Positions 1-64,000 of a stretch of DNA of 64,000 nt are shown here, piece after piece. Origin of the DNA: a virus. The stretch covers positions 80,841-144,840 of IMG/VR virus record IMGVR_UViG_3300047547_000041, one strand, 5' to 3'. Each line of letters opens with the position of its first letter. The first letter of the stretch is position 1. Position numbers and translations under genes: made by a program. The notes beneath the pieces were generated by a model that had not been told where the DNA came from, searched no databases, and was given only the letters and a program-made list of their open reading frames with translations.

Positions 1-2
1 TT

Positions 3-3000
3 CCAACAAATACTGTGATCGATTCGTTTATTGGTAAGAAGGTTGTTGGTCGCACTTCTGGTATTGTTGGTGAAGTTCTGGCTGTTGCTGGTAACACTTT
101 GGATGGTGTTGACCCCAATACGATCTATGTTCGTTATGAAACGTCTAGCCTTGACGGTAATGGTAAGGTGTTTCTTGACAATGAAGCTGTGAACGTTGAA
201 GGTTTCGCCTTTGATGTGAATGTTACGGGTACCGGGTTTGGTTCTACGGCTTTCATCGGTCGTGGCATTTACTTTGTCAATGGTTATTTTGTTCTGGTCG
301 AAGAACAAACGATCATTTTGGACAAGTACACCCGCACTCCAAGCTATCGAGTCGGTCTGAAGGTTTTTGAGAAAGTTGTGACTTCGGATGAAGATAGTTC
401 GCTGCTTGATCCTTCGCTTGGTTCACCAAACTTTGCCGCGCCCGGCGCACATCGTCAGTTCATTGCATTGAATTTGACTAAGATTCCGCTTAACTCTGTT
501 GATGACAGTGATTTCATCGAATTGCTGGCTCTGGAAAATGGTCTGCTGCAAAGAATTGTTAATAAGACTGCTTACGGTGCAATTGAAGACACTCTCGCCC
601 GTAGAACTTATGACGAATCTGGTGATTACGTTGTCACCAATTTTGACGTTGCTATCAAGGAAGAACGAAACAACAATCAAGGCGAGTGGCAACCCGGGCG
701 TCAATACTACCGTGGCGACTATTCTGTTTCCAACTCTAAGTTGTATCTGGCTACCAATAATGCAGTGTCTGGTACAAATGCGCCAAGTCACGCAACCGGT
801 ATCGTTTCCGATGCAGTGACCGGTGGCGTTCTGTGGGAACAAGTTGATTCGGCTGTTTACAATTTGGGTCAGAATATCAATGGTAACCCCGAAAACTTTG
901 CCATGGTTATCGATCCGGGTAAGGCATACGTTCGTGGTTACGAAATTGAAAAGACCGGTCAGGAAGTTTTGAGTGTTCCAAAGTCTCGCGATTTCAAGCA
1001 AACCGGTTCGACTTATATTGATCCTCTGTATGGGAACTATGTTCAAATCACTAACGCTTCCGGTGTTGTGCCTATTGCAAACTATGCAAAAATTGAACTG
1101 CATTCACATTTCACAACTGCTCATGGAACATCGCCCGCTGCCAAGATTGGTACTGCGCGTGTTCGTCACGTTGAAAAGATTTCCGGCACCCCCGGTTCAA
1201 CAACCGAAGTCTTTAACCTGTATTTGTTCGATGTTGTTCTGAACACTGGATTCACATTCTCTCGCGATGTTAAGGGTCTTTTCTACGATAACCCTGCTGG
1301 TGGCGCGACAAAGGATTTCTCTGCTGATGTTGTTCCCGATTTGGTTCAATTGACTGGTTCGATTTCCGTTTCTAACACTTCGGTCACTGGCAACGGTACA
1401 TCGTTCACCACACAATTGAAAATTGGTGACTACATCAAGTTTGACGGTGTGACAACTCGCGTGACTGCAATTGCAAGCGATAACGCTTTGACGATTTCGA
1501 GTAACGCAAACGTTACGAACCTCGCGTTTTACCGTGTTGAAGTGATCAACTATGAAAGCGCACTGACTGACGCACTGTTTGAACTGAACACTCCATACGT
1601 TCGTTCTGTGCGCAATTCAAGTAACCAGAATGCTACCGCATACACCGCTGTCGGAACGTTCACTGGAACGGCTTCTGCTGCTTCTGGTGGCACTTGTACA
1701 CTGTCTATCACCTCTACGTCTGGTTCGTTCGCTTCAGGTGCTGATAGCGACAACTACATCATTTACAACAACGAAACCGGCCACACAGTTCCGTTCATTT
1801 CTGTCTCTGTTGCCGGTAACAATGCAACTATCACACTTTCGTCAACTTACGCAAACGTTTCGTTTGTGGTGATTGCTGCTATCAACAAAACCGGAACTTT
1901 GCTGACTGAAAAAATTAAGACTCTTAGCACTCAAACTCTGACGATTTCTACATCTGATTTGGCAACCGCTAAGAAGATTTCTTTGGGTAAGGCTGACGGT
2001 TTCAGAATCAAGTCTATCAAGCAAGATTCCGGCACGTTTGATGACCCTACCGGTCTGTTCACCAAGAATATCACCAACAACTATAGTTTTGATAATGGTC
2101 AACGAGATTCGTTCTATGACCTTGCATCAATTTCTTTGAAGTCTGGTGCTTCGGTTCCTAGTGCACCGATTCAAATTGTGTTCGAGTATTTCCAACATTC
2201 GAACGGTGACTATTTCACTGTGAATTCCTATAACAGTATCGACTATTCACAAATTCCTAGCATCAATGGTGTGTATCTGGCTGATGTTATCGATTTCCGC
2301 CCACGGATTTCTGATGATGGTCTGAACTTTGTTGGTGCTGGTTCAAATGCTGGTTTGTTTATCAAGCCCGGCACTTCCATTCTTACAGATTATTCGTACT
2401 ACCTCCCCCGTATTGATTCTGTTAGTTTGGCATCGGATGGTAAGTTTATTCGAGTTGCCGGTATTCCTAGCGAACTGCCAACTGTTCCTAGCAAGCCCGA
2501 TAACGCCATGGCGTTGTACAATGTCAACATTCCGGCATATACCGGTGATGTTCGCGAAATTTTCCTGAATCCATTTGACAACAAGCGATACACCATGCGC
2601 GACATTGGTAAGATCGAAAAGCGTGTTGCAAATTTGGAAGAATATGCCATTTTGAACACCCTTGAACAAAATACCGCTAACACATCGATTTACGATAGCA
2701 AGCGAGAAGAAAAGTTCAAGACTGGTTTCATTGTTGACAACTTCAGCGACACCAAGACCGCCAATACAGAATCGCCGGAATTCTCAGTTTCGATTGATCC
2801 TAGTTTGAATGAATGTCAACCATCGTTCACGGTTGAAAACGTTGACTTGGTTGAGTCTGCAACTTCCGCTGCTGCGCGTGCCGCATCGAATTATGCATTG
2901 ACCGGTGATCTGATCACGTTGCCTTTCACCGAAGTCAAGTATATCGAGAACCCATTTGCTTCGCGCATCATCAATGTCAACCCATATGCAGTGTTCACTT

Positions 3001-5846
3001 TCATCGGCAATATGGATTTGACACCAAGTTCCGACACTTGGTTCGAAACTCGTTACCTGCCACAAATTGTTATTCGTCGCGAAGGCAATTTCAATTTGTT
3101 CAAGAATCTCTATGATGGTAAAACTCAATGGAATAGCTGGCAAACCAACTGGTCTGGTGTGTTGGCGACTCGCACTGAGCAAGTTATGGATTGGGTCAAT
3201 GGTAGATTCGGCTTTGAAACTAACACAACTGTTCAGTCAAATCAGACTAGAACCGGTGTGACAACATCTGTCACCGAACGTTTTGACAACAAGCTGATTG
3301 GTGACAGAATTGTTTCGACAACTTCTGTGCCATTCATCCGTGCCCGTAGAATTTTGGTGCAAACCAAGGCTCTCAAGCCTAGCACAAAGTTCTTCCCATT
3401 CTTTGACAATGTTGATGTTTCTCCTTACATTGATTATCCAACTCGAATTGCTTACAGTACAACATCTCCATTGAATTTCGACGATTCGACGAACGTTGGT
3501 GGCGACATTTTTGAAAACGCCCGTAAGATTTCTGGTGATACGACAAGTTCTCTGTCTCGCGGGGATGTTATCAGAAACTCGAACGGTGCAACCGCTGTTG
3601 TGATTGGCACCTTCACCGAAAACAACATTCGATATTTGGATGTTATCAACGTCAAGGGTACTTTCTCAACTGGTAATGTGATCACGGGTAGCATTTCAAA
3701 CGCCACTGGCACCATCATCACAACGCCAACTGTTCTGAACAATTTGATCAGTAACAAGTCGGGTGAGTTGAACTTCATTTTCCGTTTGCCATGTGATGAT
3801 ATCCAACGTTTCAACACTGGTACACGACAGTTCAAGTTGATTGATTCTTCTACAAACAATCAAACTTCTGGTAACTATACCTCTGTTGCGTTCGGGTCAT
3901 ATGAAGCAACTGGCGTTCTGAATACTCGTCAACAGACTATCGAATCGACTCGCAACGCCAACGTTGCAAGTCAGTATGTCAGTGAAACTAGAACCACGAT
4001 TACCAATCAGACAACCTTTGTCGCACAAGATTTTTGGGTTGATCCTTTGGCACAATCTTTCTTTGTTGACAACTCTGGTGGCTGTTTCATCACATCGGTT
4101 GACATTTATTTTGCTTCCAAGGATGCATCAATTCCTGTTTCTCTCGAAATTCGAGAAATGGTGAATGGCTACCCTGGCAAGAAAATTGTGCCATTCTCCA
4201 AGGTTGTTTTGAAGCCTTCTGATGTTAAGATTTCGGGTTCGACCGTTACTGTTGATGGGGCGAATGTTGCATCGTTCAACACTCCAACACGTTTCACGTT
4301 CAAGTCTCCCGTGTATCTGATGGAAAACACCGAATACTGCTTTGTGCTGTTGTCGGATTCCAACAAGTACAACGTGTGGATTTCGCATCTTGGCGACAAG
4401 ATTCCCGGCACAACTCGTTACATTTCGGAACAACCTTACGCGGGTTCTATGTTCAAGTCGCAAAATGCTTCTACTTGGACTGCCGAACAAATGGAAGACA
4501 TTAAGTTCACCATCAACCGCGCCAAGTTCAACACCAATGTAAACGCTGTTGTTGATTTTGTCAACGGTGAACTGCCTCAGGTGAACTTGACAACCGACCC
4601 AATTGCAACGACCAACGGTGTTTCAAAGGTTCGAGTCAACTTCCCCAACAACTGTTTGAGCGTTGGTGATAAGGTTAATCTGGTCAACACCGATGAAACC
4701 ATTACTTCTATCAATGGTATTCCATCTTCTGAAATTTTTGGTGAGCATATTGTTCTTAGCACTGATCCGGACAGCATTGTGATTGATGTTGCTACGAATG
4801 CAACTGCTACAGGTTTCGGTGGTGGCGATAGCGTGTTTGTTGTTCCTAACATCACGTTTAACAACATTCATCCAAACATTCAGCACACAAAGTTGGTCGA
4901 TACATCAATTGATTTCCAAGCTGCATTCACTACAGGCAAGTCATATGATGGTACGGAAATTGCCTATAGCCAAACCGGTTACACAAATGTTCAAGTTGGC
5001 GATAACACGGAACTTCCGGTGACATATGGTGTTTACAGTAAGTTGAATGAAACGACTTATCTGGCAAGCAACAAGTCTTTGAAGGTTCGAGCATTTTTGA
5101 GTTCCAAGCGTGACAACCTTTCGCCGGTCATTGACGTACACCGCACCGATGTTACTTTGATTCGACATGAGTTGAATGCGCCAACATTTGAAAACTCGGT
5201 TGTCAGTGATATTGATCGTAGATTGATTATTTCTGATGCTACCGATATTTCATCGTCAACAACAGGTTTCTCAAGTTCTAACGCATCTCGTCAACAACTC
5301 AATACAATTGAAGTTGGTCAGTATATTCGTGTTGATTCAACCTCGAATTCTGGTGACTATCTGGTTACCGATGTTTCGATTGGTGATACTTCGACAACGA
5401 TTACTGTTAATACACCACTGACAGCATCAACAACGGGGCAACTTGTCAACGTTTCCGTGTATGACAGATTCTTTGAAGAAACCAATCCCAATAGTGGTTC
5501 GGCAAGGTCTAAGTACGTTACCAAGTCTATGGTGTTGAACAACTCTTCGGATTACCTGAGTGTTGCATTTGACGCGAATTTGGTTGCTGGTAGCGATGTG
5601 AGAGTTTTCTACAAGATTTCTCCTGTTGGTTCAACTCTGAATTTTGAAAACCAAAAGTGGGTTGAAATGACTTTGGAAAATCGTAAGCAGTTCGTATCGT
5701 TTGGTACCAAGTCTTTTACCGAACTTCGCTATCGCGCTGAAAACTTGCCAAACTATGACACTGTTGCTGTTAAGGTTGTTGAGTATTCTTCTAACCAATC
5801 GGCAAAACCGATTATCCGTAGATTCAGAATGATTGCTGGTGTATGA
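3..5846 (+). CDS. Large DUF4815-type virion structural protein (5' partial)
   Basis: The frame is open to the left window edge, so the gene is cut; at least 1947 residues are present and the first in-frame GTG at 15 is probably internal. The first ~350 residues have the look of the DUF4815 family found in large baseplate- or fibre-associated proteins of T4-like phages. The rest is beta-rich, Thr/Ser/Asn-rich sequence typical of extended virion proteins. It ends TGA, overlapping the next ATG. It leads a + strand run of fibre, neck and terminase genes, so a role in the tail or baseplate periphery is inferred. It contains no TAG codon. Confidence 0.75.
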   Translation, partial: PTNTVIDSFIGKKVVGRTSGIVGEVLAVAGNTLDGVDPNTIYVRYETSSLDGNGKVFLDNEAVNVEGFAFDVNVTGTGFGSTAFIGRGIYFVNGYFVLVEEQTIILDKYTRTPSYRVGLKVFEKVVTSDEDSSLLDPSLGSPNFAAPGAHRQFIALNLTKIPLNSVDDSDFIELLALENGLLQRIVNKTAYGAIEDTLARRTYDESGDYVVTNFDVAIKEERNNNQGEWQPGRQYYRGDYSVSNSKLYLATNNAVSGTNAPSHATGIVSDAVTGGVLWEQVDSAVYNLGQNINGNPENFAMVIDPGKAYVRGYEIEKTGQEVLSVPKSRDFKQTGSTYIDPLYGNYVQITNASGVVPIANYAKIELHSHFTTAHGTSPAAKIGTARVRHVEKISGTPGSTTEVFNLYLFDVVLNTGFTFSRDVKGLFYDNPAGGATKDFSADVVPDLVQLTGSISVSNTSVTGNGTSFTTQLKIGDYIKFDGVTTRVTAIASDNALTISSNANVTNLAFYRVEVINYESALTDALFELNTPYVRSVRNSSNQNATAYTAVGTFTGTASAASGGTCTLSITSTSGSFASGADSDNYIIYNNETGHTVPFISVSVAGNNATITLSSTYANVSFVVIAAINKTGTLLTEKIKTLSTQTLTISTSDLATAKKISLGKADGFRIKSIKQDSGTFDDPTGLFTKNITNNYSFDNGQRDSFYDLASISLKSGASVPSAPIQIVFEYFQHSNGDYFTVNSYNSIDYSQIPSINGVYLADVIDFRPRISDDGLNFVGAGSNAGLFIKPGTSILTDYSYYLPRIDSVSLASDGKFIRVAGIPSELPTVPSKPDNAMALYNVNIPAYTGDVREIFLNPFDNKRYTMRDIGKIEKRVANLEEYAILNTLEQNTANTSIYDSKREEKFKTGFIVDNFSDTKTANTESPEFSVSIDPSLNECQPSFTVENVDLVESATSAAARAASNYALTGDLITLPFTEVKYIENPFASRIINVNPYAVFTFIGNMDLTPSSDTWFETRYLPQIVIRREGNFNLFKNLYDGKTQWNSWQTNWSGVLATRTEQVMDWVNGRFGFETNTTVQSNQTRTGVTTSVTERFDNKLIGDRIVSTTSVPFIRARRILVQTKALKPSTKFFPFFDNVDVSPYIDYPTRIAYSTTSPLNFDDSTNVGGDIFENARKISGDTTSSLSRGDVIRNSNGATAVVIGTFTENNIRYLDVINVKGTFSTGNVITGSISNATGTIITTPTVLNNLISNKSGELNFIFRLPCDDIQRFNTGTRQFKLIDSSTNNQTSGNYTSVAFGSYEATGVLNTRQQTIESTRNANVASQYVSETRTTITNQTTFVAQDFWVDPLAQSFFVDNSGGCFITSVDIYFASKDASIPVSLEIREMVNGYPGKKIVPFSKVVLKPSDVKISGSTVTVDGANVASFNTPTRFTFKSPVYLMENTEYCFVLLSDSNKYNVWISHLGDKIPGTTRYISEQPYAGSMFKSQNASTWTAEQMEDIKFTINRAKFNTNVNAVVDFVNGELPQVNLTTDPIATTNGVSKVRVNFPNNCLSVGDKVNLVNTDETITSINGIPSSEIFGEHIVLSTDPDSIVIDVATNATATGFGGGDSVFVVPNITFNNIHPNIQHTKLVDTSIDFQAAFTTGKSYDGTEIAYSQTGYTNVQVGDNTELPVTYGVYSKLNETTYLASNKSLKVRAFLSSKRDNLSPVIDVHRTDVTLIRHELNAPTFENSVVSDIDRRLIISDATDISSSTTGFSSSNASRQQLNTIEVGQYIRVDSTSNSGDYLVTDVSIGDTSTTITVNTPLTASTTGQLVNVSVYDRFFEETNPNSGSARSKYVTKSMVLNNSSDYLSVAFDANLVAGSDVRVFYKISPVGSTLNFENQKWVEMTLENRKQFVSFGTKSFTELRYRAENLPNYDTVAVKVVEYSSNQSAKPIIRRFRMIAGV

Positions 5847-6046
5847 CAAATAAGGTAGGCATTGAAACAGATGCCTCCCTTGAGCGAGATATTCACTCAG
5901 GGGCGGTGCTAAATAAAGACACAGATGCATTGCAAAAACATATTGCTTCGCGTCAACGTATCAAAATTCTTGAACAAGATATTCAGGAACTCAAAACGGG
6001 TATGTCTCAAATTTTGATGTTGCTGCAAGAACTCAAAGGAAAATAA
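5843..6046 (+). CDS. Small coiled-coil protein
   Basis: 67 residues; the ATG overlaps the upstream TGA (ATGA), which suggests translational coupling to the large structural gene. The C-terminal half (from about residue 35) has heptad-like spacing of Ile/Leu with charged residues and probably forms a coiled coil. It sits between two structural genes and may be a minor virion component or assembly factor. I do not recognise a family. Confidence 0.6.
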   Translation: MTNKVGIETDASLERDIHSGAVLNKDTDALQKHIASRQRIKILEQDIQELKTGMSQILMLLQELKGK

Positions 6047-6049
6047 CCG

Positions 6050-7630
6050 ATGGCAATCATTACACTTCGCAATGAAAAGGGTTCGGCCCTTACCATTGCT
6101 GAAATGGACGCGAACTTTGTCAACTTGAACACCGACATTCAGACCCGTCTTCCAATCGAATCTTTCAGTGGCGAGGAAATTCTTTCTCGTTTGTTGAATG
6201 TTGACGGTTCCGGTTCTGGTCTTGATGCTGACACGATTGATGGGTTCTCCACCTCGATTGTTTCAACAGGTTCAACCGTTGTTGTTCGAGATTCTACCGG
6301 CGCTATCAATGCTGGCGCGGGGTCGTTTACAACACTTTCTGGCACAACGTTGACGCTTGCGAACAATTTGATTGTTGGTGGACAAGCATCAATTGTTTCA
6401 AACCTGATTGTCAACGGAAACTTGACCGTCAACGGTACATCAACGTCTGTCAATACTTCGGTTGTCACAATTGAAGACCCGATCATTGAAATTGGTGGTG
6501 GTGAAGGTGGCTCGGCCCCTGCTACTAACGATGGTAAAGACCGTGGTATTGTTTTCCGTTATCATGATGGCAACACCGCAAAAACTGGCTTCTTTGGTTA
6601 TGATGCCCGCATGGCTAGGTTTGTGCATATTCCTGATGCTACTGTTACAGGTGAAGTTGCCACAGGCGTTTCTGTACCTTTGGTTTACCCCGAAGAAACT
6701 ATTCAAATCAACCGTCTTGGTGTTGGTATGTCTGCTAGTACCAACTACAGTATTAACGCAATTGGTGGTATTTCCGGTGCATCATAGAGTCTGAGTCAGT
6801 CGAACCCAACGGAAAAGTTGGAAGTCGGTTCCGGCTCTGTTAGAACTACTGGCGACAACCATGGTCTGAAAATTTCAAACGCTGCTGGGAACGGTGGTGG
6901 TAACATTATCGCGTTGAATGGTGCGAATAGTGGTTTGTCGATTTCATCGGGTAATGGCCCGATTAACGTTTCACATTCACTTTATCTCAAGTCTCAGTCA
7001 AACACCAATCAGTCATACATTCACATTGTCAATACTGCAACCGGTACAAACTTGACAGATGGGTTGATGATTGGTAATGATTCAAGTGGCAAGACTTTTA
7101 TCCGCAACTTGGAAAATGCCGGTGTTAGCATTCTGACGAATAACACAGAAGCTGTTGCAGTTGATCAAAACCAAAATGTTGGTATTGGTATCACACCGAC
7201 ACGAAAACTTCATGTCAACGGTATTATCAAATCTGAAGTTGGTGGTATCGAGTTTCCTGATGGGTCGGTTCAAACAACTTCTGCGTCAGGTGTGCAACCA
7301 AACTTTGAACTACAGCACGCTCAAATCGCATCAACGACATTTACAACAAGTGTGATTGGTCAACAAGTTATTGACACAATTTCGGCAGTCAATTTCACAA
7401 CGATCAACTACACTGTCCAAATTTTTGCCAATGGTTCATATCATAGCACGAACTTGACCGTTGTTCATGATGGTGTGAATGCATATATGTCCGAGTATGG
7501 TGCGATCACAACGGTTTCTACGTTGGGCACATTCACAGTAGATATCAGCGGTGGATTGGTCAGATTGTTGTTCGATCCTATTTTTGCAAATAGCACAATC
7601 AAGGCTGTTCGCACTTCGATTAAGGCATAA
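6050..7630 (+). CDS. Tail fibre-like structural protein with in-frame TAG
   Basis: 526 codons with one TAG at 6785-6787, read as sense because the same frame continues for 280 codons with the same composition. The protein has Thr/Asn/Gly-rich beta repeats, a central segment (about residues 140-215) like those in cyanophage-type virion proteins (FFGYDARMARFVHIPDATV), and a segment near residue 385 (PTRKLHVNG then FPDGSVQTT) typical of phage fibre proteins. It ends TAA, and the next ATG follows two bases later. It is probably a receptor-binding or fibre protein. If TAG were a true stop the product would be 245 residues. Confidence 0.75.
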
Positions 7631-7632
7631 TT

Positions 7633-8931
7633 ATGGCGACAACGAATGTTAATTTTCAGGTCAAGAATGGCCTTGAGGTTCCAACTGCAAACGACATTTA
7701 CGTTTTCGGGAAGACCCCCGCATTGGTAAGTCCGTTCGCTACATTCGATTTCTCCCGTTCAAAGGTTCTTGACCCTAGAATTACACTGACTAGAAATAGT
7801 GTCGCAACCGGATACAACGAATTTGGTAAGCTGATCACTTATGCAAATGATACACCAGTTTTCGAATGTGATTCCTTTACGGGCGAAAGTCTCGGGCTTT
7901 TGATTGAAGACTCCGCGATCAATTACGCTTTGTATTCTGAGCAAGCTGATAATGCAGTTTGGACAAAAACAGAAACTACAGTTTCCGCGACTACTTCTGT
8001 AGCTCCCGATGGAACATTGACTGCCGATAACTTCATCCCAAGCACAAATTCAACTGCGCACTCGATTGAACAAATTGTTACATCAACAACTAGTGCAGTG
8101 ACTATTTCTGTTTTCGTTAAAGTCAACTCACTGGTTAACAAGGTTTCGATTTCACCGGGTGGCGCAAACAGACTTGCACATTTTGATTTCACCAATTTGA
8201 CTGTTGCAACTGAATCTGCGGTTCGTTCAGCAAAGATCAAAAAATTGAGAAACGGTTGGTACCGAATTTCAGCCAGTTATGCCGCTAGCGCAACCGCGTA
8301 TGACCGTTTCCGTTTCTTCGCTTCCAGTGGTTCACTAGGAAACTCTGCAACGGCTTCGAATGGTACCAATGGTATCTTGGTATGGGGCTTTCAGTTTGAA
8401 CGCAATACGCTGGCTACATCTTACATCCAAACGGTTGCGTCAACTGCGACTCGCGCAGCAACCCAAGTTTCTATCACCGGCACAACTTTTACAGATTTGT
8501 TCAAGGCTGTTGATGAAGGAACGCTCGAAGTGTTTTACAGGGTGTCCGAAGACGTTGACGGTTCGAGAGTTTTTGTGAGTCTGAATAATGGTACAGCAAA
8601 TAATGCATTGAGCATTTTGTCAAGTGCCGAAAACCAAGTTTCATCGTCTGTTGTCAGTGGTGGTACAACAGTTGCCTCTCTTACTGCTACCGACAACGCT
8701 ATTGGCGAAACGTCAAACGTTGTTGCAGCGTACAACACAAACTTTTTCACCTTGAGTGCTAACGGTGGCAATGTTGTTACTGACGTTACTGGTACTGTTC
8801 CATCATTCAACAGAATTGATATTGGTAGTTTGTCGTTTCAGTCTCAAACATATTGCAACACGACAATTCGTAGAATTTGTTTTTATCCAATTGCTTTGAC
8901 AATTGACGAGACTAAGATTCTCTCAGTCTAA
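7633..8931 (+). CDS. Tail fibre / spike protein with carbohydrate-binding-like domain
   Basis: 432 residues. The segment LLIEDSAINYALYSEQADNA (about residues 90-110), followed by a Val/Thr-rich beta-sandwich and then RAATQVSITGTTFTDLF, matches a layout common in phage spike and fibre proteins, where a lectin-like jelly-roll domain follows a short N-terminal attachment segment. No enzyme motif is visible. It lies between other fibre genes, so a host-surface binding role is inferred. It has no TAG codon and ends TAA at 8931. Confidence 0.7.
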   Translation: MATTNVNFQVKNGLEVPTANDIYVFGKTPALVSPFATFDFSRSKVLDPRITLTRNSVATGYNEFGKLITYANDTPVFECDSFTGESLGLLIEDSAINYALYSEQADNAVWTKTETTVSATTSVAPDGTLTADNFIPSTNSTAHSIEQIVTSTTSAVTISVFVKVNSLVNKVSISPGGANRLAHFDFTNLTVATESAVRSAKIKKLRNGWYRISASYAASATAYDRFRFFASSGSLGNSATASNGTNGILVWGFQFERNTLATSYIQTVASTATRAATQVSITGTTFTDLFKAVDEGTLEVFYRVSEDVDGSRVFVSLNNGTANNALSILSSAENQVSSSVVSGGTTVASLTATDNAIGETSNVVAAYNTNFFTLSANGGNVVTDVTGTVPSFNRIDIGSLSFQSQTYCNTTIRRICFYPIALTIDETKILSV

Positions 8932-8936
8932 ATATA
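8928..8936 (+). promoter_or_regulatory. Possible late promoter -10 (CTAAATATA)
   Basis: Resembles the T4-type late element TATAAATA; lies 35 nt before the fibre gene at 8971 and overlaps the upstream stop. Weak evidence. Confidence 0.3.
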
Positions 8937-8970
8937 GTTTTAACGACCTTTTGGGGATAGGGAACCAATA

Positions 8971-11292
8971 ATGGCGTCACAAAGTTTGTTTGGTAAGGGT
9001 CCAAACCAAATTCCAAGAAATTCTGATCTTGGAAATATCGCGTTTCAAAACTCTGATTTCTTGAGAGTTACAAAACTTTCTTCTGATTTTTCACTGGCTG
9101 TTGGTAAAACTGTCGCGTCACATGCTGTTGATGTTGTTGGTGATGTGAATAGTACGGGCGTTCTAAGAATTAACGGTTCACAAATTCTTTCGAGTACATC
9201 ACTTGCAGAAAGTGTTGTCAATTCTTCTTTGACAAGTGTTGGTAACATCACTACCGGTACATGGTCGGCATCAATTGGTGCGGTTTCTGGTGCAAACCTC
9301 ACAAACCTTACCGCTGGCAATCTTACCGGCACGATTACACCATCAGTTCTTGGTAATTCAACATTGTTTGTTGGAACCACACCAATTTCGCTTAACAGGT
9401 CGTCGTCAAATCTGACGCTCGCCGGTATCACATCGATTCAATAGCCCGGTTCTACATCGGGTACTGTAACGTTGGTTCCTAACGCTGTTGCTGGTACAAC
9501 TACACTGACTCTTCCCGCAAATTCTGGAAATATTGCTCGACTTGAAAACAACCTTGGTAGCTTTGCTCAAACAACATCGGCTCAGTTGTCAAACATTATC
9601 AGTGATAAAACTGGTTCAGGTTTGTTGGTTTTCGCAAATTCTCCATCACTTCAAACCCCATCAGTTTCAACGTCAATCAAATCAAATTCTTCAACTTTTA
9701 GCATTTTTCCGGATACAGTTACATCTTTGTCTATTGGAGGAACTGAAACAACATCACTGAGTATCGCTGATGGTGTAGTCAACTCACAAGTCGTCAGAAT
9801 CTTTTCTGGTGATGTTCCTTCTACAGTTACAAGAAATTTTTTTATTGGTACTGGCGCGGAGTTGGGGTCTACAACCAATGTTACCGTAGGGAGTTCGGCA
9901 AATGGTCTGACAACCTTTTCATTCTCAAATACATTGCTGAAAAATATCTCTAGTGGTAGTTTTACATCAGCAAGTGGCAGTTTTAGTGGCGCGGTTACCG
10001 CTTCTCAATTTGTTTCAACTGTCGAAAACGGTACATCACCATTTGTTGTTAATTCTTCAACAAAAGTCGAAAACTAGAATGTTCATTCAACCGAAACAAC
10101 TTAGCAGTTTTCGATCCCGATACAGATTGATGTATCGGGAGATGTTACTAACACACAGATTCGAACTTTCGATGGTACAGCAAACGTTTCTATTCCAACT
10201 CAAATTTTGACTGATATCACACCAACAAGTGTTTCTACAACGTCGCAGGGCGCCTTGAGTGGTTTCCGAAACCGTGTTATAAACGGTTGTATGAGAATTA
10301 GTAATAGATCGAATCAATCTTATATTAACACAACAGATGGTTCGATTCGTAAAACATTTTCAGCAATCGATAGATGGTATATGCGTGGTAGTGGTGGTTC
10401 CGGGGATGCTTTTAACGTATCGCAAGGTTTGAATTCTATTGTTTTCAACAATATCGTATATCCAGCCTGCCGACAAACCGTTACATCAGCGGCAAATCCA
10501 ACAACTTTGTCAGGTTTTTTCTTTTACAGTGGAATTTCTCAACTTATCGAGTCAAGTAATGTCTATGATATGTTTAACGGTTCATCGAAAACTTCATTGT
10601 CTTTTATTTTTCTCACAAATGTTACGGGGACATACCCAGCGGTTCTAACGACTATCAGTTCAAATGGTAATGAGGCTAATACTTATTCGTTCACCTTTTC
10701 TGCAACTGCAAATACACCAATCAAAGTATCATATCTTATCCCATCTGTCACTCTTACAAATAATTCTCCTACGACTTCTAGCGGTTTGCGGTTATCTATA
10801 GGCTCTATAGCATCAACGAATTATCAAACACCTTCGGCAAACGGGAGTATTTGGTCTGGTATTACCGGTGAAGCCCCTCCCAATGTTACTAATTGGTAGA
10901 CAACTTCTGGAAACTATATTTCTGTGGCACAAGTTCAATTTGAGCTTGGTCATGCAACATCTTTTGAACACAGACCTATTCAAATCGAACAAATGTTGTG
11001 CCATAGGTATTTTTGGAAAATTCGTAGAACTATTCAAACTCGCGTTTACAATCCAAGTACAGCAAGTCAAACAAATTACATTCATGTACAATTGCCGACT
11101 CAAATGAGAATTGTTCCTACTGTGACATTTTCAACAAACACACAAACTGCCGGGACTACAGTGGCGTCAACAAATGTTAGTATTGATGGTTTTGAGATTT
11201 CACAAACTTCAACCGCTGTTGGTGACTATAGTGTAAGCATTGCGGGTCCAACTGGAACCAGTGTAAATCTATCCGCTAGCGCAGAACTATAA
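8971..11292 (+). CDS. Tail fibre-like protein with four in-frame TAG codons
   Basis: 773 codons, with TAG at 9442, 10075, 10102 and 10897. Homology to the next gene (11331-13625) runs through all of them, so these are sense codons and not a broken gene. The N-terminus (QIPRNSDLG) and the long Ser/Thr/Asn beta-repeat stalk are shared with the paralog. The C-terminal domain begins at SGFRNRVING and ends with a segment about an FELGHATSFEHRP motif, typical of C-terminal fibre domains. At 10075 the TAG in VEN-TAG-NV faces Leu (TTG) in the paralog's VANLNV. The leader GGAACCAATA before ATG is also shared with the paralog. Confidence 0.75.
9424..9515 (+). repeat. 92-bp block identical to 11784-11875
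   Basis: Direct repeat between the two paralogous fibre genes, identical over 92 bp including the TAG codon, while flanking sequence diverges. Confidence 0.9.
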
Positions 11293-11295
11293 GTA
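11288..11295 (+). promoter_or_regulatory. Possible late promoter -10 (TATAAGTA)
   Basis: One mismatch from TATAAATA, 36 nt before the fibre gene at 11331. The gp33 and gp45 genes present here imply that late promoters of this type are used. Confidence 0.35.
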
Positions 11296-11330
11296 AGTAA
11301 ATTTATCAACCGTTTGTGTAGGAACCAATA

Positions 11331-13625
11331 ATGGGTACAAAAAGACTGATTGGCATTCTGCCCGATCAAATTCCAAGAAATTCTGATTTGGGGACACTTG
11401 CTTTCCAAAGTTCGGAATATGTCCGTGTTACCAGACTCGCATCAGATTCTTTTGTTGCTGTTGGTAAGGCTATCGCTTCACACCCATTGGATGTTGTTGG
11501 TGATCTAAACAACACTGGTTCATATCGAATCGGTGGAAACGTTATTCTGTCCACAACTACATTGGGTAACAGTGTAGTCAATTCATCGCTTACAAGTGTT
11601 GGAACAATCACAAGTGGTACATGGTCAGGTTTGTTCGGAAACATTTCTGGTGCAAATCTGACGAACCTTACTGCCGGAAACTTGACCGGTACAATTCCTT
11701 CTGTTGTTCTCGGCAATTCCTCACTTTATGTTGGTACAACTCAGGTTGCGTTGAATAGACCTTCAGGCAATCTCGCACTTTCTGGTATCACATCGATTCA
11801 ATAGCCCGGTTCTACATCGGGTACTGTAACGTTGGTTCCTAACGCTGTTGCTGGTACAACTACACTGACTCTTCCAACATCGAGTGGCACCATTGCACTG
11901 TTGGCAAACAACCTTGGTAGCTTTGCTCCAACAACATCGGAGGAATTGCTAAGTGTTATCAGTGATGAAAGTGGTTCCGGCCAATTGGTGTTTTCAAACT
12001 CGCCAACATTGACAACCCCAACAATTTCAACGTCGATCAAATCAAATTCTTCAACGTTCTCTATTGTGCCGGAAACCGTGACAACATTGAATGTCGGTGG
12101 TTCCGATTTGACCGACTTAACTATTGGTGCAAACACAACTACATCTCAAACTGTAAACATTGCAACAGGCGCGACAACAACTGGAAACACCAAGTCAATT
12201 TTTATTGGTACCGGTGGTCTGAGTGGTTCAACCACTAATGTTACTATTGGTAGTAACACAGGCGCAGGAACTTTGCAAATTAACAGTCCATCAGTATCTT
12301 TCTCTGGCAATATGAATGTTGATGGTAGTGTTACTGGCAACACAGCAACATTTGTTTCGTCCGCAACTTCGAGGACATTTAATTCAACAGTCGCTACTGG
12401 TACTGCGCCATTTGTCGTGAACTCGACAACCCGTGTCGCGAATTTGAATGTTGCTGCTGCTGATGTTGCTGACAGGCTTACAACTCCTAGAACTATCAGT
12501 CTCAGCGGCGCTGTGACGGGCAGCGTGTCATTTAATGGTAGCTCAAATGTTAATATCGTAACATCGGTTACAGGCTCAATTACGCCATCTAGTATTGTTA
12601 CCACACAGCAGGGTGCGCTGAGTGGTTTCAGAAATCGAATTACTAACGGTGACGCAGTTTCATCTATTGTATATCCAACATCCACTATTACCGCTGGCAA
12701 TTCGGGGTTTTCCGGTCCCGCGAGATGGAAAATTGTACTGAACAATATAACCGGGCTGGCAATTACACAAACTTCTATTATCAACACCAACGCTACAACA
12801 ACACCTGTTGGCGGCATTAAACAAGCCGTAAGTTCTGCTGGTCCAGCCTCAATTGGCGCAACTCAATACTACCCTGGTATTCATCAAGTTATTGAGAGTG
12901 TAAACTGTGTTGATCTTTCTCAAAAAACTATTACAGTTTCTTTCTATTTTAGGTCTTCTGTGTCTGGAACATATGCGCTTGCTATTGGACAACATTCGGA
13001 TGCATCAAACGCTAACCCATCGTTTAGTTATGTGACAACTTTTACTATAGCTGTTGGTCAGGGCACTACGTTCCCTACCAGAATTGTTAAAACTATCCCC
13101 GCTGGTGGTATTACTCAAATTGCTTCGGCTAATGGTAATAAGGGAATTTCAATTTACATTGGTGCTATTGCAGGTTCAAATTTTGTTGCTGCTGCTGATA
13201 CATGGACAAATACTTTTGCTGTTTCTACTGCGAATGCAACAAATTGGGCGGCAACCGCAAGTGCGGTAATTGAAGCATATAACATTCAATTGGAAGAAGG
13301 GCCAGTCGCAACACCATTTGAAAAAAGAACAGTCAGTGCTGAAAACCTACTGGTTAACAGGTATGTAGTTATTACAACTCGTCCCGTGTCATTTCTTGGA
13401 TACAGCCCAAATGCGAATGGTATCGCATACATGAATTATCATTTCCCCACGCCTATGAGAATTGCTCCAACACCAACATCAAATTTTACGGTTAGTGCAA
13501 ATACTACGGGGTCATTTCTTGATGTTGGTGTTGATGGTATGACACTATCCGCTGTGAGGACTGATGCGGCAGCATCAATCTCGGCAACATACAACACAGG
13601 CAACATCATTTCAGCGGAGTTCTAA
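11331..13625 (+). CDS. Tail fibre-like protein, paralog of the preceding gene
   Basis: 764 codons with one TAG at 11802-11804, in a 92-bp block identical to the upstream paralog. It has an N-terminal QIPRNSDLG attachment segment, a long beta-repeat stalk, and a C-terminal domain starting SGFRNRITNG and ending GPVATPFEKRT. This last motif recurs at the C-termini of many phage fibres. A strong hairpin terminator follows at 13671. Two paralogous fibres in tandem may give alternative receptor binding or a heteromeric fibre; this is inference. Confidence 0.75.
11784..11875 (+). repeat. 92-bp block identical to 9424-9515
   Basis: Second copy of the fibre-gene repeat; see the copy at 9424. Suggests recent gene conversion or duplication. 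Confidence 0.9.
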
Positions 13626-13670
13626 GTAATTCAAAACTATAAGTCAGGGACAAAAAGTAAGGAAGGATTT

Positions 13671-13696
13671 GAGAGGGCTTCGGCCCTCTTTTCTTT
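13671..13696 (+). terminator. Rho-independent terminator after the fibre genes
   Basis: A GAGGGC stem, TTCG loop and GCCCTC arm are followed by TTTTCTTT on the + strand, 45 nt after the fibre stop codon. Confidence 0.85.
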
Positions 13697-13728
13697 GGTA
13701 AGTAGGAAATCGCATATTGAGGTAAAAC

Positions 13729-14001
13729 ATGTCACCCGCAAGAAACAGACTTTAGGAAATCATCACTGACAGTAAAGACAAAAGATTGTCGCTGACCAAA
13801 ATTGGTTCGTTCATGTCTTACATCATCATGAGTGTTGGTTTCGTTTACATCACCATGAAAATTGGTTTTGTTGCTGAAATGTGGATGATCTATGCCGCTG
13901 TTATGTCGGGTCATCAAACACTCAATAAGTTCTTGTCCCTGAAGTATGGCGCAGACAAGAATACCTCTAACGAAAGTTCAAACGATGGCACTCCCAAGTG
14001 A
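13729..14001 (+). CDS. Small membrane protein, possible holin
   Basis: 90 codons from ATG 13729, with GAGGT eight bases upstream. The ninth codon is TAG (13753-13755). After a short polar segment (ITDSKDKRLSLTKIG) there are two hydrophobic helices (about residues 27-43 and 45-62) and a polar tail. Small phage membrane proteins with an 'RLS-TK' motif before two helices are often called holins, but that role is not shown here. Its 3' end overlaps the next start by 17 nt. Confidence 0.65.
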
Positions 14002-15805
14002 TTTGAAATCAAGTCTCAAGAATCAGTCAAAATCATCTGATATTGAAAAGAGTCTTGAGAAACAAAACCAAAATATTGGCGAAACGCTCAAGGAATCAAT
14101 CAAGGATGGTTTCACTGAAGCTAAGAGTAGTGCTTCGGAATTCCGTACCAAATACTTTTCTCGTAGAGGTATTGGTAGAGAAACCATTCGAGGTGGTTTG
14201 TCAATTGCGGAAGAAATCATCCCGTTCGCAAAGAGTATCACAACGCCTATCAAGATGACGCTTGAGCGTGATTTGCAGGCTGAAATCAAGACTAAACGCG
14301 CACTGAACAATACTGAACTCAAGCGTGATGAAAAGGCTCAAAACGTCTTGCTTGAAAAGTTTGGCGAGTCTGTCAAAGACCAAGAACAAGGTCTGAGGGA
14401 CAAGTTCAAACAAATCATGAAACTCAAGGAAGAGGGTTTCAATGAACGTGACATTTTCGCTCAAGAAGGTTTCAAAGACTTCGAGAAGTTCTTTTACAAC
14501 AGTTTCAAGAAAACTGAAATCTCGCAAGATTCAAACCAAGAAAGTGGTTTGGGTGGTGAAACCACAACCGCAATCAAAGAACAGACAAAGATCATCACCG
14601 ATCAAACTCAGGCGTTGCGTGATCAAACGCCCATTCTGAGCGCACAGGAAGAATCTCTAAAGAATATCAACACTTTGGTTGAACAGGTTGCAAATAGCCC
14701 ACTGGCTAAAGAAATTCTGAACGATTACCAAACCAAACTCGAACAAATCATTAAGACTCGCGCAGAACAACAACCAAAAACTCTCAGTGATGAAGAAAAG
14801 GTTGCAAAGACTGTCACGGAGTTGGACGCTTTTACAGAATATCGAAAACTCAACAAAGACCTTGAAAATAAGTTGAAGCCTATTGTTGAGAAAGAGACTG
14901 TCAAAAAGAAAGTTTCCGAAAATCCCGGTTTGCCACTGATTACGAAACTTGAGAAACAGAAAGATCAGCTACCATTTAAGAAAACGGGTGTTGCAACTGG
15001 TTCTGCACTGTTGATGCAATTGCTTGAACGCGCGGGTTCAAACCCTAGTGATTCTATTGCTCAAAAACGTGCACAAGAAACACAAAAGGAAAACGAACTG
15101 GTTCACAATGAACTGCAATCCGAACAAAACAAAAAAATTGATACTGTAGCACAAAACACCGATGAAACCGTCACGGTTTTGAAATCAATTGAGGCAAAAC
15201 TTGATAAGGGTGGTGACGACACTGGTTCTTTCTATGATCGTCTGAAAGACCGATTTGGTGGTGTTATTGGCGGTGGCGGTGGAAAGGGTGGCAAGGTAAC
15301 GCCTCCGAAACCATCCCCGGGCGATGCTGGAAAAGCTAGCAAACTTGGAAAAATTGGTAAAGCTGGAAAAATGGGTTCGAGTCTTTTGAAGAAGATTCCG
15401 GGCGTTGGTCTTGCCGCTGGCATCGGTCTTGCGGGTAGTGCATTGCTTGATGGTGACTTTGTTGGTGCCGGGCTGAACCTTGCTTCCGGTGTTGCATCAA
15501 CGGTTCCGGGTATTGGAACCGCAATTTCTTTGGGTCTTGATGGTATCGATATGGCGAGAGATTTGACCGCTGTGACAGATAATATTTCCGCTGGTGTGGA
15601 TATGTTGCCCGATGTTTTGGAGAAAGCCGCAGATTCGAATCAATCGTTCATGGATGTTATCAAACAATCTCAAACACCATCAATTGTTGATGCATCAACA
15701 GTGAACAACAATACATCGATTCAATATGTTGCGCCAAGGGTAAGAAATCCTGAACCAACATTTGAGCGTCTTAGTAATTCCAGATATGACACAAGGGTGA
15801 ACTGA
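13985..15805 (+). CDS. Coiled-coil virion protein with hydrophobic Gly-rich C-terminal region
   Basis: 606 residues; the start chosen is MALPSDLK, overlapping the previous gene. Residues 1-400 are Lys/Glu/Gln-rich and strongly coiled-coil. About residues 430-470 are Gly/Lys-rich, and about 470-530 form a hydrophobic Gly/Ala/Leu segment (VGLAAGIGLAGSALL) that could insert in a membrane. Long coiled coil plus amphipathic Gly-rich C-terminus fits a tail-associated or DNA-ejection structural protein. I cannot name a T4 equivalent. Its stop overlaps the next ATG (TGATG). Confidence 0.6.
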   Translation: MALPSDLKSSLKNQSKSSDIEKSLEKQNQNIGETLKESIKDGFTEAKSSASEFRTKYFSRRGIGRETIRGGLSIAEEIIPFAKSITTPIKMTLERDLQAEIKTKRALNNTELKRDEKAQNVLLEKFGESVKDQEQGLRDKFKQIMKLKEEGFNERDIFAQEGFKDFEKFFYNSFKKTEISQDSNQESGLGGETTTAIKEQTKIITDQTQALRDQTPILSAQEESLKNINTLVEQVANSPLAKEILNDYQTKLEQIIKTRAEQQPKTLSDEEKVAKTVTELDAFTEYRKLNKDLENKLKPIVEKETVKKKVSENPGLPLITKLEKQKDQLPFKKTGVATGSALLMQLLERAGSNPSDSIAQKRAQETQKENELVHNELQSEQNKKIDTVAQNTDETVTVLKSIEAKLDKGGDDTGSFYDRLKDRFGGVIGGGGGKGGKVTPPKPSPGDAGKASKLGKIGKAGKMGSSLLKKIPGVGLAAGIGLAGSALLDGDFVGAGLNLASGVASTVPGIGTAISLGLDGIDMARDLTAVTDNISAGVDMLPDVLEKAADSNQSFMDVIKQSQTPSIVDASTVNNNTSIQYVAPRVRNPEPTFERLSNSRYDTRVN

Positions 15806-16218
15806 TGAACTATCCAGTTAATCACAATTTGCATCCATTTAACGTTTACAATCAAAACAGGTTTGATATGACATACCTTGACATTTATGTTTCGACTGGT
15901 ACAGACTTTGAGTTTACTTTTGATGTGAGCGAATTCATCGAGCCGGAAGACGATTAGCTTGATGGTTCGTGGACAATTGAAACCGTTTACTCTCAAAGCC
16001 GATATTCAAAAGTTAAACAGAATTTCTCGACGGAGATTTTGAATTCAAGAGAAATCAAAATCAGTTTGCAAGATTCGCAGACCGTAAATCTCAAATACAA
16101 TAAATATGTGTATTCGGTTTTTCTTGTAAAAGATTCTGCGAAGCGAACCCTTATTTCTGAAGGCGTGATGCAAGTAAATCAGATTGTGACTCCTAACAGA
16201 CAGAATGGGGGAATTTAA
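15805..16218 (+). CDS. Virion-associated protein of unknown function, with TAG
   Basis: 137 codons with TAG at 15955-15957. The frame runs on without other stops and ends TAA, overlapping the ATG of gp13. The product is mostly beta (VYVSTGTDFEFTFDVSEF, and later VYSVFLVKDSAKRTLISEG) with no recognised motif. Overlap with structural genes on both sides suggests a head-tail or tail accessory part. Confidence 0.6.
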
Positions 16219-17183
16219 TGCCTATCATTTCGACTAGAGAAGAATTCATTGACAATGTGAAACGCCGCCTTGGATGGCCCGTTATCAGTTTGGAACTTGA
16301 AGAAAACCAGATTGACGACCGTGTTGATGAAGCAATCGATTTTTTCTTTGATTTCCACTATGACGGTACTGTTAGAACCTACTTGAAGCACCAACTGAGT
16401 GCAACAGAGGTATCATTCGTGAGTCCTGCTTAGGGAATCATTCCGGGTGAGCGTTTGGAACGCTCAGATGGCTCAGGGTTCACCGTTTTGAGTGTTGCCA
16501 ATGGCTCAGGTAGTGTCCTCACAAAAAACTCGTCTGGTGTCCAAATTGGCGAAACGCTGACCGGTAACATGTCCGGTGTCACTGTTGTGATTGACGCTGT
16601 TGATATCGGAGACATTGAAAACCGGTTCATCGACCTTCGTGACATTAACGGTAACCATGTGATTCGAGGCGTTTCAAGAATTGTTCCGATTGAGAGTGCA
16701 TCCGGTACGTCAAATGGTCATGTGTTTGATGCGCGTTATCACGCAACAATTGACGCTTTGTATACCATCAATCATGGCGGAATGCTTGACTACAGCATTG
16801 CAATGTCAAACTTGACTTTGTTGGATCAAGTTTTGCGCCCACGCCAATCAGTTCGGTTCAACAAGGCTCAAGGGTTGCTGTATGTTGATATGGATTGGGA
16901 AAAATACACCCCGGGCGACTAGATCATTGTTGATTGCTTCCGTGTTGTTGATCCTGAAATTTTCAGCGACATTTACAATGATCGAAACTTGCAAAAACTT
17001 GCCGCAGCATACCTGAAAAAGCAATGGGGTACAAACATCAAGAAATATGCAAACGTTTCTCTGATTGCTGGTGTCACGATTGACGGTAACACGATTTATC
17101 AGGAAGGTGTTGCGGAGTCTGCCGAAGCTGAAACTTCTATCAGGGATAACTATGAAATCCCACCTATCGGATTCTTTGAGTAA
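16218..17183 (+). CDS. 13: Neck protein gp13 (two in-frame TAG codons)
   Basis: 321 codons, close to T4 gp13 (309). The N-terminus (TREEFIDNVKRRLGWPVISL, then DDRVDEAIDFFFDFHYDG) and the C-terminal segment (VVDPEIFSDIYNDRNLQK, KKQWGTNIKKY, GVTIDG) are the conserved parts of this family. TAG at 16431 and 16920 interrupt otherwise continuous homology. At the second, related phages usually have an aromatic residue (GD-Y-I). gp13 with gp14 forms the head-completion neck. Order 13-14-15-16 matches T4. Confidence 0.85.
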
Positions 17184-17977
17184 TGGCAACAATCAACCCA
17201 TTTTTTAACCGTTCGGCCAAACAAGTCGAGGCCGAATATGTTCAGGACATGATTGAAGAATCTATCAAGATTCAGGGTCTTGAGGTTTACTACATTCCTA
17301 GAATCCTGAACAATTTTGACAAGATTTTCGGCGAGTCAACTGACGTTTCTTTCAACGTTGCTATTCCAATGGCAATGTATCCCGAAACTCGTCAATTCAT
17401 CGGTCAAGACACGTTGACACGTTTCGGTTTGCAGTCTTTCCAAACATGTGATTTTTCTGTTGGTAGAAGACACTTCGAAGAACAATATCGAGATAATATC
17501 CCACCATCGCGTGACCCAAAACTAACTTGGCGACCATGTGAAGGTGACTTGATTTTCATTTCGTCTAATGTTATTCAGGGCAACCCATCAATTTTTGAAA
17601 TCAAGTTTGTTGATGATGATTCACCTGTTTGGCACCAATTGGGTAAGAATTTCACATGGAAACTCAATTGTGAATTGTTCCAATACAGCAAAGAAGAGTT
17701 CTCTACCGGTAACACCGAAATTGACAATGATGTGTTCGGAAAGTACAACACAACAAATGAGAAATACATTTTGTTGGAAATCTCTTCGGATGCCATTCAA
17801 ACCAGTTTGGCATATGAGCAATCCGGTACACCGATCAATCTTGAGGCATCAGAAAATTCAGAAACTTCTACTGTTGTGACAACGCCATATGGCGACAACA
17901 TGGAAATCAAACAAGAATTTTGTGAGAAAATCGTAACTAATGAATGGGATGAATCCGATCCCTTTGGAGGTTTCTAA
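17183..17977 (+). CDS. 14: Neck protein gp14
   Basis: 264 residues (T4 gp14 is 256). Family features seen: YIPRILNNFDKIFGE near residue 40, GQDTLTRFGLQ, CEGDLIFISSNV, and FEIKFVDDDSPVWHQLGK followed by LNCELFQYS. gp14 joins gp13 at the head-tail connector. Its start overlaps the gp13 stop and its stop overlaps the gp15 ATG (TAATG). No TAG codon is present. Confidence 0.88.
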   Translation: MATINPFFNRSAKQVEAEYVQDMIEESIKIQGLEVYYIPRILNNFDKIFGESTDVSFNVAIPMAMYPETRQFIGQDTLTRFGLQSFQTCDFSVGRRHFEEQYRDNIPPSRDPKLTWRPCEGDLIFISSNVIQGNPSIFEIKFVDDDSPVWHQLGKNFTWKLNCELFQYSKEEFSTGNTEIDNDVFGKYNTTNEKYILLEISSDAIQTSLAYEQSGTPINLEASENSETSTVVTTPYGDNMEIKQEFCEKIVTNEWDESDPFGGF

Positions 17978-18798
17978 TGATTCCGGGTTTCACTGGTCAT
18001 CAAGTAATTCGTAAAACGGTTGTTGCTTTTGGTAGCTTGTTTTCTCGTTTGTACGTTATCACCAGAAATAAGGATGGTGAAATCATTCAATCGAAGAAGA
18101 TTCCGATCACATATTTGCCAAAGGAAAAGTGGGTTCGTCGTACTGGTGAAAACCCTCTGGTCACAAACGAAATTTTGACAACTCTTCCGCGTGCTTCGTT
18201 CGAGTTGACAAACCTTTCATACAACTCTTCGCGTCAGTTGCCAAAGTTCAACCAAACTTCCATCAATGGCGGTGGAACACAGGGTTCACCAACGCCTTAC
18301 GACTTGTCATTTAACCTTTATGTGACCACCAAGACGCTTGATGAAATGTATCAGGTCATGGAGCAAATTCTTCCATTCTTCAGCCCGGAATAGGTTGTCA
18401 GTGTGAAGGTGGACGGTTCATCTGATGGTGTCATGGATGTTCCAATTATTTTGGAAAGCAATACAACTGAAGACTCGTATGATGGTGATTTTGTTGACCG
18501 TAGAGAAATCATCACGACATTCACGTTTACAGCCAAGGTAAATCTGTATCAGGCAACCAAGGGTATTGATTACGCCAAAATTGCCGGTATTGTTGATGAA
18601 TGCTGTAATGATGGTGAAGTGCTTGGTAGAATCAAGAAAGTCATTATCGACATTCCTCAAGGCAACACAAGGTATACGGCACAAGTTGTGCAGGCTTCAG
18701 CCGAAAAGGAAGACTTGCACAAGGTTATCGAATCCGAAAACGAAATGCCTATCGAAGACCTTATCAAAAACGTGAACATTCATCCTGAGTATTTCTGA
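17977..18798 (+). CDS. 15: Tail completion / sheath terminator protein gp15 (one TAG)
   Basis: 273 codons, the length of T4 gp15 (272). Typical segments: VIRKTVVAFGSLFSRLYV, KKIPITYLPKEKW, LPRASFELTNLSYNSSRQ, then MYQVMEQILPFFSPE. TAG (18391) falls directly after this; T4 has Phe at the aligned place. After it VVSVKVDG and TEDSYDGDFVDRREI continue the family pattern. gp15 caps the tail tube and sheath and joins the neck. Confidence 0.88.
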
Positions 18799-19244
18799 TG
18801 CCAACGAAAAATCAAAATCAAAGTATCGCTGATGCGCTTGACGTTGAACCTTTCTTCCCTGAACAGGAAGAGAGTTTTGATATTGTTGAGCAAATCGAGA
18901 ATTAGCCTGATCAGGGTTCGGTTGATGAATATGCTGAGTAGGCAAAATCAAAGGCAATTGCCAAGAAACAAATCATTGGTTTGATGCAAACCGCAAATGA
19001 GGCAATTTCGGAACTTCATGAAATCGCTCGTTCAACAGAAAAATCTTTCGACTACGAACGTGTTTTCAAGGGTATTGAGTCGGTTTCGCATCTTGCCAAA
19101 ACTCTAGTCGATATTGACAAGCCTGTTGAGAAAAAGCAACCACAGAGTTCAACTGTGATTGACAACAGTGTTACAAACAACACCATGAGTTTGAACACCA
19201 ATGATGTTTTTGATGCTGTTCGTAGAGCACTGAACAAAGATTAA
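18798..19244 (+). CDS. 16: Small terminase subunit gp16 (two TAG codons)
   Basis: 148 codons with TAG at 18903 and 18939 in the acidic N-terminal region. The central helical region (NEAISELHEIARSTEKSFDY, then FKGIESVSHLAKTLVDID) is the conserved core of T4-type small terminases, which bind DNA and regulate the packaging motor gp17. It directly follows gp15 as in T4, but gp17 does not follow. Its TAA overlaps the stop of the convergent endolysin gene. Confidence 0.75.
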
Positions 19245-19615
19245 ATCTGACAGAAGACCTGTTTACCAAGTCTTTTCTTTTTCTTGCATTCATCTGCCCA
19301 ATGTGGGTAAATGTCGGCGCGATAGAAGTGTGTGGCCCCCTTTGTGGGGTCTTTCTTTTTCCCATCGAGAATTTCTTGAGCGAGGTTCATTGATTTGAAC
19401 CATGCTTCCGACTCAGTGACCTTTGGCGAAGTCTTGTTCGGTTTGACCCATGAGAATTGATTTTTCTGTTTCACTGTGTCGCAAACACGTTCTTCATCAT
19501 TTTCCGAACGATTCATGACAACGTGTGCCACAGCGACTTGAGCGACAACCGGTTCTGACCGACTTTCATGGTAGATGGTTGACGCCAAGCAAATTAGTGC
19601 AGTTTGTAGAATCAC
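19241..19615 (-). CDS. Endolysin, SleB-type cell wall hydrolase
   Basis: 124 residues. The pattern CLASTIYHESRSEPVVAQVA then AHVVMNRSENDE is the SleB / Hydrolase_2 fold, whose Glu after the His is the proposed catalytic residue. Later QFSWVKPNK and GATHFYRADIYPHWA also fit this family of peptidoglycan hydrolases. The start is GTG, overlapping the preceding stop (GTGA). No clear signal peptide is seen, so a holin would be needed for access to the wall; the two small membrane proteins at 13729 and 19803 are candidates. Confidence 0.8.
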   Translation of the reverse strand: MILQTALICLASTIYHESRSEPVVAQVAVAHVVMNRSENDEERVCDTVKQKNQFSWVKPNKTSPKVTESEAWFKSMNLAQEILDGKKKDPTKGATHFYRADIYPHWADECKKKKRLGKQVFCQI

Positions 19616-19803
19616 GATTTTTCCAACACCCCATCAATTTCTTGATCAGTTGCCCATATTTGACCACCCGTGTCCAGAAGTTCAATGTTGTGTGGCATGG
19701 CATAGTCTTCGGGATCGCGACAAATATAAATCGCCTCACGATGTTCACCATATGCGAAGTACCAACAACGTTCACCACGTTCGAAAAATTTCAGTAGCTT
19801 CAT
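19612..19803 (-). CDS. Small conserved phage protein
   Basis: 63 residues from MKLLKFFERGERCWYFAYGE; the start overlaps the upstream stop (TGATG). The mix of aromatic and acidic residues suggests a small folded protein, but I do not recognise the family. It lies between a one-helix membrane protein and the endolysin in one operon, so a lysis-related role is possible but unproven. Confidence 0.5.
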   Translation of the reverse strand: MKLLKFFERGERCWYFAYGEHREAIYICRDPEDYAMPHNIELLDTGGQIWATDQEIDGVLEKS

Positions 19804-19961
19804 CAGAACCCCACTTCGATCTTGCCATTTTCGCGGGTAACCTTTGCCCATGGCAGTGCCACCATAGCAAAAAGAATTACAATCGGTAAAACAATCATCG
19901 CGACTGCACCGATGATAGGCAGAGTGAAGAAAATGAAAGTCTTGATTGCGAAGTTGGACAT
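19803..19961 (-). CDS. Small membrane protein
   Basis: 52 residues starting MSNFAIKTF. One long hydrophobic stretch (residues 8-37, IFFTLPIIGAVAMIVLPIVI) could span the membrane once or form a hairpin; the C-terminus is polar. First gene after the promoter at 19995 and cotranscribed with the endolysin. It could be a holin or spanin-like factor, or an early host-membrane effector. Confidence 0.6.
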   Translation of the reverse strand: MSNFAIKTFIFFTLPIIGAVAMIVLPIVILFAMVALPWAKVTRENGKIEVGF

Positions 19962-19994
19962 GATTTTCCTTAGTTGATTTGTTGCGATGTATGA

Positions 19995-20023
19995 ATTATG
20001 TCCCTTCGGGACCATCTTGTCAA
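19995..20023 (-). promoter_or_regulatory. Sigma70-type promoter with palindromic spacer
   Basis: TTGACA (20018-20023) and CATAAT (19995-20000) are separated by 17 nt. The spacer region carries a GTCCC/GGGAC palindrome. The start codon of the downstream gene is 34 nt past the -10. Confidence 0.8.
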
Positions 20024-20422
20024 TCACAAAGTTGTAACAGTTTGTGTGGTTTCAGTGTAGGTAAGATTCCAACGTTCGGCAATTCTTTTCATTTCGCGTT
20101 CAAAACTTGGGGCTCCATTGACGCTCCAAATACCATCATGTGCCCGTTGAAGTTCTGTCAGAAGATTCAATTGATGAACAGAAAAGAACTTTTCGTATTC
20201 AGCCTTTCGATAGCGTTCCATCGAAACAATTGAAGTTCCGTGTCCCACAATACTATCCCACGAATTTGCAGTTTCATCATCGATGCAATGACCGACAGCA
20301 CATTTCAAACCACCATTACCACGATATGCACAACCATAGTCACGAGATGATTGTTCGTAACCCTGTTCGCGAATACCGAACAGTGCCTTGTCAAAGATTT
20401 CTTGATTGGTCAGTTGAGTCAT
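20024..20422 (-). CDS. Member of the TNQEIFDKALFGIR family (copy 1)
   Basis: 132 residues from MTQLTNQEIF. One of four paralogs in the window, sharing FDKALFGIR-QGY, a CAYRG segment, KCAVGHCIDDETA and a C-terminal helical part ending in LTYTE. The Cys/His cluster could bind a metal. Similar 'YRG-GLKCAVG' proteins occur in many phages without known function. Its stop codon abuts the -35 of the next promoter, so the genes are packed end to end. Confidence 0.7.
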   Translation of the reverse strand: MTQLTNQEIFDKALFGIREQGYEQSSRDYGCAYRGNGGLKCAVGHCIDDETANSWDSIVGHGTSIVSMERYRKAEYEKFFSVHQLNLLTELQRAHDGIWSVNGAPSFEREMKRIAERWNLTYTETTQTVTTL

Positions 20423-20457
20423 GATGTTCAATTGAAAGTTGTGTTGCGATGAAATGA

Positions 20458-20486
20458 ATTATGGTTCAGAAATGTTTCAGTGTCAA
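20458..20486 (-). promoter_or_regulatory. Sigma70-type promoter without spacer palindrome
   Basis: TTGACA (20481-20486), 17-nt spacer, CATAAT (20458-20463), then the same CATCGCAACACAACTTTCAA type of leader seen at other copies. It follows the gp32 terminator directly. Confidence 0.8.
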
Positions 20487-20506
20487 CAACAAAGTTGTAA
20501 CAGAAT

Positions 20507-20530
20507 GAAAAAAGACCCCGAAGGGTCTTT
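20507..20530 (-). terminator. Terminator after gene 32
   Basis: On the - strand an AAAGACCC stem, TTCG loop and GGGTCTTT arm run into a T-tract, 20 nt past the gp32 stop. Confidence 0.9.
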
Positions 20531-20550
20531 CGTGTCAGGTCAATCAGAAA

Positions 20551-21633
20551 TCAATCAACCAGATTCTTGAAGAAATCGTCTTCGTCATCAATCGCAGGGG
20601 TTTGATCCGCGACGGGCTTCTTTGTAGCCTTTGACGACTTCGTTTCCTTCACCGCAACATTTTCCGAGATTTGTTTGGTGGTTTCCTTGATATCAAAGAA
20701 TCCATCATCGTCATCATCAGACCATGGCGCAGTCTTATCAGCCGCAACAGACTTCTTTTCAGCAGTCTGTTGCGGCATCGTGACACTATCGGGAATGTCA
20801 GTGAAACCATCGTCATCATCAAGATTGTTGTCTTGATTGTCGCCACTCTTTTCCGACTGTTGACCCGAATTCTTCTGATCGATGTTCATCACCCAATTGT
20901 ACTTGTTCATCAACTCTTCGGGAGTCAGGAACTTTTCAGGCTTGATGAATTCTTGAAGATCATAGCACTGAGCCATGATTTCATCATGATCACCGGGACA
21001 AGGCTTGATCTTACCAAACTTCGAATCATCGTAGTTGTTCAGATTATTGACTTGCTTGCAAACGTAGGTAAAATTTGCACCGTTGGTCAGGTCGAACGGG
21101 TTCAGAGGTTCGGGAATTTCAACGTCATCATCATCCATGTCAAGCATAGCGGGTTGTTGTGGCTTTGCGGCCTTAACAATCAAATCCATGATTGACTTAC
21201 CGAAACGGAACACCTTAACCTTACCGTTGTTCTCTGGCTTTGCCGGGTCTTTCACAACGAGAATGTTGGCGTAGAAGTATTCATTTCGGCGTTGCTTCGT
21301 GGCTTGCTTTTTCAGTGATTCGTTACCACTGTTGTAAAGATCACCATTCATCGTGTAAATGGGGTCTTCCAGACCAATCGAAGTTGGCGAGTTTTCAGCG
21401 AAATAACGCTTCTTACCGTTGACAGTGTTGAAGAAATAATACTGATAACGACGAACGAACAGATCACCGTCTTCAGCCTTAGGTGGCAGGAATCGAATCA
21501 CAGCAGCGAATTCGCCCTTTTCATCAACAGTGCCTTGCCACAGCAGTTCCTTTTCACCGTCATTGGTCTTTTTGTATGTGGTCTTCTTGGATTGAACACC
21601 ATCGATAGCATTAAGCAGTTTTGAGAAGTCCAT
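20551..21633 (-). CDS. 32: Single-stranded DNA binding protein gp32
   Basis: 360 residues. The OB-fold core is recognisable (FAAVIRFLPPK near residue 40, FYANILVVKDPAKPEN near 125, GKVKVFRFGKSIMDLI, CKQVNNLNNYDDSKFG), followed by a very acidic C-terminal tail used in T4 to recruit partners. The T4 zinc site (His plus three Cys) is missing: the matching stretch has no Cys or His. gp32 coats ssDNA for replication, recombination and repair. It is last in an operon behind gp59, with a strong terminator after it. No TAG codon. Confidence 0.92.
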   Translation of the reverse strand: MDFSKLLNAIDGVQSKKTTYKKTNDGEKELLWQGTVDEKGEFAAVIRFLPPKAEDGDLFVRRYQYYFFNTVNGKKRYFAENSPTSIGLEDPIYTMNGDLYNSGNESLKKQATKQRRNEYFYANILVVKDPAKPENNGKVKVFRFGKSIMDLIVKAAKPQQPAMLDMDDDDVEIPEPLNPFDLTNGANFTYVCKQVNNLNNYDDSKFGKIKPCPGDHDEIMAQCYDLQEFIKPEKFLTPEELMNKYNWVMNIDQKNSGQQSEKSGDNQDNNLDDDDGFTDIPDSVTMPQQTAEKKSVAADKTAPWSDDDDDGFFDIKETTKQISENVAVKETKSSKATKKPVADQTPAIDDEDDFFKNLVD

Positions 21634-21669
21634 AAGTTTTACCTTTCAGTTTTGAGTTTAACGTAAGTT

Positions 21670-22206
21670 TTACAAGAATTTTTCAGCATTGAAAAACGCT
21701 TTGTATTTAGTGAGTCGAAAAGCAAGGGGTTTGAAACCAATCAACATAGTGTCATAGTTGGCACTTTTGAGAAATTTCTTCTTTGCTTCGATCACCATTG
21801 CAAACTCTGGTGTGACTTTCTTTGCCGCCACCAGTGAAAGCAATGTTAGCACAGGATGGTTGCTTTTTTGCAACGCCTGTTGAAAAGTCTTGTTGTCTGC
21901 ATCAAGGTTGTGCCGAATGGCCCGCATCCTACCAACGTATTGCAAATACAGTTCATACGATGTACCGTTATCGATCCATCGGATATCTTTGTCATCAAGA
22001 TGACATGCAACACAAGACTTTGAGAGTTCGCGCAAATCTCGATACTGATTTGCAATAGACTGAATCTTTCGGTACTCCGCTTCTGTTAGGTTTTGAAACC
22101 TAGCCTCAAGTCCCGAAAGATGTTCCGTGGAAGTCGCATCAAACTTCACCTGAGTAAAGTGAAGTCTGATAAGTTCCATGTGACGAAATGCGTCAAATTC
22201 ATTCAT
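21670..22206 (-). CDS. 59: Replicative helicase loader gp59
   Basis: 178 residues, shorter than T4 gp59 (217). The helical pattern is kept: FQNLTEAEYRKIQSI, CHLDDKDIRWIDNGTS, then YLQYVGRMRAIRHNLDADN and HPVLTLLSLVAAKKVTPEF. gp59 loads helicase gp41 onto gp32-coated forks. The position directly upstream of gene 32 supports the call. Confidence 0.75.
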   Translation of the reverse strand: MNEFDAFRHMELIRLHFTQVKFDATSTEHLSGLEARFQNLTEAEYRKIQSIANQYRDLRELSKSCVACHLDDKDIRWIDNGTSYELYLQYVGRMRAIRHNLDADNKTFQQALQKSNHPVLTLLSLVAAKKVTPEFAMVIEAKKKFLKSANYDTMLIGFKPLAFRLTKYKAFFNAEKFL

Positions 22207-22928
22207 TTGAGTCTTACATGAGAAAGTTTTCCGGTGTAGTAGGCCCCGGTGTCAATGAACGACCATGACCAATCATTTTTCTGCAATTCTACAACATCAT
22301 CAACGATGGTGTGACCCGAAATGATGTTCGGAAATTGAGGATCGTTCAGAGCAGGGTTTTTAAGCAGTTCTGCGCGTTTGTTTGGGTAGATGTAGTGTCG
22401 CTCCCATTGGTGAACTGGACACTCCCAAAACCCTTTATTTCGCGGTTTGGTGACTTGTTCAAACCATTTCTCTGACAGTGCCGGTTCAGTGATGTGGTCA
22501 AGGTTCAATTCAGCATGAACAAGCATTGTCTTGCGATTTGAACCGGTGTCGATAACGATCAGGTTCGGACACTTTTGAGGAATGTCCAACGTGATACCCT
22601 TCAGCACATCACGATCTTCACTGTAAGCCCAAAGCCCACCGTTTTGGATGAACAGGTCGGAATCGAAATTGTCATCAATCCAATCACACAGCATTCTTTC
22701 ATGGTTGCCTTCGATTGAAAGGAACCATGGTTCATAGATCAGGTTCAAACACTTCATCGATTCTTCGCCACGGTCAACCAAGTCGCCACAGCAAATGCAC
22801 AAATCGGTGGAAAAGTTGAAGTTCACGTTGTCGAGTAGTTCCATCAGTTCATCATACGAACCGTGAATGTCGCCGACAACAATGACCTTGTTCCAGTCTT
22901 TTACGTTGATGTGTTTAACGTTAATCAT
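22203..22928 (-). CDS. Ser/Thr protein phosphatase-like metallophosphoesterase
   Basis: 241 residues with the PPP-family metal motifs in order: GDIHG (residues 18-22), GDLVDRG (about 48-54), GNHE (about 75-78) and a late GHTIVDDV. The closest known type is phage lambda phosphatase, which removes phosphate from Ser/Thr/Tyr and His residues. The target is unknown. It overlaps genes on both sides by 4 nt (ATGA), as part of an operon leading to 59 and 32. Confidence 0.85.
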   Translation of the reverse strand: MINVKHINVKDWNKVIVVGDIHGSYDELMELLDNVNFNFSTDLCICCGDLVDRGEESMKCLNLIYEPWFLSIEGNHERMLCDWIDDNFDSDLFIQNGGLWAYSEDRDVLKGITLDIPQKCPNLIVIDTGSNRKTMLVHAELNLDHITEPALSEKWFEQVTKPRNKGFWECPVHQWERHYIYPNKRAELLKNPALNDPQFPNIISGHTIVDDVVELQKNDWSWSFIDTGAYYTGKLSHVRLK

Positions 22929-23074
22929 TTTAGTGTGAAGTAGATTGCGATGTTTGAAATTGTGTAACCAAAATACATGAAACCAACTGCATAGTTTTTC
23001 TTTAGCAGTTGGTCAACACATATGAACAGATATCCTATTGTGCAAAATGCGAGGAAAATCTGTGAGTAGTTCAT
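22925..23074 (-). CDS. Very small membrane protein
   Basis: 49 residues from ATG 23074, overlapping both neighbours by 4 nt (ATGA). Two hydrophobic stretches (residues 5-18 and 29-47) flank a short Lys-rich turn, suggesting a helical hairpin in the membrane. Function unknown; the overlaps argue that it is real. Confidence 0.6.
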   Translation of the reverse strand: MNYSQIFLAFCTIGYLFICVDQLLKKNYAVGFMYFGYTISNIAIYFTLK

Positions 23075-23265
23075 TTTTGATCCGGTGCCAATTCGAGGTT
23101 GTCAACACTGATCAGGTTTGTCCTCAGTTGTCGTTCACGCCGAACAGTGATGAAGTCAACACCTTCCTTTTGAACAATGGTGTTGTCCACAACAATGAAC
23201 TTGTCCACACCATTGATGAACTTCACCTTTTTTCCGATTGTGAACTTTTTGTGCTTAGGTGTCAT
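23071..23265 (-). CDS. Small hypothetical protein
   Basis: 64 residues, Lys/Val-rich and probably a small beta-barrel (GKKVKFINGVDKFIVVDNT). ATGA overlap downstream and an 11-nt overlap upstream place it in the operon. No family recognised. Confidence 0.5.
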   Translation of the reverse strand: MTPKHKKFTIGKKVKFINGVDKFIVVDNTIVQKEGVDFITVRRERQLRTNLISVDNLELAPDQK

Positions 23266-23491
23266 TTTTTCTTTCCTTTACATATTTTGTCGCCGCTTCA
23301 GTGCTGGTGAATGCAATCATCTCAAAATTTCCAGTACCACTGTCATTATAGAACAAAAACAGACTGGTTTTGGGTCGGAGTTCACCCTTCATGACATATT
23401 TGAAATGTGAAATCTTCAGTTGTTCACCGGTTGTTTCATGCACCATTGTGGGTTGAGGAAAGATTTGATAACGTTCAATGTTACGCAGCAT
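23255..23491 (-). CDS. Small hypothetical protein
   Basis: 78 residues; MLRNIERYQ is chosen because its ATG overlaps the upstream stop region. FLFYNDSGTGNFEMIAF looks like a small beta domain. Function unknown. Confidence 0.5.
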   Translation of the reverse strand: MLRNIERYQIFPQPTMVHETTGEQLKISHFKYVMKGELRPKTSLFLFYNDSGTGNFEMIAFTSTEAATKYVKERKNDT

Positions 23492-23663
23492 AGGGGTCAT
23501 CCTCACTCAGATTTCCAATCTTGGAATGTGAAATTACACCCTTGACTTTGACGACATTGCTTTCCAGAAAGTCAATGATTTCTTGAGTTGTATTGCCGCC
23601 GAAACCAAAGAACAGAAGAATTGGGGTGGTGTTTTCGGGCAGATTTTCAGGAATGCTGTGCAT
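23481..23663 (-). CDS. Small hypothetical protein
   Basis: 60 residues (MHSIPENLPENTTPILLFFG). Overlaps the next gene by 11 nt. No motif recognised. Confidence 0.45.
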   Translation of the reverse strand: MHSIPENLPENTTPILLFFGFGGNTTQEIIDFLESNVVKVKGVISHSKIGNLSEDDPYAA

Positions 23664-23667
23664 GGTA

Positions 23668-24273
23668 TCAACCTTTCAGGAAAGAATTCAGAACATCACG
23701 AGTCAGTTCGAGTTCGGCAAGACGCTTTTCGCAGTTCTTCGTTTGTTCTTCGAGTTCGACCATTTTAATCGTGAACTTTCGATTCATGGTTGTGGCGCGA
23801 GAAATTTCCAGTTGCATCATCAGGTCAAGACCGTTCAAACGACGCTTCACATGTTTGATCGAATTCTTGATTTGATGGTGTGCAGATTGGATGCCGCTTC
23901 GACGCTTCAGATTTCGCTTTTGTTGAGCACTCATTTGTTTCTTCTTTGGTTCTTCGGTCATTGGTACTTGAATGGGTTGGTTGACGATTGGCGAAGTTTC
24001 CAGTGCTTCATTCGCGAGTTTTTGTGCATACACATTTTGCAAAATCCCCCTAACCGATGGGCGATTTTGTGTATCAACGTAGTAGTTTTTCCCGGGCATA
24101 TCAAAATACTTTGCGATTTGACCATACCTACGGTATGAACGTCGAGTGCCATTATAAATGGGCCAAAATTCAATTTGTGCGCCACGCTTGGCGGCTTCGA
24201 TCAAAGCCCAACGCGGGTAACATTCAGAAATGCCTTCAATACTCAGCAGTTCATTCATATCGAGTTCTTGCAT
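23668..24273 (-). CDS. Basic coiled-coil protein
   Basis: 201 residues from MQELDMNELL. Residues 20-60 have Trp/Tyr-rich sequence (ECYPRWALIEAAKRGAQIEF) like small phage domains, the middle is Pro/Glu/Lys-rich, and the last 80 residues are a long charged coiled coil. Function unknown. Confidence 0.55.
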   Translation of the reverse strand: MQELDMNELLSIEGISECYPRWALIEAAKRGAQIEFWPIYNGTRRSYRRYGQIAKYFDMPGKNYYVDTQNRPSVRGILQNVYAQKLANEALETSPIVNQPIQVPMTEEPKKKQMSAQQKRNLKRRSGIQSAHHQIKNSIKHVKRRLNGLDLMMQLEISRATTMNRKFTIKMVELEEQTKNCEKRLAELELTRDVLNSFLKG

Positions 24274-24290
24274 GATAGACCTTTCAAAAA

Positions 24291-24638
24291 TTAGCAACGG
24301 TTTGCACGTTCGTGACAAGCAGCTTCGGCAACCATCCAAGCAAGATGGTTAGCCAGATATGTGTCGATTTCCTTACCCGACAGGGTGTTGTACACGACCT
24401 TCCGACCATGGGCTTTTTCAAGTGCCGAAGTGCTGACGATACCTTCATCAACCATTTCGTCAATCCATTCAAAAATCAGTTCACGATTGTCTTCGTAGAA
24501 CTTGTTGGTTTCGCTGTAGTAGATGAAACCACTGAAGCCACCAGCAATACCATGATTGCAAACATCTTGGAAGCATTGCTCGAACTCTTCTTCGCCACCG
24601 AATTGTTCAACCACAGCGTTGTACAGATTTTGGTTCAT
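24291..24638 (-). CDS. Conserved phage hypothetical protein
   Basis: 115 residues. The motif VVEQFGGEEEFEQCFQDVCN then GGFSGFIYYSETNKFYEDNR recurs in many phage and prophage proteins of unknown function. The acidic helical C-terminus includes DEMVDEGIV. Confidence 0.6.
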   Translation of the reverse strand: MNQNLYNAVVEQFGGEEEFEQCFQDVCNHGIAGGFSGFIYYSETNKFYEDNRELIFEWIDEMVDEGIVSTSALEKAHGRKVVYNTLSGKEIDTYLANHLAWMVAEAACHERANRC

Positions 24639-24640
24639 GA

Positions 24641-24886
24641 TCAGATTCCTACTTCGTTGATTTGATGTTTGAGATTATCCAACTCTTCCATCAGTTTGTC
24701 AATACGTTGGATGATTTTTTGTTTTTGCATTCTTCGGTCGGCGTCTTTGTCATATTGAACCCAAATCATCCGATGGCAACCTTGAGCCGAAAGTTTCCGA
24801 CAAAGATCATGTTCATAGATGGCGACACAACCGCCACAACCAAGGCTTTCGCGTTGACGATAGTTGCCACATTCGGAAATTCTCAT
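24641..24886 (-). CDS. Small Cys-rich protein
   Basis: 81 residues. The N-terminal part has four Cys in the first 30 residues (ECGNYR, LGCGGCVAIYEHDLC), a possible metal site; the C-terminal part is a charged helix. First gene behind the promoter at 24927. Confidence 0.5.
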   Translation of the reverse strand: MRISECGNYRQRESLGCGGCVAIYEHDLCRKLSAQGCHRMIWVQYDKDADRRMQKQKIIQRIDKLMEELDNLKHQINEVGI

Positions 24887-24926
24887 GATGTTCTTTCTGT
24901 TGAAAACTGTGTAGCGATGGAATGAA

Positions 24927-24954
24927 TTATGGCCCCGAAGGCCATGTTGTCAAG
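24927..24954 (-). promoter_or_regulatory. Sigma70-type promoter with spacer palindrome
   Basis: TTGACA (24949-24954), 16-nt spacer with a one-base-shorter GGCC/GGCC palindrome, CATAAT (24927-24932). Start codon 41 nt downstream. Confidence 0.75.
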
Positions 24955-24986
24955 CACAAAGTTGTAACAGTTTACTTTGTTGCGAG

Positions 24987-25544
24987 TTAACCACGGTCTT
25001 CCAGCTTGACAGATTCTTCGATGATTCGAGCGAACTTTGCTTCCAAAACAGGATTTTGTTGGTTGAATTCTTCGGCACTTTGGTAGTATTCGAGTGAAAC
25101 CTTAAACTCACCATCTCTACCTTGGTACAGAATTTTGTACGTCTTCACCGGATCAGGCTTGATACGAAACTCGCAATGTGGGTGCGTCAGACAATCAGTA
25201 TGCGCGGCTTCAACCCAAATATCATCATCTTCGTCTTTGTATTGCAGTTGAATGTTCTTGTTGTTTGCAATAGCAATGAGGATTTCCGCGTGTGGATGGC
25301 GCAAAACATCTTCGGTATGTTCCAGACACTCAAACGGAATACCGAGAAAATCACGATATCCGGAAGAATTGGTGAATTCAACCCTGCAATAGTCACTGTA
25401 CACTTTTGTGACTGTCATGACGCAATCATTGGGGATACTTTTTTCAAATGCGAGACTCCAACCAACCCGACTCTGAAGTTCGTCGAGTGAAAGTGCATTT
25501 CGGATGAAGCGAACAGTGTCGCCAACGTAGAAAGTTTTTTCCAT
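24987..25544 (-). CDS. HPH / RIKPDPV family protein (copy 1)
   Basis: 185 residues. It shares with the next gene an N-terminal small barrel (GDTVRFIRN), HPHAEILIAIAN, a W-V-x-A segment, FRIKPDPVKTYKILYQ, and a C-terminal FARIIEESVKLE. The 'HPHA...IKPDP' module is common in accessory genes of large phages; the function is not known to me. The gene at 43116 carries a related LRIKPESQ segment. Confidence 0.6.
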   Translation of the reverse strand: MEKTFYVGDTVRFIRNALSLDELQSRVGWSLAFEKSIPNDCVMTVTKVYSDYCRVEFTNSSGYRDFLGIPFECLEHTEDVLRHPHAEILIAIANNKNIQLQYKDEDDDIWVEAAHTDCLTHPHCEFRIKPDPVKTYKILYQGRDGEFKVSLEYYQSAEEFNQQNPVLEAKFARIIEESVKLEDRG

Positions 25545-25546
25545 GA

Positions 25547-26143
25547 TTAGACCTTCGTGTTATGAGATTCAACAAACTTTTCGGTTTCGGGAATGATTCG
25601 AGCGAAATCAAAATTCGAACCGGAATATGATTTCGTGAATTCTTCAGCATCTTTGTACATGCCCTGACTGATTTCGACATTACCACCTAGAGAGTAGAGA
25701 ATTTTGTACTTCTTCACCGGATCAGGCTTGATACGATATTCTACACCAACAATGAAGATTGGGCTTGCAGTGTCAACCCAAGCACCATCAGTTTTATCAT
25801 AAGTTTGAAATTTCAGCGTGCAGTCATTTGCATACGCGATCATTAGATCAGCATGAGGATGCCTGTTCGGAGACTGTACAACAGGTTCTTCAACAAAGTG
25901 TTCAAGGCATTCAATTGGAACATTGATACTATTCCAATTCCCATCTTTTGTGGTGTATTCAACACATGCGATGGTTCGACCCTTCATGCCAATTTCAAAA
26001 GAAGAAAATTTGTGTTCCGAACCTGCGAGAATCTTTTCTTGCAGTTCTGATGACCAATAAATGTAGTTGTCCCGAATGTCTCGAATCGAAATACGGGGGA
26101 TGAAAACCACACGGTCACCACTTTTGAACTTTTCATGTTCCAT
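25547..26143 (-). CDS. HPH / RIKPDPV family protein (copy 2)
   Basis: 198 residues from MEHEKFKSGDRVV. Paralog of the downstream gene with the same order of parts: a GDRVVFIPR barrel, RHPHADLMIAYAND, EYRIKPDPVKKYKILYS, and FARIIPETEKFVE at the end. Two-base gap to the next gene. Confidence 0.6.
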   Translation of the reverse strand: MEHEKFKSGDRVVFIPRISIRDIRDNYIYWSSELQEKILAGSEHKFSSFEIGMKGRTIACVEYTTKDGNWNSINVPIECLEHFVEEPVVQSPNRHPHADLMIAYANDCTLKFQTYDKTDGAWVDTASPIFIVGVEYRIKPDPVKKYKILYSLGGNVEISQGMYKDAEEFTKSYSGSNFDFARIIPETEKFVESHNTKV

Positions 26144-26172
26144 GATCAAAACTCTTTCTTTACGATGTTCCT

Positions 26173-26201
26173 ATTGTCACTGTGTACGGATTCTTTGTCA
26201 A
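26173..26201 (-). promoter_or_regulatory. Possible sigma70-type promoter
   Basis: TTGACA (26196-26201), 17-nt spacer, GACAAT (26173-26178). The -35 is perfect, the -10 matches 4 of 6. No spacer palindrome. Confidence 0.5.
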
Positions 26202-26554
26202 ATCAGTATAAACCCTTTGTTGTTTTCAACATACAGTTTTGCATACTTTGCTTTGTGAACCGGTTCGTCATTCGACTTCATGAAAAAGTGTCCGGCGACA
26301 TAGGGATTGTACGAAACTTCTTCTTCACCATGATGTGAAAATGGTTTTGTGATCAGGGTGCCAACAGCGAATGCATGAACATTCTTTTGCTTTTCCTTGA
26401 TCACTCGTTGGCGAGATGCCTCACTTACCTTAAACACAACATCGCGAAGATACACCTCATGGCAATGCGCAATGACAATACCCTTTCTGTCACCTTCATT
26501 TGCCATGATGCTAAACATCTTTTTCTGAATGTTGAAATAAACCTTAACTCTCAT
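26198..26554 (-). CDS. Hypothetical protein
   Basis: 118 residues, mixed alpha/beta, with no recognised motif. It contains ASRQRVIKEKQKNVHAFAVG and ends VENNKGFILI. The 3' end overlaps the -35 of the promoter for the next operon. Confidence 0.5.
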   Translation of the reverse strand: MRVKVYFNIQKKMFSIMANEGDRKGIVIAHCHEVYLRDVVFKVSEASRQRVIKEKQKNVHAFAVGTLITKPFSHHGEEEVSYNPYVAGHFFMKSNDEPVHKAKYAKLYVENNKGFILI

Positions 26555-26855
26555 TTGGTGTTCGGGTGTTCCACTTTTTCACACATTGATCAATACCGAC
26601 CGCCGAAATTTCGGCACCACAACCAAAATTGTGTTCGGTGCAATGCATAGTGTAAATCAGTTTTCGGGAGATTTCATTGTCCCCCGTTGGAAGATGATAG
26701 TAGTCAGTGACCGATTTGTGTTCATACCGGTCATAATCTTCATGATTACCTTCATAGCGAAACTCTGAACCCGTTGGATAGAGGTAGTCATGAAGGTCAT
26801 CCGAGAAGAATCTTTTACCACAGAACGGGCAAGGCTTTGGTGTAGGAATTTTCAT
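26544..26855 (-). CDS. Lar-like zinc-binding protein
   Basis: 103 residues. An N-terminal PCPFCG, a later MHCTEHNFGCGAE and a terminal KKWNTR match the layout of the Lar restriction-alleviation family: two Cys pairs, then a conserved W-N-x-R. Lar proteins modulate host restriction, but many phage members are uncharacterised. The long insert between Cys pairs is unusual. Confidence 0.6.
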   Translation of the reverse strand: MKIPTPKPCPFCGKRFFSDDLHDYLYPTGSEFRYEGNHEDYDRYEHKSVTDYYHLPTGDNEISRKLIYTMHCTEHNFGCGAEISAVGIDQCVKKWNTRTPNES

Positions 26856-27166
26856 TATCCGGGTCCGAAATTTGTCGTTGGTTTGGTTGCTTCATTAACA
26901 ATGAAACGCCAAATCCTTTTGTACCATGGCGCTTTTGGTTCTTCACGTTGTTCGAACCACTTTGCATCATGTCCACAAAGTTCTTCATCATTTCGAGTTC
27001 GGTCACATGAAAAATGCTCAAAAGTTTCACCATTAAAAACATAGTCACGTTTTGTGCATACTTTGGGCGACTTCAAACATTTGACTTCGTAAGGACTACC
27101 ACTTTTATGTGTAAACCCAATGGTCGAATTCTTGCACTGCGAACAAAGTTTGATTGAATCAGTCAT
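26855..27166 (-). CDS. Cys-rich hypothetical protein
   Basis: 103 residues from MTDSIKLCSQCKN. It has six Cys (CSQC, C-LKSPKVC, FSCDR, LCGHDAKWFE), probably a zinc-binding fold of a type frequent in phage genomes ('YCKDCKW...' proteins). The start overlaps the upstream stop. Confidence 0.55.
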   Translation of the reverse strand: MTDSIKLCSQCKNSTIGFTHKSGSPYEVKCLKSPKVCTKRDYVFNGETFEHFSCDRTRNDEELCGHDAKWFEQREEPKAPWYKRIWRFIVNEATKPTTNFGPG

Positions 27167-27497
27167 TATGACTTTCCGGGTCAGTTTGAGTGTAGTACCA
27201 ATGCAGATAATTGATTTCATCATCACCGTCAATGAAAATCTTCTGGTTTGTTTCTTCGGCATATTGAGCGCGAAGCATCATTTCATAGTAGTGATCAATA
27301 TGGCGTTCGATTGCAGCAGCCTTCAAATGCAGTCTATCAATGTCCGGTTCACCCATGAGAAACTTGTAAATTTTCCCACGCTTAGAGAACTTTTCATATT
27401 CATCGGCAATCGCCTTTTCGGCGCGAACAAGACGTTGTTGATGAAAGTTCTTTCGATATTCGGCAAACGCCTTGATAGATTTTGGTTCGTAATGCAT
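27159..27497 (-). CDS. Hypothetical protein
   Basis: 112 residues, mostly helical and charged (FAEYRKNFHQQRLVRAEKAI). No family recognised. Confidence 0.5.
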   Translation of the reverse strand: MHYEPKSIKAFAEYRKNFHQQRLVRAEKAIADEYEKFSKRGKIYKFLMGEPDIDRLHLKAAAIERHIDHYYEMMLRAQYAEETNQKIFIDGDDEINYLHWYYTQTDPESHND

Positions 27498-27502
27498 ATG
27501 AG

Positions 27503-27708
27503 TTATTCCAATGTTCCGAGATTGAGCACAACATCACCCTTGTGATTCTTTGCAATTTTTGTCGCGGCTTCAATTGTTGAGCTTGTGTTTGTTGAACCGC
27601 TTACACCAATTTGCCTCCAAATAAGAGGAAACCACCAAAACTTTACTTGGCCTCATACCCACAAAAGTTGTCACTGACAATTCGATAACGGTTCTTGAAA
27701 ATGTTCAT
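27503..27708 (-). pseudogene. Frameshifted small conserved phage protein
   Basis: From ATG 27708 the frame reads MNIFKNRYRIVSDNFCGYEA then stops at TAA. One frame over, the sequence continues QVKFWWFPLIWRQIGVSG to a TAA at 27503. Together they make one protein of the type 'YRIV-D-YAGYE-QVK-WWLP' known in many phages, so a single base appears lost near the Ala codon (about 27645-27648). This is either a true frameshift, a sequencing error or, less likely, programmed shifting. Confidence 0.65.
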
Positions 27709-27718
27709 AAATTTCACC

Positions 27719-28756
27719 TTATTCGTTTTTGCCAAGCCACTTGTTAGAAACAACCTTGAAAGACCCACGACCATTCAAATGCTTGAAAACCAAACCTTCG
27801 CGGGCAACCTTCGGGTTCAGCGATGAAATGCCATCGGCTTGCTTAATGAAAGTTTCAATGTCCATGTCTTGAGGAATGGTGTATTCACTTTCCACCACTG
27901 GAACATGGTCTTTCCTGAAACCGTGAGTCACACAGAGACTGTAAACAGTTTCCGGTGGGAGATATTCTTGCGTGTCGATGTTGAAAATGTTGTAGATTCG
28001 AATCTCATGCTTCTTCAATTTGTAATGATTCGATTCGATACCGGGACCGATCAGTTCACCTTGAAATGCGAGGTTACCAGGGTACAGTTCCAACCATTCG
28101 ACAAACCCAAGTTCTCGCGCAGTTTTCCAATAAGTTCCGCCATTGTCAACAAGTTCAACATTTCGGGCGCAAACACCGATTTGACCTTCATTCTTGTAGA
28201 TTGTGATAGAACCACCATCCAACTTTTCAGTCACTTGAAACTTTGTGCCAATCTCCTTATAGACTTCGAACAGGTTCGCGATGTTTTGAATCCGTTCTTG
28301 ATCAGTCTTTGGAATGATCCATGCGGGGAATTCACCCTTGGTATCAGCACCAAGGAATTCGGAAGGACGTTCCCACTTCAGGATGCCCAAAATTTCAGAA
28401 ACATCGTAACCTTCATCAAGGCAGTCTGTCATACTACCACGTTCTTCAAGAATCTTCAGAGGCAAAACAAGACCCTGAGAGTATTGGCCCTTGAACTTTC
28501 TGGTGCGCAGGCGTTGACCGATAACGCCATCATATTCCATTGGAGATTCGTCATGTCGAGTCAGAAATGGTGCAATATCATGCGGAATGAATGAATCGAT
28601 TTCACAGTAAACAACCCTGTCACCGATTTGATATCCCATTTCCTTTTGTGTGACAACCTTCCAACCACCGAAGTGCAGAAGATGAATGAAGTCAGCACCT
28701 TCAATCGGTGTGATGTTGTCGATTCGGCGGATAGACGCCAGCTTACGTTCTGCCAT
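27719..28756 (-). CDS. RNA ligase (DraRnl / Rnl-type nucleotidyltransferase)
   Basis: 345 residues. The N-terminal ~150 residues (MAERKLASIRRIDNITPIEG, GDRVVYCEIDSFIP) form the OB-like module of the DraRnl-type ligases. The catalytic domain follows with motif I EKLDGGS (Lys is the adenylylated residue, about 178), FQGELIGPGI, motif IV EGLVFK and motif V FKVVSNKWL. These seal nicks in RNA and can repair tRNA cut by host anticodon nucleases. It sits alone among accessory genes with ordinary spacing. Confidence 0.88.
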   Translation of the reverse strand: MAERKLASIRRIDNITPIEGADFIHLLHFGGWKVVTQKEMGYQIGDRVVYCEIDSFIPHDIAPFLTRHDESPMEYDGVIGQRLRTRKFKGQYSQGLVLPLKILEERGSMTDCLDEGYDVSEILGILKWERPSEFLGADTKGEFPAWIIPKTDQERIQNIANLFEVYKEIGTKFQVTEKLDGGSITIYKNEGQIGVCARNVELVDNGGTYWKTARELGFVEWLELYPGNLAFQGELIGPGIESNHYKLKKHEIRIYNIFNIDTQEYLPPETVYSLCVTHGFRKDHVPVVESEYTIPQDMDIETFIKQADGISSLNPKVAREGLVFKHLNGRGSFKVVSNKWLGKNE

Positions 28757-28778
28757 TTTTCAATCCTTTGCTTTCCGT

Positions 28779-29309
28779 TTATTTGTCTTCGGGTTCGTCA
28801 ATGACCCACGACTTCCCGATCACAACACCATTGTTCACACTTTGAAAACTGAAAACGTCATCCATGATTTCATTGGTTTCGTGACTAATCCATTGAACAA
28901 GGATATCATTTTTTCGGATGGTTGCAACAAATTGAACACCGACATTGTTATGTCTGAAACTGAACTTGAATCCTTGGAACTTGTCAGGGTGTTGAATTGC
29001 CAACAGAACCTGTTCACGGCTAGCGGGAATCTTGGCCAGTGACATAACCTTGGGTTCCCAAAAGAACAGCATCTGGCTTTCTTCTTTAAGACGCATGAAG
29101 TAATTTTCAAACGCTTGTTCATCAAACTTGTGAACGATGTATTCATCACCATCAAAACACATTTCGTTATGATAGATTCTACCTTGTGCGAAACGGCAAC
29201 CCTCAGCTTGAATCGCCAACAGGTTTTTTGGGGTAAAGTATTCCCGAATTTCTTGAGGGAAATTGGTGCCATCGGCACGAAAGACTTGTTTAGGTTCGGT
29301 TTGATTCAT
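28779..29309 (-). CDS. Hypothetical protein
   Basis: 176 residues from MNQTEPKQVF; the alternative TTG start two codons upstream is less likely. Aromatic-rich mixed fold (FFWEPKVMSLAKIP, FSFRHNNVGVQFVATIR). No family recognised. Follows the 85-residue gene by two bases. Confidence 0.5.
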   Translation of the reverse strand: MNQTEPKQVFRADGTNFPQEIREYFTPKNLLAIQAEGCRFAQGRIYHNEMCFDGDEYIVHKFDEQAFENYFMRLKEESQMLFFWEPKVMSLAKIPASREQVLLAIQHPDKFQGFKFSFRHNNVGVQFVATIRKNDILVQWISHETNEIMDDVFSFQSVNNGVVIGKSWVIDEPEDK

Positions 29310-29311
29310 TT

Positions 29312-29569
29312 TCAATCCTTCAGGTTAGATGCAAGTTTTTCTTCCATGTCACGCATCGCGGCATAGGTGATTGCAACGCTGTCATTGTTACCTTTGATGT
29401 AAGCATCGATGTATGGGCGAACATCTTCATCAAAGTTTTCGATGTTGAACGTCTTGCAACCGCCCAAACCACCCATACTGTTTTGAATGGATGCGGTAAA
29501 AATGTTGGATGTGACTTTCTCACCGAAAGCCTTTACTTCTGGACTTGGGTAGTTGTTCATGACAGTCAT
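29312..29569 (-). CDS. Small hypothetical protein
   Basis: 85 residues, helical with a Gly-rich turn (NSMGGLGGCK). First gene after the promoter at 29593, 24 nt from its -10. Function unknown. Confidence 0.5.
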   Translation of the reverse strand: MTVMNNYPSPEVKAFGEKVTSNIFTASIQNSMGGLGGCKTFNIENFDEDVRPYIDAYIKGNNDSVAITYAAMRDMEEKLASNLKD

Positions 29570-29592
29570 GATGAAGTGTTGCGATGTAATGA

Positions 29593-29621
29593 ATTATGGC
29601 CCCGAAGGGCCATCTTGTCAA
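29593..29621 (-). promoter_or_regulatory. Sigma70-type promoter with GGCCC/GGGCC spacer
   Basis: TTGACA (29616-29621), 17 nt, CATAAT (29593-29598). The spacer region holds a perfect 5-bp GGCCC/GGGCC palindrome with TTCG in the loop on the - strand. Confidence 0.82.
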
Positions 29622-29646
29622 CACTGATTTTGTAACAGTTTGTAAC

Positions 29647-30045
29647 TCACTTGCGGTTCGCACCAAGCGAGTATTTTTGCTTGAGTTGCCATTGATCACG
29701 TTCGGAGTGCTTGACGATCTTGATCATTCGAGGTGAACAAGAAACAAGTTCTTCCGATGTGACTTGCTTGCACATACCCCAATCCATCAACAGCTTTACA
29801 ATCAGATTTCGACGCGCCAAATCTTCTTCATAGATGATTGTCGGCTTACCATCCAAGTAGAACAGTTCCTTGAAATGGACAATGAAATACTTCCCGCGAC
29901 GATGCAAAATATGCGCAGTTTGCCAAAGAGTCTTTTCACCACGAACGGAAATACCAATTCGAGTCTAGGTTTCCCGAATCTTCAGAAAGTCATCAGGGTT
30001 TTCAATTGAAACCTCAACACCTACATCTTTATCAAATTCACTCAT
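29647..30045 (-). CDS. regA: Translational repressor RegA (one TAG)
   Basis: 132 codons (T4 RegA is 122). The alignment is clear by eye: VSIENPDDFLKIRET, then TAG, then TRIGISVRGEKTLWQTAHIL and RRGKYFIVHFKELFYLDGK, against the T4 pattern KVKETLTRMGI and RGLYYIVHFKEM. The TAG (29965-29967) faces Leu in T4. RegA binds initiator regions of early mRNAs and blocks translation. It is last in the 45-44-62-regA cluster, as in T4. Confidence 0.9.
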
Positions 30046-30083
30046 TTTTCTTGACCTCACAAATATAACTGCACATGAAATAC

Positions 30084-30509
30084 TTACTGTTTAGACCGTT
30101 TTGGCTTACTGGTTTTGGTACTCATTTTACCACCCTTACCCTTGAGGATATCGGACTTCATCTCTTCTGTTAAAATGTTGTCGATATACCATTTTGCGCG
30201 AATGAGATTGATATCATAAATGCTCATGACCATCTCTTCGAGTTCTTCATTGGTCTTTTCAGATTCTTTCTTTGCCCACTTGGAAAATGCCAAATCCTTT
30301 GGCAACCCATGATAGAAAAAGTCATATTGCGCTTTCTTTGGCAGTTCATAGAACTGATTCATGGTATTGGCGAAAAGCGCACCAACCGGTGTTTGTGAGA
30401 TTCCGCGATTAACCATGAAAGCGTTGTAATGACTTTCTTGAAAGTTGTCATCCCAAATGTCGGTCTTTTTCTTGACCGCATTGATAATGTCAAAGAATGG
30501 TGCAGACAT
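30084..30509 (-). CDS. 62: Clamp loader small subunit gp62
   Basis: 141 residues (T4 gp62 is 187). The segment YNAFMVNRGISQTPVGALFA then FYELPKKAQYDFFYHGLP and FSKWAKKE is the conserved part of this family. Basic Lys/Ser-rich tail. gp62 with four gp44 subunits loads clamp gp45. In T4 it follows 44 directly; here an 85-codon gene lies between. Confidence 0.82.
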   Translation of the reverse strand: MSAPFFDIINAVKKKTDIWDDNFQESHYNAFMVNRGISQTPVGALFANTMNQFYELPKKAQYDFFYHGLPKDLAFSKWAKKESEKTNEELEEMVMSIYDINLIRAKWYIDNILTEEMKSDILKGKGGKMSTKTSKPKRSKQ

Positions 30510-30511
30510 TG

Positions 30512-30769
30512 TTAAACCTCATTAGGCCATGCGAAAACCGGTAGACCACTCAGAACACCTTCAGCAATGACAAGCCTTCCGGACAAACGTTGCAGATGTT
30601 CAACGCTTCGAATCTGAGACTTTCGCACAGAGCACAAAACAAACTTCCCATCGTTCACTTCAAGGTGATAATGATACAGCGGATCGTATGCTTCATACTC
30701 TTCATCAGTTGCGAAAGACGCTGAAATCGCGGCATCCTGAACCTTGAAATGTTCCAGAAACTTGCTCAT
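30512..30769 (-). CDS. Small protein between 44 and 62
   Basis: 85 residues. The ATG overlaps the gp44 stop (ATGA) and the gene ends two bases before gp62. Beta-rich C-terminal part (YHYHLEVNDGKFVLCSVRKS). Its place within the clamp-loader cluster suggests a replication role, but no family is recognised. Confidence 0.6.
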   Translation of the reverse strand: MSKFLEHFKVQDAAISASFATDEEYEAYDPLYHYHLEVNDGKFVLCSVRKSQIRSVEHLQRLSGRLVIAEGVLSGLPVFAWPNEV

Positions 30770-31680
30770 TTGAACTTTGCCTTCTTCATGAATTCAACGC
30801 AAAACGCTGCAATGTTGATTTCGGGGTCGGCACCATTGTTTGAACGGTATTGATACTCACCAATGGTCAAAATGATTTCAGGAATGCAAGACGGTTCAAG
30901 AACACCATCCAAAGCCTTGTAAAGATCACGGAAAACAAGTTCAGAGGCATTGTTAGCTGCCCACTTGCGACATTCACCAAAGTTCTTTTCCTTCATTGCA
31001 CTGACCAGAGATTCAATGCTACTGGTTTGCAAATTGGTCAGAATCGATTCATCAATTTCACCACTCATTGCGAACCGTTGCAGTTCATCAATGGACTTGC
31101 GGAAGTCGGGGAAGTTCTTGTTGATCAGTGACGCGACGGCTTGCTTGTCGAACTTGATTTCTTCATTTTCAAGAATCGAGAATGCACGCTTGCTCATACC
31201 AATCACAAGTGCCTTACGTTCATCCTGAGGAACAGTGAACGAATAGGTTCGCAGGCGAGATTGCAGGGCAGGAATGACCTTGTAGAGATTGTTTGCTGTG
31301 AAGATGAAGCTACAGGTCTTGGCGAATTGTTCAATCACACCCTTGAGCGAATCTTGAGCCTGAGATGACAGACCATCCGATTCGTCAAAGATGACAACCT
31401 TTTTGCCACCGGTCAGAGAAACCGTTGATGCAAATTGTTCAACACGGCTTCGAACCATGTCGATACCATTGTCTTTGGATGCGTTGATAAACAGCACATC
31501 CGTTTCCAATTGGTCACAAAGAGCCATAGCAACCGTTGTCTTGCCAATACCCGGTCGGCCAACAAAAAGCATGTTAGGAATCTCGCCACTGGCGACGATT
31601 TCATTCATTTGCTTCTTTGTTTCCTTTGGAATGATGCATTCATCAATGGTTTTTGGTCGATAATCAAATGTCCACAACAT
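30766..31680 (-). CDS. 44: Clamp loader ATPase gp44
   Basis: 304 residues (T4 gp44 is 319). AAA+ features: N-terminal RPKTIDECIIP, Walker A GRPGIGKTT (about residues 41-49), Walker B VVIFDESDG (about 94-102), sensor 1 CSFIFTANN and the SRC-like region LQSRLRTYSF. It opens clamp gp45 with gp62. No TAG codon. Confidence 0.95.
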   Translation of the reverse strand: MLWTFDYRPKTIDECIIPKETKKQMNEIVASGEIPNMLFVGRPGIGKTTVAMALCDQLETDVLFINASKDNGIDMVRSRVEQFASTVSLTGGKKVVIFDESDGLSSQAQDSLKGVIEQFAKTCSFIFTANNLYKVIPALQSRLRTYSFTVPQDERKALVIGMSKRAFSILENEEIKFDKQAVASLINKNFPDFRKSIDELQRFAMSGEIDESILTNLQTSSIESLVSAMKEKNFGECRKWAANNASELVFRDLYKALDGVLEPSCIPEIILTIGEYQYRSNNGADPEINIAAFCVEFMKKAKFK

Positions 31681-31694
31681 GATGTAGTTTCTCC

Positions 31695-31871
31695 TTAATA
31701 GACTTGGATGTAACCGGTTCGCTGATAGATTTCAGCAACCATTTCAACATTTGCCCAATCGGGAATTGTTGCAACCGAATAGTCGTCACTCATGTGAGAG
31801 TAGTATTCGACTTGATCGATTGTGCAATATGTCCCATCGGGCCAGAATGCGTATTCTACACCATGACTCAT
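31695..31871 (-). CDS. Small protein between 45 and 44
   Basis: 58 residues. The ATG overlaps the gp45 stop (ATGA) and the gene ends TAA 15 nt before gp44. It contains EYAFWPDGTYCTIDQVEYY and IPDWANVEMVAEIYQRTG. No known family; the tight overlap supports a real gene. Confidence 0.6.
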   Translation of the reverse strand: MSHGVEYAFWPDGTYCTIDQVEYYSHMSDDYSVATIPDWANVEMVAEIYQRTGYIQVY

Positions 31872-32533
31872 TGCGAGAACTCCGAACTAGGTTCAATACC
31901 AAGGAACATCACATACGAACCGTTATTGTTCACCCACTTGGTGATTTTCTTCTTCGACACTTCGACGCTGTAATCACCATCAATCATCTTCATGTTGTCC
32001 AGATTGAACACAACCGAGAAGTCTTCTTCAAACTTGTCTGACAGTTCAACCGTGAAAATGTTGCTCGAAGGTGTGGTCTTGTCATAGACATTGGCAACAA
32101 ACTTGCCATCCTTGGAAACAAAGGCAACTTCGTTCAAACCAAGCGTCTTCGCCGCCTTGTCAATCGAATTCTTCAGAGTTTGGGTCACATTGAATGTGAA
32201 GTCGGTTTGAGGGAACTTGACCGTATTGGGGTAATCACTCAGAAGTGCCTTGTCAGTGGTTCGGTACTTGACGTTGACCGAATTTTCGCTGATCGAAAGA
32301 ACACCGTTCGAGAACGTCAGTTCAGGCGATGCAAACATACCAAGAACATTCAGGAATTCTCGCATGTCATAAATTCCGAACTCGTCATCAAAAGCATCCG
32401 GCAGTGTTGCCACCACAACCGAAGTTTTTGCTGGTGCCATGGTCTTTTGAGTGTTGCCAGCAATGAACCATGCATTGCTATTGATTTGACCGAAGTTCTT
32501 CAGGATTTCGATAGATTCTTTGCTCAGTTTCAT
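31868..32533 (-). CDS. 45: Sliding clamp gp45
   Basis: 221 residues (T4 gp45 is 228). The start MKLSKESIEILKNFGQINSN and later IYDMREFLNVLGMF, LSDYPNTVKFPQ and KKITKWVNNNGSYVMFLG follow the family. The trimer tethers gp43 and, in T4, activates late transcription together with gp33 and gp55. Followed by 44 and 62. Confidence 0.93.
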   Translation of the reverse strand: MKLSKESIEILKNFGQINSNAWFIAGNTQKTMAPAKTSVVVATLPDAFDDEFGIYDMREFLNVLGMFASPELTFSNGVLSISENSVNVKYRTTDKALLSDYPNTVKFPQTDFTFNVTQTLKNSIDKAAKTLGLNEVAFVSKDGKFVANVYDKTTPSSNIFTVELSDKFEEDFSVVFNLDNMKMIDGDYSVEVSKKKITKWVNNNGSYVMFLGIEPSSEFSQ

Positions 32534-32545
32534 GATTAACCTTTC

Positions 32546-33916
32546 TTACATTGTCCAACCGGAAAAGTCTGTTGTTCCGGTACTTTCACCACCATTGTTG
32601 ATAACATCCGACATTTGGGCTTGCGCCTTTTGGGTCTGAGTGTTGTCAACATCATACCACATCATCTTGTCTGTATCGACGCCAATCGCGAAGCAATTGT
32701 AGTAGTCGATTGATCCAAAACGATTCTTCAATTGCTTGATAATACGTTGCTTCATAGCCTTCAGGTCATCTGAAGTGATCATGACGAACATGCTGTCAAG
32801 CGTCATTGGGATACCCCAAGATTCCGAAACATCATTCATTCCCGGGTCAGAGCTTCCGCCACCACCACGGGTTGTTTGCACGGCAGTCCATACAACAGTG
32901 TTTGTCTAAATTGCCATAGACCGCAACTCTTCAGCAACCGATTTTTGTAGCGTGAATGAGTTTGCTTGAGTGTTCTTAACTCTAGCCGAACCAACGATAC
33001 CCATATAGTCAACCACGATCTAATCGGGTACGAAATTCTTAACTCTTTTCAGTTCATCGATCAGGGCTAGAAAATGGTTAGCGTTTGCGCCACCGGTAGG
33101 AAACTCTCTAACGATCAGTTTACCGAAACCCTTGTCTTTCAGACTGTTGATGCGTGAAATAAAATCACTCTTTGTCATACGCATCAATTGATCTTGGTCA
33201 ACTTCAAAACGGCATTGGTCGAAACGTTTTGAGATTTCTTCCTGAGCCATTTCAGCGGTAATGTACAAAACATTGTATCCAGCATTCAATGCGCCACGCG
33301 CAATGTTTACCAGACCAAGGGTTTTACCCGCATGGGGCGGCGCCATCAAAGCATTCAGGGTTTTTCTTGTTGGCCCACCACGCATCACCTTATCGAAAAA
33401 TGGATGCCCCGTGGGAATCTTCAAATCCTTCTTGTGGTAATACTCGAAACGGTTTTCAGCATCATCCTCATAATCATGCCCAACTCGCGTGTCGAATTTA
33501 ACGCTTAGTGCATCCTGAAGAATTGATGGGATAGCATCAGAAGAACGTTTTTCATCATCACCATTGGCAATGGTGATACTTTCCATGAGTGCATTGAAAA
33601 GTGCATTATCCTTACAGAAAGTCTCAGTTTCATCAATCAGCCAAGAAACCTCATACTCTTTCGAGAAGTCGATTGATTCTAGCTTTTCTGTAATACCATC
33701 AAGAACACTTTCGGTCTAGTTCTTCGCCTTTGACAACGAGATTTCAACTTGTTCCTTTGTGGGGCAACGCTTGTACTTGTCAAACAGATGAACGATGATT
33801 TTCAGAAGAACCTTATCAGACTTTTCCTTAAAGTATTCTTCCTTCAGATGTGGAATGACTTGCTTTGCGTAAGCCTCATACTTCATCAAACCGGTAAAAA
33901 TTAGTGTTTCAATCAA
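32546..33916 (-). CDS. 41: Replicative DNA helicase gp41 (three TAG codons)
   Basis: 456 codons (T4 gp41 is 475) with TAG at 33716, 33020 and 32906. DnaB-like layout: N-terminal helical domain, then Walker A as MAPPHAGKTLGLVNI, VLYITAEMAQEEI, LIVREFPTGGANANHF, KNFVPD-TAG-IVVDYMGI (Walker B) and VWTAVQTTRGG. Homology to T4 is unbroken across all three TAGs. Aligned T4 residues are Ile at 33020 and Glu at 32906. It unwinds DNA at the fork and carries primase. Confidence 0.92.
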
Positions 33917-33937
33917 TGTGTGAACCCCTTATAGTTC

Positions 33938-33977
33938 TGTGCCTCAACTGCTACTATTGTAACACAGTTGAGGCACA
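33938..33977 (-). promoter_or_regulatory. 13-bp perfect inverted repeat between uvsX and 41
   Basis: TGTGCCTCAACTG (33938-33950) and CAGTTGAGGCACA (33965-33977) flank a 14-nt loop. It lies in the 87-nt gap upstream of gene 41. There is no T-tract, so an operator or mRNA processing/stability hairpin fits better than a terminator. Confidence 0.6.
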
Positions 33978-34003
33978 TTCAGTTACGCGCGAAAAGGGTT
34001 TAC

Positions 34004-35077
34004 TTAATCGTCACTATCCAGTGCATCGATTTCAGCCTCTCGATTGCGGGACTCTTCCAGCTTGTGACCAAGTTTGTACTTGCCCATGATGAAATTGTCG
34101 AACTTGTCACACTTGAGAATATCGGACCAGAATTCTTCGGTTTCGGTATCCTTCAGGCGCAGCTTACCACCAATCAGTTCACCGGTAGAGATATCAACCT
34201 TTTGATACCAACCTTGATTGGGCTTGACAACGTGACCGGATTCAAGTGCAATATCCATCAGACCGGAATAGGTCTTGATACCACCATCAAAGGTAACGGT
34301 AAATTCCAGCTTTGACTTTTCCTTGACGTAACGCGACTTTTCAACAGTCAGCTTAAAGTTGTATCCGATCAGGTCGGTTCCTTCTTTTTCTTGACTCTTT
34401 GTGATGATGAAGCCAGTGTTTGCACTGTACATCAGACCGGTACCACCGCTGATGATGGCCTTAGAGTACATTTCCATGGTGTTGTAGGTGTGGCAGATTG
34501 CCAAACATGGAATGTCTTTTGCTACCAGCGAAGGTGTCACCATACGGAACAACGACTTGATGGACTTTGCACGTTGCATGTCGGCAACAGACTTTTCATC
34601 AAGTGCGTCTTCAAGTTCCTTCAACGATGCAGTGTTACCAATCGAGTCAATCGCAATGATGACCTTATCGCCACGTTCGATTTCCTTGAGTTGACGAACA
34701 ATGTCAAACTTCAACATTTCGATATGTTCGATAGGAATGTGAATAACTCGCGACGGATCGATACCATGGGTCTTCAGGTACGCGGGGGTAATACCACCTT
34801 CCGAATCGTACAGAATGCAAACAGCTTCGGCATACTTGTCGAGATATGCCTTGACACACAGAAGCGTCAGAAGAGTTTTGTAGGACTTTGATTCACCGGC
34901 AATAAGGGTCTAACCACTTGACATACCACCACGAGTAGAACCAGAATACGCCACGTTGATGATAGGAATGTCAACCTGAATCACATCCTTGTCATGAAAC
35001 ATCACCGATTCACTCAGAACAGAGGCATTCTTGGTGGGTGATGCCTTCAGAAGTTTTTCCATCAGTTTACTAGCCAT
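34004..35077 (-). CDS. uvsX: Recombinase UvsX (one TAG)
   Basis: 357 codons. RecA-like: GGMSSG-TAG-TLIAGESKSYKT is the Walker A region (T4: SGLLILAGPSKSFKS), then AVCILYDSEGGITPAYL, RVIHIPIEHIEMLKFDIV, IDSIGNTASLKE and VEKSRYVKEKSKL. TAG (34910-34912) faces Leu in T4. UvsX forms filaments on ssDNA and starts strand invasion and recombination-dependent replication. The start MASKLMEKLLKAS agrees with the family. Confidence 0.93.
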
Positions 35078-35115
35078 GTTTTTCCTTTACGTTAAATGGG
35101 CCTTATCGTATTTTC

Positions 35116-35135
35116 CGTGAGTGCCCAACCTCACG
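35116..35135 (-). other. Hairpin between 43B and uvsX
   Basis: CGTGAG and CTCACG arms with an 8-nt loop, followed by GAAAATACG rather than a T-tract, 17 nt past the 43B stop. Possibly a weak terminator or mRNA-end hairpin. Confidence 0.4.
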
Positions 35136-35151
35136 AATCTTAGTTAGGGTG

Positions 35152-36491
35152 TCAGCCGAAGAAACTTGTAATGTCAGCGGCATCAGGGATGACAACACCA
35201 GCAGCACTCAGGAAGTCTTCAACAGGCTTCATGAACGACTTTTCCCACATTGTACCATAGTCAATGTAAGGTTCCATCTTGAACTCGCTAGGCAGCTTGT
35301 CAATGAAACCAATCACATTGTTCTTGGTCGGATTGGGCAACACGGTATAGACAAACTTCATTTTGTCGCCCGGGTTGATGTTAGGAACATCGTTTTCAAG
35401 TTTCTTGTCCTTGACCATCATGTTATGGACAATCGATGCGCGAACGTGAATAGGGCAACCCTTCTTGGGACCGGTAGGCGTTTCCCATTTAGCGATATCC
35501 TTTACCCCACGCGGGAATGCGATTTCTTCGGGCTTTGCATTCATGTAGATTTCGCGGGTCTTTTCGATATGGTTTTGAATCTTTCCAATGTCTTCGTCCA
35601 AAAGCATTGGCAACATATCGGTTAGATGGGTTCTAACAATTTGGGGCGTGGAAGAACGGACAACAGTGATGCCCATGATCTTCAAATCACCTTCAGGATA
35701 TTCAACACCTTCATTGTTGTAAACGCGGGTCATGTACATCTTCTTAGCAATCATCAAAGCCCGATCAGCAACGAATTCTCGCTTGAATGATAGCCGTGTA
35801 GCATCGAGGTTCAAATAATCGCTCAGAGAGGCCATAGAGGCGTTCAGGATGGGTTGAATCTTGGCATCGATCACCTTGATCAGACCGTTTGTGATCTTGG
35901 TCTTGTCTTCAACACCGGACATGTACTTCTTAACAATCTCGTCAAGACTGAAAAGAACGGAGTCAGTGTCAGTGTAGAACCTTGAGTTACATCCGAACAG
36001 TTCTTGATACCATTTATCAATTCCGTCACCAGCATATCGAACCATGCATTGACCTGTCAGTGTAATGCCTTCAGACAATCGAGAATCCTGAAGGAAGAAC
36101 CAATCGTTTGCGGTTGCGCCATACATTTGTATTCAGTGCAAGTCGTTAATTTGCACCCGTCATTAAGACTGCTCATAGTCACCTATGAGATTAGACTATC
36201 TCACCATCTTCCATGGAAGATGCCCACCACTTCGAGCCACTTGACCCTACGGATAAATCCTAGTCGTTACACTTTTCCGGTTTCCCGGACTTAGCACGGT
36301 ATTGTCTCAGTGAGAGTTTCACCGTTTTCGATGGGTTATTCGATCAGTGTCACCACTGAAAGCCTCTACATTCAAAGGGAATTGCCAGCAACCTTGAAAG
36401 AACTTTGCCGAGTGTCATACTCTGCAATTTTCTTATCACAGAACTTCAACTTTTCCAACAGTTCGTCATTACTCAATTTGCTTAAATCCAT
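35152..36491 (-). CDS. 43B: DNA polymerase C-terminal subunit gp43B (intron-interrupted)
   Basis: Two exons, 36491-36375 and 36123-35152, joined across a 251-nt group I intron to give 362 residues. It starts MDLSKLSNDELL with an AAAGGA ribosome site six bases ahead. Exon 1 ends KVAGNSL and exon 2 begins YGATAND, rebuilding polymerase motif B. Exon 2 carries motif C YTDTDSVLF and the C-terminus DITSFFG, like T4 gp43 (DFLFG), a clamp-binding tail. It lacks motif A, which is on 43A. The two chains must associate for activity. Confidence 0.88.
36124..36374 (-). ncRNA. Group I intron in 43B
   Basis: The 5' exon ends in T (CTT) and the intron ends in G (36124). GAGG just inside the intron can pair with exon CCTT, ending in the U-G pair of P1. 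P2 is TCAGTG/CACTGA. A conserved block (GAGACAATACCGTGCTAA) closely matches the core of the T4 td intron, with P3 from ACGGT/ACCGT. P7 is GACTA/TAGTC, and P8 is a perfect CATCTTCC/GGAAGATG hairpin. P9 hairpins are CTCATAG/CTATGAG and GTGCAA/TTGCAC. There is no open reading frame inside. Removing it joins NSL to YGAT. Confidence 0.92.
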
Positions 36492-37555
36492 ATACATTCC
36501 TTTATTGTTTGCATGTTCTCAATTATAGCAGACTTTGGGTAAAATTTGAAACCATAATCGGCCATCGTTTTCCCTACATGATCAACCAAGAATGGAATAG
36601 CTTGAACTCTTCTTTTTGTTATTCTCATATCGAGTTTTCTCAGAATGTTCTAATCGACTCTTTTGACACCAATAAATTTTGCGAATCTTGTAGTATTGGC
36701 AAACGCATAAGTTTTACCATTGTAAGGGAATGTCCAAACGCCGGAAAAATTTTGTGTAGCCGAATACTCGGTGTATTCTCTTCTTGTAGTACCATCAAAA
36801 ATATCAACGTATATCGGTTCATTGAAATTGTTGTTTTTGTATATTCTACCCGGAACCAAATTATCTGGTTGTGTACCTTTGTAATATCTAAAATTTTTCA
36901 AAGTTTCTGGACAGTGAAACCAATTTTTGTGACCGTTCATTATTCCTTTAAGTTTGATATTTCCTTGAAAGAAACCTTCCGGTACTATTTCCGAATCAGA
37001 GAAATATCTAACAACGCCATATCTATTACTATGAGCGGTCTTACCGGATAGTGATTTTGATTGTCTCTTTTTGAATTCATTACTTCTTCTATTTCCCATA
37101 TTTGCCGGAACTAACTCACCTGTTGAGATTCTAGGATCATCTTTGAATACAAGAAAAGAATCGCCAGATAGGTTCTTTACTGTAACTTTTCCAACCATTT
37201 CTTTCTTGAGTAATTGTCTATGCTATTCAGCATCGTAACCATATAATTCAATTTCTTTCCAGCAATTTTCATCAACGCTTTTCCTCAAAATCTATTTCAC
37301 CGAATTGAGCATGAGTAAAGATTTTGTTATTTTGTATAGAAGTAAATGCGCTTTAGCATGATTGATTAAAGATAGCTTCGCGCAGTTCCAAGGATAATCG
37401 GAGAAACTTCTATATTCCGGGAAGATACTTTTTGGAAGTATGTGGTGCATATCCACAAATTCAGAACTTTCTTCCTTACTACAAAGTGCTAGATATTCAT
37501 CTATTAGATCGTTTTCACCAAACTTTGAAACTAGAGTTTTCTTCTAATCTATCAT
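36482..37555 (-). mobile_element. Freestanding HNH homing endonuclease gene between 43A and 43B (four TAG)
   Basis: 357 codons from ATG 37555 to TAA 36484-36482, with TAG at 37544, 37292, 37223 and 36650. The HNH core is MHHILPKSIFPEY (His37, His38), NCAKLS (Asn57) and NHAKAH (His66). A DDPRISTGELV segment near residue 140 is typical of phage HNH enzymes. Its ATG overlaps the 43A stop (ATGA) and its 3' end runs 10 nt into 43B. The whole gap between 43A and 43B is its coding sequence, so there is no room for an intron ribozyme. This is a split gene, not an intron. Confidence 0.88.
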
Positions 37556-39108
37556 ACAGTAACACCGCGCTTTTTAAGTTCATTTTTGATTTGAGTCTTC
37601 AAATCCTTGTACTTGAGCATTTCCTTCTTTGCAACTTTACGACCATCGAAAACCTTTTCAGTTTCTCGCGCAATGAATCCAAGTTCATCTTTTCTAAACA
37701 TTGCACCGTTTGCCAACATGGCGTAATTCATTGACTTGAGGTATTCGCCCAAACCAGAGATGCCTTGTTTCAGAACCAATTCAACGTTGATTTTTGTGTT
37801 TTCATCAACCGGTCCATAACCATTGGCGATAGCCCATTCATTGAAATGTGCAGCTTTGAACATTCCAACAAAGGTTTCGGTTGAAAGGTTTGATGCCATC
37901 ATGATAGATGGATACTCGGATGTTGCATCAACCGAACAAGCCCACTTGTAAAGGCCCGGCTTAGGCGTCATCACATAACCACCTTCATATGGGTATGATG
38001 GACCCTTTTCACCATCAATACAGACAAGTTTCTTATCGAAGAACAGTGTCGAAACCAGAAGGTTTTCCCAATACCGAACAGGGCTGAAAACATCCTCAAG
38101 ATTTGACCGCATCACTTGAGCAAGGGTGAATGCCAAGTTGATAAGATTCAGCTTATCATCGATTTCCACACAACGAATAACGTCAATACGGTTGTACTTT
38201 ACAAAGTGAGTGTCCCATGCTTTTTGATAGTTGTCGCGAAATGATGCGTATGGCATTTCCAGCTTACCAACACCCAGCACCACAGTTGAAATATGGTCGA
38301 GCTTGTAGGTTTCCTCTTTCTTGAGGACGAACTTCTTATAGAGTTCCATCAGGTCAAGACCGGCGATACCGTAAATGTCAAAATAGATGTTGGTTTCTTC
38401 TTCATCCCATTCAGACTTTTCCTCACGCTGGCGTACAACCCCAAATGGCGACAATTCATTAACAAATTCTTCACCAAGGATTTTGGAGATACGAACACAG
38501 AGATATGGAATATCGAACAACCGGCAACGCCATCCGGAATAGATATCAAGATTCAGAGTCTTCCAGTAGCGAATGAATTCGCGAAGCATGATATCTTCGC
38601 TTGTGTAATACTCGTAGTCAAACTCTTCATTACCGTAGTATGGACGACACGAAAACGTTTTCACCCGTTTGAAATTCTTGTCATAGATGGTGATCAACGT
38701 GATCATCTCAGCGGCAATCTTAGGTTCAGGGAACCCGGTCGAATACTCACCGACAGTCGTTTCAATGTCGATAAACCCGATTTTCAGGTCTTCGAAGTCA
38801 CCCGAATAGTTTTGAGGGAAGTTTCGGTTGATGAAGTCTTGCGCGGAATTCTTAACACCATAGAACTTCAGGTTCTCAACATTCCCATGAGATTCCTAGA
38901 ACTTGTACTGATGGTTCGTGCTATCGAATTCGACGGGCACCAAGGGTTCACCCTTCATGGTCTTGAACTCAGACTTTTCATCACCACCACGCCGGTACAG
39001 AACAGGCTTTAGCTTTTGCTTGGTCTTGAATGGCTTACCGTCTTTGTAGCCACGAATGAGAATGTCACCCTTGTAAGTGTTCCAATATGTTGGATACATG
39101 CTTGTCAT
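37552..39108 (-). CDS. 43A: DNA polymerase N-terminal subunit gp43A (one TAG)
   Basis: 518 codons from MTSMYPTYW with an AAGGA site. One TAG at 38896-38898. Exonuclease motifs: Exo I IGFIDIETT, Exo II SGWRCRLFDIPYL (Arg where Asn is usual) and Exo III YNRIDVIRCVEIDD. Polymerase motif A is SVDATSEYPSIMM. It stops at TGA after KKRGVTV, before motif B. The rest of the polymerase is 43B. Split family B polymerases have been described in some Aeromonas T4-like phages. Confidence 0.9.
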
Positions 39109-39152
39109 CAAAATCCTTTCATCACTGTCAGTCAATGGTGCAGTGTACCATA

Positions 39153-39175
39153 GAAAATGGCCCCGAAGGGCCATT
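39153..39175 (-). terminator. Terminator upstream of 43A
   Basis: ATGGCCC stem, TTCG loop, GGGCCAT arm and a TTTTC tail on the - strand, just past the stop of the 27-codon gene. Confidence 0.8.
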
Positions 39176-39177
39176 GT

Positions 39178-39261
39178 TCACACGCAAACCTTGATGATTT
39201 CGACTATGAACGGTGCAGCAAACATTGCACCAATAGCGATAGCACCGAGAATTTCTTTCAT
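39178..39261 (-). CDS. 27-residue membrane peptide
   Basis: ATG 39261 to TGA 39178. Almost entirely hydrophobic (ILGAIAIGAMFAAPFIVEII), a single transmembrane helix. A strong terminator follows directly. Small but well placed between real genes. Confidence 0.5.
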   Translation of the reverse strand: MKEILGAIAIGAMFAAPFIVEIIKVCV

Positions 39262-39269
39262 GATTTCTT

Positions 39270-39674
39270 TCAGAGTTGTTGTTCAGTTGGTTCAGTGTAC
39301 ACCAAGTCGAAGTGTTCCGCAAGTTCTTTCATACCGGTTTCAAACAATTCCTTGTTATGAACCTTTGGGTTCAGTTTGCCTGTATCGTTCATACCATCAT
39401 GAACAAATTGCAACCTTTCGAGAAAATCGATTTGTTCAAAATCGAAAAACAGTAAAAATGTCGGGTCGGTTTTGCCAATATGTGAAATTGAAGAGTCATC
39501 TTTAATGTCCCACAAATTTGCGGTTTCATCATCGATGCAGTGCCCAACGACACACTTCAAACCGCCATCACCACGGTATGCACAAATATCAATCTTTTCA
39601 GACTTCACATAGTTCTGTGCACGGATTCCGAACAGTGCCTTGTCAAAGATTTCTTGATTGGTCAGTTTAGTCAT
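39270..39674 (-). CDS. Member of the TNQEIFDKALFGIR family (copy 2)
   Basis: 134 residues from MTKLTNQEIF. It shares the ICAYRGDGGLKCVVGHCIDD core and the C-terminal FDLVYTEPTEQ with copies at 20024, 39691 and 44124. It is tandem with copy 3, so local duplication is likely. Confidence 0.7.
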   Translation of the reverse strand: MTKLTNQEIFDKALFGIRAQNYVKSEKIDICAYRGDGGLKCVVGHCIDDETANLWDIKDDSSISHIGKTDPTFLLFFDFEQIDFLERLQFVHDGMNDTGKLNPKVHNKELFETGMKELAEHFDLVYTEPTEQQL

Positions 39675-39690
39675 GTTGTCACGATCACTC

Positions 39691-40107
39691 TCAAAGTTGT
39701 TGAACGGGTTCAGTGTACACCAAATTGAATTCGTATGCAAGTTCGCTCATACGTTCTTCGAAGAGTTTACCGTTTTTCTCCAAAGGATCAAAAAATTCGT
39801 CATTGCTATGGCGCATATTATCGTGAATATGTTGAATTTTTCCCAGAAAATCAACCTGGGATTCCGAGAAATACTTCTTGAAAGATTCTGGAATTTCCTG
39901 GGAAACATATTCAATTGAAGTGTCAGATTCCAACAAATCCCACTTGTTAGCGGTTTCATCATCGATGCAATGACCCACAGCACATTTCAAATCATCACCA
40001 CCACGGTATGAACAGCCACCTTCAAATTTCCCGGATTGTTTGTAACCTTGTGCACGGATTCCGAACAGTGCCTTATCAAAGATTTCTTGATTTGTAAGTT
40101 GAGTCAT
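39691..40107 (-). CDS. Member of the TNQEIFDKALFGIR family (copy 3)
   Basis: 138 residues. CSYRGGDDLKCAVGHCIDD core and C-terminal FNLVYTEPVQQ. Sixteen bases upstream of copy 2. Divergence in the middle third between copies suggests different partners or targets. Confidence 0.7.
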   Translation of the reverse strand: MTQLTNQEIFDKALFGIRAQGYKQSGKFEGGCSYRGGDDLKCAVGHCIDDETANKWDLLESDTSIEYVSQEIPESFKKYFSESQVDFLGKIQHIHDNMRHSNDEFFDPLEKNGKLFEERMSELAYEFNLVYTEPVQQL

Positions 40108-40116
40108 GCTGTCCCT

Positions 40117-40743
40117 TTATTCAAAAGTGATTTTGACAACGACACCGAGATTTTTCAATTCTGATGCCGCATACTTCAAGCGTTCTAGGTTCAGCTTGAT
40201 ATCATCATTGCGCTTCTTTTCAGCAATAGCGTGAAGTGCAGCGTCTTCAGACTTCTTAATCAGGTAGTCAATGTCTGAAATTTGATGAGATTGTTGCTGC
40301 ACCGGTTCGGGGATTTCGGGTTCGATGTAGCAATCAACCCGGGGAAGCATGATGTTGTAATCACTGTCAAGGATTGTATCACCAACCACAGGATTTACCG
40401 GGACAATGAAGGTGACAACAACATGATGAACCTTACTGTCAGTTTCCAAACTTTTCATCGACCATGTGAGTGCATCACTATCTTCATACTTTGGGTTTTC
40501 CCAACCATTTGCAAGAAAGTATGTTGTATTCCTATAATCATCAGAATAGATGACATAAGAATTTTGTGGGATTTCGGGGGTATTTCGCCAATTTTCGCTG
40601 GTGATTTGAATCACTGCGATAGTTGCATCTTTATAACATTCGGTTTCATCAATGATGCTAAGAATCATACCTTTACTGATATGCGATTTTTCGGGATGAA
40701 CAATTGTTTGTTCAATGTCTTGGTAGAACAGTTTGCAAATCAT
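40117..40743 (-). CDS. Hypothetical protein
   Basis: 208 residues from MICKLFYQDIEQ. The N-terminal 130 residues look like a beta-rich domain, followed by a Pro/Gln linker (PEIPEPVQQQS) and a charged helix that ends in a small beta strand. No family recognised. Confidence 0.5.
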   Translation of the reverse strand: MICKLFYQDIEQTIVHPEKSHISKGMILSIIDETECYKDATIAVIQITSENWRNTPEIPQNSYVIYSDDYRNTTYFLANGWENPKYEDSDALTWSMKSLETDSKVHHVVVTFIVPVNPVVGDTILDSDYNIMLPRVDCYIEPEIPEPVQQQSHQISDIDYLIKKSEDAALHAIAEKKRNDDIKLNLERLKYAASELKNLGVVVKITFE

Positions 40744-40753
40744 GATGTGTCCT

Positions 40754-41110
40754 TTATTGGAAAATGCGGGCGATTTCAACGGTTTCGCCGCACGAAAATT
40801 GTGTATCGGTGAAACGATTATGCGAGATTGTGTTGGCGGCAGGTTCGATCATGAAAACTTTGAGAACATCAATACCAACTTGGATGAAAACGAACTTTCG
40901 ACCATCATATTCAAAATGTTTACCAATACCAGCGACAACATATTTGTCAGGGTTATTCAATTTGTTGACGAAAGAATTCATGTTGTCCTTCAGGTATTGC
41001 GGGAAAGTGAGTGAAGTAATTGTTTTGCTGTATTCGTCAAATGCCATATCAATCAACTTCATATGGTATTCAGTGAATTGCGGTTCAACGAGATTACTGG
41101 TGTTGCTCAT
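40754..41110 (-). CDS. Hypothetical protein
   Basis: 118 residues from MSNTSNLVEP. Mixed alpha/beta fold (YVVAGIGKHFEYDGRKFVFI). First gene after the promoter at 41146. Function unknown. Confidence 0.5.
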   Translation of the reverse strand: MSNTSNLVEPQFTEYHMKLIDMAFDEYSKTITSLTFPQYLKDNMNSFVNKLNNPDKYVVAGIGKHFEYDGRKFVFIQVGIDVLKVFMIEPAANTISHNRFTDTQFSCGETVEIARIFQ

Positions 41111-41145
41111 AATGTTCACTTGAAAGTTGTGTTGCTATGGAATGA

Positions 41146-41174
41146 ATTATGGCCCTTCGGGGCCATCTTGTCAA
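41146..41174 (-). promoter_or_regulatory. Sigma70-type promoter with GGCCC/GGGCC spacer
   Basis: TTGACA (41169-41174), 17 nt, CATAAT (41146-41151). Perfect GGCCC/GGGCC palindrome in the spacer region; the loop reads CGAA on the - strand, the reverse of the copy at 29593. Confidence 0.82.
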
Positions 41175-41199
41175 TCACAAAGTTGTAACAGTTTGTAAC

Positions 41200-41559
41200 T
41201 CAGACCACGTTAAAGAACTTGGTCACGGTCACTTCGCGCGGTTCAACAAGATACATGTCATCATAGTAAGAACCAGAATACGATGCATACGAACCATTGA
41301 ACTTGATGTGAACCGTTACACCATTGCGGGTGAACTTGTACACTGACCAGTATTCTTCACCTTGACCTTCACCACCATAGTTGTCAACGTATTCATAACT
41401 GATCGTGCCAGTAGTGGTATCGAGCCAACCATCTCTACCAGCTTCAGATTGAAACATTTGCGCTCGATAGCTATCGTAGCAACCATCTTCAGGTTCATTA
41501 TCCCGAAGATAGTCGTAAAGGAAATCGAACAAAATAGTTTGTTCATTTGTTGCTGCCAT
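41200..41559 (-). CDS. Hypothetical protein, Tyr/Gly-rich C-terminus
   Basis: 119 residues from MAATNEQTIL with ATAGGAG upstream. The part VTVHIKFNGSYASYSGSYYD, then MYLVEPREVTVTKFF, is closely mirrored by the gene at 43745, so the two are paralogs. Confidence 0.6.
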   Translation of the reverse strand: MAATNEQTILFDFLYDYLRDNEPEDGCYDSYRAQMFQSEAGRDGWLDTTTGTISYEYVDNYGGEGQGEEYWSVYKFTRNGVTVHIKFNGSYASYSGSYYDDMYLVEPREVTVTKFFNVV

Positions 41560-41584
41560 AAGTGTTTCTCCTATAAAGGTTGCA

Positions 41585-42412
41585 TCAAGCAACGGTTTGT
41601 AAAATTTTCTGAACTTTTGTGAACTTTTCATAGTCCACCGACTTCATGATTTCATCAAAGTTGTCGATTGCGTAATCTCTGAAAAAACCACTGGTGAGTG
41701 TGGTGCAAATCTTACACATCGCTTTGTAGAAAGCAAGGCGTTCATTATACACCCAATCTTTCGGAACCATGAATCTTTCGGTTGCGATAACGTAAGCCTC
41801 TTCCTTGATGCACATCAACTTTTCTTCATGGGAAAATTCTTCCCACTTCTGTTTGTGGCAAAACACCGAATCAATCGACTTGTCTTGCATACGCTCATAC
41901 AGCGGTCGATCTTGATGTGCGAAAAGTTCATGAAGGTAATCGTGATCATACTTCTTAATCACATAGTCATCAAAGAATTCGTCTTTCGTCTTCTTCAGAC
42001 TGATCTTGTGTTGAGGAAACTCCTTTTCCGTGTACTCGATTCGTTCTTTCAGAAGGTGATCGTACAGCCACCGGTTCTTGTATTGGTCATGGTATCGTTT
42101 CAACCACCGGGTGTACATGGTGATATGTTTGTCAAATGACAAATCCCGCCAGAGATGGCTTCGCTTGATCAGCGCAAGAAATTCCGGCCTAGCAACCTCA
42201 ACCATGTGACCATGATAGTTCACAAACTCACCAGAACCACCGAAGTTCAAAATGGCTTGATTGTTAAGGGTTTCAGTCGGGTGCCACTCATAAAGTTTGT
42301 CAGAGACTTCATATTCTTCATGACTGATGATATCCCAATCAGTTGTTTCCTTGATTTTGAATTCAGGATGCCAGTAGTTCAGTGCGCGGGAACCAATCAG
42401 AAGTGTTTTCAT
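41585..42412 (-). CDS. Nucleotidyltransferase-fold protein
   Basis: 275 residues. The start MKTLLIGSRALNYWHPEF then TTDWDII is the GS...DxD-type pattern of the minimal nucleotidyltransferase fold (Gly-Ser at 7-8, Asp at about 25 and 27). A long helical region follows. Related phage proteins are known but their substrate is not. Another member may be the gene at 57663. Confidence 0.65.
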   Translation of the reverse strand: MKTLLIGSRALNYWHPEFKIKETTDWDIISHEEYEVSDKLYEWHPTETLNNQAILNFGGSGEFVNYHGHMVEVARPEFLALIKRSHLWRDLSFDKHITMYTRWLKRYHDQYKNRWLYDHLLKERIEYTEKEFPQHKISLKKTKDEFFDDYVIKKYDHDYLHELFAHQDRPLYERMQDKSIDSVFCHKQKWEEFSHEEKLMCIKEEAYVIATERFMVPKDWVYNERLAFYKAMCKICTTLTSGFFRDYAIDNFDEIMKSVDYEKFTKVQKILQTVA

Positions 42413-42708
42413 TGCTTGTCCTCATTTTCCATTTCTTTAATCAGTTGATTGATCAAAATTTCCGCAAGACGTTCACGTTCAGCAAGTTCCTCAACAGACA
42501 TACCTCGAACCGCGTAACCGGGTGTAGGGCTGAAAAACTTGTTGGCGACAGAGAATTGCTTGGTTGATCCAGAAGGAATGTGTTCGGGCGCATCAAGACA
42601 ACCGGTGAACGCAGTTGCACAGAGTTCGGAACTTGTGTTCAAAGAGTGCAGATACACAGCATCAATCTTTGCCCAAACGTTGTCGCGATCACGGTAAAAG
42701 TTTTGCAT
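42409..42708 (-). CDS. Small hypothetical protein
   Basis: 99 residues from MQNFYRDRDNVW; the 3' end overlaps the next ATG by 4 nt. Ends with a charged helix (SVEELAERERLAEILINQ). First gene after the promoter at 42737. Confidence 0.5.
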   Translation of the reverse strand: MQNFYRDRDNVWAKIDAVYLHSLNTSSELCATAFTGCLDAPEHIPSGSTKQFSVANKFFSPTPGYAVRGMSVEELAERERLAEILINQLIKEMENEDKQ

Positions 42709-42736
42709 GGTTGTCTCGAAATGTGCGTTGAAATGA

Positions 42737-42765
42737 ATTATGGCCCTTCGGGGCCATGTTGTCAA
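42737..42765 (-). promoter_or_regulatory. Sigma70-type promoter with GGCCC/GGGCC spacer
   Basis: TTGACA (42760-42765), 17 nt, CATAAT (42737-42742), palindrome in the spacer. Start codon 29 nt downstream. Confidence 0.82.
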
Positions 42766-43046
42766 GCAACTTTTTCAATGTCGAAACATTTTCCGTACAT
42801 CCTTTCAAGGTGTTGTTGGGTTTCGTAGAACATCCCTTGATCAACAACCACACCATCTTCATCAATACATTCAACTTTGATCCACTCCATCGGACCAAGT
42901 TTGCGAACCCGAAAAACGCAAGACACTCCATAGAGAATGTCGCTTGTGCGATAAACCTTTGAATCGATGTTTGAAACAAAGATGCCTTCAACGAACTCAC
43001 CATTCAAAACCTTTTCAAAAGTTTGCGGTGTTGCGTAATGTTTCAT
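42762..43046 (-). CDS. Small hypothetical protein
   Basis: 94 residues from MKHYATPQTF. Beta-rich (CVFRVRKLGPMEWIKVECID). Its stop overlaps the -35 of the next promoter, so it forms a one-gene unit between two promoters. Confidence 0.5.
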   Translation of the reverse strand: MKHYATPQTFEKVLNGEFVEGIFVSNIDSKVYRTSDILYGVSCVFRVRKLGPMEWIKVECIDEDGVVVDQGMFYETQQHLERMYGKCFDIEKVA

Positions 43047-43081
43047 GATGTTCACTTGAAAGTTGTGTTGCGATGGAATGA

Positions 43082-43110
43082 ATTATGGCCCCGAAGGGCC
43101 ATGTTGTCAA
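43082..43110 (-). promoter_or_regulatory. Sigma70-type promoter with GGCCC/GGGCC spacer
   Basis: TTGACA (43105-43110), 17 nt, CATAAT (43082-43087), palindrome in the spacer. Leader to the next ATG is almost identical to those at 20422 and 41110. Confidence 0.82.
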
Positions 43111-43115
43111 GCGAT

Positions 43116-43742
43116 TTATTGCGTGACTTCTATTTCTGGATTGAATTGCGTGACTTTTGTTTCTTCGATCAAACGGATGAAATTTTCCCCGAAGTATTGT
43201 TTCGCACCTTCATGCGTGTACAAACCAGACGAAACGTAACATTTGTTACCTGATCGAAACATAACTTGATAGTAGTCAGTTCCTTGGGATTCTGGCTTGA
43301 TTCGAAGTTTCAAATTTGGCCAACTAAACACATGCAAACTGGTGATCGTATGCCATTTTTGAGAACTATCACAGAAATACTGAACCTCCTTACCATCCAA
43401 CGCACAAAGAATGAATTCCTTATACTCATGGACAGCATTTTCAGGTTTCGAGAAAAGCCTCTTCATGAAACGTGGATCGGGACCAATCAGTTTATACGCC
43501 GGAATCATACGACGAACTTCATTTTCCCGGCACCATTCATTTGTCAACTCATATCTGGTACCAAGAAGAAAAACGTAACGGGCATACGTTTCTTCGACCT
43601 TCGAAGACTTATATTGATCACTCGAATAGTCAAAATTCGGTGCATGAGGCAGAACCTTACCGTTCAGAAGAATTCGGTAACCATCGACATAATCAATGAT
43701 CAAATCCTTGTAACCCGCATACTTTTCAGAAAACTCCGACAT
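43116..43742 (-). CDS. Hypothetical protein with LRIKPES segment
   Basis: 208 residues from MSEFSEKYAGYK. It has a WPNLKLRIKPESQGTDYYQV segment like the RIKPDPV proteins near 25 kb, and FGENFIRLIEE near the end, again like those. Distant member of that accessory family. Confidence 0.55.
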   Translation of the reverse strand: MSEFSEKYAGYKDLIIDYVDGYRILLNGKVLPHAPNFDYSSDQYKSSKVEETYARYVFLLGTRYELTNEWCRENEVRRMIPAYKLIGPDPRFMKRLFSKPENAVHEYKEFILCALDGKEVQYFCDSSQKWHTITSLHVFSWPNLKLRIKPESQGTDYYQVMFRSGNKCYVSSGLYTHEGAKQYFGENFIRLIEETKVTQFNPEIEVTQ

Positions 43743-43744
43743 GT

Positions 43745-44113
43745 TTACTCCCAAACGTTGATAGTCTTGGTGATACGTTGGACAATCTTGGTTCCATAGA
43801 AGTAAGCACCACCATACGAACTGTAACCATACCTCACCTTGATGAACGTGGTTGTGCCGGTTTCAGTGTTGCGAACTTCATAAATCAGGAATTCATCATG
43901 ATTGTCATTGTCATCATGTTCTTCCCGTTGTGACGAATCCAAAAGAGTTGCCTCGAACTTATAAAAGCTGATTGATGGTGTTTGCAATTTACAAACCTTG
44001 TCACCAATCTTATAGAAATTGATCCAATCAATTTCTTCATTGATCGGTGTGAGAAGATGTTTGTTGAACTCTTCACGAATGTTTTCAGCATCGGTTGCGT
44101 AATTATATGACAT
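43745..44113 (-). CDS. Hypothetical protein, paralog of 41200
   Basis: 122 residues from MSYNYATDAENI. Second half (EVRNTETGTTTFIKVRYGYS, SYGGAYFYGTKIVQRITKTI) parallels the gene at 41200-41559. Function unknown. Confidence 0.55.
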   Translation of the reverse strand: MSYNYATDAENIREEFNKHLLTPINEEIDWINFYKIGDKVCKLQTPSISFYKFEATLLDSSQREEHDDNDNHDEFLIYEVRNTETGTTTFIKVRYGYSSYGGAYFYGTKIVQRITKTINVWE

Positions 44114-44123
44114 GATGTTTCCT

Positions 44124-44510
44124 TTATTCGGTTGTTTCAGGTTCGGATGCAGTGTACACCAAACCAAACATTTGTGCAATGTGTTTCATGTAAGTTTCGA
44201 AGTCTTCAACGCTATCTCGCAAAATGCAGTCATGAGCAGTCTGCAAAAATCCTAACAGGTTGATTTGATATGGTTCGAAATGTTTCTTGAAATTGTTGAA
44301 GTCTACCATGTAAATGTAGTCAAGACCATTTTTACCTTTGAAAAATTCGTCCCACAAAATCGCAGTTTCATCATCAATGCAATGTCCAACTGCACACTTG
44401 GTACCGTTTTCACCACGGTATGCGCAACCAAAGTCGCTAACTGATCGTTGGTAACCTTGACCACGAATGCCGAACAGTGCCTTGTCAAAGATTTCTTGAT
44501 TGGTGAACAT
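44124..44510 (-). CDS. Member of the TNQEIFDKALFGIR family (copy 4)
   Basis: 128 residues. CAYRGENGTKCAVGHCIDD core and C-terminal FGLVYTASEPE. The ATG region abuts the upstream stop. Confidence 0.7.
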   Translation of the reverse strand: MFTNQEIFDKALFGIRGQGYQRSVSDFGCAYRGENGTKCAVGHCIDDETAILWDEFFKGKNGLDYIYMVDFNNFKKHFEPYQINLLGFLQTAHDCILRDSVEDFETYMKHIAQMFGLVYTASEPETTE

Positions 44511-44815
44511 TACAGTTCAACCTTTTCTTCGGCAACAGTGTCGCTATCAGGAAAAACCTTCATGTACAGTTCAACAACTTCCTTGGTTTGTTCAACTGTC
44601 TGTTGCAGGTTCGACTTGTGGTAAGACACAGCGGCCTTACGCAAATGCTTCTTACTGATCTTGTGCTTTTCGGCAACGTTGTTGATGGCTTCCTTGATGA
44701 AGTCTCGTTCAGACTCAATTCGAGTCATGGATGCGGAAATTTCAAAGATGCAATCCTTGACTGCCTTCAGTGCAATAGGATCGTTAGGGATAATGGACAC
44801 ATCGTTTTTACTCAT
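44510..44815 (-). CDS. dsbA: DsbA-like DNA-binding protein
   Basis: 101 residues from MSKNDVSIIP. Helical: ISASMTRIESERDFIKEAIN, KKHLRKAAVSYHK and EVVELYMKVFPDS resemble T4 DsbA, a small double-stranded DNA binding protein that aids late promoter activity. Ends in an acidic tail. The name is given by resemblance only. Confidence 0.6.
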   Translation of the reverse strand: MSKNDVSIIPNDPIALKAVKDCIFEISASMTRIESERDFIKEAINNVAEKHKISKKHLRKAAVSYHKSNLQQTVEQTKEVVELYMKVFPDSDTVAEEKVEL

Positions 44816-44825
44816 TTGTTTCCTT

Positions 44826-45146
44826 TCAGTCAATACTTGTGCCGTCAGCAGGCACTTCAATGAAACGATTCACCGTACCACGAGTGAAATTGATCCCAAC
44901 CACGGGATACCCCATTGGCGATTTCGCAACGCATCGAACAGTGTAGAATTCTCCGTCAACACTAGTGATCAGACAATTATTGCAAAGAGTTGCAATTTCC
45001 TTCTTCTTCATTTCTTTGAAATTGATCGGTTCAAGTTTGACCTTACATCCAATCCATGACAAACCGTTCCCACACTTAGATTTGGTCCCAACAACTTCAT
45101 AAATGACGCCGGGCTCAAGTTGATCAATACGCAATTTTTCGGACAT
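44826..45146 (-). CDS. Hypothetical protein
   Basis: 106 residues from MSEKLRIDQLEPG. Three Cys in CNNCLITSV and WIGCKVKL, with a beta-rich body. No family recognised. Confidence 0.5.
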   Translation of the reverse strand: MSEKLRIDQLEPGVIYEVVGTKSKCGNGLSWIGCKVKLEPINFKEMKKKEIATLCNNCLITSVDGEFYTVRCVAKSPMGYPVVGINFTRGTVNRFIEVPADGTSID

Positions 45147-45154
45147 GGGTTTCC

Positions 45155-45349
45155 TCAGATGAAAAAGTTGAAAACAGCGGCACCCACAACCAACACCAGA
45201 ACTACCCAACCAACACGAACAGCGATCTTGCCTTCGGTGGAACTATAGTGTTCGATTGCGTTATGGTAACCCTCAGACACGGGGAATGCTTCTTGCAGAG
45301 AACGAGAATACATTTGGGCCTTGTATTCGCGACGGTTGTATTCATTCAT
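45155..45349 (-). CDS. Small tail-anchored membrane protein
   Basis: 64 residues. Polar N-terminal 40 residues, then one transmembrane helix at the C-terminus (VGWVVLVLVVGAAVFNFFI). ATG overlaps the upstream stop by 4 nt. Confidence 0.55.
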   Translation of the reverse strand: MNEYNRREYKAQMYSRSLQEAFPVSEGYHNAIEHYSSTEGKIAVRVGWVVLVLVVGAAVFNFFI

Positions 45350-45729
45350 GATGTAGCTCCAAATGTGTAGTAAACAAAGTCACCGATTTGTTGACGATGG
45401 AAAGAGTTTAACCCAAGAATCTCAACAAAGCAATACTCAGCCAAAGAAATTCTCTCTTTGTTGTAGTAAAGCGTCATTTCGGGTCTGAAGTCTCTTAGAC
45501 CTTCCAGAAGATTTGTGAAAAAGTTGATGGTGTGATGGTTCTTCAGTTCTAGATAAACCGTGGTGGAATCAGAACAGAATTCAACATGGCAACAACTGAT
45601 CCCACCCGGAATACCAACAATCTTTTGAACCGCCAGCTTGATGGATTCTGAAGTTGTCTGACCATCAAAAGTTGAACTCCCGGTTTTCAGACAATCCTCA
45701 AGAATCCTCAAAATCAGTTCAGAGACCAT
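45346..45729 (-). CDS. Hypothetical protein
   Basis: 127 residues from MVSELILRILED; the start overlaps the preceding phosphoesterase gene by 11 nt. Mixed fold (GGISCCHVEFCSDSTTVYLE). No family recognised. Confidence 0.5.
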   Translation of the reverse strand: MVSELILRILEDCLKTGSSTFDGQTTSESIKLAVQKIVGIPGGISCCHVEFCSDSTTVYLELKNHHTINFFTNLLEGLRDFRPEMTLYYNKERISLAEYCFVEILGLNSFHRQQIGDFVYYTFGATS

Positions 45730-46300
45730 CTTGGTACGACCTTCCACCATGGTGCTTCATGATTTCGCGGGTTTCCATGATCTTCAGAATTTCTTCTTCC
45801 GAAAAAGGAATCATCAGCTTGTCAGAACGGGCATCAACACCAACGTCCATGATTCGGTACTTGCTCTGTCCCAAACCGCCATGACAATGCCCGTGAAGCA
45901 TGATGGCACCATAGCTACATTGGTTCCATTCCATCATGGGGAAGTGAGACATGACAACCTTTGTCTTATTTTCATCATTCAGGCGGATTTCCTTGTACGA
46001 CGAAACTGACCGGAAATGCCGGTGCAGATGATCGTTCTTGTGGAACAGACGGTCATGGTTGCCCAAAATGATGTGCTTGTTAGGGCACTTGATTTTGCGA
46101 ATCAGTTGCTGAGTTCGGTCATAGTTGCCGAATGAGAAGTCACCAAGAATGTAAAGTTCGTCGGAACGACCGACAGTTTCATTCAGGTTATGAACCCAAA
46201 TTTCGGTCATTTCTTCTTCGTCTTGACCATCGCGGGTGTCGGCGCAAAAATTCATCACACCTTTATGGAATGCATGAATGTCGCTTGTGAAGTAACGCAT
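45719..46300 (-). CDS. Calcineurin-like metallophosphoesterase
   Basis: 193 residues with all metal motifs: FTSDIHAFH (residues 4-12), ILGDFSFGN (about 51-59), ILGNHDRLFH (about 78-87), SHFPMMEW and HGHCHG. Similar phage and bacterial proteins hydrolyse phosphodiesters; the substrate is unknown. Starts 30 nt past the -10 of the promoter at 46330. Confidence 0.85.
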   Translation of the reverse strand: MRYFTSDIHAFHKGVMNFCADTRDGQDEEEMTEIWVHNLNETVGRSDELYILGDFSFGNYDRTQQLIRKIKCPNKHIILGNHDRLFHKNDHLHRHFRSVSSYKEIRLNDENKTKVVMSHFPMMEWNQCSYGAIMLHGHCHGGLGQSKYRIMDVGVDARSDKLMIPFSEEEILKIMETREIMKHHGGRSYQDGL

Positions 46301-46451
46301 GTTGTTCTTTCTGTGAAATTGATGGATGAATCATAACATCATCAAGGTATTTGTCAATACATTTCTGAACCTCTTTGTGGTCTTCCATCATCTTTTTTGT
46401 AACAATTGTGCCACTAGGGTAAACCCTTAGGAAAGATTGGAGCCTTGACAT
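46263..46451 (-). CDS. Doubtful small protein
   Basis: 62 codons starting two bases after the previous stop, but overlapping the phosphoesterase start by 38 nt and containing that gene's promoter. Lys/His-rich, with no family. It may be a chance frame. Confidence 0.3.
   Translation of the reverse strand: MSRLQSFLRVYPSGTIVTKKMMEDHKEVQKCIDKYLDDVMIHPSISQKEQHALLHKRHSCIP
46330..46357 (-). promoter_or_regulatory. Sigma70-type promoter for the phosphoesterase
   Basis: TTGACA (46352-46357), 16 nt, TATGAT (46330-46335). No spacer palindrome. Confidence 0.7.
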
Positions 46452-46452
46452 A

Positions 46453-46767
46453 TCACAAACTTTCTTGACCCACCTTCATAACAACTTCATAGAAGTCTTT
46501 CCGGTAGTCACCAATTCGCATGTCATCCTTGTTCCAAATCATGACTTTCTTGAAAACTAGGTCATGAATCGAAATGTGGTACTTGTCATAAAGGTCTAAA
46601 AACTCTAGCGCATGAACGTATTCGGGGGTTCCATACATTCCCCAAAAGAAATCGTAATACTCTCTTCGCAATTGGTTTTGTTTCGAGATAACGTACTCAT
46701 GACGAATCCCAACAAGGACGAAAAGAACCAGTAGAACCGTGAAGAACACACTAAAAAATTCAGCCAT
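46453..46767 (-). CDS. Membrane-anchored protein (copy 1)
   Basis: 104 residues from MAEFFSVFF, with an N-terminal transmembrane helix (VFFTVLLVLFVLVGI) and a cytoplasmic part ending MRIGDYRKDFYEVVMKV. It is a paralog of the upstream gene, which ends MCTGDFRVDFYETVEYL. Overlap of 8 nt. Confidence 0.6.
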   Translation of the reverse strand: MAEFFSVFFTVLLVLFVLVGIRHEYVISKQNQLRREYYDFFWGMYGTPEYVHALEFLDLYDKYHISIHDLVFKKVMIWNKDDMRIGDYRKDFYEVVMKVGQESL

Positions 46768-47083
46768 TGTTTTCAACCTTTGCCTTTTCCAAGTATTCAA
46801 CAGTTTCGTAGAAATCAACGCGGAAGTCGCCAGTACACATTTCATACTTTCGCCACATCCAAAATTTCTTCAACACTGCCGTGTCGTAACTCATGTGATA
46901 GTATTGAAACTTTCCGGTGAAACGTGCAACAACTTCGGGGTGTGTATTGGCGTGTGATTCAAAGAAGCTGAAATACTCATTGATTAGTTCTTTGTACCAC
47001 TTGTGAATAACGTTGTTGCGAATGTTGAAATAGATCAGCACAACACCCATAACAACACCAAAAAGAATCAGAAAAATATCCAT
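46760..47083 (-). CDS. Membrane-anchored protein (copy 2)
   Basis: 107 residues from MDIFLILFGVVMGVVLIYF, one N-terminal transmembrane helix, then a helical domain with YEMCTGDFRVDFYETV. Tandem paralog of the next gene. Function unknown. Confidence 0.6.
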   Translation of the reverse strand: MDIFLILFGVVMGVVLIYFNIRNNVIHKWYKELINEYFSFFESHANTHPEVVARFTGKFQYYHMSYDTAVLKKFWMWRKYEMCTGDFRVDFYETVEYLEKAKVENNG

Positions 47084-47084
47084 G

Positions 47085-47189
47085 TTAAACACCTCGAACG
47101 TGAGAGTAAAAGATTGTGTACCATCCTAGAATATGCACACTCGATGCTGAAAGTGTTGCCAGCGTTGGAATCAAAATTTCATAGATCAT
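47085..47189 (-). CDS. 34-residue hydrophobic peptide
   Basis: ATG 47189 overlaps the upstream stop (ATGA); ends TAA 47085, two bases before the next ATG. Sequence is largely hydrophobic (EILIPTLATLSASSVHILGW). The packing suggests a real small membrane peptide. Confidence 0.45.
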   Translation of the reverse strand: MIYEILIPTLATLSASSVHILGWYTIFYSHVRGV

Positions 47190-47590
47190 TGTAGCACCAC
47201 GAAGATATCAGGGTAAGAATTTGTGATTCTGAAAAGATACAGCAACTCTTCATAATCGTTTGTGGTGTGTCCACCTTGATCAAGGAAAACTGTGATTCCC
47301 TCGAACCTCATTCCGCAAAGTTTTTCCATTTCAACACCATGGAAAAATTTGACTCCAAGCATCAATTCTTGAGGTTTCTTGTAGCCCTTAGACATGAACA
47401 CAATATCATCGGGCCTTGCGGCTTCCTTGATGAATGTGGTGTGTCCCATACCACGACCAAGATTGATCTTCATGAAACGATGGTCAAAGAAAAACTGTTG
47501 TTTTGAAACAAACGAATCGATTCGATTAGCAAGCAACAAGTTAATTTGTTTGCGCTTCGCTTCAAGAATGTCACGGAAATATGTGTGCAT
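47186..47590 (-). CDS. Possible P-loop protein
   Basis: 134 residues from MHTYFRDILEAK. INLGRGMGHTTFIKEAA (about residues 43-59) resembles a degenerate Walker A seen in phage proteins, followed by DDIVFMSKG and ITVFLDQGG, which could be strands of a P-loop fold with a Walker B-like Asp. The GK-T/S lysine is absent (GHTT), so ATP binding is doubtful. Confidence 0.5.
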   Translation of the reverse strand: MHTYFRDILEAKRKQINLLLANRIDSFVSKQQFFFDHRFMKINLGRGMGHTTFIKEAARPDDIVFMSKGYKKPQELMLGVKFFHGVEMEKLCGMRFEGITVFLDQGGHTTNDYEELLYLFRITNSYPDIFVVLQ

Positions 47591-47856
47591 CAATTCGACC
47601 TTTCTTGTTTTTGCTTCAGGGAGTTGAGAAATTGTTGACCTTGAGCCGACTTTTCTTGCATACGCTTTTGAGATTCTTCGGCGTAACGTTGCTGATCATA
47701 CTCACGAACTTGTTGAGTCAGAATGTAGACAACAACCGGGTTTTGGGGTGCCGCGCGTTGCAGCATCAGATTCTTGTAAACGTCAACAACGTTTTGCGCT
47801 TGTGCGCTTGCGATGCAGACAAACATTGCGGCAGTTGCGATGAATTGCTTGAACAT
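47590..47856 (-). CDS. Secreted or periplasmic small protein
   Basis: 88 residues with a clear signal peptide (MFKQFIATAAMFVCIASAQA, cleavage probably after AQA), then a Gln/Lys-rich helical region. First gene after the promoter at 47880. Possible lysis accessory or envelope modifier; no family recognised. Confidence 0.65.
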   Translation of the reverse strand: MFKQFIATAAMFVCIASAQAQNVVDVYKNLMLQRAAPQNPVVVYILTQQVREYDQQRYAEESQKRMQEKSAQGQQFLNSLKQKQERSN

Positions 47857-47879
47857 GGTATCTCCTAAGTTGATGATGA

Positions 47880-47909
47880 ATCATAACACATCTGGTGTGT
47901 CTTTGTCAA
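47880..47909 (-). promoter_or_regulatory. Sigma70-type promoter
   Basis: TTGACA (47904-47909), 18 nt, TATGAT (47880-47885). Begins right after the terminator of the NAMPT gene. Confidence 0.7.
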
Positions 47910-47910
47910 G

Positions 47911-47932
47911 AAAAATGGCCCCGAAGGGTCAT
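47911..47932 (-). terminator. Terminator after the NAMPT gene
   Basis: ATGACCC stem, TTCG loop, GGGCCAT arm and TTTTT on the - strand, just past the stop codon. Confidence 0.85.
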
Positions 47933-47936
47933 TTGT

Positions 47937-49397
47937 TTACAGAGTTGCGCGAACTCGCTTGACGGCTTCCTTAAAGTTGCCATCACGAATATACGGTTCG
48001 GGATTATAGTCATTCATAGCGTAATACAAGATTTCGACATTCTCCCATAGAGGACCGACTTCTTCATAGTGTGCAAAAGTCTTGTATTCACCGGTCACAC
48101 AATTCATGTAAAGCGTTTGAATACCACGCTTCGATTCTTTGCCGGGATCGGTGATAGGACTCTTGTAAATGTTCTTTTCAACACGATCAACAACCACAAA
48201 CGATTGCTTCATGGCAACCTTGAGCCAGTCACGATCACATGCTTGCAGCAGAGCGCCACCCATACCGAAGACGATGTTTTCCGAAGACCAATTAGCATCC
48301 TTCAGAATCTGAAGAATTTTATTGATGCTTTGCATGTTCACACCGTCACCTTGCAGAACACGGATGCAGTCGGGAAGAACCTTGTAACCCTTACTGTTGA
48401 TGGTGTAGCCGAAACCTTCACCCAAAATTTCAAGAATCTTGGGCAAGATCACACGCGCATCACCAGAGTCGGGGCGGACAACAAAACGACCACCAGACTT
48501 GATGATTCGATCCTTGAACACGGTTGCAACACGTTCAGTGAAACGATACACATTAAAGGTATCAGCAACCGCCGAAACGATACCACCCTCACGCTCAAGC
48601 AGACTGACCATCATTTCGAGTGCGTCAATGTCTTCCTTGTTTTCACAGTCACTGTTTGCGCAAGTGACAGAGTGTTCAGAGGCGAGAACGCTGAAAGCGG
48701 GCATGGATGCATCATCTTCTTCATCCAGACCGTAATAGTCATACAAGTGAGTGATTGCTTGCATGGTATCGGTACCGTTGAAACTCAGCAAGTGACCGGA
48801 ACCACCACGACCGGCAGTTTCAACCGAAGATGCGCCACGGAAACCGAAATCATGCAGTGCAAAATCCAACCCACCCATACGGTCATCATCAACGGTTTCT
48901 TGCCAGAACTGACCAATGTTCTGGCGGCACTGATACGACAGGCTTGCAACCGTGATAGGATACCAGATGTTCAGCAGCAGAGGTTCAACATAGGAAACAA
49001 CCCATGCGAAATCGGGGTGGGTGTTGGAAACACCAATCAGAGAATTCTTCAGAGGAATGACAGAACCTTCCTTTGCACCAGTGATGGTTATCGGAAGATA
49101 ACCATTGAACTCGGTCACGATTCGCTTCCAACCTTCATAGTTGAATGCACCGGGCTTCAGGTGACGATCAGCAAAACGCTTGGCACGTTCAACATCTCGC
49201 ATGGTGACAGGCTTGCTCAGGTACTTCTTCACCGTGTAAACGATATCCCAAACAACACTTTGTTCGATACCAACGGTATCACCACGACTCTCGATGTAAG
49301 AGAATGCATAGGTAGTGTTTGCAGGTTCCATCTTCCAGTGACCAACCTTGTAGGAATCGGTCAGCAGGGGCAGAACATCAGAGAGAAAATCAGACAT
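47937..49397 (-). CDS. nadV: Nicotinamide phosphoribosyltransferase (NAMPT)
   Basis: 486 residues from MSDFLSDVLPLLTDSYKVGH with a perfect AAGGAG site. NAMPT motifs: DSYKVGHWKMEP and YIESRGD near the start, FGFRGASSVETAG at about residues 188-200, MPAFSVLASEHSV, RPDSGD in the phosphoribosyl site and GMGGALLQ. It joins nicotinamide and PRPP to make NMN. With the upstream NMN adenylyltransferase it forms a two-step nicotinamide-to-NAD+ route, as in the phage NAD+ reconstitution pathway NARP2 that counters NAD+-depleting defences. No TAG codon. Confidence 0.95.
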   Translation of the reverse strand: MSDFLSDVLPLLTDSYKVGHWKMEPANTTYAFSYIESRGDTVGIEQSVVWDIVYTVKKYLSKPVTMRDVERAKRFADRHLKPGAFNYEGWKRIVTEFNGYLPITITGAKEGSVIPLKNSLIGVSNTHPDFAWVVSYVEPLLLNIWYPITVASLSYQCRQNIGQFWQETVDDDRMGGLDFALHDFGFRGASSVETAGRGGSGHLLSFNGTDTMQAITHLYDYYGLDEEDDASMPAFSVLASEHSVTCANSDCENKEDIDALEMMVSLLEREGGIVSAVADTFNVYRFTERVATVFKDRIIKSGGRFVVRPDSGDARVILPKILEILGEGFGYTINSKGYKVLPDCIRVLQGDGVNMQSINKILQILKDANWSSENIVFGMGGALLQACDRDWLKVAMKQSFVVVDRVEKNIYKSPITDPGKESKRGIQTLYMNCVTGEYKTFAHYEEVGPLWENVEILYYAMNDYNPEPYIRDGNFKEAVKRVRATL

Positions 49398-49428
49398 TTG
49401 AAACTCCTTCAAATTGAGGTTGATGTTT

Positions 49429-49453
49429 ACTTGGGTCTATCCCGTTCAACATG
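49429..49453 (-). promoter_or_regulatory. NAD-salvage leader element (copy 1)
   Basis: The 5' leader contains GAACGGGATAGACCCAAGTA, identical to the leader of the NMN adenylyltransferase gene. A GGG-ATAGA-CCC hairpin is possible within it. Candidate shared regulatory RNA or protein-binding site. Confidence 0.6.
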
Positions 49454-49458
49454 TTGAG

Positions 49459-49487
49459 ATTGTAGCACCCTTTGAACCCGGGTGCAA
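49459..49487 (-). promoter_or_regulatory. Promoter for the NAMPT gene
   Basis: TTGCAC (49482-49487), 17 nt, TACAAT (49459-49464). A GCACCC/GGGTGC inverted repeat lies over the -35 and spacer and could act as a terminator hairpin or operator. Confidence 0.65.
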
Positions 49488-49491
49488 TAGG

Positions 49492-50547
49492 TTATTTGAT
49501 GCGAGAACGCAACGTTTCGATGATGCTGAAGTGATCTTCGAAAATCTTGTGACTGTTTTCGATGATTTCAGCAAATGAAATCCAACGTGCACCGTAGGTT
49601 TCAGTTGGGCAACCCTTGATTTTGGGCAGACGATTTTCACCAACAAGGTTGAAAATGTATGCGTGAGTGATCGTTCGGCCACGGGTAGAACGCAACGGGT
49701 GATCAAAAACTTCGGAACTCACCAACGAACCGCGCATGACCTTTTCAGGCACACCAATGTTGGTTTCTTCATAAAGTTCCTTGATACAGTTGTCAAAAAT
49801 CTTGATATTCTGTTCAAGGAACCCACCCGGAAGTGCGTATTGACCCTTACCGGTGCTTGCCGAACGCTTGACCATCAGGATGTGACCATTACACACAACC
49901 ACAGCGTCAGTGGTGACAAAGGTGGGTGCATATGGCGCGTTGTTCCACGATTCTTTGTAAGCCTTGACAAGTAGATATTCATCAACCATTGCGGCTTCAT
50001 CACTGATGGACCAAAGATCGGTCAAACTCCATGCATCGGCATAGTGAACCTTACCAGACTTGATCAGATTTTGAAATTCCGTGTAATTGGAAAACAACGC
50101 ATCACGGACACGGGTTCCATCGATATCTTGATTGTTTGGAATGTGCATGAAATCAAACCCGAAGATTCGCAGGTAGTAGGTTGTTTCATCCTTATCGGAA
50201 CCAACCACAACCACATCTTTGGGATTGTAGGTCATGTTTCGAGTTTCAAACCATTGACGAACAGTGCTTTGAATTTGTTGAACCCACTGCGCATCATTGT
50301 AGAGATAGTCTTGCGCAAACGACAACGTGAATTCATCACGGTTGTAACGACTTGTAAGCGCACGATCAATGATCTTCATGCGGATTTGGTGGGGAACCGG
50401 GTTTCGAATGCTTGGCGCAGAAAACGCAGAACCGACAACGATCAGAGTGTGATCAGCAGTTTTGTTGGCAGCTTCGAAAAGTTCAAAATGACCACTGTGA
50501 GGCAGTGGTTGAAAACGCCCAATGACTAGGGCCAGCTTGTATGACAT
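49492..50547 (-). CDS. nadM: NMN adenylyltransferase / Nudix hydrolase (bifunctional)
   Basis: 351 residues. N-terminal domain: VIGRFQPLPHSGHFELFEAA with the HxGH nucleotidyltransferase signature, then IRNPVPHQIRMKII and VGSDKDETTYYL. C-terminal domain: GGFLEQNIKIFDNCIKELYE then ET, a Nudix box with Lys for the usual Arg. It makes NAD+ from NMN and ATP; the Nudix part may hydrolyse ADP-ribose or related compounds. AAAGGAG precedes the ATG. Works with the NAMPT just downstream. Confidence 0.92.
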   Translation of the reverse strand: MSYKLALVIGRFQPLPHSGHFELFEAANKTADHTLIVVGSAFSAPSIRNPVPHQIRMKIIDRALTSRYNRDEFTLSFAQDYLYNDAQWVQQIQSTVRQWFETRNMTYNPKDVVVVGSDKDETTYYLRIFGFDFMHIPNNQDIDGTRVRDALFSNYTEFQNLIKSGKVHYADAWSLTDLWSISDEAAMVDEYLLVKAYKESWNNAPYAPTFVTTDAVVVCNGHILMVKRSASTGKGQYALPGGFLEQNIKIFDNCIKELYEETNIGVPEKVMRGSLVSSEVFDHPLRSTRGRTITHAYIFNLVGENRLPKIKGCPTETYGARWISFAEIIENSHKIFEDHFSIIETLRSRIK

Positions 50548-50572
50548 ACAAAACTCCTTTGCAAATAAAACC

Positions 50573-50598
50573 TACTTGGGTCTATCCCGTTCGGCATG
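50573..50598 (-). promoter_or_regulatory. NAD-salvage leader element (copy 2)
   Basis: CATGCCGAACGGGATAGACC and the next bases match the copy before the NAMPT gene except at two or three positions. It lies between the promoter and the AAAGGAG site. Confidence 0.6.
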
Positions 50599-50602
50599 GT
50601 AC

Positions 50603-50893
50603 TTACTTTACCAGTTGGAATGTCTTTTTGTCAACCTGTTGACGCCACAAAAACACGTTCGTCATATGGGCATACAACCTACCTACAGATTGATCACCAA
50701 GAATAGAGTAACTGTAGCACAGTTGCCCCTTTTTGATTGGTTCACGTTCAAGTTGGTTGATGAAGTATTCCCAAAACAGTTGTGATTCTTCAGTCTCAGC
50801 GTTGTCAAATTCTTGAATCGCTTGATCAACTACAGCACACCAACGGTTTTTCTTGACCGATACAATCTTCGTAGCCTAAACGTTTCCGGTCAT
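50603..50893 (-). CDS. Hypothetical protein with TAG at codon 6
   Basis: 96 codons from ATG 50893, overlapping the upstream stop (ATGA). TAG at 50876-50878, then an uninterrupted frame (ATKIVSVKKNRWCAVVDQAI, EEIS-type acidic middle, LYAHMTNVFLWRQQ) to TAA 50603. Without TAG readthrough the gene would have no start in this frame until far inside. The 3' end holds the promoter for the next gene. Confidence 0.65.
50605..50634 (-). promoter_or_regulatory. Probable promoter for the NMN adenylyltransferase gene
   Basis: TTGACA (50629-50634), 18 nt, TAAAGT (50605-50610), inside the end of the upstream gene. Confidence 0.5.
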
Positions 50894-51162
50894 AGCTTCA
50901 CCATTTCGTAAAGTTGTGCACGGTTCATGAACTCGCAATCCTTTTCAGCATCAACCAGATAACGGTAAATGCTATGTGCACCTTTATCGACAGCACCCTT
51001 GACAGGCTTGAACGTCACCGCATCAAGCATGACCATACAGAACTTGTCAAGATGTGGAACATAGATCAGCTTGAACAAAGTGTTGTCCAATTCGCAAATC
51101 GTTCCACGGGGTGCAGTCAGAATTGATGCCGGATGCGTATTCAGGTTAATGATCTTGTCCAT
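50890..51162 (-). CDS. Hypothetical protein
   Basis: 90 residues from MDKIINLNTHPAS. Mixed fold (GTICELDNTLFKLIYVPHLD). Overlaps genes on both sides. Confidence 0.5.
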   Translation of the reverse strand: MDKIINLNTHPASILTAPRGTICELDNTLFKLIYVPHLDKFCMVMLDAVTFKPVKGAVDKGAHSIYRYLVDAEKDCEFMNRAQLYEMVKL

Positions 51163-51463
51163 CTTCACACCTCAAATAGTTAGAGATTGAGTGATACTTC
51201 TCGATACGATCAACTTTTTGTTTGGCAACATCTTTGTCAATCAAAGGGTCGGTAATACCAAGTTCATGCTTGAGCATCATCATACACGAAAACAGTTCAG
51301 AAAACTCGGTAAAGAGATGTTCAATGTTGGTTTTCTCCAACACCACACCATCAGAGGTTTGTTGATGGTTGTGGTAGCCAAACTTTTGACACTTGGACTA
51401 TGCTTGTGCAACTTCAGCACACTCTTCCATGACCGACAGACCGATAAAATCAATTCGCTTCAT
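51146..51463 (-). CDS. MazG-like nucleotide pyrophosphohydrolase-type protein (one TAG)
   Basis: 105 codons from MKRIDFIGLSVMEECAEVAQ. TAG at 51397-51399 inside the first helix pair (AQA-TAG-SKCQKFG), matching the MazG-type pattern E-x-x-E-x-x-x-A-x-S-K-x-x-R/K-F-G. A second helix NIEHLFTEFSELF follows. Family members cleave noncanonical nucleoside triphosphates. Its start overlaps the gp46 stop. Confidence 0.65.
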
Positions 51464-53166
51464 CACTTTCCTTCCAAGTAGCTGAACCCGTCAACGTCCT
51501 TAGAGAACGTCACAACATCATCAAACAGGTGGGTGATACCGGTGTCAGTTGCCTTGTGAGAAACCACATAGACGCCCATATCATCAAATTCCTTATCGTA
51601 GAACATTTCAATCATGGTCACGAATGAATCACCGGCAAGGGTTTCCAGAACTTCGTCACAGAACAGAATGTTACACTGGAACTTCGCCTTCAACTGGCTA
51701 ATCTTTCGGAATGCCATCAAGATAGCCATGTCCAACTTTGCCTTCTCGCCACGACTCAAATTGTTGTAGCTGAAGTTGTCGCGATCACGACTCAGAATCT
51801 GCTCATTGAATTCACCATCAAAACTGAATTTTGTTGACAGTTCAAGCATGTCGGTGTAATCATAAACAGCAGAGTTGAACTCTGACAGGTATTGCTCGAT
51901 AACCGATTTCTTGATACCGTCATCCTTCAGAATTTGAGTCATCACCGCGCCGATTGAAACTTGTTCTTGCAGCTTGGCGATTTCGCCCTTCATGGTCTTG
52001 GCACGGGCAGCAATCGATTTTGCTTCTTCCTTAGCTTCGGTCAGCTTACTTTCATCAATGCTTTGTAGCTTTGATTTGATTTGTGATGCACGTTGTTTGA
52101 TAGAGTTTGACTCGGTGCTGATCATCTGAAGTTGCTGAATCAGGTTTGTGGATTCTTGGCGAAGGTCGGCTGGTTCAACAAGAACACCAAAGTTTTCAAT
52201 CTTGTCGAGCGTCTTAGCGAGTTTGTCTTTCGCCCCAACAATACATTCTTCAGCATGTGCAATTGTTCGGTCAACCTTTTCACCGGAAATAGAACTTGAA
52301 CATGTTGGACAAACACCAGCGATCTTCTTCTTTTTCTCAGCGTCTTCAATTTCTTGCTTGTATTTGATAACCGAATTCTTGAGATTTTGCAGTTCTCGTT
52401 CACGGTCATAGTACGCATCAAGTTGTTCCTTGATTTTCTGACTTTGTTCGGTCAGCTTTTCATAGGGTTCGGTGACTTCCTGATACTTCAGACGACACTC
52501 TTCCAACTCATTGGTAAGTGTGGTCTTTTGATCACCAAGCATTTCACTGATGGTTTCGACAGTCTTGGTAGCGAGTTGGAACTTTTCTTTCAGGGCTTCA
52601 TAGTTGTTTTGCATTGTCTGCAAATTCTTCTGAGCGTCCTTATATTCCTTGGCGTGAATATCCTTCATCATCGTGAGAATACCAAGGTCAATGATTTCGT
52701 CAACAAATGACCGGCGTTCGGCAGCTTTCATCATCATGAACGGTTGATAGTTTTCAACGCTGATCATGACGGTTCGGATGAAGTGCTTGTAGTCGCAACC
52801 AATCACGCTATCGAGGTATGTCTGATAGTCGCCAACGCGCGTTTGGTCAAGCAAAACGCCATCTTCATAGATTTCAAAGATGTTAGGCTTGATGCCACGG
52901 ACAACACGATATTCAATTGTTCCGCGATTGAACTCGATTTCGGTGACGCAATTCTTGTTGTTGATGGTGTTGACAATCTGAGGCTTGTTAAGTTCCTTGA
53001 TAGGCTTACCGAACAGCGCAAACACAACAGCCGAAACCAGTGTTGACTTGCCAGCACCATTTTTACCAACAATCAAGAACTTTCCGTGCTGAAAATCAAA
53101 CTCAATCTCAGCGTTACCGGTAGAAAAGAAGTTCTTGTACTTGACTTTCTTGAAATTTACGATCAT
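51463..53166 (-). CDS. 46: Recombination nuclease subunit gp46 (SbcC/Rad50-like)
   Basis: 567 residues (T4 gp46 is 560). Walker A VGKNGAGKSTLV (about residues 33-44), two long coiled coils about a zinc hook CPTCSS, signature LSRGEKAKLDMAI and Walker B NILFCDEVLETLAG. It forms the end-resection complex with gp47 and prepares ends for UvsX. Overlaps gp47 by 4 nt. No TAG codon. Confidence 0.95.
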   Translation of the reverse strand: MIVNFKKVKYKNFFSTGNAEIEFDFQHGKFLIVGKNGAGKSTLVSAVVFALFGKPIKELNKPQIVNTINNKNCVTEIEFNRGTIEYRVVRGIKPNIFEIYEDGVLLDQTRVGDYQTYLDSVIGCDYKHFIRTVMISVENYQPFMMMKAAERRSFVDEIIDLGILTMMKDIHAKEYKDAQKNLQTMQNNYEALKEKFQLATKTVETISEMLGDQKTTLTNELEECRLKYQEVTEPYEKLTEQSQKIKEQLDAYYDRERELQNLKNSVIKYKQEIEDAEKKKKIAGVCPTCSSSISGEKVDRTIAHAEECIVGAKDKLAKTLDKIENFGVLVEPADLRQESTNLIQQLQMISTESNSIKQRASQIKSKLQSIDESKLTEAKEEAKSIAARAKTMKGEIAKLQEQVSIGAVMTQILKDDGIKKSVIEQYLSEFNSAVYDYTDMLELSTKFSFDGEFNEQILSRDRDNFSYNNLSRGEKAKLDMAILMAFRKISQLKAKFQCNILFCDEVLETLAGDSFVTMIEMFYDKEFDDMGVYVVSHKATDTGITHLFDDVVTFSKDVDGFSYLEGK

Positions 53167-54230
53167 TGTGGTGTAGTCTCCGCAACAGTTTTGAGTCTAT
53201 TCAACTCGTTCATGATTTTTTCCTTGTCGAAATCGGTGTCCATCTTCTGAACAAAGTTGCTCATGATGGTGTCAATGTCCGAGTCTACCACAGTTGGCGC
53301 GGGCGTTTGTTCTTCACCGTCTTCAGTTTCGGTGACAACCTCAGTCTTAACGAATACCGTTTTATCGATGGTGTTCACAGTGTGAGGATTGGCCTTAGCG
53401 ACAGCATCCATGTACTTGTTGAAAGTCTTCATGTTGGTGCGCTTTTTGATGATGATGCGAACCTTTTTTCCGGCAATTTCGCCAATCTCGTTCTTTTCAT
53501 CTTCATGGTAGTCAAGACTCACATGAACCTTGTTCGGGTTCTCGATACGCGCGATCTTACCCGTTTCGGTATCGAGCACTTCAAAGCCCCGGGAACAGCC
53601 GTAATCGGCCCATGTCAGTTCGTAAGGTGTGCCGACATACCGAACGTTGTCCTTGGTGCTTGGTTCGTGATAGTGCCCGCTAAACACGGTCTTGAACTTA
53701 TCGAAAATTTCGGTATGGTTCAAACCATGGGTCGCATTTCGACCCTTGTAAAGTGGGAAGTCGTTAAACTCGAAGTGACCGACACAATACTTCTTTTCAG
53801 TCTCATTCAGAAACTTCATCATCGAGTCATGATTGGTCTGATTGATCCATGGAACAATGGCGAAACTACCCCATTCGATAGGTTCATTATCGACCACAAC
53901 AAAGTGTTCATTATCGGGAACAATCGAACGAATCGCGTTAACTCGATTAGTGTTCTTATAGGTCGAATCATGGTTGCCACACAGAATGACACACTTCATA
54001 CCATATTCAACAATCTTCTCGAAAAAGAAACTTTGAACACTCATTACACTTTCATAACTTGCGCCCTTTGGACGGTCGAACAAGTCACCAGTTTGAATGA
54101 TGTGATAAATCTTGTTCTTGATCAGTGTCGGGAAAAACACATCATCAAAAAACTGTTTCTGGTACTGCATGTAATACAAATCACCATTACCAATATCAAA
54201 GTGGGTGTCACCCAAAATCGCAATACGCAT
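53163..54230 (-). CDS. 47: Recombination nuclease subunit gp47 (SbcD/Mre11-like)
   Basis: 355 residues from MRIAILGDTHF. Phosphoesterase motifs: GDTHFDIG, TGDLFDRP, LCGNHDST, VGHFEFND and FSGHYHEP. Nuclease partner of gp46. The C-terminal region is Glu/Asp-rich and less conserved. Confidence 0.95.
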   Translation of the reverse strand: MRIAILGDTHFDIGNGDLYYMQYQKQFFDDVFFPTLIKNKIYHIIQTGDLFDRPKGASYESVMSVQSFFFEKIVEYGMKCVILCGNHDSTYKNTNRVNAIRSIVPDNEHFVVVDNEPIEWGSFAIVPWINQTNHDSMMKFLNETEKKYCVGHFEFNDFPLYKGRNATHGLNHTEIFDKFKTVFSGHYHEPSTKDNVRYVGTPYELTWADYGCSRGFEVLDTETGKIARIENPNKVHVSLDYHEDEKNEIGEIAGKKVRIIIKKRTNMKTFNKYMDAVAKANPHTVNTIDKTVFVKTEVVTETEDGEEQTPAPTVVDSDIDTIMSNFVQKMDTDFDKEKIMNELNRLKTVAETTPQ

Positions 54231-54232
54231 TA

Positions 54233-54508
54233 TCAGTTTCTCCAAGTTGCTTTGGCTTCAACTTCAGCAAATGTTGTTTGCTCAATTTCAATGAGTTGAT
54301 CCAAGAAATGATTCGCCAGTTTAACCCACAATTCGCACGCAAGACCTGCATGAACAACTCTATCAATCTTTTCCAGAACATTCAGTGCAGTGAAATCCCA
54401 ATCGTTTGTTTCCTTGAAAAACTTCGTGATAACGGGTTCACACAATTCTTCAGGTGCTGTGCGCAGAAGTTCAACAGTTTGGGCGATATCGCCAGTAAAT
54501 TTCAACAT
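54233..54508 (-). CDS. Small hypothetical protein upstream of 47
   Basis: 91 residues, helical (AQTVELLRTAPEELCEPVIT, KLANHFLDQLIEIEQ). Two bases before gp47. No family recognised; a small replication or recombination accessory is possible. Confidence 0.55.
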   Translation of the reverse strand: MLKFTGDIAQTVELLRTAPEELCEPVITKFFKETNDWDFTALNVLEKIDRVVHAGLACELWVKLANHFLDQLIEIEQTTFAEVEAKATWRN

Positions 54509-54521
54509 CGTATCTCCAATG

Positions 54522-54591
54522 AAAAATGCGGGAAATGATAGAATGTGATCAGTTTACCACACCTACCATACTTCCCGCATTCGTGTTACAA
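54522..54591 (-). terminator. Long-loop inverted repeat with T-tract
   Basis: AATGCGGGAA (right arm) and TTCCCGCATT (left arm) are perfect complements 47 nt apart, followed on the - strand by TTTTTC. It lies after the glutaredoxin gene and before the gp47 operon. The large loop is unusual for an intrinsic terminator. Confidence 0.55.
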
Positions 54592-54596
54592 ATTTC

Positions 54597-54824
54597 TCAG
54601 TCGAGGTACTTCAGAAGGTCGTTGTAACCGCCAATGTGGGTTTCGCCAATGAAAATCTGAGGCATGGAACGATACCCACCCTCACTGATGAAACGCATAG
54701 CGTCAACGTCTTCGTCAATCGAGCGAACATCAATGGTATAACCCTTGCTTTCCAGAAGCATCTTGGCTTTCTTGCAGTTGGCACAGTTGTTCATGGAATA
54801 GAGGACAACATTACTTGCAGTCAT
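54597..54824 (-). CDS. Glutaredoxin
   Basis: 75 residues. Active-site CANC at residues 14-17 (VVLYSMNNCANCKKAK), cis-Pro region YRSMPQIFIG and GGYNDLL, the glutathione-binding end. Likely electron donor to ribonucleotide reductase, as in T4-like phages. Followed by an inverted repeat that may end transcription. Confidence 0.9.
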   Translation of the reverse strand: MTASNVVLYSMNNCANCKKAKMLLESKGYTIDVRSIDEDVDAMRFISEGGYRSMPQIFIGETHIGGYNDLLKYLD

Positions 54825-55139
54825 TTAGAATCCTTTCGTTATCTTTTTGTTGATGCGGGTGAAAACCGGAATTTTACTAATCCAGTGGTGAAACTTTAGT
54901 TGCTTTTCCAGACCGGGCAACTTGTCTTGATTGACCGAAACCGATTCTGTCATGAAAGGGTTATCGGTTGTTAGGAAGATCGTGATTTGGTTTTCCTTTG
55001 TTGGAATGTATGATAACTGATGGGCAAAATAGTCCATCCAATTATCAACTTCCATCGGGGCCTTTTCTTGCGTTGCAATTACCTGAACCGGTTCAGGCTT
55101 TTCTTCAACCTCTTCAGAAAAGAAATCGGCCAAAGTCAT
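54825..55139 (-). CDS. Hypothetical protein
   Basis: 104 residues; the ATG overlaps the gp33 stop (ATGA). Acidic N-terminus (ADFFSEEVEEKPEPV), then a mixed domain. Its place between gp33 and glutaredoxin gives no firm function. Confidence 0.5.
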   Translation of the reverse strand: MTLADFFSEEVEEKPEPVQVIATQEKAPMEVDNWMDYFAHQLSYIPTKENQITIFLTTDNPFMTESVSVNQDKLPGLEKQLKFHHWISKIPVFTRINKKITKGF

Positions 55140-55378
55140 CCCAAAAACTCCGTCAACGTGATGCCACGCTTGATGTAACCAAGTTCTTGAAAGTTTACCT
55201 CAAGTTTTTCCTTGATTGCCTGAGACATGAACTTTTTAATGTCTTCAGGGTCGGTGTCGTATTCCTCACAGAATTTCAACACCGCATCAATGTAAGAAAG
55301 TTCATCATGGATGACATAGTTTTCAATGATTACCGAAAACTTGCTTGGTGTCATGATTGAATCGTGATCACTGCTCAT
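55136..55378 (-). CDS. 33: Late transcription coactivator gp33-like
   Basis: 80 residues from MSSDHDSIMTPSKFSVIIEN. The pattern I-x-x-Y-V-x-x-x-x-x-S-Y-I-D-A-V-L-x-F-C-E-E, then KKFMSQAIKEKLEVNFQELG, parallels T4 gp33 (YLEATTAFLEEN) and cyanophage members. gp33 bridges RNA polymerase and the gp45 clamp at late promoters. Shorter at both ends than T4 gp33 (112). Confidence 0.65.
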   Translation of the reverse strand: MSSDHDSIMTPSKFSVIIENYVIHDELSYIDAVLKFCEEYDTDPEDIKKFMSQAIKEKLEVNFQELGYIKRGITLTEFLG

Positions 55379-55856
55379 TGTCAATCCTCTCGAAACCGCG
55401 TTCGGGGAACACACGACAGAAGTATTCAAACGTGATGTTCGGGTAAACTTCAGGTAGAGACTTTTTGTAACATGCGTACACAAATTCGGCTTCACTCTTT
55501 GGCATGGTTTCGAGGTAATGCACAAAGTGCATATCATTGTGCAACTTGGCGAAACCTGTATTTGGTGCAGAGGTCAGCGACTTACCCATTCTACGCCAGA
55601 AGTAAGTGAACGTGTTGTCGGCCAAAACTTCATCATGAGGAAAAGGCTTGTAGGTCAGGTCATCACTGAGATTCCACCATGTGAATCCCATGAAGCTGTA
55701 TTCCACAAGATCAATGGCCCATGGGTGAAGTTGTCGAATCATCGACGAATGCGGGTTCTTCGCAATATCCTCATTGACTTTGCGAAGTTGTTCACCTACA
55801 GTTGTATAACCGTTTAGCATGGCTTGCGCCCTTTCATATTGTGACTCAAAATTCAT
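55368..55856 (-). CDS. Conserved T4-like hypothetical protein
   Basis: 162 residues. RQLHPWAIDLVEYSFMGFTW near the N-terminus is aromatic-rich. Helical throughout, with a KKSLPEVYPNITFEYFCRVF end. Overlaps rnh and gp33. It looks like a family found in T4-like genomes, but I know no function. Confidence 0.55.
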   Translation of the reverse strand: MNFESQYERAQAMLNGYTTVGEQLRKVNEDIAKNPHSSMIRQLHPWAIDLVEYSFMGFTWWNLSDDLTYKPFPHDEVLADNTFTYFWRRMGKSLTSAPNTGFAKLHNDMHFVHYLETMPKSEAEFVYACYKKSLPEVYPNITFEYFCRVFPERGFERIDNEQ

Positions 55857-56763
55857 TGATGTTCCCCATAAAGTTGTCCAGACCCATGGTGACGAAAAAG
55901 TTCATCATTTTCATGGTGTTTTTCTTCTTTCCTTGATGTGAGGTGTACTGGTTCACGATTCTCTCACGAATCGACACGGGAATCTTGGCGAAGTCTACCA
56001 AAATTTGATTTCTCATGAACCTTTGCTTCTGAATATCGTCTTCAAAAGGTAGTGGTTCACCAGCCATCATCTTTTCATAGAAGGTGTCGATCAACTTTTG
56101 TGAAACTGGTGGTTGTCGCTTTTCCTTTGTAACAAACTGATCATCAGGGGACTTGAAATTCGGAACACCGTCACCTTCATCACCTTTCATGATCTTTGTC
56201 AACAAATCAAGTTTTGGGCGTTCAGAAACAATCATGGTGTCGTCACGCTTTGAGTATTGCTGAACATTTTCGTGAACTTGCAGAGACTTGTAATCATGGT
56301 CAGAAGACACGATCAAGATAGATTCAGATTGCTCGAACACACCGCGCATTTGAACCGTGTTTTTGGTGATATAACGGGTCAAAACGCCGATACCATCATC
56401 AGCTTCAGCCTTGTCATCTCGAATCGCAATCCATGGAAGATACTCATTCACATCATCATGAAATTCATTCAGGTACTGATTGAACAGATTCCAATTGATT
56501 GCTTCCGTCTTGCGCTTTTCTTTTCTGGCAGATTTGTAATACTCGAAAACATCGTTACGCCAAGTGTTGCTACCATCAACACACATAACAATTTGTCCGA
56601 AGTCTTTTGAAAACTTTCGGTTGACGTTAAGCATTTGACTCAAGATGTGACCATAGAGGTATTTCTTGGTTTCATCATCAGGTTTACAGAACGATGCCTT
56701 TAGGTATGGGTCAGCGTGTAGACTCGCAACCGCTAGACCGTTGGTGTCCACAAGAATTGTCAT
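55846..56763 (-). CDS. rnh: RNase H (T4 Rnh-type 5' nuclease)
   Basis: 305 residues, the size of T4 RNase H. Metal-binding motifs of the FEN/5' nuclease family: VDTNGLA, VMCVDGSNTWRNDVFEYYK, AEADDGIGVL, IVSSDHDYKSLQ and KGDEGDGVPN. It removes RNA primers from lagging strands together with gp32. No TAG codon. Confidence 0.93.
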   Translation of the reverse strand: MTILVDTNGLAVASLHADPYLKASFCKPDDETKKYLYGHILSQMLNVNRKFSKDFGQIVMCVDGSNTWRNDVFEYYKSARKEKRKTEAINWNLFNQYLNEFHDDVNEYLPWIAIRDDKAEADDGIGVLTRYITKNTVQMRGVFEQSESILIVSSDHDYKSLQVHENVQQYSKRDDTMIVSERPKLDLLTKIMKGDEGDGVPNFKSPDDQFVTKEKRQPPVSQKLIDTFYEKMMAGEPLPFEDDIQKQRFMRNQILVDFAKIPVSIRERIVNQYTSHQGKKKNTMKMMNFFVTMGLDNFMGNINEF

Positions 56764-57098
56764 TTTGGCGTGATCCCCAAAGCCTTGTCAGACTTGTTCA
56801 TGTGATACTTTTGCAAAATGAACAGCAAGCAGCAAATCGCATGGGCGGCATGGTGCTTACCAGATTCTTCATCAAGTTCGATACCATCCAACATATCAAG
56901 AATGTGACGCAAAACAGCGTCATCATAACGATAGTCTTCAACGTTCATGTAGTTGCCACGGGCGTACTTTGCTGCACCCATTTCAAGCACATCAATAACG
57001 TCACGAAATGCCGCGATGAGGTCTTTCAGAATCTATGTGGGGCGAGGCTTGCCGCCATCAAATTTAATGCCACCAAGCTCGTTCTTAGGCGTTTCCAT
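56760..57098 (-). CDS. dATP/dGTP pyrophosphohydrolase-like protein (one TAG)
   Basis: 112 codons from METPKNELGG. GGIKFDGGKPRPT-TAG-ILKDLIAAFRDVIDVLEMG then AAKYARGNYMNVEDYRYDDA and DEESGKHHAAHAICCLLF is the DUF5664-type pattern. Related proteins carry Leu at the TAG (57033-57035) place in K-P-R-x-x-L-I. Function inferred from the fold: nucleotide pyrophosphohydrolysis. Confidence 0.75.
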
Positions 57099-57108
57099 GG
57101 TCTTCCTT

Positions 57109-57651
57109 TCAGAAAATTGATCCCTTGAATGTCCGACACAGAATGTCGGCTTGCGCTTTCACATGCGCAACGGGATCGTTTGGGTTGTTGTATTGATCTT
57201 GCTTCACTTTGTTGACATTGATGCCAGCCAGTGATGTAATCGTGAGCATATCATGAAACCGGTAAAATGGTGCAGGTTCAGCCAAACCCAAGATTCGATA
57301 TGCGGTCAAGATTTGACCTGCATGAGCATGTGAACCATGCGTCCAGATGCAAGGATTCTTGAACTGACTGACCCATGAGGTGAAATCGACCAAAACCTGA
57401 ATGAGTTTTCTTGGATTGGTTTTCAGAAACTTTTTGTATTCAGGGTCGAAACTCTTCCAGTATTCGATAGTCTCAGGGTCAAAGTGAAAAACCGAACGAT
57501 CAATACTTCGAGGGTCAACAGCCGCAACAAAACAATCATCACTGATCGAATTCATTGTAAAGTGACACGCTGCAATATGCGCAATCGCGGCATTACCAAG
57601 CAACGAATATGTGTCAACCTTCAGCATTACATGATCTTGTTTTTCATCCAT
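57109..57651 (-). CDS. DexA-like 3'-5' exonuclease fold with lost catalytic acids
   Basis: 180 residues from MDEKQDHVMLKVD; a TTG five codons upstream is an alternative start. FDPETIEYWKSFDPEYKKFL, PCIWTHGSHAHAGQILTAYR, FYRFHDMLTI and DPVAHVKAQADIL follow the DexA/RNase T-like phage exonuclease family. The metal-binding acids are replaced: D-x-E-T near the start is K-V-D-T, the F-D of the second motif is missing, and the last H-x(4)-D is N/A-H. It is probably inactive as a nuclease. Confidence 0.7.
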   Translation of the reverse strand: MDEKQDHVMLKVDTYSLLGNAAIAHIAACHFTMNSISDDCFVAAVDPRSIDRSVFHFDPETIEYWKSFDPEYKKFLKTNPRKLIQVLVDFTSWVSQFKNPCIWTHGSHAHAGQILTAYRILGLAEPAPFYRFHDMLTITSLAGINVNKVKQDQYNNPNDPVAHVKAQADILCRTFKGSIF

Positions 57652-57662
57652 TCTGTAATTCC

Positions 57663-58124
57663 TCAATAAAAATCTTCATCATCAGGGGCCACATAAAAGT
57701 ATTCATGTGGGTCACACTCATACAAAATTGCTTGGAACACTGCGATTCTATCATCTTTTCCCTTCAGATTGAGGTACTTGCATGTCTGGTTTGCCAGCAC
57801 GAAACGGTTGTAGAACTTCTGCGATGTGGTTACGATAAGATTCACATCATCAAAATTTCGGAATGTGACGAAAATCATTTCTTCATCCCATTCCTTCGCG
57901 TGTTCATAATCGTGATCCGTACCAATCGGATAGTCGTAATCATCATCCAGAACAGAATCTTGAAATTCTTCAAACTTGTCTTCTTTGACAAGCACCAAAA
58001 TGTCGGTGTCGCTTTCTTCAATCGGTGGCGGTGGACTCACCGATGTTTGAGAACCTACAGCAGAGATTTGAATGATGTATTCACCGTGTTTCTCAAGAAT
58101 TTCCTTCATGTAAATTTCATGCAT
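57663..58124 (-). CDS. Nucleotidyltransferase-like protein
   Basis: 153 residues. ISAVGSQTS then EESDTDILVLVKEDKFEEF gives the GS...DxD pattern of a nucleotidyltransferase fold with an inserted Pro loop. DDVNLIVTTSQKFYNRF may supply the third strand. Target unknown. Confidence 0.6.
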   Translation of the reverse strand: MHEIYMKEILEKHGEYIIQISAVGSQTSVSPPPPIEESDTDILVLVKEDKFEEFQDSVLDDDYDYPIGTDHDYEHAKEWDEEMIFVTFRNFDDVNLIVTTSQKFYNRFVLANQTCKYLNLKGKDDRIAVFQAILYECDPHEYFYVAPDDEDFY

Positions 58125-58135
58125 ATATCAACCTT

Positions 58136-58735
58136 TCAACGTGCCGGGTAGTCTTGAATGAGTTCTTGGATGAAACCGAACCATTCACTGTTGTTCTCCA
58201 TTTTGTAGTGACGCGAGAAATCATGAGAAACAATCGGCATCGCATAAGCGGTTAGCGAATACATGTCCGCACGATTGCGCCATTCGTCAATGTTTCCCTT
58301 ATGGTCATCAACCAAAACTGTGTTTGAGTCACAGTAGTATTTCTTATCGGTGTTCTTTGAAACAAAAACAACATCATCGAAGAAATCTTTGGTGTTGCCA
58401 TACTGTGCATCCAACCATCGCAGTTTTTCTTGCATGATGATAATGGATGTGCTGCCACTTTGACCGGCAAGCGAAGTCAGGATTCGGTTCTTACCACCAT
58501 GAGACTTGTTCAACAACATCAAAGTCATGATGGTTTTCATCAGAGGTGAAGGTTCAAGTTTCAGGAAAAGTTCATTGTTGCGAACCTCGTTTGTGTACCA
58601 ATCTTCAAATTCTAGAACCCCTGCAACTTGCGTGTGAAAGTTCGCGAGGTTGCGAGGGGTCATGTAGTTTTTGTGAACGTACTCGAACCATTGCGCTTGT
58701 ACGTCATCCATGTCCCAATAAATTGTCAATGCCAT
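58136..58735 (-). CDS. HAD-type 5'-nucleotidase-like protein
   Basis: 199 residues from MALTIYWDMDDVQAQWFEYV. HAD motif I is DMDDVQ (nucleophile and acid/base Asp, 8 and 10), motif II LTSLAG(Q), and motif IV VLVDDHKGNIDEW. Resembles 5'(3')-deoxyribonucleotidase-like proteins that dephosphorylate nucleotides. Follows the PhoH terminator. Confidence 0.75.
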   Translation of the reverse strand: MALTIYWDMDDVQAQWFEYVHKNYMTPRNLANFHTQVAGVLEFEDWYTNEVRNNELFLKLEPSPLMKTIMTLMLLNKSHGGKNRILTSLAGQSGSTSIIIMQEKLRWLDAQYGNTKDFFDDVVFVSKNTDKKYYCDSNTVLVDDHKGNIDEWRNRADMYSLTAYAMPIVSHDFSRHYKMENNSEWFGFIQELIQDYPAR

Positions 58736-58753
58736 TGAAAGCCTTTCATAAAG

Positions 58754-58780
58754 TAAAAAGGGAACCGTTGTTGGTTCCCT
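58754..58780 (-). terminator. Terminator after phoH
   Basis: GGGAACC stem, 6-nt loop, GGTTCCC arm and TTTTT on the - strand. Confidence 0.85.
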
Positions 58781-58805
58781 CATTGTAGCACAAGTTCAGA
58801 AGATT

Positions 58806-59573
58806 TTACTTGGCGCGTCCATATTTTGCGGTCAAGTAAGCCTTCACGAAACCAGAACGAACAATGTCATCAAGACCGAAATCAATGAAGTATGTCCCGG
58901 GTGTGCGGCGCAGAATCGGGATGATGTGCATGAAACCAGACTTGTTACCAAGATCGTTTTGAATGTCATCACCACAAATGATCATTCGAGTTTCATCACC
59001 AATGCGGGTGATACAGGTTTCACCTTCAACTTCAGTAGCGTTTTGAATTTCGTCAACGATGATGATGGCGTTATCGAACGTGTTACCACGCAAGAATGAG
59101 GTGCACTCAAATTCGATCTTACCAAGTTCCTTCAGATTGTCGTAAGAGTTGCGGAACTTGAACAGTTTATCACAGATTGCACGATAGGGTGCTTCATATG
59201 GCGCAATCTTGTCTTCCATCTCACCGGGCAAGAAACCGATTTCGCGAGATGGCACAACTGAGCGAAGAATCACGATCTTTTCATATGGTGTTTCAGGATC
59301 AAGAACTTCCTTCAGTGCCATGTACATTGCCAAGAAAGTTTTACCGGTACCGGCATAGCCCAACATGGACAAAACTTGAATCTTTTCGGAATTGAATGCA
59401 CTAAATGCTTCTGATTGATGTTCGGTCAAAGCATCAATATACTTGAGGTCTTTCAATGTAAATGTCTTTTTGATTTGTGGTTTGACAGGTACCACAACAT
59501 CCTCAAAAATTTGAGATTCTGTCTTTTTTCTACGGGCAGTTTTGGTAGCGAAGCGTTGTGCAGACTTTGACAA
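58806..59573 (-). CDS. phoH: PhoH-like ATPase
   Basis: 255 residues. Walker A GYAGTGKTFLA (about residues 72-82), then KIVILRSVVPSREIGFLPGE, Walker B AIIIVDEIQNA and MIICGDDIQND match PhoH. Basic N-terminal tail. PhoH is frequent in marine T4-like phages; it is an RNA-linked ATPase of uncertain role in phage. No TAG codon. Confidence 0.95.
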   Translation of the reverse strand: MSKSAQRFATKTARRKKTESQIFEDVVVPVKPQIKKTFTLKDLKYIDALTEHQSEAFSAFNSEKIQVLSMLGYAGTGKTFLAMYMALKEVLDPETPYEKIVILRSVVPSREIGFLPGEMEDKIAPYEAPYRAICDKLFKFRNSYDNLKELGKIEFECTSFLRGNTFDNAIIIVDEIQNATEVEGETCITRIGDETRMIICGDDIQNDLGNKSGFMHIIPILRRTPGTYFIDFGLDDIVRSGFVKAYLTAKYGRAK

Positions 59574-59596
59574 GGTTTGTTCTCCTTGATTCAGTT

Positions 59597-59624
59597 AAAG
59601 AAAAGCCCCAACGATGCGGGGCTT
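59597..59624 (-). terminator. Terminator after the zinc-ribbon gene
   Basis: AAGCCCC and GGGGCTT arms about an 8-nt loop, then TTTCTTT on the - strand. Confidence 0.85.
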
Positions 59625-59632
59625 ACGGGAAC

Positions 59633-59893
59633 TCAGGAATTCAGTGCGCTAGAGGTCTTATCGAGGGTCGAACCCGGGCAGTTTGCGTGCATGTGCTTTA
59701 GCACATCCTTGAAACCATCGGGAACCTTCAGACCACCAGAACCGGCCACAATTTTGATAGGCGTCACAGTCTTGAAAATTTTTCCACCACACTTTTGGCA
59801 AGGTGTTTCACAAGGCTTTTCTCGGTTTGAAATTGATTGCAGATCATCAAAAACATTGTCACATGATTCACATGCATAGGTGTACAGCGGCAT
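59633..59893 (-). CDS. FmdB-type zinc-ribbon protein
   Basis: 86 residues from MPLYTYACESCDNVFDDLQS, with CESC and CQKC pairs and KCGG, the zinc ribbon of FmdB-like regulators. C-terminal half is Ser/Lys-rich. Start overlaps the stop of the gene upstream (TAATG). Possible transcription factor. Confidence 0.7.
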   Translation of the reverse strand: MPLYTYACESCDNVFDDLQSISNREKPCETPCQKCGGKIFKTVTPIKIVAGSGGLKVPDGFKDVLKHMHANCPGSTLDKTSSALNS

Positions 59894-61455
59894 TAACTCT
59901 TTCTCCATTTTCCATTGATGATTGTAACCAATTGTCGCTTTCCGTTGTTGTGGATAATGCAGTTTGTATGTAACCAGCTTGATGGGCCAGTCAAATACTC
60001 CAAATCCATTCTACTTAGAGTGCCAACTTGGAAACAACCATTTTGAATACCGGGGGTATGCGAGTGACCGATAATCAGTTTATCACCAATCTTAGCCAGA
60101 TTTTGAATACTGCCTCTCGCACCATTGGGACCACTGTGACCATGAAGACCACATTCGATACCAGCGATATTCACAGAACCATTTGAGAATTCGATGTTGC
60201 CACAAATTCCCTTAGATTCCCAAAGAGTGTCACGGAAAATTTCAAATGCAGACTGCGACTTACCAGTTTTCTCAATTTGCTGAAGTTTTGTGTACATCAG
60301 GTAATGGTAGATTTTCGCATTCACATAGTCATTTCGAATGTCAGCACTATTCAACCACTGCTCAACATGGTCATGGTGATTCGATGAAACGATAATGGAT
60401 TTTGAGAATCTTGGCGTTGTCATTGCAAGATGATCCAAAGTCAGTCGCATTTCTCGTTCAATCGAATTCATTCCAGAACTCATGTTCTTGGTGAACCGGG
60501 TGAAGAAATCATTGTTGTGCCACTTGGAAACACTGTAGGAATCCAGAACATCATGGCGAACAATGACTTGAGGTTTCAGAACGTTCACCATAGATTTCTT
60601 ATCGAAGAACGTTGCATCAGCGGCCTTTTCATCTGAGAACAAAACGTGTTCATCACCACAGACCAATGCGGCAACACTACACTTCGAACCATTGCTTGTT
60701 TCATCCCATCGTTCATCAAGGTCATAGAACCCGCCTGTATGGTCAGCAAACAGTTGTCGAAGGTGGAAGGTACTACCTTCATCAAATTCGATTGCAACAG
60801 CCGCAAAACAATGATGGAAAGAGGCTTGATAACCAGCCTTTGATGCCGAATAGTTGTTCTTGGATGAAATACTACCAGTTGAATGTAGAATGATAGGTTC
60901 ATTCCATGGATTCACCGGCAGAGACTTCATCTGAACAACCGAATGCCCGACGATTGTTGTAATACCTTCACACAGCTTATCAATACCGGTCAGAGGGTGG
61001 GTTGCGGTCGCTTGAATGTTGCAATCGCCAATGATCTTGAACTTATCTTTCCATCGAACAGTTGTATCAAGAAAATACTTTGTGGCGCGGGTAGGCCAAG
61101 TTTTACCACCATCCTTGTGCATGGCGGAAGGGTTTTGATACTTGATAGGAATCACAAACAGTTTGAAGTTTTTGCGTTTGCAAAACTTCTCAAGGTTTGT
61201 CAAAAAGCTATCATTGATGGGCGTGTCATTGATGCAAGATGTTACAACAATACCACGATAAGAAGGATAAGCATACTCAAAGTCAACAGAGGGAAGAATC
61301 GGGTTAGATTTGTTTGCAACTTCTCGAACAAACTTCTTATCGCTTTTTGTGACATGGTTACATTCCTCACATTCATAGTGGTGCTAACTTTTCTTACCGG
61401 CGAACCGTGGGCCGATATATCGTGTTTTGTATGATCCACAACTTTCACACTTCAT
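59893..61455 (-). CDS. A1-like metallophosphoesterase with N-terminal zinc ribbon (one TAG)
   Basis: 520 codons from MKCESCGSYKTRYIGPRF. TAG at 61384-61386 lies between the two Cys pairs (CESC and CEEC), so only readthrough gives a complete zinc ribbon. The C-terminal part (ECGLHGHSGPNGARGSIQNL, IIGHSHTPGIQNG, LEYLTGPSSWLHTNC) is the hallmark of T5 A1-like proteins, a metallophosphoesterase-type fold with NHHDH in the middle. T5 A1 is needed for host shutoff and DNA degradation; the role here is inferred. Confidence 0.75.
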
Positions 61456-61480
61456 CTAGTATTTCCTTTACACACGATTA

Positions 61481-61503
61481 AGAACCAAAGGGGCCGAAGC
61501 CCC
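61481..61503 (-). terminator. Terminator between the HTH and A1-like genes
   Basis: GGGGC stem, TTCG loop, GCCCC arm then TTTGGTTCTT on the - strand, 16 nt after the HTH gene stop. Confidence 0.75.
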
Positions 61504-61518
61504 ATTCATAGGTATCTA

Positions 61519-61776
61519 TCAGTCCTGATACAGACAAATCAATCGATAACGATTGTAGGTAACACGACGACCCGAACGAACCTTGGTTACCGGTTCAGAA
61601 ATAATGTTGAAACCATCAACAATGCAACGCTTTCGCAGACGACAAATTTCAGCGGTGGGCTTTTCAATCTTGAACTGTGCCCGAATCTGTGCAGAGGTAA
61701 GGGGTCGATCCTTCAGTGCCAGATACAGGCGTTCGATCTTTGCAGTCTTCTTAACGGTCTTGGTTGTCTTGGTCAT
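61519..61776 (-). CDS. Small HTH DNA-binding protein
   Basis: 85 residues. Lys-rich N-terminus, then a winged-helix-like region (RPLTSAQIRAQFKIEKPTAE, LRKRCIVDGFNIIS) with a basic wing KVRSGRRVTYNRYRL. Likely transcriptional regulator. ATG overlaps the dCMP deaminase stop. Confidence 0.65.
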   Translation of the reverse strand: MTKTTKTVKKTAKIERLYLALKDRPLTSAQIRAQFKIEKPTAEICRLRKRCIVDGFNIISEPVTKVRSGRRVTYNRYRLICLYQD

Positions 61777-62207
61777 GTAGATTTCCTTCTATAAGTTTTG
61801 TAATCGATGCCAGCTTCGATAAGCATCGAGATTGAAAAATCAGGGTTCCAACGTTCGGCAAACTCTGGTTCGGGCTCATACCACACAACGCGAGAAATGC
61901 CACTCTGAATCAGCATCGATGTGCAGTTTGAACATGGTGGATGGGTGATATAGATTGTAGCACCCTCAACCGATGTTCTTGCAGTGAGTCTAGCATTCAA
62001 TTCAGCATGAATTACGGTCTTGTATTTGATTTCTCGGGTTTCAAGATACCTTTCATCATCTAACCCGGATGGAATACCGTTGAAACCCTATGAAATGATT
62101 CGGTTATCCTTGACAATGGTAGAACCAACTTGTGTTGAAGGGTCTTTCGACCACGACGACACAAGTTGTGCCATCTCAAGATACCGTCTATCCCACTTTT
62201 CAGACAT
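61773..62207 (-). CDS. cd: dCMP deaminase (one TAG)
   Basis: 144 codons from MSEKWDRRYL. TAG at 62098-62100 within IIS-TAG-GFNGIPSGLDD, a conserved loop. Zinc and catalytic motifs: HAELNARL (His, Glu) and PPCSNCTSMLIQSG (two Cys). It converts dCMP to dUMP for thymidylate synthesis. Without TAG as sense the N-terminal third, including the substrate loop, would be lost. Confidence 0.9.
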
Positions 62208-62703
62208 TATCAAACGTGTGAACAAAGGGCTTCAGGTCGGGTGGAGTCCAGCCTTCAGGCTTGAGAATCTTACCGTCTTCACGCTTGATGCAAACACCGG
62301 TTGTCGGATCGATCTTAGCCAGATTGGAACGGGCAACCTCACGCCAAGCACCATCGAAGTCCCAATTCATGCGTTGACAATGATCAGTTGCAAACGTCAT
62401 GAAATTAAAGAATTCCTTGACATTTTCATTTTCCGACATAACAATGTCGGTGTAGTCATTACCCTCAGAAACGAACTTACCAATCCATACCCATGCGGTA
62501 TCACACAGACCATCAAGGTGTTCGACATAGTTTTCAAAAGTTGGTGCGCCAGAAGCAGCAGCAGCAGTTTCTTGTTGTTCTTCGGTGATCAACTTTTCAT
62601 ACAGTTGAACTTGTTCAGGGTTGTTCACATCAATGGTCTGACCAGCGGCAGACATGAAAGTGACAACATCGGAAAACATATCAATCAGAGTCAGTTCACT
62701 CAT
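62200..62703 (-). CDS. MazG-like / phosphoribosyl-ATP pyrophosphohydrolase-like protein
   Basis: 167 residues from MSELTLIDMF. YVEHLDGLCDTAWVWIGKFV, then ENVKEFFNFMTFATDHCQRM and a C-terminal KREDGKILKPEGWTPPDL match phage MazG-like nucleotide pyrophosphohydrolases with the typical tail 'KxxGxVxKPEGWxPPxL'. It may clear modified nucleotides or (p)ppGpp. Overlaps the dCMP deaminase gene. Confidence 0.8.
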   Translation of the reverse strand: MSELTLIDMFSDVVTFMSAAGQTIDVNNPEQVQLYEKLITEEQQETAAAASGAPTFENYVEHLDGLCDTAWVWIGKFVSEGNDYTDIVMSENENVKEFFNFMTFATDHCQRMNWDFDGAWREVARSNLAKIDPTTGVCIKREDGKILKPEGWTPPDLKPFVHTFDNV

Positions 62704-62704
62704 T

Positions 62705-62887
62705 TCATTCCTTTTCTTCGATGATTGGGATTTGCGGGTCTTCAGCCAAAATATCATCAATTTTGACAACGCCTTCGATTTTCTTACACACATCACACTG
62801 AAAACCAATGTAGATTCCTGTACCTTCTTGAAAGGTACAGATTCTACCATTGTAACGGTTTGTGAGATGTGCTAACCAGTGGAACAT
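62705..62887 (-). CDS. Small CxxC protein
   Basis: 60 residues with one FQCDVCKK pair and an acidic tail. Start overlaps the ClpP stop. No family recognised. Confidence 0.5.
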   Translation of the reverse strand: MFHWLAHLTNRYNGRICTFQEGTGIYIGFQCDVCKKIEGVVKIDDILAEDPQIPIIEEKE

Positions 62888-63561
62888 TACTTCTTCCTTG
62901 CTGCAACCTTCTTAGCTGGAACCTTCTTTGATGCAACCTTCTTCGCGGGTGCCGCAGATTGAAGCAGTTCCATAGCTTCGAAGTATTCCTTACGCTTTTG
63001 CAAACGTTCAATGATTTGTTCAGCATCAAACCAGAATTCCATACCCATGATGACCTTTTCAATTTCGTCTTCTGAGAGGAAACCTTCATAAACCTCATGC
63101 ACGAACTTGTTGACCCACTTGTTCGAGAATGAGGCGTATGCGTTGATGTTGTTGTCGGTACCACCATAGCCGTGCGATGCGGTATGGATCATCATTGTAG
63201 CACCGGGAAGAATGATTTGTTCGTCACATCCCAAAAGAATCATGGAACCGGCAGAGGATGCCGAACCAACATGAATGCCGCGAATGTGCGCTTTGGTGAT
63301 AGCCATCGCATCAAGAATTGCGCGGCACGATTCCATCATACCACCGGGGGTGGCAAAGAACATGTCAACTTGATCACTCTCAGTCGCAGAGTAAAGAAAG
63401 TCAAGCAGTTTTGAATACTGCATAACATCCACAATGGGACCATAGAACCGTGCCTTGGCAACGTAGTTCGTCAGTGGAATCTACTCAAGCTCAAATGGCA
63501 CCCGCGTTTCATCTTCATCAAGATCGATTTCGGTCTTTGGAGTTGTCTTTTTGGTTGTCAT
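62887..63561 (-). CDS. clpP: ClpP-like serine protease (one TAG)
   Basis: 224 codons from MTTKKTTPKTEI. TAG at 63481-63483. Fold and active site: FFATPGGMMESCRAI, IHVGSASSAGSMILLG with the nucleophilic Ser, ILPGATMMIHTASHGYG with the His. The basic Ala/Lys tail (KKVPAKKVAARKK) may bind DNA. Phage ClpP-like enzymes often act as head maturation or regulatory proteases; this is not proved here. Confidence 0.82.
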
Positions 63562-63570
63562 CGGATTCCT

Positions 63571-64000
63571 TTACAGGTAGGGTTCCCAAGTATCGGGGAA
63601 CGAACAATTTGCACCACAATCGCGGAACAGGGGAGCAATTTCTTCGGGAGTGTAACCGGCAAGACCGCAACCAATACCGGTAATGAAAAAATTCAGATCG
63701 AAGTTGTCTTTGGTAAACTTCACGAACTTGGCGACGTACTTGAAGATTTCTTCGATTTCCATCGTTTGAATGTATTCATCCTTGGTGGGGATGGCGTAGG
63801 TCTTACCCGTGATACCATCCCATTCACCCAGCTTGGCACCAAGGTGATCCATGGCGTAACGTGCTGCGCCAGCACCATGAACACCACGCTTGTTGGAACC
63901 AAAAACAAAAAATTGGTCGGGTTCAGGTCCCGAACCATCAACATGGAACTTGCGGCGCTTGTTGCCAAAAATGGCATCGTAGTTTTCGCGATACACTTGG
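63571..64000 (-). CDS. Macro-domain-like protein (5' partial)
   Basis: The frame is open to the right window edge; no ATG start is visible. FFVFGSNKRGVHGAGAARYA, KTYAIPTKDEY and FFITGIGCGLAGYTPEEIAP give the glycine loops and GIG...AG pattern of macro-like ADP-ribose-binding domains widespread in phages. It may act on ADP-ribose, which would link to the NAD+ genes; this is inference. Confidence 0.7.
   Translation of the reverse strand, partial: QVYRENYDAIFGNKRRKFHVDGSGPEPDQFFVFGSNKRGVHGAGAARYAMDHLGAKLGEWDGITGKTYAIPTKDEYIQTMEIEEIFKYVAKFVKFTKDNFDLNFFITGIGCGLAGYTPEEIAPLFRDCGANCSFPDTWEPYL

Follow-up and report, generated by a model that had tools for sequence, protein, structure and literature searches.

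The 64-kb stretch of DNA analysed here (the window) is part of a virus record of 144,840 bases and carries, on its minus strand, two genes of NAD+ salvage. One encodes a nicotinamide phosphoribosyltransferase (NAMPT, NadV; 47937–49397), 486 residues long when counted from the ATG and recognised by PF04095 and PF18127 as well as by phrog_448. The other encodes an NMN adenylyltransferase fused to a Nudix hydrolase (NadM-Nudix, 351 residues, 49492–50547; PF01467 and PF00293), whose nearest solved structure is the bifunctional NMN adenylyltransferase/Nudix hydrolase of PDB entry 2qjo (E 2e-68). SbcC-like and SbcD-like recombination nuclease genes lie directly upstream of the pair (51463–54245, minus strand). 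The gene pair is that of NARP2, the phage NAD+ reconstitution pathway built from NAMPT and NMNAT that serves as a counter-defence; NARP2 is mentioned in PMC12028318, and NadV/NadM salvage is described in PMC9503650.

A preliminary description of the locus had given each gene a promoter of its own. This holds well for nadM, which is preceded by a sigma-70-like promoter (TTGACA-18-TAAAGT, 50605–50634, minus strand; a consensus match from a promoter scan) with a predicted RNA start about 3 nt before the hairpin called H1 below. For NAMPT the evidence is limited to a possible −10 box, TACAAT (49459–49464, minus strand), read from the sequence and below the threshold of the scan, with a weak candidate −35 (TTGCAC) across a 17-nt spacer; the predicted RNA start then falls at H1 itself. 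In both leaders the predicted RNA begins within about 3 nt of H1, leaving little room for other elements. The same description had reported a 20-nt core present in the two leaders and nowhere else in the window. Indeed, GAACGGGATAGACCCAAGTA occurs exactly at 50573–50592 and at 49428–49447 (both minus strand), one copy preceding the NadM-Nudix gene and one the NAMPT gene; no further copy is found in the window at up to three mismatches (0.01 expected), and these two are the only exact copies in the full record. Both genes use the Shine-Dalgarno (SD) sequence AAGGAGTTT, and an AAGGAG site follows the core in each leader as claimed, at 18 nt for NAMPT and 13 nt for nadM, so that the "similar distance" originally reported is a loose description.

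Each of the two leaders can be drawn as two consecutive hairpins, H1 and H2, the second of which, containing the SD, had been missed in the preliminary description. In the NAMPT leader, H1 spans 49423–49452 (minus strand; matched by both covariance models described below) and is composed of a stem P1 (AUGUU/AACAU, 49452–49448 with 49427–49423), an internal loop GAAC/AAGUA, a stem P2 (GGG/CCC, 49443–49441 with 49435–49433) and the loop AUAGA (49440–49436). The H1 of the nadM leader (50570–50595, minus strand; matched by the first model) has P1 GCC/GGU (50595–50593 with 50572–50570), the same internal loop, P2 GGG/CCC (50588–50586 with 50580–50578) and again the loop AUAGA (50585–50581). Comparing the two copies, both strands of P1 differ, yet the pairing is kept. 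H2 is AUUUGAA[GGAGU]UUCAAAU in the NAMPT leader (49396–49414, minus strand; 7 bp, folding on its own) and UGCAAA[GGAGU]UUUGUA in the nadM leader (50547–50563, minus strand). The stems are thus 6–7 bp long, the SD lies in the loop in both, and the 3′ arm reaches into the start codon, ending in its AU for NAMPT and in its A for nadM. A scan for GGA-loop hairpins before other open reading frames of at least 50 codons in the window gave only weak or unconvincing candidates. For the NAMPT leader RNAfold favours the two hairpins, for the nadM leader an alternative fold, and single-sequence folding of the window leaders is no better than that of shuffled sequences; the case for the structure therefore rests on covariation and not on energy.

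The exact 20-mer proved to be private to this phage. It was found in no other viral contig of IMG/VR, a degenerate core (GAACNNNATAGANNNAAGTA) gave 118 stretches in IMG/VR, none of which, when inspected, could plausibly be the element, and blastn searches of phage genomes with the nadM gene and leaders, or with the core, returned nothing useful. What recurs in relatives with the same genes is the structure. Phaeobacter phage MD18, Synechococcus phage B23 and Xanthomonas phage LucasX, relatives at about 40% identity, have an AUAGA-loop hairpin and an SD-loop hairpin in both leaders, and the stems of the AUAGA hairpin are wholly different from case to case: GGCGUGGGG[AUAGA]CCCCGCGCC, CCAGAAA[AUAGA]UUUCUGG and CCGGCGG[AUAGA]CCGCCGG. 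Thus the search for the motif in phages that had been proposed with the preliminary description fails for the exact 20-mer and succeeds for the two-hairpin structure, and the absence of conservation in relatives that would have spoken against the element is not what we observe. The element is not universal among relatives: a clear H1 is missing in the closest ones first found, L003 (63% identical NAMPT) and L007 (Pseudomonas phage Milchi). The H1 of the window leaders, in which P2 is separated from P1 by GAAC/AAGUA, is an internal-loop variant, similar forms of which occur in L228 (AUGC-aa-GGGG[AUAGA]CCCC-aa-GCAU), L247, L285 (ACC-aa-GAGG[AUAGA]CCUC-aa-GGU) and L287.

A survey of 160 IMG/VR loci, yielding 233 distinct leaders, was used to obtain the frequencies of such hairpins; the loci were gathered via NAMPT and NadM, and the frequencies describe the leaders of those genes, while copies ahead of other genes may have escaped the survey. 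Among hairpins with a stem of at least 4 bp, the commonest 5-nt loops in the 233 leaders are GGAGU (75), AUAGA (66), GGAGC (31), GGAGA (25) and AGAGA (17). An ANAGA hairpin is present in 40% of 234 NAD-gene leaders compared with 1.2% of 321 control leaders, which belong to other genes of these contigs (shuffled sequences, 0–0.9%), and the GGA-loop SD hairpin in 73% compared with 5.6% (shuffled sequences, less than 1%). Fisher tests give p values of 7e-36 for H1 and 4e-66 for H2, to be read with the restriction that related leaders are not independent.

Two covariance models were built. The first, R1, is based on 51 leaders with the window left out, linkers being cut to 9 nt for a gap-free alignment at the model-building stage only. 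In its alignment 98% of the cells pair and each of the 12 pairs shows changes in both partners, figures that are inflated since the sequences were chosen for their stems; the outer pairs, which lay outside the selection criterion, are formed in 90–96%. In an unfiltered search of the whole window, R1 ranks the nadM leader first (21.4 bits; E 0.013 over the window, a rough value from a short calibration) and the NAMPT leader second (17.7 bits), the next match scoring 10.0 bits. The second model, R2, was made from 125 natural matches, including the nadM leader of the window and excluding its NAMPT leader; it scores the two leaders at 29.4 and 29.7 bits, respectively, with no third match in the record. 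Here 96% of the cells are paired and all 12 pairs vary on both sides, again inflated by selection and model fitting, and RNAalifold recovers the same two hairpins. The covariation that the preliminary description had suggested looking for is thus present. A rival reading is that the core is a chance or recently duplicated 20-mer confined to this phage. The absence of the exact sequence from every other viral contig would suit that reading, and the identity of the two copies does make recent copying or conversion between the leaders likely; however, a covariance model to which only other phages contributed picks out precisely this pair of sites. The ranking of the window by R1, the matches in other phage records and the leader statistics refute it, and we consider it scarcely credible. 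The earlier claim of a shared element therefore stands insofar as genes of a single pathway have a conserved leader element in common, and falls for the 20-mer as its conserved unit, the conserved entity being an ANAGA hairpin followed by an SD hairpin.

In summary form, the element starts with H1, a covarying stem of free sequence closed by an ANAGA loop, continues with a linker of roughly 6–14 nt and ends with H2, a mostly A-U hairpin weaker than H1, which holds the GGAG of the SD in a 5-nt loop and lies against the start codon. The conserved bases are four positions of the H1 loop, the GGA of H2 and the A-U closing pair of H2. The linker has no conserved column and is highly variable in length. 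Among 159 H1 loops, 110 read ANAGA, 15 GNAGU and two AUGGA or GUGGA. Positions 1 and 5 of this loop covary (A and A in 123 of 159, G and U in 19 of 159), and its GNAGU form resembles the GGAGU loop of H2. One phage group has switched both positions together to GUAGU or GCAGU in its nadM leaders (L184, L188, L191, L197, L201, L204 and L206–L208). A covarying H1 with an ANAGA or GNAGU loop, then an SD-loop H2, ahead of a gene of NAD metabolism, may serve to delimit a new family, and both window leaders show this arrangement.

The distribution of the element follows the genes of NAD supply. R1 finds it in 26 of 36 whole phage records, and of 27 phage matches traced to genes, 21 precede nadM, NAMPT, NadA or PnuC; of the other six genes, G031 accounts for two, immediately ahead of nadM, and G001 for one, a small gene again upstream of nadM, and the last three have no known role. 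PnuC lies under the element in two cases (PF04973, E 2e-37 and 7e-46) and NadA in two phages (PF02445, E about 1e-84), both counts including L225 and L249. Phages that encode NadA (quinolinate synthase) in addition to the salvage pair, under the same element, are seen at L249:1417–2310 and L322 (G013:C1:70107). In G002, G027 and G031, tens to hundreds of kb separate NAMPT from nadM, and a copy of the element is present at either gene. A tandem spread is observed in L319 (G031:C1:72842–74019, minus strand), in which genes for a 99-residue protein, a weakly DUF6745-like protein of 238 residues and nadM follow one another with a near-identical element on each, reaching genes without a known role in NAD metabolism. 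Phage carriers include a cyanophage, a roseophage, a Xanthomonas phage and many uncultured large phages.

The element also occurs in bacterial chromosomes, before NAMPT and usually before nadM. NAMPT loci bearing it were found in Xanthomonas, Lysobacter, Paraburkholderia, Pseudoalteromonas, Thalassolituus, Methyloversatilis, Sulfurovaceae and a cyanobacterial MAG, the carriers thus belonging to Lysobacterales, Burkholderiales, marine gammaproteobacteria, Campylobacterota and a cyanobacterium. In whole bacterial genomes, 12 of 20 contain matches, all of them nadM or NAMPT leaders except for one weak match (24 bits) with no open reading frame found behind it. About 700 more genomes, screened with a strict prefilter, gave a handful of matches, and those inspected are NAD leaders; random genomes of Pseudomonadota, Cyanobacteriota and Bacteroidota gave almost none, a weak absence given the strict first-look filter.

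Taken together, the strong covariation and the gene specificity make co-regulation by an RNA-based mechanism, as had been proposed from the window, the best reading, and the element is almost certainly a real cis-regulatory RNA of NAD genes. It could be argued that the hairpins sense nothing and simply stabilise the RNA or fix the rate of translation, having spread with the operon. Hairpins at the 5′ end protect RNA, and the H1 of the window is a stable hairpin of this kind, within about 3 nt of the predicted RNA start. A mere stabiliser, however, needs neither loop letters that are kept while the stems are free nor the joint presence of H1 and H2 on unlinked genes of the same pathway in one genome (G002, G027 and G031), and we regard this explanation as quite improbable. 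The presence of the SD in the loop of H2 (73% of NAD leaders), together with the placement of the 3′ arm at the start codon, makes a translational switch the natural reading.

Concerning known systems, Rfam (release 15) gives no match in either window leader even at E 10 and none across the window, nor any at the element in the further loci examined, six from phages and nine from bacteria. The nadA gene is the one under the NAD+-I riboswitch (nadA motif), which is likewise a leader RNA on NAD-making genes, and nadA itself bears the present element in two phages; yet Rfam gives no hit at the element in the loci tested, and loops and layout appear unlike those of the nadA motif. The preliminary description had likewise seen no resemblance to that riboswitch. 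The NAD+-II riboswitch (pnuC motif) is closer in position, being a leader RNA on a gene for an NAD precursor at the ribosome-binding site, and pnuC is among the genes bearing the element (two cases). Whereas in NAD+-II the SD strand is base-paired to a strand upstream of it as part of a pseudoknot, with an A5 strand forming a triplex in the minor groove of P1 and with a conserved core (PMC10085692), the present element has two hairpins that stand apart, leaves the SD unpaired in the second loop and lacks a conserved linker. Our alignment contains neither an A5 strand nor any conserved sequence able to pair with the SD. The accessible papers on NARP2 do not mention an RNA element, and no paper on an NAD RNA element in phages was found, in a literature search that covered sources outside the subscription journals. 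The element hence has the appearance of a regulatory RNA family not described before, acting on the supply of NAD.

Which factor reads the element is a matter of graded likelihood. It may act as a small translational riboswitch, the RNA binding NAD+, NMN or another metabolite of the pathway between H1 and H2 and so closing the SD hairpin. The genes concerned (pnuC and nadA twice each, nadM and NAMPT) are those under known bacterial NAD riboswitches, pnuC for NAD+-II (PMC7749635, PMC10085692), and a short element beside the SD, distributed over phages and several bacterial phyla, would suit a self-contained RNA. The pattern of conservation speaks against it: few unpaired bases are kept (four in the H1 loop, GGA in H2 and none in the linker), and the linker varies greatly in length. 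Since there is no conservation beyond the two loops and the closing pair of H2, we lean towards a protein rather than an aptamer, the preliminary description having offered both a metabolite-sensing RNA and an RNA-binding protein. The absence of the element from the NAMPT genes of genomes without NadM-Nudix, even within the same genera, is a further argument against a riboswitch, which we nevertheless regard as a serious, if less likely, alternative. The covariation of loop positions 1 and 5 and the likeness of GNAGU to GGAGU are as expected if one protein reads both hairpins.

Such a protein could be another RNA-binding factor of the host or phage acting in the manner of CsrA/RsmA, whose target leaders also have two hairpins with similar loops, one of them showing the SD, and are repressed by blocked ribosome binding. 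The spacing of the two loops, about 20–30 nt apart with one on the SD, resembles that of a CsrA target, and the few AUGGA and GUGGA loops of H1 fit ANGGA or nearly so. But the dominant loop is ANAGA and lacks the GGA, the ANGGA-like letters being found in just 2 of 159 upstream loops, and the restriction to NAD genes is unlike a global regulator; we judge this explanation unlikely. As for CsrA itself (PF02599), it is present in most gammaproteobacterial carriers, but it was rejected as the factor on account of the mismatched loop letters and its absence from the carriers G033, G034, G035, G036 and G042 and from all seven phage records tested.

The element follows NadM-Nudix, and this is what favours that protein as the repressor. 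NadM-Nudix is encoded in 39 of 39 element-bearing records, a figure biased by the sampling, the loci having been fetched by NAMPT or NadM; under the same bias, the element is present in none of 16 NAMPT genomes without NadM-Nudix, so that it is found only where the protein is encoded, as a PyrR-like arrangement would require. Where nadM lies close by, 48 of 55 bacterial NAMPT loci carry the element; where it does not, 1 of 25 does, and this lone exception (L387, Alcanivorax) has nadM elsewhere in the genome under its own element. In the NAMPT tree, members lacking both the element and NadM-Nudix are nested among carriers (Paraburkholderia, Luteibacter/Dyella, Lysobacter, Pseudoxanthomonas and marine gammaproteobacteria). 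This co-loss could reflect the loss of the whole operon junction and not of a regulator. A Pseudoxanthomonas genome has two NAMPT genes, one adjacent to nadM with the element (L439 in G774) and a lone one without it (L357); this element-less paralog in a genome with NadM-Nudix is a point against the model. Moreover, NadM-Nudix phages without the element exist (G028, the KVP40 group and others, as well as L003 and L007), which indicates that the protein does not require it.

We therefore favour, tentatively, feedback control of the translation of NAD genes through a leader RNA acting in cis, with NadM-Nudix as the putative repressor. H1 would form stably and display its ANAGA (or GNAGU) loop, whereas H2, with the SD as its loop and its 3′ arm reaching the start codon, would be the site at which ribosome access is controlled. 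When NAD is plentiful, a factor reading the loop of H1, and probably the similar loop of H2 too, would keep H2 shut and ribosome entry blocked; when NAD is low, as may occur during phage infection, for example after an NADase defence, H2 would open and NAMPT, NadM, PnuC or NadA would be made. The factor is most likely a protein, and NadM-Nudix, which binds NMN, NAD and ADP-ribose by its known chemistry, is the best candidate, presumably repressing its own operon much as PyrR does. The likeness to PyrR is that an enzyme of a nucleotide pathway would recognise a hairpin loop of its own message and respond to what the pathway produces; PyrR acts by attenuation, whereas control here would be translational, and the NadM-Nudix fold is unrelated. 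To our knowledge no NadM-Nudix is known to bind RNA, and the literature search returned no paper on such binding. The fuller proposal, that NadM is an RNA-binding translational repressor sensing NAD (or ADP-ribose) and two NAG-loop hairpins, in a regulon common to phages and bacteria that turns on phage NAD+ reconstitution when defences drain NAD, is plausible but still rather speculative.

If true, this would add to the leader RNAs linked to NAD a family that Rfam 15 does not contain, with a bearing on the timing of NAD+ reconstitution by phages that face NADase defences. Two outcomes are in view: an NAD metabolite is sensed directly by some 45 nt of RNA, or an enzyme of NAD metabolism has a second role as repressor. 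The element may also serve as a marker for further NAD-related genes, namely PnuC, NadA and small unknown genes in phages and a Band_7 gene in bacteria. In phage G013, a good copy (L322, G013:C1:73413, minus strand) precedes a gene for a 346-residue protein without a Pfam match, in which a DnaJ-like stretch is seen by eye. In marine gammaproteobacteria, a Band_7/SPFH gene downstream of NAMPT bears the element (L350:4939, L369:4032 and L370:4492) and may belong to the NAD regulon.
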